Part shown: positions 1 through 28,951 of the stretch, piece after piece
Position numbering within the stretch: position 1 is the first letter of the stretch
Layout: the number at the start of each line of letters is the position of its first letter
DNA from: a virus
Length of the DNA: 28,951 nucleotides
Virus record (IMG/VR): IMGVR_UViG_3300036715_001412
Location: 1-28,951 of that record
Reading direction: 5' to 3' (one strand)
Program-made: the position numbers and the translations under genes
The notes under the pieces: generated by a model
What the model saw: only the letters and a program-made list of their open reading frames with translations
Databases searched by the model: none
Told to the model about the DNA's origin: nothing

Positions 1-375
1 CAATCAAAGGGAATCGCTCCACGAGCTCCGAAAGAGCCAACCGGAAAAAAAACAGCAGCAGTAAATGTTTACTATGACAGTGGAATCTATAATAATGGAG
101 CCCCTGTTTTGGCTGGTAAGAAAGCTCTTATCGATTTTGACTTCCTCAATACACCGTGGCCAGCCACCAAGCGTTTCATTGAAACGGAAATTATGGCAGA
201 ACTTCCAGGCGGAGCTGCTGTAATTGGTCATATTGGAGAAGAGGTTTATAAAGAAATTGAACAGGCCAAGGAAAATGACTTGGATGGTAAACTTACGCCA
301 CAAAATAGCAGCATTGTTTTGTTTTATGATAAGGCAACAAAACAATTGAGGGCTAAAACAGAAATGGTAAAATAA
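1..375 (+). CDS. Phage protein of unknown function, 3' part
   Basis: Open frame from the first base of the window, so the 5' end is missing; 124 codons are visible before TAA. The visible part starts in a basic, Pro/Lys-rich stretch and continues as a soluble mixed alpha/beta sequence (IDFDFLNTPWPATKRFIETE, later SSIVLFYDKATKQLRAKTEM). No signal peptide or membrane segment is visible. It is followed at once by an intrinsic terminator, so it is the last gene of its transcription unit, upstream of the late tail block. I do not recognise the family. A structural role is guessed from position only. Confidence 0.7.
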   Translation, partial: QSKGIAPRAPKEPTGKKTAAVNVYYDSGIYNNGAPVLAGKKALIDFDFLNTPWPATKRFIETEIMAELPGGAAVIGHIGEEVYKEIEQAKENDLDGKLTPQNSSIVLFYDKATKQLRAKTEMVK

Positions 376-401
376 TTTGGAAAACAGTTGTAGAAAAAGA
401 G

Positions 402-427
402 GGGACGGGAAATCCGTCCCTTTTTTT
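402..427 (+). terminator. Rho-independent terminator
   Basis: A perfect 7-bp stem GGGACGG/CCGTCCC (402-408 with 414-420) with a 5-nt loop is followed directly by seven T residues (421-427). It closes the transcription unit of the first gene and insulates it from the tail block that starts at 493. This is the clearest intrinsic terminator in the window. Confidence 0.9.
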
Positions 428-455
428 ATGCGTAAATCCATCCAAAAAGTTTTAA

Positions 456-483
456 TTGATTCATATATATAGGAAACAATCAA
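456..483 (+). promoter_or_regulatory. Candidate late promoter region upstream of the gp26-like gene
   Basis: A TATATATA box (464-471) lies 29 nt before the ATG at 493 and just after the terminator, where a new transcript must begin. It is flanked by a 6-bp inverted repeat TTGATT/AATCAA (456-461 and 478-483). It resembles the box-plus-hairpin arrangement found before other late genes here, but the box is less like TATTTAT. No Shine-Dalgarno sequence lies before the ATG. The promoter role is inferred from position. Confidence 0.4.
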
Positions 484-492
484 CAACAATCT

Positions 493-1332
493 ATGGAAAC
501 AACCGGCATCCCTATTTCACGACCAACCTCAACTCAGGCGTCGTCACCAGCATCTCCTTCCGACGTTCCTGCTAAGCAAACGTTCTCCACCGAGTTCATT
601 GACCTGCCTTCACAGGGCCACTTTTATCCAGAGGGTTCCCCACTGGCGTCTGGCCGCGTTGAATTGAAGTTTATGACGGCAAAAGAAGAAGATATTTTAA
701 CCAGTCAAAATCTTATCAAGAAGGGGATTGTTCTGGATGAACTTCTCAAGGCTCTTATCGTTAACCCAGCTATCAAACTTGATGATATTTTAATTGGTGA
801 CAAGAATGCTATTTTCATCGCAGCACGTAGATTGGCTTACGGAGATAAATATCCGGCCAAAATCAAATGTCAAGATTGTGGAGAAGAGAGTGAAGTTCAA
901 ATCAATTTGGCCGAACTTAAGTCCAGAGAATTTGATTTTACAAAGTCCCCAAAGGGCGCTAATCAATTTGATTACCAGCTACCGACTTCAAAGAAAAACA
1001 TAGTCTACAAGCTTCTTACACACAAAGATGAAATAGACATTGATACCGAATTAAAGGCTATCGCCAAATTGTCTAAGGGTGGTTCAACTCCTGAGATGAC
1101 AACCCGTTTGAAATATCTTATCGTCTCCGTTGACGGTAACACCGATAGAAATTACATCAAAAAATTTGTTGATACCGAACTTAGAGCCATTGATTCCGTA
1201 GAACTCCGTAAACACATCAGGGGAAATAACCCCGACATGGACATGAATTTCGATTTCGTGTGTCCAAAGTGCAGCGCGACTGCAAGGATGGTCATGCCAC
1301 TTGGGGTGGACTTTTTTTGGCCTGCAGAATGA
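493..1332 (+). CDS. T4 gp26-like baseplate/tail assembly protein
   Basis: 279 residues. The region 36-100 carries the signature of the T4-type baseplate family around gp26: 'LPSQGHFYPEGSPLASG', then 'VELKFMTAKEEDILTSQNLI' and a 'LDELLKALIVNPAI' helix. Two CxxC pairs (C126/C129 and C257/C260) could form a zinc ribbon. In T4, gp26 acts with gp51 in baseplate hub and tail assembly and is thought to chaperone tail assembly rather than stay as a major virion part. Gene order supports this: a gp51-like frame overlaps the 3' end and a tape-measure-like gene follows, the same order as T4 26-51-27-28-29 with some genes missing. The first 30 residues are Ser/Thr/Pro-rich and probably disordered. Confidence 0.8.
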   Translation: METTGIPISRPTSTQASSPASPSDVPAKQTFSTEFIDLPSQGHFYPEGSPLASGRVELKFMTAKEEDILTSQNLIKKGIVLDELLKALIVNPAIKLDDILIGDKNAIFIAARRLAYGDKYPAKIKCQDCGEESEVQINLAELKSREFDFTKSPKGANQFDYQLPTSKKNIVYKLLTHKDEIDIDTELKAIAKLSKGGSTPEMTTRLKYLIVSVDGNTDRNYIKKFVDTELRAIDSVELRKHIRGNNPDMDMNFDFVCPKCSATARMVMPLGVDFFWPAE

Positions 1333-1534
1333 TTACAGAGCAATTCTTCACGAAGAAATTTTTAATTTGTGTTACTACGGCCAGGGTGGATTTACCCAAA
1401 CCGATGTTTACACAATGCCAATTCATTTAAGAAGATTTTATCTAAGGAAGTTGATGTCAGTTAAGGAAGAAGAGGCAAAACAACAAGAAGCCGCTTCACG
1501 TTCCAAGAAAACTACAGCTTCTCGCGGAAGATAA
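1301..1534 (+). CDS. gp51-like tail assembly chaperone frame (start unclear)
   Basis: Up to 77 codons in the frame +1 relative to the gp26-like gene, overlapping its 3' end. The recognisable part, YRAILHEEIFNLCYYGQGG, begins at about 1331 and continues through MPIHLRRFYLRKL to a basic, Lys/Gln/Ser-rich tail. The frame has no ATG until 1414, well inside this conserved part, so translation must start at TTG 1301, at CTG 1322, or by frameshift on the T-run at 1312-1318. ATG 1329 overlaps the gp26-like stop but opens the wrong frame. Position between a gp26-like gene and the tape measure fits T4 gp51, the hub assembly catalyst. The family call rests on context and general resemblance. Confidence 0.55.
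   Translation: MGWTFFGLQNDYRAILHEEIFNLCYYGQGGFTQTDVYTMPIHLRRFYLRKLMSVKEEEAKQQEAASRSKKTTASRGR
1309..1320 (+). other. Candidate +1/-2 ribosomal frameshift site (seven T)
   Basis: Near the end of the gp26-like frame the codons read GAC TTT TTT TGG, a run of seven T (1312-1318). Shifting +1 (or -2) on this run moves the ribosome from the gp26-like frame into the gp51-like frame, continuing FFGLQNDYRAILHEEIF. The downstream frame has no ATG before its conserved part. Programmed frameshifting between the two tail-assembly chaperone genes upstream of the tape measure is common in dsDNA tailed phages. That it happens here is inference. Confidence 0.4.
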
Positions 1535-1549
1535 AAGTGTGAGTTAGAC

Positions 1550-1578
1550 TATATTTATAGAGGCACGAATTGTGCTTC
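1550..1578 (+). promoter_or_regulatory. TATTTATA box plus hairpin before the tape-measure gene
   Basis: TATATTTATAG (1550-1560) is followed by the stem GAGGCAC/GTGCTTC (1560-1566 with 1572-1578, one G-T pair, loop GAATT). The ATG is only six bases further on, at 1585, without a Shine-Dalgarno sequence. Similar box-hairpin-ATG modules occur before 4389, 12312 and 24607. A late promoter is the simplest reading; the hairpin may control translation of read-through RNA. Confidence 0.5.
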
Positions 1579-1584
1579 ATATAT

Positions 1585-4323
1585 ATGGCGTCTCCAAATA
1601 TTCCGTTTAATTCCCCACCTCCTCCAGAAGAATACCTGAAGGTTGTAAAGAGTATCCGAACGGAGACAGAAGAAATAGCTCGTCTCCAATTGGAGTTGAG
1701 CGCAGAGTATAAAAGAAGTGGAGATTTTGCAAGAATTTTGATGGACAGACAACTCCACCAAAAACAAGAAGTTGCAAGGCAAGATAGACTATCATACGAC
1801 CTAGCCGTAGAAAATTCAAAACTAGCATTGGCAGATTCTACTATCCAAAGCTCATTGACCTCAGCAATTGCAGCGAATAATGCAGCAGTAAGTGTATCGG
1901 TCAAAAAACAAACAGGCGACCTTGTTCAAAAATTAACTCTTGAAAAAGAATCTACCAAAGAAGCTCTCGATTCTGGTAAGGCGAGATATGATGATGCGTT
2001 GAGATTGCACAAGCTTCAACAAAAAATGTATAAGTTTCAAACAGAGAATCTCATTAAGAATGAAAGAAATGTCGCTATTTTAAAGCAAACAGATAAAATT
2101 ACTTCTCAGATTGGTGATGGGTATAGTAGAATAAAAGATCTGGTAGTAGATATATCTCAAGGAGGCTTGTCTTCATGGTTAGCAATTTTAGTCCTTTCAT
2201 TTGAAAGATTTATCGAATTAGACAAAGCCGCCGGAGAATTTCGTAAAAAAACTGGGCTTATGGTTTCTCAGATGGGAAACATTGCCAAAAATGCTCGTGA
2301 ACTTAATATAGAATATGCTGGTTTCGGTATTGGTATCACTGAAACTTTGAAGGCATCGGCTGAATTGCAGTCTGTGTTTCAGACTACAGTATTAGTTACA
2401 AAATCAATGACGGGTCAGGTAGCTCTTTTGACATCTAACATTGGTGTTGTAGCAGAAGACGCTGCAAGAATTTTTCAATTGTTCGGTTCTTTGTCTAAGT
2501 CGGCTGGAACTACGGCGGAGGAAGTTTCTTCTATAGCAGTAGGATTAGCTGAGTCGGCCGGTGTTGCTCCCCGCCAAGTTTTTGAGGATATAGCTAAAGC
2601 ATCTTCCGAAACACTCGTGTTTTTAGGTAAAAATCCAATAGAGCTAATGAGAACGGCCATTGCTGCTCGTAGGGCTGGAACGAGTATCGATTCCATGTCA
2701 AAATCGGCTAGAGGATTCTTAAATTTCCAAGATTCTATTACAGCGGAAATGGAAGCCTCTGCTTTAACTGGCAAAAGTATTAACTTCCAATTATCACGCC
2801 AACTTGCCTTTGAGGGAGATATTGAAGGTTCACGTAATGCAGCATTGAGACAGTTAAAGCAGATGGGAGATTTCTCTAAGATGAACGCTTATCAACAAGA
2901 AGCTTTAGCGAAGGCGTCGGGAATGACTGTTACAGAAATTATTGCTCAACAAAATCAAGAAAAACAGTTACAGGCTTTGAGACAGAGCGGAACAGATGAA
3001 GACATTGCTGCAATCAACGAGTATGAGGCAGCCAACCTCCGATTAAAGAATGGACAAAAAGAAACAGACTTGATGAAGGGTAGAGCTTTGGTCAAGGAAA
3101 GACAGAGACAGACCACGATGGAAAACATCAACAACTCACTCAAAGAAGCATTACTTGCTATCAGCGATTCTCTGTTGCCAATAGCAAATACTCTAATGCC
3201 AACCATACTTGACATCTCTCAAGCGATTGCGTGGACTTTCTCAACAATTGGAAAGGGTATCAAATATATCGCGTGGACTTTCTCAACAATTGGAAAGGGT
3301 ATCAAATATATCAGCGATTTATTTCCAGATATGAAAAGAGCAGGCGACGAAAGTGTTCCAATTTGGATGAGAGTAGCAAAAGCTTTTGCCTTAATTGGTG
3401 GAAGTATTTTATTATTCAGTAAAATGAGTTCTGTTGGTGGTGGTTTATTTGGAAAACTTCTGGGAGGATCTTCCGGAGGAGTTGGAGGACTAACAAAAAC
3501 AATTACAAGCGTTACCGGATCAATTGGCAAAGGATTCAAATCGATGATGAAAAGTATAGCTTCCGGTATTGGATATTTTGGAAAACCAGATGTCCTACGG
3601 GGAGCGGCAGCTATGATAATTATGGCTGGAAGCCTGTGGATATTAAGTAAGGCTCTTACAGAATTTTCGAAATCGAACATAGCCGATGTCGGCATTATGG
3701 CTGCTTCTTTGGCTGTTGGTTTAGTTGCTATGGTTGCTTCGGCAGCTGTAGTTGATGGGTTATCCGAGATACTGATCCCGGCAACTATTATAATAGGTGC
3801 CTTTGGGTTATCTATGTTGGCTGTGGCTGGTTCTGTTTGGATTGGAGTCAAGGCTCTTGAAGCTTTGACCAACCTCAATTTTTCAAAGATGACCGTTCCA
3901 TTTTCTGACTTGGGGAAGTCTGCTCCGGGTCTATTTTTAGCGGCGGGCGGAATCATTGCCGTTGGTGAGGCTATGGCTTTATTTGGGGCAGGAAACGCAA
4001 TTAGTTCAATTGTTGGAAAATTGACAGGAGGAAATGGAATGGTGTCTCAAATGATTACTCTCTCATCTATTGGACCAGGCCTAAATCAAACAGCAGATGC
4101 TCTTACAAAAATTTCAGTAGCCCTTGAAAAAATTAAGGGCATTGGGGAAGTTAATGTTGGTTATATATCGAAAGTAGTATCTTCTGCATCAGATTCATCT
4201 TCAACGTCCGGCGGAGGAAAAGTTGAAGAAAAATTAGACGCAATTTTGGAAGCTCTTACATCCGGTAAGGTTTCCGTCTATCTCGATGGTAGACTTGTCT
4301 CTAAGGGATTAGCTGGAGTCTAA
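1585..4323 (+). CDS. Tape-measure-like tail protein
   Basis: 912 residues from ATG 1585; an upstream in-frame TTG at 1570 lies inside the leader hairpin and is less likely. The N-terminal third is long charged helix (coiled-coil type, about residues 15-170). The middle is Ala/Ser-rich helical sequence. About residues 600-820 hold several hydrophobic Gly/Ala-rich segments (for example AAMIIMAGSLWILSKAL and SLAVGLVAMVASAAVVDG). This pattern, together with position after the gp26/gp51 pair, is typical of tape-measure proteins, which set tail length and help open the membrane during DNA entry. Residues around 549-576 contain an exact tandem duplication of 14 amino acids. The product is longer than T4 gp29, which would suit a longer tail. 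Confidence 0.75.
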   Translation: MASPNIPFNSPPPPEEYLKVVKSIRTETEEIARLQLELSAEYKRSGDFARILMDRQLHQKQEVARQDRLSYDLAVENSKLALADSTIQSSLTSAIAANNAAVSVSVKKQTGDLVQKLTLEKESTKEALDSGKARYDDALRLHKLQQKMYKFQTENLIKNERNVAILKQTDKITSQIGDGYSRIKDLVVDISQGGLSSWLAILVLSFERFIELDKAAGEFRKKTGLMVSQMGNIAKNARELNIEYAGFGIGITETLKASAELQSVFQTTVLVTKSMTGQVALLTSNIGVVAEDAARIFQLFGSLSKSAGTTAEEVSSIAVGLAESAGVAPRQVFEDIAKASSETLVFLGKNPIELMRTAIAARRAGTSIDSMSKSARGFLNFQDSITAEMEASALTGKSINFQLSRQLAFEGDIEGSRNAALRQLKQMGDFSKMNAYQQEALAKASGMTVTEIIAQQNQEKQLQALRQSGTDEDIAAINEYEAANLRLKNGQKETDLMKGRALVKERQRQTTMENINNSLKEALLAISDSLLPIANTLMPTILDISQAIAWTFSTIGKGIKYIAWTFSTIGKGIKYISDLFPDMKRAGDESVPIWMRVAKAFALIGGSILLFSKMSSVGGGLFGKLLGGSSGGVGGLTKTITSVTGSIGKGFKSMMKSIASGIGYFGKPDVLRGAAAMIIMAGSLWILSKALTEFSKSNIADVGIMAASLAVGLVAMVASAAVVDGLSEILIPATIIIGAFGLSMLAVAGSVWIGVKALEALTNLNFSKMTVPFSDLGKSAPGLFLAAGGIIAVGEAMALFGAGNAISSIVGKLTGGNGMVSQMITLSSIGPGLNQTADALTKISVALEKIKGIGEVNVGYISKVVSSASDSSSTSGGGKVEEKLDAILEALTSGKVSVYLDGRLVSKGLAGV
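3229..3312 (+). repeat. Perfect 42-bp tandem duplication inside the tape-measure gene
   Basis: Two identical 42-bp copies, 3229-3270 and 3271-3312, encode AWTFSTIGKGIKYI twice in a row. The copies are identical at every base, so the duplication is recent or under gene conversion, or is an assembly artefact. The reading frame is kept. Confidence 0.95.
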
Positions 4324-4350
4324 TCCTCATCGTCAAAAATAGGTGAGGGA

Positions 4351-4382
4351 CTATATTTATTGATGAGAAAGACTTTTCTCAT
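4351..4382 (+). promoter_or_regulatory. TATTTAT box plus hairpin before the tail-cap/baseplate operon
   Basis: CTATATTTAT (4351-4360) is followed by an 8-bp perfect stem ATGAGAAA/TTTTCTCAT (4363-4370 with 4375-4382; loop GACT). The ATG at 4389 lies six bases after the stem. There is no Shine-Dalgarno sequence. The arrangement matches the element at 1550, including the flanking GACTATATTTAT and CATATA strings. Confidence 0.5.
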
Positions 4383-4388
4383 ATATAC

Positions 4389-6569
4389 ATGATTCCAACC
4401 TCAAATCCACAATCAAGCGCTCTTGTGCCAATCAGTCGTCAGTCGGTTGATTCGGGAATATCATTGGAAACTAGATTCAACGATTCTTCCAAAGACATCT
4501 ATTCAAAGTTTTCTGTGTATGATGCTGGTGGACATGGTTTCCACGTTGGTTTTCAACAACCTTACGTTTGGACCGGTTTGAATGATTCAAAGACTTGGAA
4601 GTATCTGAAAAAGTATGACAACACAACTTTTCCAGAAGGTTCTACAGTTCAAGACACCTTACGTGTCACGAAATTTATTGCTAGTGGTAGAGGAGCAACC
4701 TTTGCTGGCATACAGTTTCTTTTACAAAACCAAAATTCTTTTAACGAAACCCGAATTTGGAATCCAGCAAGTATCTTGTTTGGAACTGCTCAAAAGGGAT
4801 TACTTGGTTTAATAGACCGACCAAATAGACACATCGAAAGTTCGGGTGGAGGTATTTTTTCAACCATTTTAGATGGATTTTTAACCACTGTTGGTATTAA
4901 GACAAAAGCTATACTTGGAAAAACTGCTCCAAGTGGAACGGCTAAGATGGGACTGGAAGCTCTTTCGCTTGAAGCAAAAACAGGCGGAGGATGGGCGTCA
5001 AAAGGATTGTCACGATATGAGTCAGCGGTTAGTGGTCGTGATCGTTTTATCGCTAAATTTTCATCTGATGGTAAGAATCTTAAGGGACAAAGTGTTGTAT
5101 CAAATTTTCTCAGTTCTATTGGAAAATCGATTATTTCCAAAGTAACAAGCAAACTACCTACCACGAAAGGAAACACGGCAAATTGGGATTATCGGGTAGA
5201 ATATTCGGATACCATAAAGGTATTTGATGCGTTTAGAGCTGACAGAAGTGGATTATTGAAATCGAAAGTGGCGGGCGCTCAATATGAGGTCGTTGATATT
5301 CATCGTTACTACCCAACCGAAGATAAAACTACGTGGTATTTTGGTCCAGAAAAACAAGGAAAGAATCCACCACCTTCCACACTCGAAGGTCTCGCTTCTC
5401 AATTAGCATCACAAAAATACGATCCAACAGTTAATGTAGATGGAAAGAAATTGGGGAATCCACCAACAGTATCCGGACTTGTCACAAAGAAGGTTGTTGA
5501 CGATGTTATTGGAGAAGCTACAGTCAATCGCTTAAATGGAGCAATGGCTAAGTGGAATAGTAATACTTCATATGACAAGATTACAGACATCAACTTTTTC
5601 AAAGGTGGAGCAAAAACTTACAAAGAAGTTTCTGGTGTAAATAGCACCATTCCATCATACAGAAACTCGATAATCAATACCGGAGGTCTAATTGATTTTG
5701 CTGGTGGTAAGGATTTTGCCGCATCAAACAAAGCGGATGGTTATAATCAACTTCGCCCAATTTATTCTGTAGATGGAATTCCAGATGAGCTCCTCGACAA
5801 ATCAAAAGGAAACTCTAAAGATACCATCTTCTTTTATTTCTATGACCTCGTAAACAATGTTTACATTCCATTCCGAGCAACAGTCTCAGGACTTAATGAG
5901 AATAACAGCGTTGAGTGGGAAGATTTTCAATATATCGGACGAGCTGACAAGCTCTACATGTATAAAGGATTTACCCGAGAAATTAACTTCACGTTCTCAG
6001 TTTACGCAAACAGCATATCTGAAATGGAGCCAATGTGGGCTCGCATAAATTATCTATCCGGTTTGACTCGCCCAGCAAATTATACATCAGACGCTTCTGG
6101 ATTTAGTGAGTTCATCTATCCTCCAATGGTCACATTCCGACTTGGTGACTTATACATCGACCAACCATCCGTTATTAGAAGTTTTGGTTTCTCTATTCCA
6201 GATGATGCTGTGTGGGAGACATCGAGGACGGTTGGAGCTAAGTATAGTTACAAGAACGGTGCAATTTCATCAACGAAGAATGCCGCTCAACTACCGATGA
6301 AAGTAGATGTCACAATTGCGATGGCATTGTTAGAAAAAGAACGCTCTCAGACAAAATCATTGAGATATTTTGACAAGACTCTCCCAGGATTTAGCAATCC
6401 AAACGAAGTTTCTTCTCAGAGGGACATCAATAAGAAAGAGAAAAATTTGAAGAATATGGCGTATGTAAATTCCGCTTTCAAGTCAAACTCACCAGCTCCG
6501 ACACCAGCTCCAAACAGTTCATTTGGAACATTTCAGTCTATCCCAACATTTGGTCCGGGTGGAGGATAA
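4389..6569 (+). CDS. Virion structural protein, probable tail-tube cap/baseplate protein
   Basis: 726 residues, soluble, Gly/Ser/Lys-rich in the first two thirds. The C-terminal part (about residues 490-650) reads like a tail-tube-type domain: 'VEWEDFQYIGRADKLYMYKG', 'REINFTFSVYANSISEMEPM', 'WARINYLSGLTRPANYT', then 'YPPMVTFRLGDLYIDQPSVI'. In T4 the genes after the tape measure (48 and 54) encode tube-like proteins that cap the baseplate and start tube growth. Position here is the same, which is the main reason for the call. The C-terminus is Pro/Ser-rich (PAPTPAPN). The next gene starts three bases after the stop, so they share a late transcript. Exact T4 equivalent is uncertain. Confidence 0.55.
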   Translation: MIPTSNPQSSALVPISRQSVDSGISLETRFNDSSKDIYSKFSVYDAGGHGFHVGFQQPYVWTGLNDSKTWKYLKKYDNTTFPEGSTVQDTLRVTKFIASGRGATFAGIQFLLQNQNSFNETRIWNPASILFGTAQKGLLGLIDRPNRHIESSGGGIFSTILDGFLTTVGIKTKAILGKTAPSGTAKMGLEALSLEAKTGGGWASKGLSRYESAVSGRDRFIAKFSSDGKNLKGQSVVSNFLSSIGKSIISKVTSKLPTTKGNTANWDYRVEYSDTIKVFDAFRADRSGLLKSKVAGAQYEVVDIHRYYPTEDKTTWYFGPEKQGKNPPPSTLEGLASQLASQKYDPTVNVDGKKLGNPPTVSGLVTKKVVDDVIGEATVNRLNGAMAKWNSNTSYDKITDINFFKGGAKTYKEVSGVNSTIPSYRNSIINTGGLIDFAGGKDFAASNKADGYNQLRPIYSVDGIPDELLDKSKGNSKDTIFFYFYDLVNNVYIPFRATVSGLNENNSVEWEDFQYIGRADKLYMYKGFTREINFTFSVYANSISEMEPMWARINYLSGLTRPANYTSDASGFSEFIYPPMVTFRLGDLYIDQPSVIRSFGFSIPDDAVWETSRTVGAKYSYKNGAISSTKNAAQLPMKVDVTIAMALLEKERSQTKSLRYFDKTLPGFSNPNEVSSQRDINKKEKNLKNMAYVNSAFKSNSPAPTPAPNSSFGTFQSIPTFGPGGG

Positions 6570-6572
6570 TTT

Positions 6573-6869
6573 ATGAATCGTTATCAATCAAATCAAGTCT
6601 TCAATCGCTATGATGGAAAGCGTGTAATGACTACAACAACGTATCCGAGCATTCCTGTAACCGATGGAGATGTCTATATAATTGCGACAGCAGCTGATTA
6701 CCTCGACGTTCTTTCTTTGAGATATTATTCGGATTCATCATTTTGGTGGGTAATTGCTCAAGCCAATGGGTTAAAAGCAACCATGAAAGCTCCCGTAGGA
6801 ACACAGTTGAGAATACCGGCGAATCTACAGGGAATCTTAGCTCGCTTCAATTCAGAAAACTCGCAGTAA
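6573..6869 (+). CDS. LysM-like small baseplate protein (gp53-like)
   Basis: 98 residues. The core 'ADYLDVLSLRYYSDSSFWWV' followed by 'IAQANGLK' and 'PVGTQLRIP' is the pattern of LysM-like modules in phage and contractile-injection baseplates: a short helix, yYxdxxxWWxIaxaN, then a xG(x)xLxIP strand. T4 gp53 carries such a module and helps join baseplate wedges. It sits tightly between two large structural genes (three bases from the upstream stop, one base before the next ATG). The LysM-like fold is likely; identity with gp53 is inference. Confidence 0.55.
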   Translation: MNRYQSNQVFNRYDGKRVMTTTTYPSIPVTDGDVYIIATAADYLDVLSLRYYSDSSFWWVIAQANGLKATMKAPVGTQLRIPANLQGILARFNSENSQ

Positions 6870-6870
6870 A

Positions 6871-9141
6871 ATGGCTTCAGATTTAACAAAAATCAATCCT
6901 TGGGGTTTGCGACCAATTACTGGAAGTATTGTATCCGAACTTCGTAAGAGGGCCGGAGAATACGGTATGAAAACCGGCGTAGATAATTCTGGTCCAAGAA
7001 GTGCATGGATGCGAGTATGTTCTAATGGACTGTTTAACAAGAAATCTGGATTCATTTTGGGCAGTATTGACGGCTTCAGTGACACTTATGGCTTTGGTAA
7101 AAGTAGTATAACGAACAAAGAGAATACTACAACTCTCGGATATACCGTGTATGGAGAACCACACGAACTTAAAAACGACAATAGCTCCGTGTTTCCACAC
7201 CGTCCATCGCCAGGTGTCGTAGGTATTGAAACAGAATTTTTTGGAGCTGGTTCAGGATTCCCCGGCCTTTGCCGAAAAGCTACTATCAAATGGAGATGTA
7301 ATTCTATTGACCAGCTTGAATACATGTTCCCTTATTTTTCGAGTCCTGGAGTAAGTATGGTCATAGAATGGGGATGGAATAACTATGACCCAAGTTCTCT
7401 GATTGATTTGACGAATAAAGATAAGATAGTTGAAATGTTTACGGATTCTGGATTGATTTATGACAGGGTAATGAAGTCCAACGGAAATTATGATTGCCAT
7501 ATAGGAAAAATTTTTGATTATGCGATTACGATGAACGAAGCGGGTGGGTTTGAATGTTCTACGGTAGTAGCCAATCAAACAGCTTTGGTTGATGGCGTTT
7601 CATTAAACTCTATAGCGACCAAAAATGACGAAGCAAAAACTCAGCTTCAGTCGTTTAAAGATTTTATTTCAAAGAGTTTAGAAAAATTTGCCACATCCGT
7701 TCCAGAAGAATGCTTTTCAATAGATAAAAATGACGAGAGTCATAAATCAAAAATTTGGATTACAATGAATCGATTTCAAGAATTGGTTAACAAATATCTG
7801 TCATATTCTCAACCAACATCGGATGGAGCGAAAACCCATCAAATAATGAATTTTGATATTTCAAATTCGATAATTTCGGCCCATCCATTGCTAAAATCTA
7901 TCGATGAGAATGTCCTATTTCCAAATTCGTTTTCTCCTAATCTCGAAACATCGAGAGAGACATTTGCCGCTGTTTATGCTGCTACGAAAGCTTTGGATGA
8001 TAAGGCAAACAGAAGAATTGCTATAAATGTTAAAAATGGTGTAGATTCAAATAATATGGTCGTCGGCGCCAATGACAACGCTAAAAAATTCCAAGATACA
8101 TATAACAAGTTACATCCTACGGGAACACCATACACACAGAATTCTCAATATACCTCTCTATTCAAAGAATTCAGTAACAAATTCAAGGAACTCAATTTAG
8201 AGTTTACCTATGACGATTTGGATGTTGTTATAAATAACAAAAGAACTCCCGGAAAATTTTCATTCCCACAATTTACAGATTTGGGTTTAAACAAGTCCGG
8301 TTACTATGGGTATCTCAAAGACATTTACATTTCAACCGAAATGATTAAGAAAGCTGTGGATGATAACGACAGTGCTTTAAAACTAGTTGAACATATTCTT
8401 GGTTCAATATCCCACGCCGGTTCTGATATTTGGGAATTTAGAGTAGTTCCAAAAGATGCTGGCGACAATTCTACCTACGGTGTCGTAGATAATAATTACA
8501 ACGTAAATAATAAAGTCCCTGTATTTTGGGTCGGTTCTGCGAGTTCTGCTCATTTTACTGAATTGACGATGGATATTAAAATGAGCCAAGAAATGGCTAT
8601 GCAGGCAATTTTTGGCCAGTCCAAATACATCTACAGAGGAACAAGCTTAATTGAGCAAATTTCTACGGATAATAAGAATCCAACCATCACCAAAAACGAT
8701 AATAAAATTAGCATGTTTACCAGTGCCGATCGTTTATTTGGAAAGGCGTTTACCGGAGACTCAGAAAAAGAAACTGTTGACAGTGCAGTGAAGAAAATAC
8801 TCGAAAGAGGAAAAACAACAGATAGTCTCATCATAGGTAAGGGAAATCAAAAACACACGTTGACAGAATTTGATGCATCTTTAATGAGTTCTCTTGTGAA
8901 GACAGGAACCAAGGCTAGCTATTTAAGTTCTCCTATCATGTCAGGAACAGAAATCAATTTAACATGTCTTGGAATTGGTGGAATCAGATTCTTAGACATG
9001 TTTGCTCTTGAGAAGGTTCCGAGTCCTTACGCCAGTAAGAGAGCCATTTGGCAAGTTGAAGGAGTCAAGAACACTGTCGAAGGAAATATGTGGAAAACAA
9101 GCATAATGGCGCGCGTCCGACCAATTACAATAATTCCATGA
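6871..9141 (+). CDS. Large phage structural protein, probable tail/baseplate
   Basis: 756 residues without membrane segments or signal peptide. The N-terminal 200 residues contain WGLRPITGSIVSELRKRAG, GFPGLCRKATIKWRCNSIDQ and SSPGVSMVIEWGWNNYDP, a pattern I associate with baseplate/hub proteins of large environmental myophages (a beta-rich hub-like fold). The final part (GTEINLTCLGIGGIRFLDMF and KRAIWQVEGVKNTV) looks like another beta domain. The next gene overlaps the stop by ATGA, so the two are translationally coupled in the late operon. No enzymatic motif is visible. It may correspond functionally to T4 gp27 or another hub/wedge protein; I cannot decide. Confidence 0.5.
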   Translation: MASDLTKINPWGLRPITGSIVSELRKRAGEYGMKTGVDNSGPRSAWMRVCSNGLFNKKSGFILGSIDGFSDTYGFGKSSITNKENTTTLGYTVYGEPHELKNDNSSVFPHRPSPGVVGIETEFFGAGSGFPGLCRKATIKWRCNSIDQLEYMFPYFSSPGVSMVIEWGWNNYDPSSLIDLTNKDKIVEMFTDSGLIYDRVMKSNGNYDCHIGKIFDYAITMNEAGGFECSTVVANQTALVDGVSLNSIATKNDEAKTQLQSFKDFISKSLEKFATSVPEECFSIDKNDESHKSKIWITMNRFQELVNKYLSYSQPTSDGAKTHQIMNFDISNSIISAHPLLKSIDENVLFPNSFSPNLETSRETFAAVYAATKALDDKANRRIAINVKNGVDSNNMVVGANDNAKKFQDTYNKLHPTGTPYTQNSQYTSLFKEFSNKFKELNLEFTYDDLDVVINNKRTPGKFSFPQFTDLGLNKSGYYGYLKDIYISTEMIKKAVDDNDSALKLVEHILGSISHAGSDIWEFRVVPKDAGDNSTYGVVDNNYNVNNKVPVFWVGSASSAHFTELTMDIKMSQEMAMQAIFGQSKYIYRGTSLIEQISTDNKNPTITKNDNKISMFTSADRLFGKAFTGDSEKETVDSAVKKILERGKTTDSLIIGKGNQKHTLTEFDASLMSSLVKTGTKASYLSSPIMSGTEINLTCLGIGGIRFLDMFALEKVPSPYASKRAIWQVEGVKNTVEGNMWKTSIMARVRPITIIP

Positions 9142-9530
9142 TTACAAACGACAATATCTTATTGGAATACGGTTCATTCAATATTAGATTGAATAGATTG
9201 CCAACTCTACAAATTTTCAAACCGGCACCGACTCAAAGCGACTACGCGAAAGGGTATATTCAACGTGTGTTTATCATTAAACACAGCGACAAGACGGGTT
9301 TTGAAATTTCTACAAACGATGTTTCAAACGTTGATGAAGGCGTGTATTCAATTTCAAATGTAATGTGGAGAATTTCTGGAAAGAAAGATTTCACCAAGGT
9401 TGGTAACGTTGTCGAAGATTTTGGAGTTGCTTCACAAAATAATCAAGAAATAGAAAGAGTAAAATTGGAAAGTGGAGTTTCTTTAACCAACTTGTTAAAA
9501 AATCCTTTGGAGTTTTGGCGCGGGTATTGA
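9138..9530 (+). CDS. Small phage tail/baseplate-associated protein, unknown family
   Basis: 130 residues from ATG 9138, which overlaps the upstream stop as ATGA. The in-frame TTG at 9090 lies deep in the previous gene and is not needed. The protein is beta-rich ('LEYGSFNIRLNRLPTLQIFK', 'IQRVFIIKHSDKTGFEIS') with a helical C-terminus ending in ASLTNLL-like sequence and 'NPLEFWRGY'. It is the last gene of the late tail operon; a polymerase with its own -35/-10 promoter follows. I do not recognise the family. Confidence 0.7.
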   Translation: MITNDNILLEYGSFNIRLNRLPTLQIFKPAPTQSDYAKGYIQRVFIIKHSDKTGFEISTNDVSNVDEGVYSISNVMWRISGKKDFTKVGNVVEDFGVASQNNQEIERVKLESGVSLTNLLKNPLEFWRGY

Positions 9531-9532
9531 GA

Positions 9533-9561
9533 TTGACAAATGATTCCCGCAGAGTTAATCT
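9533..9561 (+). promoter_or_regulatory. Sigma70-type promoter for the polymerase gene
   Basis: TTGACA (9533-9538), 17-nt spacer, TAATCT (9556-9561), then eight bases to the ATG at 9570. The predicted transcription start falls on or next to the start codon, so the mRNA should be leaderless or nearly so. It marks the switch from late tail genes to DNA metabolism. Confidence 0.6.
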
Positions 9562-9569
9562 GACGGTGA

Positions 9570-10943
9570 ATGATTATTGTTGAAACAACGGAAGAACTTG
9601 ACGTATTACTGACTAAACTGCGTTATGACAATTGCGTTGTGGATGTTGTGTTAATTGACATAGAAAAGCATGCCCTCAACAACAACCCTTCACTTATTAT
9701 CACTTATTTTCCGAAGCACAATGACCTGTTCGTTATCCCCATAGCGCATAATGAAGGAGTTACGTTGGATGGGGCATTTGAGTTATTCAAACAGTCGGTA
9801 AAAAACAGTCTCAGAACTAAATTTTGTTTCGACAAGAAAAAGATGTCCCAGATTTTTGGGTTTGATTTAGGTTTTACTGACTTGAATATCATCAAGTATT
9901 TGGACGTTGGTTCTATCGAAGATTTTGAAGATGTCTCAAATGATGGCAGTCGATTTATCTTAAGCACATTTCGTAGGTGCTCAAATTTGAATCGAGCTAT
10001 CCCAATTTGCAAACATTGTGACCTCTTCTTACAAAAATTTTCCAAGTTCACGTTTCCTCCAGAAAATACCTATAAGGACAAGAGCTTTGAATTTTTGAAT
10101 AGTGTGGCTGTGTCAAGGTTTGCGGAACTTGAAGCTGTTGGACTTGCCGTTGACAAGACAAAATTTGAAAATCAATTCGGTGACGAGCAGCTGAAAAATA
10201 TCAAGGATGGTTTGATATTCACTCAATACAATCTTTTTACCTCAACCGGTCGACCGAGTAACCGGTTTGGAGGAATTAACTTCGCCGCCATGAATAAGAA
10301 GGATGGTTCTCGTCAACCATTTGTTTCACGCTTTGGTGATGACGGTATGTTAGTAATGATTGATTACAGCGCATTTCATCCGAGACTTATTGCAAATCTT
10401 GCAAACTATCCTCTTGGATTTGATGTGAATCCATACGAATATTTGGCTGGTTACTTCTTCAAAACCGATAAACCAACACCAGAAGAGATTTCTCTTTCAA
10501 AGGGATATACCTTCCAACAACTCTACGGTGGTATCAAACCTCAATACGCTCACATTCCTTATTATAAAAAGGTTCAGGAATACATCGACCACCGTTGGCG
10601 TTATTTTGAAGAGAATGGTTTTGTCGAAACACCGGTCTATTTTAGAAAAATCAAACCGTGTAACATTGAAAATCCTTCACCAAACACTCTTTTCAATTAC
10701 ATTTTACAAGCATATGAAACGGAGGTAGCTGTATTGACACTGGGACGTGTCCTAGACCATTTGAAGGGAAAGCTGACACAACCTATTCTCTATACCTATG
10801 ACAGTCTATTATTCGACGCACATCGTCAGGATGGACGGGAAACCATCAAGCAGATACGTGACATAATGGTGGATAAGACTTTCCCAGTGAAAATTTTTGT
10901 TGGAAAAGATTATCACGACATGCGTAAGATAGAACTTGATTGA
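9570..10943 (+). CDS. Family A (PolA-like) DNA polymerase, short form
   Basis: 457 residues. Polymerase motifs of family A are visible in order: 'FTSTGRPSNRFGGINFAAMN' (223-242), motif A LVMIDYSAFHPRLIANL with catalytic D265, motif B KGYTFQQLYG (K311 to G320), an NYILQAYETEVA helix (376-387), and motif C YTYDSLLFD with D411, where the usual HDE is changed to YDS. The N-terminal part has DIE (30-32) and a later Asp-Tyr region, which may be a degraded or minimal 3'-5' exonuclease. At 457 residues it is far shorter than E. coli Pol I. T4 itself uses a family-B polymerase, so this is a real departure from T4 and resembles far-T4 phages that use PolA-type enzymes. It is probably the replicative polymerase. 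Confidence 0.8.
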   Translation: MIIVETTEELDVLLTKLRYDNCVVDVVLIDIEKHALNNNPSLIITYFPKHNDLFVIPIAHNEGVTLDGAFELFKQSVKNSLRTKFCFDKKKMSQIFGFDLGFTDLNIIKYLDVGSIEDFEDVSNDGSRFILSTFRRCSNLNRAIPICKHCDLFLQKFSKFTFPPENTYKDKSFEFLNSVAVSRFAELEAVGLAVDKTKFENQFGDEQLKNIKDGLIFTQYNLFTSTGRPSNRFGGINFAAMNKKDGSRQPFVSRFGDDGMLVMIDYSAFHPRLIANLANYPLGFDVNPYEYLAGYFFKTDKPTPEEISLSKGYTFQQLYGGIKPQYAHIPYYKKVQEYIDHRWRYFEENGFVETPVYFRKIKPCNIENPSPNTLFNYILQAYETEVAVLTLGRVLDHLKGKLTQPILYTYDSLLFDAHRQDGRETIKQIRDIMVDKTFPVKIFVGKDYHDMRKIELD

Positions 10944-10986
10944 TATTTATAGTTGATAAGAAGCAAGTATATACGACTATTTATCA
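10944..10986 (+). promoter_or_regulatory. TATTTATA box with dyad before the 10993 gene
   Basis: TATTTATA (10944-10951) begins at the last base of the polymerase stop codon. A 6-bp dyad TGATAA/TTATCA (10954-10959 and 10981-10986) follows, with a second TATTTAT box (10978-10984) inside its right arm. The ATG is at 10993. The hairpin loop is long (21 nt), so this case is weaker than those at 1550, 4351 and 24574. Confidence 0.35.
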
Positions 10987-10992
10987 TATACC

Positions 10993-11874
10993 ATGAAACT
11001 AATCCAAGATTTTATTAGAAATGTTTTGTTAGAAGCAGCTCTCGATTCCCGTATTGAAAATGGGATGCTAGAGGTCTGTAACCCAGAACACCTTGAAGTA
11101 TTAGCCGACCATTTATTCGAACGCGGTTTGGATGTTGAATTCGTCAATGAAATAGTCACCAATCTCCAAGATGGAAAATATCCCGACAGACAGGCGTATA
11201 ACAAGAAAGGTTGGTTAGTAACATTCCCTTCAGCTGATTACAAGAATGCTGCTATTCAAAAGGGAACTCACTTTGGTTCAGACCCAACCCACGGAAAAGG
11301 TGGAATGCATCTTTATTACAAGAGTAAAGGCAAGCAAGCCCGTCAGACCCAACAGGCTGTTACGACTACCGACCCTGTTACAGGCCAACCAATTTCCGCT
11401 CCAGCGGCTCCTGCTCCAGCGGCTCCTGCTCCAGCGGCTCCTGCTCCAGCAGCACCACAACCAGCCGATGCCTCTCCGGCGGCGGTTGCTCCTTCTGGCG
11501 GTCAGACCGCTACACCAAGTTCTGGAGAAAAGTCTTCTCTTCCTTCGAGTGGCGGAGAAGCTCCAGCAACAGACGAACCAACCACACCAGCTACATCGGC
11601 ACCTTCTGACGGAGATTCGGTTCCAACCTCCGCTCCCGCCACAACGCCAAGTTCAGCACCGGTGGTTCCCGCTGCACCACAACTCCCATCGGTAATAGAA
11701 ATCTCTAAGAAATTTGCTGCTTCAAAAAATTGGCAATCCACTCCATACGGAGATTGGAATGGAGCTAACGGAGAAAAAGTCGCTGTGACTGCATATGATG
11801 GGCAAGTTGTTCCTACAAATCACTCTGATAGACAAACTCTATCGAGTCTTATCGAAAAAAGTTCCAAGACCTAA
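10993..11874 (+). CDS. Phage protein with Ala/Pro-rich linker, unknown function
   Basis: 293 residues in three parts. Residues 1-110 are folded, starting with the amphipathic helix MKLIQDFIRNVLLEAALDSR and including KYPDRQAYNKKGWLVTFPSA. Residues about 111-230 are a low-complexity Ala/Pro/Ser/Thr linker with APAAP repeats. The last 60 residues are again folded (FAASKNWQSTPYGDWNGANG and YDGQVVPTNHSDRQTLSSLI). The late-type box upstream suggests a virion protein. The next ATG shares one base with the stop (TAATG), implying coupling. The linker would let two domains move independently, as in some head or tail decoration proteins, but the family is unknown to me. Confidence 0.65.
   Translation: MKLIQDFIRNVLLEAALDSRIENGMLEVCNPEHLEVLADHLFERGLDVEFVNEIVTNLQDGKYPDRQAYNKKGWLVTFPSADYKNAAIQKGTHFGSDPTHGKGGMHLYYKSKGKQARQTQQAVTTTDPVTGQPISAPAAPAPAAPAPAAPAPAAPQPADASPAAVAPSGGQTATPSSGEKSSLPSSGGEAPATDEPTTPATSAPSDGDSVPTSAPATTPSSAPVVPAAPQLPSVIEISKKFAASKNWQSTPYGDWNGANGEKVAVTAYDGQVVPTNHSDRQTLSSLIEKSSKT
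11398..11442 (+). repeat. Three perfect 15-bp repeats encoding APAAP
   Basis: The unit GCTCCAGCGGCTCCT occurs three times in a row (11398-11412, 11413-11427, 11428-11442), followed by a degraded copy. It encodes the Ala/Pro linker of the gene at 10993. Repeat number could vary between isolates by slippage without breaking the frame. Confidence 0.95.
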
Positions 11875-12263
11875 TGGAACCTTTTTCTCAGTTGCTTTGC
11901 ACCTTTTCAACTTTGGAAGGGTATCTTAAAGATATTGAGGACATCGTTGTTGCTCATCAGACATTAAACGACTGCGTTTTCGTGTTACAGAATACGGATA
12001 TGCCAAGTGAAGTTTTCTTAACATACAATGTTGAAAAACAATCTTCGGCTAGACACTATAAAACAATTTCTATTCACAGAAAGAAAGATGCAAATGTTCT
12101 CTATTCGATAAATGCATTGAACAAACTTGTGATGGACGATGGCGGAAAAGATCACAACCACCAAATAAATTGGCCAAAGTATAAGAACAGTATTGTTATA
12201 AACTCTGACAGTGGTTTGCGTATTATTTCAACAAAATTGCTTACGATTCATCGCATAAAATAA
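11874..12263 (+). CDS. Conserved-looking phage protein of unknown function
   Basis: 129 residues, soluble. Recognisable stretches are FSQLLCTFSTLEGYLKDIED, 'DCVFVLQNTDMPSEVFLTYN' and KTISIHRKKDANVLYSINAL, ending in INWPKYKNSIVI. This general pattern (an N-terminal helix, then a beta sheet, then NALN and a W-K-Y motif) is familiar from small uncharacterised proteins of T4-like phages, but I cannot assign a function. It shares one base with the upstream gene. A homing endonuclease gene has inserted downstream, between it and gp32. Confidence 0.65.
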   Translation: MEPFSQLLCTFSTLEGYLKDIEDIVVAHQTLNDCVFVLQNTDMPSEVFLTYNVEKQSSARHYKTISIHRKKDANVLYSINALNKLVMDDGGKDHNHQINWPKYKNSIVINSDSGLRIISTKLLTIHRIK

Positions 12264-12285
12264 GGAGATTTTGGGTGGAGAATGA

Positions 12286-12308
12286 TACTTATAGTCAATA
12301 ACAATTGA
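12286..12308 (+). promoter_or_regulatory. TACTTATA box plus small hairpin before the GIY-YIG gene
   Basis: TACTTATA (12286-12293), one base different from the TATTTATA box of other late units, is followed by the stem TCAAT/ATTGA (12295-12299 with 12304-12308, loop AACA) and ATG at 12312. The stem is short, so the hairpin alone would be unremarkable; the repeated layout gives it weight. Confidence 0.35.
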
Positions 12309-12311
12309 TTA

Positions 12312-12914
12312 ATGAATATTGACGGAATAGAAAATGAAACGTTGCCGCTTAGCGGCATATATGGACTTAGATGTAAATCTACAAATAAGTGGTATGTCGG
12401 CCAATCTACTGACGTTATGTATAGATGGAACAAGTATTACAAAAGATTAAATTGTAAAGGTCAAAGGAAATTATACAACGCTCTAAAAAAATACGGATAT
12501 AATAATTTTGATAAAATTGTCATAGAAAAATGCGATCCAATTGATTGGATAATGGGTTACAGAGAAATTTATTGGATAAAACATTTTAATTCTTTGATAG
12601 ATGGATACAATCTCAAAGAAGGAGGTTTGAATGGCGGAAAACACTCTAAAGAAACCAAAGATAAAATATCTAAATCAAAAATAGGAATAAAAATCTCAGA
12701 TGAAACAAAAGCTAAAATGTCTTTATCCAAAAGAGGGAAAAAATTTACAAAAGAACACAAAGATAAGTTATCGTTAGCAGCCAAGAAAAGAAAATCCCAT
12801 GTAGTTACGGTTGAAACTAGACTTAAAATGGGAAATTCTAGGAGAGGAAAAAAGCACTCAAACGAAACAAAAGCTAAAATATCGGCTTCAAATATAGCTT
12901 GGTGCAACAAATGA
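12312..12914 (+). CDS. Free-standing GIY-YIG homing endonuclease with NUMOD3 repeats
   Basis: 200 residues. The N-terminal catalytic module has GIY (15-17), YVG (28-30), a downstream Arg in DVMYRW, and the conserved Glu and Asn in YREIYWIKHFN and DGYNLKEGG. The C-terminal half consists of four NUMOD3-type DNA-binding repeats: GKHSKETKDKISKSKIG, IKISDETKAKMSLSKRG, KKFTKEHKDKLSLAAKK, KKHSNETKAKISASNIA. Such enzymes cut intron- or gene-free alleles and spread themselves. No split exon is visible on either side, so it appears free-standing, lying between a conserved phage gene and gp32. Its sequence is A-rich compared with gp32. It may recognise the nearby gp32 or upstream gene in relatives. Confidence 0.9.
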   Translation: MNIDGIENETLPLSGIYGLRCKSTNKWYVGQSTDVMYRWNKYYKRLNCKGQRKLYNALKKYGYNNFDKIVIEKCDPIDWIMGYREIYWIKHFNSLIDGYNLKEGGLNGGKHSKETKDKISKSKIGIKISDETKAKMSLSKRGKKFTKEHKDKLSLAAKKRKSHVVTVETRLKMGNSRRGKKHSNETKAKISASNIAWCNK

Positions 12915-13028
12915 AAAGTAACTTCTTACAAATTGACAATTGTTCAATTTCATTACATTCTAATACTTTCTAATTGGTAAATTATCAATTGAAAAACAAA
13001 CAAATAACAAATAACAAAGGAAAATTGT
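12915..13028 (+). promoter_or_regulatory. Leader of the gp32-like gene
   Basis: AT-rich leader with two short dyads: AATTGA/TCAATT (12931-12948 region) and AATTG/CAATT (12972-12990 region). It then has a candidate promoter TTGAAA (12989-12994), 17-nt spacer, TAACAA (13012-13017). An unstructured A/C stretch holds two CAAATAAC-type units and runs into the rare Shine-Dalgarno sequence AAAGGA eight bases before ATG 13029. T4 gp32 represses its own translation by binding an unstructured leader next to a pseudoknot; this leader could work similarly. That is inference. Confidence 0.4.
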
Positions 13029-13847
13029 ATGGCCCTCGATATGTCGAAAGTTAAGCAGCGTCTTGAAGCTCTCAAGACCACGAATAGTAAATCCACAAGT
13101 TTGTGGAAACCCACGGGAAAGCACGTAGTGCGTATTGTCCCTTACACACACAACGCAGAGAATCCCTTCATTGAGCTTCTTTTTCACTACGGAGTGAACA
13201 ACAAGACTTATTTGAGTCCCTCTTCTTTCAATCGTCCGGACCCAATCGTGGAGTTCGCTAACAAGTTGAAGAAAGCTGGCGACAAAGAAAGCTGGAAGGA
13301 AGGACGTAAGCTCGAACCTAAGATGCGCACTTATGTTCCTATCATCGTTCGCGGTGAGGAAGACCAGGGTGTTCGCTTTTGGGGTATGGGTAAGCAGGTC
13401 TATCAGGAAATTCTTGGTATCATCGCTGACCCTGATTACGGTGACATCACTGACTTGAAGGCAGGTCGTGACATCGGAGTCGAGTTCAAGTCGGCTAGCG
13501 AAACGGCAACTGGTTTCCCTGAAACCGCTATCCGCGTCAAGCCGAACCAGACAATTGCGTTTGACCCGTCGAACAAGGCACTCTTGGAGAAATTCAAGAA
13601 CCAGAAGAACATCCTCGAGTTGTTTCCTGAGCTTTCTTACGATGAACTCGCAAAGGTAATGGACGAGTGGCTCAACGCTCCTCAGAGCGATGAAACACCT
13701 TCTGCTGGTGAGCTTGCAGACTCTGCGGCTACACCCGCAGATGATGTCGTTCCTGTCGCCAAGACAATTGCGGCATCTGGAAAGAAAGTATCCGCTACCG
13801 CAACAGATGTGGCTAGTGACTTCGACGCATTGTTTGCGACGAAGTAA
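13029..13847 (+). CDS. gp32-like single-stranded DNA-binding protein
   Basis: 272 residues. The N-terminus (MSKVKQRLEALKT) and the core TSLWKPTGKHVVRIVPYTHN, FIELLFHYGVNNKTYLSPSS and 'DPIVEFANKLKKAGDKESWK' match the T4 gp32 OB-fold family; 'VRFWGMGKQVYQEILGIIAD' and 'DYGDITDLKAGRDIGVEFK' complete it. The zinc site of T4 gp32 is not obvious. The C-terminus is an acidic linker ending in DVASDFDALFATK, the usual protein-interaction tail. The protein coats single-stranded DNA at the fork and recruits recombinase, polymerase and helicase, whose genes follow. It has a clear Shine-Dalgarno sequence and GC-richer codons, in keeping with high expression. Confidence 0.9.
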   Translation: MALDMSKVKQRLEALKTTNSKSTSLWKPTGKHVVRIVPYTHNAENPFIELLFHYGVNNKTYLSPSSFNRPDPIVEFANKLKKAGDKESWKEGRKLEPKMRTYVPIIVRGEEDQGVRFWGMGKQVYQEILGIIADPDYGDITDLKAGRDIGVEFKSASETATGFPETAIRVKPNQTIAFDPSNKALLEKFKNQKNILELFPELSYDELAKVMDEWLNAPQSDETPSAGELADSAATPADDVVPVAKTIAASGKKVSATATDVASDFDALFATK

Positions 13848-13874
13848 TACGGGTAATACCCTCTAACAATGGAG

Positions 13875-13901
13875 AGCAGCGGCTGATTGACAGCCGCTGC
13901 T
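13875..13901 (+). promoter_or_regulatory. 10-bp inverted repeat around a TTGACA box upstream of uvsX
   Basis: AGCAGCGGCT (13875-13884) pairs perfectly with AGCCGCTGCT (13892-13901); the seven-base loop is GATTGAC. A TTGACA hexamer (13887-13892) overlaps the loop and lies 36 nt before the uvsX ATG, the same spacing as -35 boxes elsewhere here. The -10 is poor (TATTAA at 13913 gives a 20-nt spacer). The element could be a gp32 terminator with a weak T tract, an operator, or a leader hairpin. Confidence 0.45.
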
Positions 13902-13922
13902 TTACCTAACCCTATTAACACT

Positions 13923-14675
13923 ATGGCAGTTGACAAAGAAAAAAAGAAGAGAATTGAACATGAGATTTCTCCTGTTCAAGATGATTTGGCTAATTCCCTA
14001 AAGGAAACGCTAAATAAAGAAAACAAGGACAATGGACAAGTAGCGTTCTTCCTAACAGATTCGGAAGACCCTTCAAAGATTACCGATTGGATTTCCACCG
14101 GTGAACACTTGCTCGACCTTGCTATCGGCAACAGACCTAACGCTGGTTTGCCTGTTGGACGTATTACAGAATTAACGGGCTTGGAAGCATCGGGCAAGAG
14201 CTTGGTTGCTGCTCACTTGCTCGCAGATACACAAAAGAAAGGCGGCGTGGCCGTATTCATTGATACCGAATATGCTGTGTCTCCTGATTTCTTGTCTGCT
14301 ATCGGCGTTGATGTAAGTAAGATGCTTTACATTAACGTGAATACAGTTGAAGATATTTTCGATAACATTGAAACTATCGTCGCAAGTGTTCGCAAAGCAA
14401 ACAAGAATCGTCTCGTCACCATTGTCGTTGACTCTATCGCTGCTGCAAGCACGAAGAAAGAAATGGCTTCGGAACACGGTGCAGATGGTTACGCTACCGG
14501 TAAGGCTATCGCTATCAGTAAGGCAATGCGTAAAATCACTGAGTTAATCGCTCGGCAACGTATTTGTCTTGTTTTCACGAACCAACTTCGTCAGAAGATT
14601 GGGTTTGTTGGTTTGGGCGACCCTTGGTGCGTTGACCCAGTGACGACGAAGATAAAAATAAGATATAAGAAGTAA
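13923..14675 (+). CDS. uvsX: UvsX/RecA recombinase, N-terminal half fused to N-intein
   Basis: 250 residues from ATG 13923 (the in-frame TTG at 13887 lies in the leader hairpin). RecA-type ATPase with Walker A GLEASGKS (86-93), Walker B RLVTIVVDS (about 163-171), and the L1/L2 region ending NQLRQKIGFVGLGDPW (220-235). E. coli RecA at this point continues directly into TTGGNALKFYASVR. Here residue 236 is instead an intein Cys1 and the frame stops after CVDPVTTKIKIRYKK. The missing part, starting TTSGGKALAFHASVR, is encoded at 16146-16682. The split lies in the L2 DNA-binding region, so this piece alone should be inactive as a recombinase. Activity needs trans-splicing with the product of 15780-16685. 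Confidence 0.92.
   Translation: MAVDKEKKKRIEHEISPVQDDLANSLKETLNKENKDNGQVAFFLTDSEDPSKITDWISTGEHLLDLAIGNRPNAGLPVGRITELTGLEASGKSLVAAHLLADTQKKGGVAVFIDTEYAVSPDFLSAIGVDVSKMLYINVNTVEDIFDNIETIVASVRKANKNRLVTIVVDSIAAASTKKEMASEHGADGYATGKAIAISKAMRKITELIARQRICLVFTNQLRQKIGFVGLGDPWCVDPVTTKIKIRYKK
14628..14672 (+). other. Ultra-short N-intein of the split UvsX intein (15 residues)
   Basis: Encodes CVDPVTTKIKIRYKK: Cys1 followed by the CVDPxTxIxI start (block A) typical of phage inteins, then a stop. All later intein blocks lie on the other fragment. Most natural split inteins break after block B, giving N-parts of roughly 100 residues. A break after 15 residues is the rare 'atypical' split known from a few metagenomic phage inteins. 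Confidence 0.85.
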
Positions 14676-14678
14676 AAT

Positions 14679-14747
14679 TTGATGTTTTTCCGCCTGTTGT
14701 TATATATTTATCTAATATGAATACACTACAACAGGTGGAAACATCAA
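14679..14747 (+). promoter_or_regulatory. Long inverted repeat enclosing the start codon of the uvsX-break endonuclease
   Basis: Left arm 14679-14700 and right arm 14728-14747 pair over about 20 bp with one G-T pair and a two-base bulge (14685-14686); the core is CCTGTTGT/ACAACAGG. The 27-nt loop holds TATATATTTATC (14701-14712) and ATG 14717. Read-through RNA from uvsX would hide the start region. RNA begun at the box in the loop lacks the left arm and could be translated. This mirrors T4 I-TevI control. Confidence 0.65.
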
Positions 14748-15799
14748 TCGTCCTAAAATATTTTGATGTAAATATTAAAACAAAAGGAACAATTGTTACA
14801 CTAACGTTGAAAAATGAATATAAAATCGGAAAGGATGTTCCTGTTAAAAAGTTAAGAGAAAACGGGCAAAAAGTTATAGAAACAGGAATAAAATACTATC
14901 AACACTATCTTGGAACCATCGGCGATTCAGTTTATAATATCCGCAAGAAACTTTATAGTATGTATTCGCTTCTAAACTGGTCGTTGGAACTTCCAATATC
15001 CACTGAAAATAAATTATTGATACAAAATAGATTGGATGAAATGCATATCAACAATTCGGAAAAATTATTAAAACACTATGCATCGGACGTGGGGATGGAA
15101 ACAAAAAAGAAATTGTCCGACAGAAGTAAAAAATGGGCAAACATTATAGGAAATATTAATGCCACTAAATGGAAAAGTGAAGAATATAGAAAAAAAGAAA
15201 TGAGTAGAAGAACCGATACTCAACTTTATGAGAAATCCAAAAAAACTATGTTGCATAAATATAAAAATCCAACATATCGGAATAAAATGTTAGAAAAAGC
15301 AAACAAACCAGAGAGAAAACGGAAAATCAGCGATGCCGCAAAATCAATGTGGAAAAATGCTAAGGAAAATAATATTGAGTTATTTCGTAGAATGGTAAAT
15401 AGTTGCGGTGGCAAAAAGAACTTTGAGATAAATGGCATAAAAATGAATTCTATAGAATTTTTATTGGCACAAACTCTAAATGAACTCAATATAGAATGGA
15501 AGTATGGAGAGCCGATAAACATAGGAACTCAAACTTATATTCCAGATTTTATATTATTAGACAAAAAAATTATCGTGGAATGTAATGGGGATTATTGGCA
15601 TGCTACACCCAGATTATATGAAGCGGAAGATTTATTGAGAGATGGAATTATTGCCGGTGATGTATGGAAAAAAGACAAGAAACGGATTGACGATTTTAAG
15701 TCAGTCGGATACACTTGTTTAGTATTTTGGGAAAATGACATAACAAATAATTTAGACAAAATTAAACAACAAATACAATATGAATACAGAACAAAATAA
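14717..15799 (+). CDS. Vsr-like homing endonuclease in the uvsX break
   Basis: 360 residues. The C-terminal domain (about 245-350) is a Vsr/PD-(D/E)XK-type nuclease: NSIEFLLAQTLNEL, then YIPDFILLDKKIIVECNGDY (274-293) with D277, E288 and D292, WHATP with H295, and TCLVFWENDI. Residues 130-230 are Lys/Arg-rich, probably DNA-binding helices (SMWKNAK, MLEKANKPERKRK). This family was first described in genes broken by split inteins, between the two intein halves, which is where it sits. It should cut intein-free uvsX alleles. It starts 42 nt after the N-half stop and overlaps the C-half ORF by 20 bases. Strongly AT-rich against uvsX. Start uncertain because the ATG is in a hairpin loop without a Shine-Dalgarno sequence. 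Confidence 0.88.
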   Translation: MNTLQQVETSIVLKYFDVNIKTKGTIVTLTLKNEYKIGKDVPVKKLRENGQKVIETGIKYYQHYLGTIGDSVYNIRKKLYSMYSLLNWSLELPISTENKLLIQNRLDEMHINNSEKLLKHYASDVGMETKKKLSDRSKKWANIIGNINATKWKSEEYRKKEMSRRTDTQLYEKSKKTMLHKYKNPTYRNKMLEKANKPERKRKISDAAKSMWKNAKENNIELFRRMVNSCGGKKNFEINGIKMNSIEFLLAQTLNELNIEWKYGEPINIGTQTYIPDFILLDKKIIVECNGDYWHATPRLYEAEDLLRDGIIAGDVWKKDKKRIDDFKSVGYTCLVFWENDITNNLDKIKQQIQYEYRTK

Positions 15800-16145
15800 T
15801 CAATACATAGAAGAGGAAATTACTCTGGCGGAATTATCCGAGAGATTTCTTCTCAATAATGATTTTACAACCCCAAACGTTATTGATATATCCGATAGAG
15901 AATTAGAAGTTCTCACGGAAAATGGATATAAAAGAATTCTATCGTTTCTAGTCAAGCCAGAGGTAAAACAACATTACACAGACGGAAATTTGAGGGGAAC
16001 GTCCGAACATCGTATTGTAGAAAAAGGAATTGAGATTCCACTAAAGAACCATCCCGACTTCACTCTATCAGATAGTTCGATTAAGGTTGTTGATATTGAG
16101 GTTGATGGGGGAACCTATTTAGCCAATGGTCGGAATAATCACAAT
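15780..16145 (+). other. Long C-intein of the split UvsX intein (122 residues)
   Basis: Contains block B, RGTSEHRIV with the TxxH motif, and blocks F/G, KVVDIEVDGGTYLANGRNNH ending in Asn122 (codon 16143-16145). Thr+1 follows at 16146 as the acceptor nucleophile. There is no endonuclease domain, so with the 15-residue N-part the intein totals 137 residues, a mini-intein. The penultimate His and terminal Asn needed for cyclisation are present. Confidence 0.88.
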
Positions 16146-16685
16146 ACGACAAGTGGCGGTAAGGCTCTCGCTTTCCACGCTTCTGTTCGTATCAGGTTGA
16201 AGTCAACCGGACGTATCAAGGCCGGCGACCAGCCAATTGGTATTAAGACCAAGGCTATTGTCGTGAAGAATCGTATGGGACCACCGCTGAGAGGTTGTGA
16301 GTTCAATATCTTCTTCGACCGTGGTATTGACGCTTATGGAAGCTGGCTAGAAGCTCTTCTCAATGAGAAGGTCATTACCAATGCTAAAAAAGTCAAGGAA
16401 GACAAGCCGGTAAAGAAGACAGCTAAGCAGAAGGAAGAGGAAGCGGAGGAAGATAAGAAGGCGAAGTCTCTCCAAGTTCTTCTACCGCTTGGTGAAGGAA
16501 AGGAACCAGAACAGGTAACGTTTGAAAGGAAAGATTTCCCAACGTTGCTTGAACAACGAGCCGATGTAAGAGAATACCTCTACAATCAGCTCTGTGAGAT
16601 TTGTATTATGAAATACAAGTCACCAAACTCCACCCTCGAAGACGACATCAGCGATGATGACGAACAAGACGGTTTGGATGAGTAA
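15780..16685 (+). CDS. uvsX: C-intein fused to UvsX/RecA C-terminal half
   Basis: 301 residues. Residues 1-122 are the C-intein, ending in NGRNNHN. Residues 123-301 are the C-extein: TTSGGKALAFHASVRIRLKS, KTKAIVVKNRMGPPLRGCEF, IFFDRGIDAYGSWLEALL. This aligns step by step with E. coli RecA after its NPE site ([40 protein letters not shown]). A Lys/Glu-rich linker and a basic-acidic tail ending in EDDISDDDEQDGLDE follow. Joined to the 235-residue N-extein it gives a 414-residue recombinase, in the normal range for RecA/UvsX. The sequence changes from A-rich to balanced codons at the intein/extein border (16146). Confidence 0.92.
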   Translation: MNTEQNNQYIEEEITLAELSERFLLNNDFTTPNVIDISDRELEVLTENGYKRILSFLVKPEVKQHYTDGNLRGTSEHRIVEKGIEIPLKNHPDFTLSDSSIKVVDIEVDGGTYLANGRNNHNTTSGGKALAFHASVRIRLKSTGRIKAGDQPIGIKTKAIVVKNRMGPPLRGCEFNIFFDRGIDAYGSWLEALLNEKVITNAKKVKEDKPVKKTAKQKEEEAEEDKKAKSLQVLLPLGEGKEPEQVTFERKDFPTLLEQRADVREYLYNQLCEICIMKYKSPNSTLEDDISDDDEQDGLDE

Positions 16686-16694
16686 GTAAATTGT

Positions 16695-16720
16695 TGGGTA
16701 GAGTGAAATATCTCTACCCA
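16695..16720 (+). promoter_or_regulatory. 9-bp hairpin between uvsX and the FEN nuclease
   Basis: TGGGTAGAG/CTCTACCCA (16695-16703 with 16712-16720, 8-nt loop) sits eight bases before ATG 16729, with GCTTTCAT between. The T tract is too short for a convincing terminator. It may be a leader hairpin like those before late genes, or an attenuating terminator. Confidence 0.45.
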
Positions 16721-16728
16721 GCTTTCAT

Positions 16729-17790
16729 ATGAATAAAGCTCTTTACACTTCGATTTTTTCTCAGATTAAGAAAGAACACGATGAAGCTGGACCAGTGTTG
16801 GCACGAACGAAGAACAGTGATGTTTTAATTGTTGACGGAACTAATAATTTTATCCGCGTATGGTCGGCAGTTCCAACCCTCAATGACAACGGCGAACACT
16901 GTGGAGGAGTCTCTGGATTTCTTACCACCATCGGTTATGCTATCAAACTGCTAAAGCCTACACGCGTTATCGTCGTATTCGATGGTAAAGGTGGTAGTGC
17001 TAGACGAAAGAAGCTATTTCCTGATTATAAGAACAAGCGTTCAATGACAGTTAGAGTGAATCGTGCTTATGAGGAATTGAGCAACCCAGATGATGAAAGA
17101 AAGGCAATGATGAATCAGATGTCGTTGTTGGTTAATGATTTTCTCGGATGTCTTCCAGTATCCGTTATTGCTGTCGATAACATCGAAGCAGATGACGCTA
17201 TCGCTTACCTCACCACCAGCGTATTTAATAAGCCAGAAAATAGAGTTACGATTATGAGCGCCGACAAGGATTTCCTACAACTGGTAAATGAACGTGTTTG
17301 TGTTTGGAGTCCAATTAAAAAGAAAATTTACGGTATTCTCGATGTTATCAACCAATACACTGTCCACCCTACTAACTTTGTTTATTATCGAATGCTCGAA
17401 GGTGATGATTCTGATAATATTCCTGGCATCAAGGGGATTGCATTAAAAACCGCTATCAAAAGATTTCCAATGATTACTGACGCTAAAGAAACAAGCGTAG
17501 AAGAAATATTGGAATATGCAAAAAATAGAATCAACGAATCAAAAGTTTATTCTTCGGTGGTTGATAACTCAGAAGTCGTTGTCCGCAATCATTCACTGAT
17601 GCAGCTGAAATCTCCTGATTTCTCTCCATCCTTACAAATGCAAATTTCTGGCTCAGTTGACAAAGCGAATAGTTTCAACAAGTTTCTATTTATCCAAAAG
17701 TTGACTCAACACGGAATGCACAGTGCGATTCCCAACTATCACATTTGGCTCCAAGAAATTTTTTATCCTCTAGCTTGTTATACAAAATGA
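16729..17790 (+). CDS. T4 RNase H-like 5'-3' exonuclease (FEN family)
   Basis: 353 residues. Acidic metal-binding residues of the FEN/5'-nuclease family appear in order: DVLIVDGTN (D36), RVIVVFDGKG (D85), DNIEADDAIAYL (E153, D155, D156), TIMSADKDFLQL (D179, D181), and MLEGDDSDNIPGIKGIALKT, the Asp plus helix-three-turn-helix. T4 RNase H removes RNA primers and flaps at the lagging strand, working with gp32, which is encoded upstream. Length fits T4 RNase H (305 residues) plus an extended N-terminus. It lacks a Shine-Dalgarno sequence and follows a hairpin. The last 20 residues (IPNYHIWLQEIFYPLACYTK) show no clear family match. Confidence 0.88.
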   Translation: MNKALYTSIFSQIKKEHDEAGPVLARTKNSDVLIVDGTNNFIRVWSAVPTLNDNGEHCGGVSGFLTTIGYAIKLLKPTRVIVVFDGKGGSARRKKLFPDYKNKRSMTVRVNRAYEELSNPDDERKAMMNQMSLLVNDFLGCLPVSVIAVDNIEADDAIAYLTTSVFNKPENRVTIMSADKDFLQLVNERVCVWSPIKKKIYGILDVINQYTVHPTNFVYYRMLEGDDSDNIPGIKGIALKTAIKRFPMITDAKETSVEEILEYAKNRINESKVYSSVVDNSEVVVRNHSLMQLKSPDFSPSLQMQISGSVDKANSFNKFLFIQKLTQHGMHSAIPNYHIWLQEIFYPLACYTK

Positions 17791-17807
17791 AAAGCACTTA
17801 TTATCGA

Positions 17808-17835
17808 TTGACCAAATAACCAAATAACGTATTAT
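17808..17835 (+). promoter_or_regulatory. Promoter and CAAATAAC repeat upstream of the helicase
   Basis: TTGACC (17808-17813), 16-nt spacer, TATTAT (17830-17835), ATG 12 bases later at 17848. The spacer consists of two direct repeats, CCAAATAACCAAATAAC, nearly the same as a stretch before gp32 (13001-13015). No Shine-Dalgarno sequence is present. Confidence 0.5.
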
Positions 17836-17847
17836 ACAACAACACAT

Positions 17848-19263
17848 ATGGCACCAATAATCATTGACAATTTACAGAAATTTGGATTGGAATTTCAATC
17901 TAAAATCATCGCTGGTATTCTTTCAGAACAGACATTCTTGGAGAGAGTTCTTGACATCGCAGACCCAGAGGCTTTTGAAAATGAAGCTCATCGTTGGATT
18001 CTCAAAGAAACATTCTCTTATTATTACGAATACAAGACAGTCCCAACACTGCAGGTTTTCAGAGTTCGTATCGACACCATCGCAAATACGATGTTGAAGC
18101 AAATGGTAGTTGATACGCTCAAAGTAGTTTATATGAAGTTGACTGACAGCGACCTTGATTTTGTTCGTGAACAATTTCTTGAGTTCTGTAAAAATCAGAA
18201 GCTAAAGAGCGCTATTCTTGAATCCGTTGACCACTTGAAGAGTGGAGAGTATGAGAAGGTAAAACATCTCGTAGACGAAGCCATGAAGGCTGGTATGGAA
18301 CGTAACCTCGGTCACAACTACCATATTGAAATCGAAAAGCGTATGAGCGCGATGTCACGTAAAACTGTTCCTACAGGTTGGGAAGTTGTTGACTCATTGG
18401 TTGACGGTGGACTTGGGCCAGGAGAGCTTGGAGTCATTGTGGCTCCCGCTGGTATTGGTAAGTCGTGGCTATTAGCTCGTATTGGAGCTGAAGCAATGAA
18501 ACGTGGAAAGCACGTTCTCCATTACACAATGGAACTCAATGAAAATTATGTTGGTCTTCGATATGATTGTTGTTTTACAGGAATTCAATTCCAAGACATT
18601 AAAAATAACATTGAGGCCGTTAAGGAAAAAATCAAAACCATTCCCGGAAAATTATTCGTTAAATATTTTCCAATCAAGACGGTTAGTGCTCAGTCCTTAA
18701 AATTTCACTTTGAAAGAGTGATGATGTTGGAAAACATTAAGGCCAGCGACTGTGTTATTGTAGTCGATTACGCTGACATTCTTCGTCCGATTGAAAAAGA
18801 AAAGAATTCAAATAGCTACTCCGAAATGGGTGGAATCTATGAAGAGCTTCGCATGATTGCTGGTGAATTGTGTGTTCCTCTATGGACAGCTTCTCAAACA
18901 AATCGTGGTGGAGCTGGTGAGGATGTTGTTCAGGCTCACAACGTTGCTGACTCATATCGTAAGATTATGACCGCCGACTTTGTTATGAGCGTTTCTCGTA
19001 AGATGAATGACAAACAAAATAACACCGCCAGAATGCACATTATCAAAAATCGTTTTGGTCCTGACGGTATTACACTTTATTCCAAGATGGATGCTGGTAA
19101 CGGCGACATCCAGATTTACGATGAAAAATCTCGTGAATCTATGGCAATTAAGTCTCTCATGGAATCCGACGCCGAAGACAGTGAGAATGATGTAAAAAAA
19201 CAATTGAGCTCCAAGTGGCGTTCAAGTCGTCAAGACACAGTTGGTTCAAATTCAAATTTGTAA
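17848..19263 (+). CDS. DnaB/gp41-type replicative helicase
   Basis: 471 residues. An N-terminal helical domain (1-160) precedes the RecA-like ATPase: 'TGWEVVDSLVDGGLGPGELG' and Walker A APAGIGKS (199-206), HYTMELN (225-231), Walker B CVIVVDYADIL (302-312), the WTASQTNR sensor (346-353), and the arginine-rich tail region ARMHIIKNRFGPDGITLY. This matches T4 gp41, the hexameric fork helicase. The gp41 gene is a frequent home of split inteins in environmental phages, but here the Walker A loop and the rest of the gene are unbroken. The C-terminus is a Ser/Asp-rich tail. It has its own promoter and lies between the FEN nuclease and NrdJ. Confidence 0.92.
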   Translation: MAPIIIDNLQKFGLEFQSKIIAGILSEQTFLERVLDIADPEAFENEAHRWILKETFSYYYEYKTVPTLQVFRVRIDTIANTMLKQMVVDTLKVVYMKLTDSDLDFVREQFLEFCKNQKLKSAILESVDHLKSGEYEKVKHLVDEAMKAGMERNLGHNYHIEIEKRMSAMSRKTVPTGWEVVDSLVDGGLGPGELGVIVAPAGIGKSWLLARIGAEAMKRGKHVLHYTMELNENYVGLRYDCCFTGIQFQDIKNNIEAVKEKIKTIPGKLFVKYFPIKTVSAQSLKFHFERVMMLENIKASDCVIVVDYADILRPIEKEKNSNSYSEMGGIYEELRMIAGELCVPLWTASQTNRGGAGEDVVQAHNVADSYRKIMTADFVMSVSRKMNDKQNNTARMHIIKNRFGPDGITLYSKMDAGNGDIQIYDEKSRESMAIKSLMESDAEDSENDVKKQLSSKWRSSRQDTVGSNSNL

Positions 19264-19290
19264 ACCGTTTTGGAAATATTCAACTACTTA

Positions 19291-19318
19291 TTGACCTAGC
19301 AATACAAACCTTTAACAA
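19291..19318 (+). promoter_or_regulatory. Weak promoter upstream of nrdJ
   Basis: TTGACC (19291-19296), 16-nt spacer, TAACAA (19313-19318), ATG 12 bases later. The hexamers match those before the helicase (-35) and gp32 (-10), and the distance from -35 to ATG (40 nt) is the same as in both. The -10 is poor for sigma70, so a phage-modified polymerase may be involved. Confidence 0.35.
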
Positions 19319-19330
19319 GAAAATCGTTAT

Positions 19331-21106
19331 ATGTCAGAAAAAATTATATCAGAAGCCTTTATTGAAAAATATAAGAACAAAACGCCCAAATGGGGATTCA
19401 ACGGTTTGGGCTATATTGTTTATAAAAGAACCTATGCTCGACCAAAAGAAGATGGAACCACCGAAGAGTGGCATGAAACAGTTGGTCGTTGTGTAAATGG
19501 AGCACAGGCAATTGGGGCTAATTATACAAAGGAAGAAGCTGAGCGTCTTTATGACCTCGTATTCAATCTCAAGTGTAACTTCGCCGGACGCATGCTTTGG
19601 CAGTTGGGTGCTCCTACCGTGGCTCGTTACGGTGGTGCTTCACTCCTAAATTGCTGGTTTGTTTCCATGAATGACATTGAAGATTTCTGCTTTGTATTTG
19701 AAAATCTAATGTTAGGTGGTGGAGTAGGATTCTCAGTAAAGCGAGAAGATGTTCACGAACTACCAAAAATTATTCCAGGTGTAACAGTTAGTCACCAAAT
19801 GAGTAAGGACGCAGATTTTATTGTTCCCGACTCTCGTGAAGGTTGGGTAAGTCTCATTCGTAATCTCGTTCAATCTTTCTTTGTTACGGGAAAATCATTT
19901 ACTTATAGCACAATTCTTGTTCGTGGTTCCGGTGAAAAGATTTCAGGTTTCGGTGGAACAGCCTCCGGACCAAAAATTCTCGTAGAGGGAATGGACCAAA
20001 TTGTGAAAGTTCTGCAAGCTCGTGGTGGAAAGAAGTTACGTTCATTGGATGTCCTCGACATTAACAACATCATCGGTTCTATCGTAGTAGCAGGAAACGT
20101 CCGTCGCTCAGCTCAAATTGCTATCGGTGACCCAGATGACCATCTCTACATCCGCGCTAAGAATTGGAGTGAAGGTAATATCCCAAATTGGAGAAACAAG
20201 TCGAACAACTCAATTTACGCAGATTCATACTCTCATATTTCGAGAGACGTTTGGGAATCTGGTTTTGAACTCGACCCAACTACAGGTTATGCAAAGGGAG
20301 AGCCATATGGTTTCATCAATCTTCCGCTTTCTCAAAAGTATGGTCGATTGATTGACGGACCAATGAAGGAAAGCAAGCTGTATCCAACTGATAAGGATAA
20401 CTGTGAAGGTTACAACCCGTGTGCAGAAATTTCTTTGGGTGACGGCGAAGCTTGTAATCTATGCGAACTTTATTTAAACAACATTGATTCACAAGAAGAA
20501 CTCAATGAATGTGCAAGACTTCTTTACAAGACTCAGAAATGTATTTGGACTCTGCCGTTCCATTATAAGAAGACAAAAGACATCGTTAAGAAAAATATGA
20601 GAATTGGTCTCGGTGTGACTGGCGTATGTCAATCGATTGATAAGCTCGAATGGCTCGATAAGTGCTACAGAGAACTACGAAAGTTTGACAAGGAGTGGAG
20701 CAAGCAGCGCGGCTGGCCAGAAAGCATCAAATTAACTACGGTAAAGCCCAGTGGATGTGTTGTTCCACAGACAAAAATAAAAACCGATTCAGGAACAAAA
20801 TCGTTCATCGAAATATTTTCTGAGAATGGAATAGATTTGTCGGAGAAAATAAACGAACGACGGGAATGGTATGATGTAAAATCTCCAATAAACGTTATTG
20901 ACAGAAATGGAAATTATAAAAAAGTTACTAAACTATTTATAAACGGATTTGAGGAAACTATAAAATTGACATTTGATGATGGATTTGAAGTAGAATGCAC
21001 TCCAAACCATAAGTTTTTAATGTCCAACGGTGAGTGGAAATCTGCCAGAGACATATCAGAATCGGATGAATTCGATGAAAGATACTATAAAACCAACAAA
21101 AAATGA
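19331..21106 (+). CDS. nrdJ: Class II ribonucleotide reductase, N-terminal part fused to N-intein
   Basis: 591 residues: N-extein 1-475, N-intein 476-591. Adenosylcobalamin-dependent, monomeric NrdJ type: SLLNCWFV with redox Cys108, GGGVGFSV, 'VVAGNVRRSAQIAIGD', and the finger-loop NPCAEISL (N362, C364, E366) that carries the thiyl radical. It reduces ribonucleotides to deoxyribonucleotides for phage DNA synthesis and needs cobalamin, so the host must make or take up B12. The N-extein ends at TTVKPSG and the native continuation TLSLLGG is on the fragment at 22124. The second redox pair is also on that fragment, so this half should be inactive alone. Confidence 0.92.
   Translation: MSEKIISEAFIEKYKNKTPKWGFNGLGYIVYKRTYARPKEDGTTEEWHETVGRCVNGAQAIGANYTKEEAERLYDLVFNLKCNFAGRMLWQLGAPTVARYGGASLLNCWFVSMNDIEDFCFVFENLMLGGGVGFSVKREDVHELPKIIPGVTVSHQMSKDADFIVPDSREGWVSLIRNLVQSFFVTGKSFTYSTILVRGSGEKISGFGGTASGPKILVEGMDQIVKVLQARGGKKLRSLDVLDINNIIGSIVVAGNVRRSAQIAIGDPDDHLYIRAKNWSEGNIPNWRNKSNNSIYADSYSHISRDVWESGFELDPTTGYAKGEPYGFINLPLSQKYGRLIDGPMKESKLYPTDKDNCEGYNPCAEISLGDGEACNLCELYLNNIDSQEELNECARLLYKTQKCIWTLPFHYKKTKDIVKKNMRIGLGVTGVCQSIDKLEWLDKCYRELRKFDKEWSKQRGWPESIKLTTVKPSGCVVPQTKIKTDSGTKSFIEIFSENGIDLSEKINERREWYDVKSPINVIDRNGNYKKVTKLFINGFEETIKLTFDDGFEVECTPNHKFLMSNGEWKSARDISESDEFDERYYKTNKK
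20756..21103 (+). other. N-intein of the split NrdJ intein (116 residues)
   Basis: Begins with Cys1 (codon 20756-20758) in CVVPQTKIKTDSGTKSF and contains block B, EVECTPNHKFLMSNGEW with TxxH. It stops after ESDEFDERYYKTNKK, the normal break point of split inteins between blocks B and F. It is inserted exactly between Gly and Thr of the conserved KPSG/TLSLL loop near the NrdJ active site. Confidence 0.92.
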
Positions 21107-21123
21107 TAGTTTAACTGTAGTTC

Positions 21124-22149
21124 ATGCTTTTTATTGATATGGCAAGCGTAAAACAATCTTGGATAAATAAATTTGGAATAGAAGAGGGGTCCAAAAAATG
21201 GGAGGAGAGAAAACTTTTATCTGCCTGCACGTTATCATCATTTATAAAAAAATACGGAGATATTCCCGGAAAAGAAAGATACAATGAATGGAAAAATAAC
21301 TTATCCACATCAAGAACTCTGCCCGCCTACATTAAAAAGTATGGTGAGATAGAGGGAACCAAAAAATATAAAGAAAAAAACTCACATTTATCCATTTCCA
21401 CCCGCGCCCTAAAACTTTCGGGAAAAACAGACGATGATATAAAACTTATACAAAAAAAACACAGAGAGAGTTCCACTATAACGCTCGGAACACTTACGGA
21501 GAAATACGGAGATACTCTTGGTTCCAAAAAATGGAACGATAGAATATTTAATGCAAAAATATCGTCAAAAAGAAGTTTAGATTGCTGGATAAAAGAAATG
21601 GGCGGAGACATCGAAAAAGCAAAAATAGAACTATCAAACTATCAGAAAAGAGACAAAAAGTTTTATGTTGAAAAATACGGAGATATATCGGGAACAGAAA
21701 AATATGAATCTATTAAAAGAAAAAGATTTTTGGGTGGATTTATAGAACCATGTAGTAAATTTCAAAAAGAAATAGAAGATTTTATAACAGAGGTTGGTGT
21801 ATCGTGTATAGGGCACACATCACCAAAAATATTTTTCTTAGAAAGTGATGAGAGAAAAATTCACGGGCAGTCCATGTATATTCCCGATATAGTATTAAAA
21901 GATGTAAAGCTCATCGTTGAGTGTTTTGGTGACTACTGGCACTGCAACCCAATAAAATATAAACCGGAATTTTTTCATGAGGTGATAAAAAAGACAGCGA
22001 AAGAAATCCAAGAAAAAGATAACCGAAAATTGGAATACTATAAATCAAAAGGGTTTGACACCCTCATAATTTGGGAATACGATTGGAACACTAATAAAGA
22101 TTTTTACAAACAAAGGATGATAGATGAAATTAATAAAAAAAGAAGTTAA
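21124..22149 (+). CDS. Vsr-like homing endonuclease in the nrdJ break
   Basis: 341 residues from ATG 21124; ATG 21139 (MASVKQSW) is an equally good start. The C-terminal nuclease domain (about 205-335) has MYIPDIVLKDVKLIVECFGD (D255, E266, D270), YWHCNP with H273, and DTLIIWEYDW, the same catalytic pattern as the enzyme in the uvsX break. The N-terminal part has five copies of a K-(F/Y)-G-x-x-x-G-x-(K/E)-(K/R)-(W/Y) unit at residues 15, 42, 71, 126 and 183, probably DNA-recognition modules. It starts 17 nt after the N-half stop and overlaps the C-half by 26 bases. It should target intein-free nrdJ. Strongly AT-rich. Confidence 0.88.
   Translation: MLFIDMASVKQSWINKFGIEEGSKKWEERKLLSACTLSSFIKKYGDIPGKERYNEWKNNLSTSRTLPAYIKKYGEIEGTKKYKEKNSHLSISTRALKLSGKTDDDIKLIQKKHRESSTITLGTLTEKYGDTLGSKKWNDRIFNAKISSKRSLDCWIKEMGGDIEKAKIELSNYQKRDKKFYVEKYGDISGTEKYESIKRKRFLGGFIEPCSKFQKEIEDFITEVGVSCIGHTSPKIFFLESDERKIHGQSMYIPDIVLKDVKLIVECFGDYWHCNPIKYKPEFFHEVIKKTAKEIQEKDNRKLEYYKSKGFDTLIIWEYDWNTNKDFYKQRMIDEINKKRS
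22112..22117 (+). promoter_or_regulatory. Shine-Dalgarno sequence inside the endonuclease gene for the NrdJ C-half
   Basis: AAAGGA lies six bases before ATG 22124 and inside the coding region of the upstream endonuclease. Few genes in this window have such a site. It fixes the C-intein start and suggests translational coupling or independent initiation on the same mRNA. Confidence 0.6.
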
Positions 22150-22225
22150 GCAAAATTTTACGGTGGATTGCGAAGTCGAAGACACGCATTGCTATCAACT
22201 TGATAATGGAATTATAAGCCACAAC
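22124..22225 (+). other. C-intein of the split NrdJ intein (34 residues)
   Basis: Blocks F and G are seen as FTVDCEVEDTHCYQLDNGII and the end SHN, with penultimate His and terminal Asn (codon 22223-22225). Thr+1 follows at 22226. The length is normal for a canonical C-intein. With the 116-residue N-part the total is 150 residues, without any endonuclease domain. Confidence 0.92.
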
Positions 22226-22774
22226 ACCTTGAGTCTTCTCGGTGGTGCAACGCCAGGAGGGCACCCAGCATATGCTCAATACTACATCCGTCGAGTTGAA
22301 ATGTCTTCTACTGATAAGCTCGTCGCTATCTGTAAGGAGTTGGGTTATTCATCCGAATACAAGCTTGAATTGGATGGAACCTCAAGTAGAGATACAGTCA
22401 AAGTAAGTTTCCCTTGCTTCGCTGGGGATAATTTGATTCTCGCCAAGGACATTTCAGCAGTTAAGCAGCTCGAATTGAACAAGAAACTTCAACACATTTG
22501 GTCGGATAATTCTGTCTCAGTAACAATCTATTATAAGATTGAAGAATTGCCAGAAATTAAGAAATGGATGAAGGAAAACTACGAAGGTGGTTTGAAGACT
22601 GTTAGTTTCTTACTTCACGCTGGTCATGGATTCAAACAGGCTCCTTATGAAGAAATCACAAAGGAACGTTATTTGGAACTTATGAAGGACGTAAAACCAA
22701 TTGGTTCAAAATTGGAGATTTCTGGTGAAAACTTTAACGTTGAGTGCGACGGAGGTGCCTGCCCCATCAAATAG
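22124..22774 (+). CDS. nrdJ: C-intein fused to class II ribonucleotide reductase C-terminal part
   Basis: 216 residues: C-intein 1-34, C-extein 35-216. The C-extein starts TLSLLGGATPGGHPAYAQYY, which continues the N-extein's TTVKPSG, and includes YYIRRVEM and VSFPCFAGDN. It ends in VECDGGACPIK, the flexible C-terminal CxxxxC pair that re-reduces the active site in class II enzymes. Joined, the exteins give 657 residues, somewhat shorter than Lactobacillus RTPR (739). The gene uses a clear Shine-Dalgarno sequence. Composition changes from A-rich intein codons to balanced extein codons at 22226. A BFD-like Fe-S protein follows after 12 bases. Confidence 0.92.
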   Translation: MKLIKKEVKQNFTVDCEVEDTHCYQLDNGIISHNTLSLLGGATPGGHPAYAQYYIRRVEMSSTDKLVAICKELGYSSEYKLELDGTSSRDTVKVSFPCFAGDNLILAKDISAVKQLELNKKLQHIWSDNSVSVTIYYKIEELPEIKKWMKENYEGGLKTVSFLLHAGHGFKQAPYEEITKERYLELMKDVKPIGSKLEISGENFNVECDGGACPIK

Positions 22775-22786
22775 CATCCACAAGCC

Positions 22787-23002
22787 ATGTCCAATAAAGT
22801 AATGAAAACATTTGGTGGAATGGTCAACCATTGCACTTGTTTCAGAAAATCATTCAGAACTCTGAAAAATATCTGTCTCGCCAACGACCTAAAAACCGTT
22901 GACGATATAGTTAGAGAAACTAAATGTGGAAGCAAGTGTAAGTTGTGTATTCCATACATGCAAAAAATGTTAGATACTGGTAAGGTTGAATTCTTGCCAT
23001 GA
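22787..23002 (+). CDS. BFD-like [2Fe-2S] protein
   Basis: 71 residues. CTC (C16, C18) and KCGSKCKLC (C47, C51, C54) with following PY resemble the CxC...CxxC iron-sulfur pattern of bacterioferritin-associated ferredoxin and the BFD-like domains of nitrite reductase; the extra Cys is typical of related (2Fe-2S)-binding domains. It begins 12 bases after nrdJ and is probably on the same mRNA. A redox role, possibly electron supply or iron mobilisation for nucleotide metabolism, is suggested by position only. Confidence 0.7.
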   Translation: MSNKVMKTFGGMVNHCTCFRKSFRTLKNICLANDLKTVDDIVRETKCGSKCKLCIPYMQKMLDTGKVEFLP

Positions 23003-23151
23003 TAGTTCTTGAGAAAATTGGAACATCGGTTGACCCGTATGGTTATTATGACCAACACGGCAACCGATATTTTTTCTCTAGCTTAAAAGAAGTCAATCTC
23101 TTTTTGAGGAAAACTATGTTGACATTTTTGTTACGTGGTCGTAGTGTTTAG
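22999..23151 (+). CDS. Small hypothetical protein (50 residues)
   Basis: The ATG overlaps the stop of the BFD-like gene as ATGA, the coupling seen elsewhere in this genome. The frame runs to TAG 23149-23151 and encodes a sequence with GYYDQHGNRYFFSSLKEVNL, a plausible small fold. The promoter for the Mom-like gene lies inside its 3' end. No family is recognised. It could be a chance frame, but otherwise 23003-23118 would be empty in a very compact genome. Confidence 0.45.
   Translation: MIVLEKIGTSVDPYGYYDQHGNRYFFSSLKEVNLFLRKTMLTFLLRGRSV
23119..23147 (+). promoter_or_regulatory. Sigma70-type promoter for the Mom-like gene
   Basis: TTGACA (23119-23124), 17-nt spacer, TAGTGT (23142-23147), seven bases, ATG 23155. 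The predicted start site coincides with the start codon, implying a leaderless mRNA. The consensus -35 suggests use by unmodified host polymerase and therefore early expression. Confidence 0.6.
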
Positions 23152-23154
23152 TCA

Positions 23155-23961
23155 ATGACCAATTCCATTTCGTTTGTCGATACTTCCAAGCTTTACTTGC
23201 GAGAAATAAATCCGCAGATTGCTAAAGACATCATTGTGAAGAATCATTATTCTCATAAATGGAGCATGTGTTCAGTGGCGTTAGGTGTCTTTCAAAAAAA
23301 TTTACCGGACCCAAATAGTTTCTTCGATAACGATACCGAAAAGTTGATTGGTTGTATCGTTTATGGAAATCCGGTTGGTAGGTCAGCCGCAGCTTCTATT
23401 TCAACATCGTTGAAGATTGATGAAGTCTATGAACTCGTAAGACTTTGGATAGCCGACATGCCGCATTCGAAGAATATGGAAAGTTTTTGTATCGGTCAGT
23501 CTTTTCACTGGCTCAGAAAGAATCGACCAAAAATCAAAGCGTTGTTGAGTTACGCAGATAATGAGGCAGGGCACACCGGAATTATTTACCAAAGCACTAA
23601 TTGGCTCTATCAAGGTAATTCACAATTGGCTCTAATGCCCAATTACAGTCTGTCTTTGACTGGACCAGAAGAAGGTTATCAATGGATACACAGCCGAACT
23701 GTTTCCGAAAAATGGGGAAGCCATAATATCAATAATTTAAAGAAAATGATAGGTAAGACATTTTGGATGAAAAAAGAATCATCAAAACATCGCTACATCT
23801 ACATTTTATTGAAGGGTCAGAAGAGACAAGAGATTCTCGATAACCTCAAACACAAGACATATCCTTATCCAAAGGAAGACGTTCATTCTGATGAGATCAG
23901 TGAAGTCGTAGTCAATCCAGCAGATTTTAGCCCCAACACCGAACTATCACTTTTTGTATGA
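23155..23961 (+). CDS. Mom-like DNA modification protein (anti-restriction)
   Basis: 268 residues. Resembles phage Mu Mom and its GNAT-fold relatives: IVKNHYSHKW (27-36), ALGVFQ and KLIGCIVYGNPVGRSAAA, 'VYELVRLWIADMPHSKNMES', 'SFHWLRKNRPKIKALLSYAD', then NEAGHTGIIYQSTNWLYQG. Mu Mom adds a carbamoylmethyl group to adenine and so protects phage DNA from restriction. A similar role here is inference from the family. The C-terminal 70 residues are basic and may bind DNA. It has its own early-type promoter and overlaps a methyltransferase gene by ATGA, so the two are co-expressed. Confidence 0.78.
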   Translation: MTNSISFVDTSKLYLREINPQIAKDIIVKNHYSHKWSMCSVALGVFQKNLPDPNSFFDNDTEKLIGCIVYGNPVGRSAAASISTSLKIDEVYELVRLWIADMPHSKNMESFCIGQSFHWLRKNRPKIKALLSYADNEAGHTGIIYQSTNWLYQGNSQLALMPNYSLSLTGPEEGYQWIHSRTVSEKWGSHNINNLKKMIGKTFWMKKESSKHRYIYILLKGQKRQEILDNLKHKTYPYPKEDVHSDEISEVVVNPADFSPNTELSLFV

Positions 23962-24548
23962 ACCATTTTTTTGACGTAGGAGCCAATACCGGCCAAACAT
24001 TTGACAAGTTTCTTCTCAACACCAATGACTACGACGGTTGTAAAATATGGTGCTTCGAACCATCACCACGTAATATGAATGGACTTGTAGAGACTGCAAA
24101 GCGCGTCTCTGGCTGGGCTGAAAAGGGCGTCCATGACTTTGATGTGGTTGTGTGTCCTTTTGGGTTGTGGGATAAAGCAGGCACCCTCGGATTCTATGAG
24201 AAGAGCGATGCACTTGACCCTTACGGTAGGGAGAACGGTGAAGGTGACTCATTTAAGGAAAATTGGATTACTAACAATAAGGCCGGTTATAAAATCTATG
24301 CCTCAGTCGTTTCCACTTCTCAGTTCATCTTAGACAATACATCTGCCGATGATAGAATCACCATCAAACTCGATTGTGAGGGCGGAGAATACAAAATTTT
24401 AGAAGATTTATTGAAAAATTCCGATGTAATGAGAAGAATTCAGAAAATTTTTATCGAGTGGCACACCACAGATGAAGAGTATAAAAAGCAAGGTCTAATC
24501 GATGCCTTTAAGGAAGCTGGTGTTACTGTTGAACTTTGGCCATACTAG
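23958..24548 (+). CDS. FkbM-family methyltransferase
   Basis: 196 residues. SAM-binding motif I is FFDVGANTGQTF (4-15), followed by IWCFEPSP, VVVCPFGLWD, and ITIKLDCEGGEYKILEDLL (the D-x-E-G-x-E signature of FkbM proteins), then 'IQKIFIEWH'. FkbM enzymes are O-methyltransferases, mostly acting on sugars or small molecules. Coupled translation with the Mom-like gene (ATGA overlap) suggests a shared task, such as DNA-base decoration, or a cell-surface change; neither is shown. It is a complete domain of typical length. Confidence 0.8.
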   Translation: MNHFFDVGANTGQTFDKFLLNTNDYDGCKIWCFEPSPRNMNGLVETAKRVSGWAEKGVHDFDVVVCPFGLWDKAGTLGFYEKSDALDPYGRENGEGDSFKENWITNNKAGYKIYASVVSTSQFILDNTSADDRITIKLDCEGGEYKILEDLLKNSDVMRRIQKIFIEWHTTDEEYKKQGLIDAFKEAGVTVELWPY

Positions 24549-24573
24549 TCGGCGTTTTTTGGTAGGTCGATAG

Positions 24574-24601
24574 TATTTATATACAACCCCCAACTTGTAT
24601 A
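24574..24601 (+). promoter_or_regulatory. TATTTATA box plus hairpin before the 24607 gene
   Basis: TATTTATA (24574-24581) overlaps a 7-bp perfect stem TATACAA/TTGTATA (24580-24586 with 24595-24601; loop CCCCCAAC). The ATG at 24607 is five bases after the stem. It has the same layout as at 1550 and 4351. The stretch 24549-24573 before it holds GGCGTTTTTT but no convincing terminator hairpin. Confidence 0.5.
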
Positions 24602-24606
24602 TAACC

Positions 24607-25914
24607 ATGAACCGTTCTCAATTAAAGGAATTTGCTTCTAAACTTAAAGAATCTAGAGGAGATGAATTAGAAGTCTTTGTTGAGGTTGATGTCGTTAAAG
24701 CAAAATATCCAAATAAGACCGAGGCTGAGAGGGCTGGTATTTCAAAGAGAATTGCTTCTGCTATTGGTGAAAACAACCTTATTATCGAAATTGATATGGT
24801 TGCTGAAATTGATTCCGAATATGTAGATAATAGTTTTGATTGGGAAGCGGGCGACCAACACGGAACTCATAATCCAGGTAGCGGATTTGAACTGGGTGGT
24901 ATTAAATTAGAAGTGACCGATTCAGTCCATGCATATGATGACGCCACCGGACAACCGACAAAGGTAGTTATATTCAAAAGTGGAACCATTATTCCAGAAT
25001 CCGCTTTAACAAAAATCGGTCAACGACAGTTGGAAAGAGCAGTTGACAGTTATTTACAAAAGAAAACAAGCGATGACGCTAGTTCACGCGATGAGCGTGA
25101 TGACGACGAAGATAGATACAACGAAAACAATATCACTATGAAGCAATCAAATATAAACGAACTCAAGTCAATCATCAAGAAGCTTGTTCTACAAGAAATC
25201 ACCGTCAATACCAATACTCTTGGAACAACGGACAGTTCAAGTGATGACACAGCTGTTAAGGCTCTTGACAAAGCAGTTAAAGAAGGTAATGCATCGAAGC
25301 CAGCGGGCTCAAGTAAGGTTGTTGCTAAGAACGACACGCAACAGGCCGAACTCTCCAAGCAGAGTCCTGATTGCTATGACGTTATTTCTGTTACAAATGG
25401 TTCTGACCGCAAGATTGCAAAGAACTTGAAATTGGATGACGCTATCGAATTTATTAAGAAACACGCCAAGGATTCCGAAAAGACATACATGCAAAAAGCA
25501 TACGACAAGTCAGAAAAGGGTTTTGGTAAGAAAGTAGATGAAAAGACCGCAAAAGCTATTGGAAATACTGAGGCTGATACGGATAAAATGGAAGATACAA
25601 AGGAAGATTCCCAAGTTGAGATTGCCGGTAAGGAAGATAAGAAGGCCGATGAAAAGGGAGAAAAGTCCCTCAAGCCTATCGATAAAGACAACTCCCCACA
25701 GATGGGTGGAGCTTTGGTTGACAAGATTGAGAAAATCATCGACATGGCTCTTAAGGGTAAAGCAGATTCCAAGACCGCCTATCTTAAAGCAGATAAAGAC
25801 ATGGAAAGTCCTGATAAGTTGGCCGTTAAATTGGACGGAACAAACGCTATCAAGGGCGCCAAGTCTAAAGAAAAAATCACCCCAAAGGTGAAAGCAGTTG
25901 ATTCGAAGAAGTAG
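24607..25914 (+). CDS. Highly charged late-type phage protein, unknown function
   Basis: 435 residues from ATG 24607; the TTG at 24595 lies in the leader hairpin. The N-terminal 150 residues look folded (ELEVFVEVDVVKAKYPNKTE, LGGIKLEVTDSVHAYDDATG). An Asp/Arg-rich hinge (DDASSRDERDDDEDRYNENN) follows, then a long Lys/Asp/Glu/Ala-rich part with KSIIKKLVLQEI and many EDK-type repeats, likely helical or disordered. An in-frame ATG at 25138 begins MKQSNINELKSIIKK, which resembles true N-termini of other large-phage proteins and may be an internal start. The composition recalls prohead core or scaffold proteins, and the late-type box agrees, but there is no firm family match. Confidence 0.6.
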   Translation: MNRSQLKEFASKLKESRGDELEVFVEVDVVKAKYPNKTEAERAGISKRIASAIGENNLIIEIDMVAEIDSEYVDNSFDWEAGDQHGTHNPGSGFELGGIKLEVTDSVHAYDDATGQPTKVVIFKSGTIIPESALTKIGQRQLERAVDSYLQKKTSDDASSRDERDDDEDRYNENNITMKQSNINELKSIIKKLVLQEITVNTNTLGTTDSSSDDTAVKALDKAVKEGNASKPAGSSKVVAKNDTQQAELSKQSPDCYDVISVTNGSDRKIAKNLKLDDAIEFIKKHAKDSEKTYMQKAYDKSEKGFGKKVDEKTAKAIGNTEADTDKMEDTKEDSQVEIAGKEDKKADEKGEKSLKPIDKDNSPQMGGALVDKIEKIIDMALKGKADSKTAYLKADKDMESPDKLAVKLDGTNAIKGAKSKEKITPKVKAVDSKK

Positions 25915-25927
25915 AATTTTCTTCGGA
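25902..25927 (+). terminator. Hairpin at the stop codon of the 24607 gene, possible terminator
   Basis: TTCGAAGAA (25902-25910) pairs with TTCTTCGGA (25919-25927) over 9 bp with one G-T pair; the loop holds the TAG stop. The T-rich stretch (CTTTTTATT) begins 11 bases later, so it is at best a weak terminator. Confidence 0.35.
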
Positions 25928-26310
25928 AAGTTCTTGACTTTTTATTAAAGCGGCCCGATGGAACTCCGTTTTATGTCGGAAAAGGAAAAGGTAGAAGATG
26001 TTACGCACACCTAAAACCTTGGAAAACTTGACTTCAATACTCGGGAGGAATATTTTCACTGGGTTAAACAATGGAAGGAGGATTACAATAACGTCACCAA
26101 GTTGGTAAGAATTGAAAAGCTTAACAGTAAGCTTCATTCAGGAAGCGCACCCCCCCCCCCCCCAACACAACCGTAGAGAAAGTTGGAATTGCTATTGAGA
26201 AAATCAAATCGGAAATGGATTTCAATACGGCTATGGGGGGCGTTCGTTGGTTCCGCAACAGCAAATTTCTTCTCAATATGGTATCAACTTCTACGGAAGA
26301 TGCTCCATGA
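25915..26310 (+). pseudogene. Decayed GIY-YIG endonuclease remnant and debris
   Basis: In the frame of the upstream gene, directly after its stop, the sequence encodes LLKRPDGTPFYVGKGKG and RRCYAHLKPW, the second half of a GIY-YIG motif (PFYVGKGxGxRxxxHL). The GIY strand is missing and a stop follows at 26029. After a shift of one frame, 'NTREEYFHWVKQWKEDYNNV' and TKLVRIEKLNSKLHSG follow up to a run of 14 C. After the run, in the first frame again, comes VEKVGIAIEKIKSEMDFNTA until TGA 26308-26310. At least two frameshifts and no start codon indicate a broken gene, or sequencing errors near the C-run. This is the longest stretch (537 nt) without an intact large gene. Confidence 0.6.
26150..26163. 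repeat. Homopolymer run of 14 C
   Basis: Fourteen consecutive C (26150-26163) in an AT-rich genome. The reading frame of the remnant changes across it. Such a run slips in replication and sequencing, so the true length is uncertain. Confidence 0.95.
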
Positions 26311-26411
26311 AAATTGTCGCTATTTATCTTCTCGCTGTGCGGGCTTCTAGTAAGATAAGAGCCGGCCAAAAAATGAAAGAAAGGTTGGAAGCTCAAAAAG
26401 TGGTAGCCTAA
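26307..26411 (+). CDS. Possible small protein (34 residues)
   Basis: ATG 26307 overlaps the stop of the debris frame as ATGA, and the frame runs to TAA 26409-26411. It encodes a short hydrophobic start (MKIVAIYLLAVRASSK) and a basic helix (KMKERLEAQKVVA). There is no Shine-Dalgarno sequence or family match. Since the upstream frame is decayed, this may be no more than a surviving tail of the same gene. Confidence 0.2.
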   Translation: MKIVAIYLLAVRASSKIRAGQKMKERLEAQKVVA

Positions 26412-26422
26412 ACTATCGTTCA

Positions 26423-26451
26423 AGCACCTATATATTATATGTATAGGTGCT
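26423..26451 (+). promoter_or_regulatory. 10-bp hairpin abutting the peptidase start codon
   Basis: AGCACCTATA (26423-26432) pairs perfectly with TATAGGTGCT (26442-26451), loop TATTATATG. The ATG of the peptidase begins at the very next base. The AT-rich loop could contain a promoter box. Folded RNA would press the stem against the initiating ribosome, so initiation probably needs unfolding or a transcript that lacks the left arm. Confidence 0.55.
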
Positions 26452-27219
26452 ATGAACCATACCCACATCCCTAAAAAATACGGTTGGAAACCAGATATTT
26501 CTGACCATCGTGATAGAATTTTTAAACTTGGTGGTGCTGACCTGAGCGCCTTACCGTGCAAGGTCGATTTGCGTCCAAAGTGCTCCGTAGTTGAGAACCA
26601 ATCGACTCTTGGCTCGTGCACCGCTAATTCAGTAGTGGGTGCTTTGGAATACCTCGAAATCATCGACGCAGACTTAACTAACAACGACAAAAATTTAAGT
26701 AGATTATTTGTTTACTACAATACCCGAGACCTTGAAGGGAATATAGACGTTGATAGTGGCGGTTCTCTTCGCTCTACCATTCAGGCTCTAGCCATCCACG
26801 GAACCTGTGACGAATTGTTGTGGCCGTATGATATTTCCAATTTTAAAACAAAACCCGCTGACGATATTTACGCAAGCGCCGACGAACACAAAATTACAGA
26901 TTATTCACGATTAAACGATTTGAGTGACATGTTGACCTGCTTGGCGTCCGGCTTTCCTTTTGTTTTTGGATTCTCAGTTTACTCCGCATTTGAAGATCCC
27001 GTAACTGCTCAAACAGGAATATTAAATCTTCCTAACGGCGATGAAACTTTTATGGGCGGTCATGCTGTATGCGCTGTTGGTTATGATATGGAAGCAAAAA
27101 CAGTTTTGATTAGGAACAGTTGGGGAGCAACATGGGGCCAAGATGGTTATTTCACCATGCCATTCGCATATATTTCAAATCCGGGATTGGCTGCCGACTT
27201 TTGGACTATCCGAAAATAA
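26452..27219 (+). CDS. Papain-like (C1A) cysteine peptidase
   Basis: 255 residues. The catalytic set is complete: oxyanion Gln50 and Cys56 in VENQSTLGSCTANSVVGALE, His204 in FMGGHAVCAVGYD, Asn222 in IRNSWGATWGQDGYF. There is no signal peptide and only a short N-terminal extension (PKKYGWKPDISDHRDRIFK), a layout seen in bacterial C1A peptidases of about 250-300 residues. A cytoplasmic or virion-associated protease is therefore likely. Possible tasks are cleavage of host proteins or capsid/tail maturation; the sequence does not decide. It lies in an accessory stretch with a PEP-CTERM protein and a decayed endonuclease, suggesting gene gain. Confidence 0.88.
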   Translation: MNHTHIPKKYGWKPDISDHRDRIFKLGGADLSALPCKVDLRPKCSVVENQSTLGSCTANSVVGALEYLEIIDADLTNNDKNLSRLFVYYNTRDLEGNIDVDSGGSLRSTIQALAIHGTCDELLWPYDISNFKTKPADDIYASADEHKITDYSRLNDLSDMLTCLASGFPFVFGFSVYSAFEDPVTAQTGILNLPNGDETFMGGHAVCAVGYDMEAKTVLIRNSWGATWGQDGYFTMPFAYISNPGLAADFWTIRK

Positions 27220-27220
27220 T

Positions 27221-27248
27221 TTGACATATAGGTGTTTTACCCTATAGT
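27221..27248 (+). promoter_or_regulatory. Strong sigma70-type promoter for the PEP-CTERM gene
   Basis: TTGACA (27221-27226), 16-nt spacer, TATAGT (27243-27248), seven bases, ATG 27256. This is the closest match to the sigma70 consensus in the window (6/6 and 5/6). The spacer and -10 contain overlapping dyads (TATAGG/CCTATA at 27228-27233 and 27242-27247, and CCTATA/TATAGG), which could form an operator or hairpin. A leaderless mRNA is predicted. Confidence 0.7.
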
Positions 27249-27255
27249 TATAGGC

Positions 27256-28107
27256 ATGAGATTCCTTAAAGTTATTATACTATTCGTGTGCTTGGCTTGC
27301 GCTGCGTGGGCAGGCTCAGCCACAGACATCACGGGTCTTTATTATACAGGCATCAATAACAGCTATGGACTTCTTGCCGACGCCTCCCAAGATTCTCACT
27401 GGACCGTCGCATACGCTAGAGTCAACGGAGCAAGTTATACGGGAAACTCAACCTATACGGGAAACTCATATGTTCTCAGCGCAAATTATATCGATGCTGC
27501 GTATGTAGCAAATAGTGGTTCATCCAAATGGATTACAGCTCCGGGAGCTAGCACAAGCGCGGCGGGGACAAATGTGAATATCGGTGGAGATTTTTTACCG
27601 GGAGACGGAACGACGGGAACAAATAGAGCTCAATTCGTTTATAGATTGGCTTTCAACGTAGTTGGGACGGGAAGTGGAACGGTAACAAACAACATTTCAA
27701 TTTCATTGACGATAGCGGCTGATGACCAATATTCGGTTTATGTAAATCCTTCACTGAACAGTAACGGAAGTGTTAACACCGGAAGCACTTTGGCTGGTTC
27801 GAGGACTAATGCGTGGAACAATACAAGTGCCGTTTATCTTCAAAATTTCTCAAACTCAAATTCATCGGCTAACTCATCGTTTGTAATTGGAACAAATTAC
27901 ATTTACGTAGTCGTTGATAACACAAACAGCCTTACAGGAAATCAATCAATATCCGATTTAAATCCAAGTGGATTGTTGGTCTATCAAGTTGGTTCTGCTA
28001 TGACGATTGACGGTCATGTTATTCCAGAACCAAGTTTTTACGGACTAATTTTGATTCCAATTTCACTCGGACTCTTATACTCAAAAAAGCGACTTGACAT
28101 TTTATAA
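27256..28107 (+). CDS. Secreted PEP-CTERM sorting-signal protein
   Basis: 283 residues from ATG 27256; the TTG at 27232 would place basic and polar residues before the signal peptide. The N-terminus MRFLKVIILFVCLACAAWAG is a signal peptide with cleavage likely after AWA. The mature part is Ser/Asn/Thr/Gly-rich, beta-type (TIAADDQYSVYVNPSLNSNG). The C-terminus has PEP at 257-259, hydrophobic FYGLILIPISLGLLY and basic SKKR, the three parts of a PEP-CTERM signal. In bacteria, exosortase EpsH/XrtA recognises it and the proteins reach the cell surface or matrix. An exact 15-bp direct repeat at 27436 and 27454 encodes YTGNS twice. No exosortase is in this window, so a host enzyme is presumed. Confidence 0.82.
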   Translation: MRFLKVIILFVCLACAAWAGSATDITGLYYTGINNSYGLLADASQDSHWTVAYARVNGASYTGNSTYTGNSYVLSANYIDAAYVANSGSSKWITAPGASTSAAGTNVNIGGDFLPGDGTTGTNRAQFVYRLAFNVVGTGSGTVTNNISISLTIAADDQYSVYVNPSLNSNGSVNTGSTLAGSRTNAWNNTSAVYLQNFSNSNSSANSSFVIGTNYIYVVVDNTNSLTGNQSISDLNPSGLLVYQVGSAMTIDGHVIPEPSFYGLILIPISLGLLYSKKRLDIL

Positions 28108-28121
28108 AAAGAATGTAATTT
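28094..28121 (+). promoter_or_regulatory. Sigma70-type promoter for the MoxR-like ATPase
   Basis: TTGACA (28094-28099), 16-nt spacer, TAATTT (28116-28121), eight bases, ATG 28130. The -35 lies within the last codons of the PEP-CTERM gene. A leaderless mRNA is predicted, as for 9570, 23155 and 27256. Confidence 0.55.
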
Positions 28122-28129
28122 AAGCCAAT

Positions 28130-28951
28130 ATGAGTAAACCCAAATCTCTCTCCGATTATACGGATGTCTCTGAGGCAATCCGTAACTGCTATTCATTCAA
28201 ACCAGAAACACTAATTATATCTGAATTGAAGTGGAAGTATTTGATACGAAGTGGTTTACGTGGTAAAAACATTCTTCTTCTAGGGCCAACTGGATGTGGG
28301 AAAACTCTTATGGCACAATCACTTGTGAATGTTTTGGAGAGAAAAGACAAGTATTTTTACATTAACATGGGAGCGACTCAAGACCCACGAGCAGCTTTGA
28401 TTGGTAACACTCACTTCAACAAGAGCCAAGGCACCTTTTTCGATGAAAGTGCTTTTGTAAAAGCAATTAAAACACCCAATACCGTTATTCTCTTAGACGA
28501 AATCTCCAGAGCGAACCCTGAGGCGTGGAATATCCTCATCACCGTTCTTGATGAATTACAGAGGTATCTCCGTCTGGATGAAAAGGAAGGGAGTGAAGTT
28601 GTGAAAGTTGCAGACGGTGTTACCTTCGTTGCTACTGCAAATATTGGTAATGAATACACTGCCACCCGAGTTATGGATAGAGCTTTGCTTGACCGTTTTC
28701 CTGTAAAAATTGAAGTCGATAGTTTGACTGCTGTAGAGGAGCAGGGACTGTTAGAGATAATGTTTCCCAAGGCTAATCGAGACGATTTGAAAGTTATTGC
28801 CGGAATTTCTTCTTTGACCCGAGAGATGGTAATTGCAGGAAATTTGACAAAATCTGTTTCGACAAGAGCTTCCGTAGAAATGGGAGGTTTGGCAATGGAT
28901 GGTTTCACCATGACAGAAATTGTTGAGGTTGTAGTTTATCCTGATTACTCA
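28130..28951 (+). CDS. MoxR/AAA_5-type AAA+ ATPase, 5' part
   Basis: 274 codons visible; the frame runs off the window. Walker A is LLLGPTGCGKTLM (GPTGCGKT, 52-59), Walker B TVILLDEISRANPEAW, sensor 1 GVTFVATANIGNEYTATRV and an arginine-finger-like MDRALLDRFPVKIEV. These fit the MoxR branch, whose members usually work with a VWA-domain partner as chaperones that assemble metal centres or complexes. The next gene, outside the window, could be that VWA partner. Such ATPases occur in several large phages, with unknown roles. Confidence 0.85.
   Translation, partial: MSKPKSLSDYTDVSEAIRNCYSFKPETLIISELKWKYLIRSGLRGKNILLLGPTGCGKTLMAQSLVNVLERKDKYFYINMGATQDPRAALIGNTHFNKSQGTFFDESAFVKAIKTPNTVILLDEISRANPEAWNILITVLDELQRYLRLDEKEGSEVVKVADGVTFVATANIGNEYTATRVMDRALLDRFPVKIEVDSLTAVEEQGLLEIMFPKANRDDLKVIAGISSLTREMVIAGNLTKSVSTRASVEMGGLAMDGFTMTEIVEVVVYPDYS

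What the first reader, a model, noticed from the sequence alone, without database searches (positions are those of the whole stretch)
19331..22774. Class II ribonucleotide reductase fractured by a canonical split intein
Seen: NrdJ N-half ends TTVKPSG then CVVPQTKIKTDSG...; the C-half starts with a 34-residue C-intein ending SHN and continues TLSLLGG. Block B (TPNHKF) is on the N-part, blocks F/G on the C-part. Known: KPSG/T of NrdJ is an established intein site. Inferred: dNTP synthesis in the infected cell needs protein trans-splicing. Redox Cys108, radical Cys364 and the C-terminal CxxxxC pair are divided between the halves, so neither can work alone.
Basis: partly seen in the sequence, partly recalled or inferred. 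Interest (0 to 1): 0.75.

Follow-up and report, generated by a model that had tools for sequence, protein, structure and literature searches.

The report
Phage nucleotide reductase split by intein
A phage's DNA-building-block enzyme is encoded in two pieces that almost certainly join themselves after translation by means of a split intein, with a selfish DNA-cutting gene sitting between the pieces; the arrangement is a known rarity, but relatives show this module moving between distant viral genes and leaving genes permanently split after the cutting gene decays.

Summary
nrdJ is a "fractured gene": NrdJ-N plus a 116-aa N-intein (19331-21106), a separate Vsr/EDxHD-type homing endonuclease ORF (21124-22149), then a 34-aa C-intein plus NrdJ-C (22124-22774). 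The joined exteins (657 aa) align end to end with the solved class II enzyme 1L1L, keep all five catalytic cysteines and pass the RTPR equivalog cut-off (371.6 against 340.05 bits), which neither half does. Intact relatives carry the same junction uninterrupted.

This is a new member of a known kind (Dassa 2009 fractured genes). Relatives add context. Sixteen HEG-bearing loci share the geometry, with the HEG stop overlapping or abutting the C-half start. HEG remnants (L060, L040) and a HEG-free locus (L039) remain split. Intein and extein histories clash: window and L042 share 29% of extein but 58% of intein residues, whereas L042 and L050 share 72% and 50%. So the split intein has moved laterally.

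The window's uvsX is fractured too, by an atypical split intein whose N-part is 15 aa. Its HEG start lies under a strong RNA hairpin, as in T4 homing endonucleases; the nrdJ HEG lacks a significant one. Splicing itself is inferred, not shown.

The parts
19331..20755 (+). N-extein of NrdJ (475 aa; C108, radical C364, C375)
   Evidence: aligns to 1L1L 2-478 and to intact viral NrdJ; ends TTVKPSG
20756..21106 (+). N-intein (116 aa, C1, block B TPNH) plus stop codon
   Evidence: TIGR01445 33.8 bits against cut-off 24.5; 62-68% identical to the N-intein at the same site in L010, L039, L040
21107..21138 (+). gap before the homing endonuclease; degenerate T-rich box (TTTTTATTG), no significant hairpin here
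   Evidence: z = +1.0 at this locus; relatives L042, L044, L049, L050, L117, L120 have z of -4 to -6
21124..22149 (+). Vsr/EDxHD-type homing endonuclease (341 aa; likely true start ATG 21139); N-terminal KYG..G..KY repeats, C-terminal Vsr-like nuclease
   Evidence: TIGR00632 vsr E=7e-6; phrog_22677 and phrog_3339 homing endonuclease; Foldseek prob 1.00 to Vsr 1cw0 and to I-Bth0305I 3r3p; dN 0.35 against dS about 1.9
22124..22225 (+). C-intein (34 aa, ends SHN); its first 26 nt overlap the end of the homing endonuclease gene; AAAGGA ribosome-site-like sequence upstream
   Evidence: 82% identical to L010 over 28 aa
22226..22774 (+). C-extein of NrdJ (182 aa; starts with +1 Thr, C649/C654 CxxxxC tail) plus stop
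   Evidence: aligns to 1L1L to its last residue

Best explanation
A phage nrdJ gene (monomeric, adenosylcobalamin-dependent class II RNR, RTPR type) is interrupted at the codon boundary KPSG|T by a split-intein mobile element: N-intein, homing endonuclease gene, C-intein. Both halves and the nuclease are translated separately from one operon. The 116-aa and 34-aa intein fragments associate, splice in trans (C1 and +1 Thr as nucleophiles, terminal Asn cyclising) and release a seamless 657-aa RNR. The Vsr-type endonuclease presumably cuts intein-free nrdJ alleles at or near KPSG|T in co-infecting phages, so that repair copies the element. Because the gene is split, the nuclease has its own start and can be timed independently of the RNR, and its 3' end overlaps the C-half start. 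Shown: the sequence architecture, conservation of the motifs, empty and occupied alleles, lateral movement of the intein (tree conflict), nuclease decay with the split retained. Inferred: splicing, endonuclease cutting, timing.
For: Joined exteins score 371.6 bits for RTPR (cut-off 340.05) against 259.8 and 92.7 for the halves and align over the whole of 1L1L with all five catalytic Cys. Intact alleles L002, L005-L009 run through the site without a gap. Sixteen Vsr-type-HEG-bearing loci at homologous RNR sites (KPSG|T, KPEG|T, APTG|T/S and similar) share the architecture. The HEG stop overlaps the C-half start by 1-32 nt in 15 and abuts it in 1. The intein's C1, TxxH, HN and +1 T are invariant among close relatives. 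The HEG folds like Vsr and I-Bth0305I and is under purifying selection against L010. Mobility: the extein tree groups L042/L044 with L049/L050/L117/L120 and the intein tree with the window group, both with starred support. Identities are window-L042 extein 29%, intein 58%; L042-L050 extein 72%, intein 50%.
Against: No splicing or cleavage was or could be measured. intein_Cterm is just below its cut-off. The window record is a fragment, so another RNR cannot be excluded. dS values near saturation make the selection estimate rough. The intein data alone do not reject the extein topology within the close group (p-AU 0.226), so recent gain by the window lineage, as against loss in L003, is not settled.
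Confidence: 0.9

Rival explanations
1. The two RNR halves do not splice; they assemble non-covalently into an active enzyme, as the Aeh1 NrdA split by mobE does.
For: Precedent of a functional genes-in-pieces RNR (PMC2988022).
Against: The break lies inside an intein with intact catalytic residues, not at a bare insertion. Unspliced halves would carry 116-aa and 34-aa appendages at the PSG|T loop. Intein residues are conserved across divergent hosts (40-74% identity), which a dead intein would not keep.
Confidence: 0.06
2. Decaying gene: nrdJ is being lost, the pieces are a pseudogene, and the phage relies on the host RNR.
For: Campylobacter phage nrdA genes with inteins have been described as degenerating (PMC3653736).
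Against: All catalytic Cys are kept, both exteins are open and alignable end to end, the arrangement is shared by 16 loci, and substitutions in both exteins and intein are mostly synonymous.
Confidence: 0.03
3. Assembly or sequencing artefact: one contiguous intein with an internal nuclease domain, broken by frame errors.
For: N- and C-halves lie in the same frame and the nuclease in another.
Against: Independent contigs (L010, L011, L042, L044, L049, L050, L117, L120, L122, LR756500) show the same stop, gap and overlap with their own start codons.
Confidence: 0.01
4. The split is kept for the phage's own benefit (for example delayed or conditional RNR activation by trans-splicing) rather than as a by-product of a selfish nuclease.
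For: The gene stays split after nuclease loss or decay in L039, L040 and L060.
Against: Close relatives do without it (L002, L003, L008) and a contiguous version exists (L048). Staying split after nuclease loss is also expected simply because rejoining needs a precise deletion.
Confidence: 0.1

Closest known systems
Fractured genes with split inteins and Vsr-type homing endonucleases (Dassa et al. 2009, doi 10.1093/nar/gkp095; cited in PMC3653736 and PMC12350094)
   Same: Host gene split into two ORFs, each carrying one part of a split intein, with a free-standing Vsr-like nuclease gene between; nrdJ is among the genes reported there (2 nrdJ cases according to PMC3653736)
   Different: The paper itself was not held, so whether KPSG|T is one of its sites could not be checked. 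NrdJ-1-like inteins in L003, L011 and L039 sit at another site, NP|C. The HEG/C-half overlap, start hairpins, decay series and tree conflict come from this analysis.
I-Bth0305I (PDB 3r3p), EDxHD homing endonuclease
   Same: C-terminal domain of the nrdJ nuclease matches it (Foldseek prob 1.00, TM by target 0.70)
   Different: I-Bth0305I is a group I intron enzyme (PMC3943268); this one lies between intein halves and has KYG-type helical repeats as presumed DNA-binding array
Aeh1 nrdA split by mobE; T4 I-TevI, I-TevII, I-TevIII and segB regulation (PMC2988022)
   Same: Phage RNR gene split around a homing endonuclease; T4-type start hairpin with internal late promoter is seen for many fractured-gene nucleases here, including uvsX in the window
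   Different: Aeh1 NrdA has no intein and works as unligated pieces; the nrdJ nuclease in the window has no significant hairpin
VidaL / PolB16 atypically split inteins (PMC13014065)
   Same: The window's uvsX intein is split very early, N-part 15 aa, within the reported natural range of 15-37 aa
   Different: Not the nrdJ intein; a contiguous counterpart of the same uvsX intein exists in L194/L195

Membership tests
Fractured gene (split intein plus free-standing nuclease) | Host gene in two ORFs whose exteins join seamlessly at a site that is uninterrupted in relatives | tested here: met
   ExtN ends and ExtC begins at adjacent bases in L002, L005-L009
Fractured gene (split intein plus free-standing nuclease) | Endonuclease ORF between the intein halves with its own start | tested here: met
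   ORF 21124-22149, vsr E=7e-6
Canonically split class 1 intein | Cys1, block B TxxH, terminal HN, +1 C/S/T, split between blocks B and F | tested here: met
   C1, TPNH, SHN, +1 T; 116 + 34 aa
Canonically split class 1 intein | Splices in trans | not testable with these tools
   needs expressed halves
Class II RNR, RTPR type (TIGR02505) | Passes the curated cut-off when joined; B12-binding insertion domain; catalytic Cys set | tested here: met
   371.6 against 340.05; PF21995 41.4 against 27; Cys aligned to 1L1L
Class II RNR, RTPR type (TIGR02505) | Adenosylcobalamin dependence and activity | not testable with these tools
   needs enzyme assay
EDxHD/Vsr homing endonuclease | Vsr-like catalytic fold with PD...GDYWH...D residues | tested here: met
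   D250, G264, W267, H268 invariant, D294 nearly so; prob 1.00 to 1cw0 and 3r3p
EDxHD/Vsr homing endonuclease | Cuts an intein-free allele near the insertion site | not testable with these tools
   needs cleavage assay
T4-type hairpin plus late-promoter control of the nuclease | Stable hairpin over the nuclease start or ribosome site | tested here: not met
   z = +1.0 for the window nrdJ nuclease (met for 13 of 19 related nucleases, including the window's uvsX nuclease, z = -8.9)

The most novel reading that the evidence does not exclude
Split inteins in phage RNR genes behave as a mobile, self-regulating module with a visible life cycle at one site: empty allele; invasion by N-intein, nuclease and C-intein; nuclease decay (L060, L040) or absence (L039); permanently split gene. 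Related nucleases sit under T4-like start hairpins with a sense-strand TATTTATA promoter box, and the nuclease stop overlaps the C-half start. This would be a directly observed route by which nuclease-free natural split inteins arise.
Probability: 0.5. Interest if true: 0.6.

Novelty: new member of a known kind. Interest (0 to 1): 0.42.

Why it matters
The locus itself extends a known but rare architecture. Its relatives give a series of states at one insertion site, which makes two open questions testable: how split inteins arise and persist, and whether a split gene's nuclease is timed separately from its host gene. The split inteins are also new candidates for protein-ligation tools, including a uvsX intein with a 15-aa N-part and a contiguous sister for comparison.

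Tried and rejected
Intron instead of intein: no Rfam match at gathering threshold in the window, none meaningful at E<=1 around the locus. Cellular origin of the intein: the genome-contig scan gave only four distant partial matches. Obligatory translational coupling of the C-half to the nuclease: not concluded, because the window C-half has an AAAGGA upstream. T4-type hairpin control at the window nrdJ nuclease: tested, not significant. HEG footprint in L039: upstream part not above shuffles (218 of 1000), so only suggestive; L040 is modest (8 of 1000), L060 clear (0 of 1000). Formal test that the intein alone groups the window with L040 against the extein order: not significant within the close group (p-AU 0.226).
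Full report
What is there. The window is the whole 28,951-base linear virus record, with T4-like content: baseplate proteins, single-strand binding protein, UvsX, exonuclease, DnaB/gp41-like helicase and a family A DNA polymerase. At 19331-22774 three ORFs lie in a row on the + strand. ORF 1 is NrdJ residues 1-475 followed by a 116-aa N-intein starting at Cys (KPSG|CVVPQT). ORF 3 is a 34-aa C-intein (ending SHN) followed by NrdJ residues 476-657.

Extein identity. Joined, the exteins align with Lactobacillus leichmannii ribonucleoside triphosphate reductase (1L1L) from residue 2 to its last residue. They keep the redox pair C108/C375, the radical C364 and the C-terminal pair C649/C654. The joined protein passes the NCBIfam RTPR cut-off (371.6 against 340.05 bits); the halves alone score 259.8 and 92.7. 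The three active-site cysteines are all on the N-half; the C-half supplies the end of the barrel and the CxxxxC tail.

Intein. NCBIfam intein_Nterm matches above its cut-off (32.4 bits in the protein, 33.8 on the isolated intein; cut-off 24.5), intein_Cterm just below its own. Solved relatives are mini-inteins such as gp41-1 and DnaE. C1, TPNH, HN and +1 Thr are invariant among the nearest relatives at the site. The split lies between blocks B and F, the canonical place. Splicing itself is inferred.

Nuclease. ORF 2 matches DNA mismatch endonuclease Vsr (E=7e-6, residues 252-319) and PHROGs homing endonuclease families. An AlphaFold2 model from 15 family members (mean pLDDT 84) matches Vsr (1cw0, 1vsr) and the EDxHD homing endonuclease I-Bth0305I (3r3p) with Foldseek probability 1.00. 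The N-terminal 200 residues are helical hairpins built on repeated K-[YF]-G-x(3)-G-x(2)-[KR]-[YW] motifs, presumably the DNA-reading array. Against L010 the nuclease has dN 0.35 and dS about 1.9, so it looks functional, with the caveat that dS is near saturation.

Relatives and states of the site. Scans of IMG/VR with the N-extein, the nuclease and the N-intein, and tblastn of INPHARED, give these states at homologous RNR sites. Empty: L002, L003, L005-L009. Occupied with a Vsr-type nuclease: the window, L010, L011, L037 (LR756500.1), L042, L044, L049, L050, L115, L117, L120-L123, L131, L138. Occupied with an HNH nuclease instead: L047. Split with only nuclease remnants: L060 (clear, 0 of 1000 shuffles reach the score) and L040 (8 of 1000). 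Split with no recognisable nuclease: L039 (its upstream footprint is not significant, 218 of 1000). Contiguous: L048. The nuclease stop overlaps the C-half start by 1-32 nt in 15 of the 16 Vsr-type loci and abuts it in the other, whereas the gap after the N-half stop is always positive. No close cellular relative was found.

Mobility. In the extein tree (22 rows) the window pairs with the empty L003 (100/99), and L042/L044 sit with L049, L050, L117, L120 and L131. In the intein tree L042/L044 instead join the window group, on starred branches. The identities say the same: window-L042 extein 29%, intein 58%, nuclease 38%; L042-L050 extein 72%, intein 50%, nuclease 31%. Different rates cannot produce both inequalities, so the intein has moved laterally between divergent RNR genes at one homologous site. 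Within the close group the extein data reject grouping the window with L010/L039/L040 (p-AU 0.0005), but the intein data do not reject the extein order (p-AU 0.226). Whether the window lineage gained it recently or L003 lost it is therefore open.

Regulation. Between the N-half stop and the nuclease start many loci carry an inverted repeat that covers the ribosome site or encloses the start codon. In native geometry 13 of 19 nucleases have folding z <= -3.4. In fixed geometry it is 8 of 18 nucleases against 7 of 143 other ORFs from the same loci. The loops contain TATTTAT(A), a box that peaks 10-40 bases upstream of other ORFs in these phages on the sense strand. In the window it stands upstream of 1570, 4389, 10993, 24595 and the uvsX nuclease. 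This is the layout known for I-TevI, I-TevII, I-TevIII, segB and Aeh1 mobE (PMC2988022). The window's nrdJ nuclease does not have it (z = +1.0); the window's uvsX nuclease has the strongest case (z = -8.9).

Second fractured gene. uvsX is also in three ORFs: the N-part to 14675 (N-intein CVDPVTTKIKIRYKK, 15 aa), a Vsr-type nuclease 14717-15799 (41% identical to the nrdJ one over 86 aa), and the C-part 15780-16685 (122-aa C-intein ending NNHN|TTSGG). L194/L195 hold the same intein, 69% identical, uncut within one uvsX ORF, so the atypical split coincides with the nuclease position. Natural atypical split inteins have N-parts of 15-37 aa (PMC13014065).

Need for splicing. Twelve related records (up to 462 kb) have no class I small subunit (PF00268) and no class III RNR (PF13597), so these phages probably depend on the fractured enzyme unless the host supplies RNR. 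For the window's own genome this cannot be decided from a fragment.

Known or new. The arrangement was described as fractured genes by Dassa et al. 2009, which the library does not hold. PMC3653736 reports that it included two nrdJ cases, and PMC12350094 cites it for the EDxHD/Vsr nuclease domain. I therefore file the finding as a new member of a known kind. The life-cycle series, the tree conflict and the hairpins are my additions; whether any was noted in that paper I could not check.

Noticed in passing
window 13887-16685: uvsX (RecA-like) is also fractured: 15-aa N-intein, Vsr-type nuclease 14717-15799, 122-aa C-intein; nuclease overlaps the C-part by 20 nt; hairpin over the nuclease start z = -8.9. 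The listed TTG start 13887 lies in a terminator-like hairpin; ATG 13923 is more likely.
   Followed up: yes
L194 2840-4879; L195 1758-3797: Contiguous version of the same uvsX intein (69% identical), plus a second contiguous intein in the UvsX P-loop; L194 gp41 also has a contiguous intein in its P-loop.
   Followed up: partly
L011 2668-6652; L039 3419-7028: RNR in three pieces: the middle polypeptide has a C-intein at its start and an N-intein at its end, so two trans-splicing reactions would be needed.
   Followed up: partly
L003 7582-8230; L011 3646; L039 4500-5660: Split intein at NP|C: the catalytic radical cysteine itself is the +1 residue of the intein.
   Followed up: partly
window 1552, 4354, 10944, 14705, 24574: TATTTAT(A) box on the sense strand just upstream of ORFs, positionally enriched in related phages; candidate late promoter, the reverse complement of the T4 TATAAATA.
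   Followed up: partly
window 12312-12914: Free-standing GIY-YIG/NUMOD3 homing endonuclease.
   Followed up: no
window 22787-23002: BFD-like [2Fe-2S] small protein directly downstream of nrdJ; possible electron-transfer partner, untested.
   Followed up: no
window 23155-24548; 26452-27219: Mom-like DNA modification protein, FkbM methyltransferase and a papain-family cysteine protease.
   Followed up: no
L038 (Campylobacter phage CP21) 1602-5710: T4 gp43-like DNA polymerase annotated in several pieces with a Vsr-type nuclease relative (CP21_248) between them; may be another fractured gene.
   Followed up: no
L037 (LR756500.1) 4504-8675: Unannotated 462-kb phage record with a fractured class II RNR at APTG|T and a Vsr-type nuclease.
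   Followed up: partly
L039 4823-5590; L047 6550-7278: Other nuclease families in the same kind of slot: phage endonuclease I-like at NP|C, HNH at KPSG|S.
   Followed up: partly
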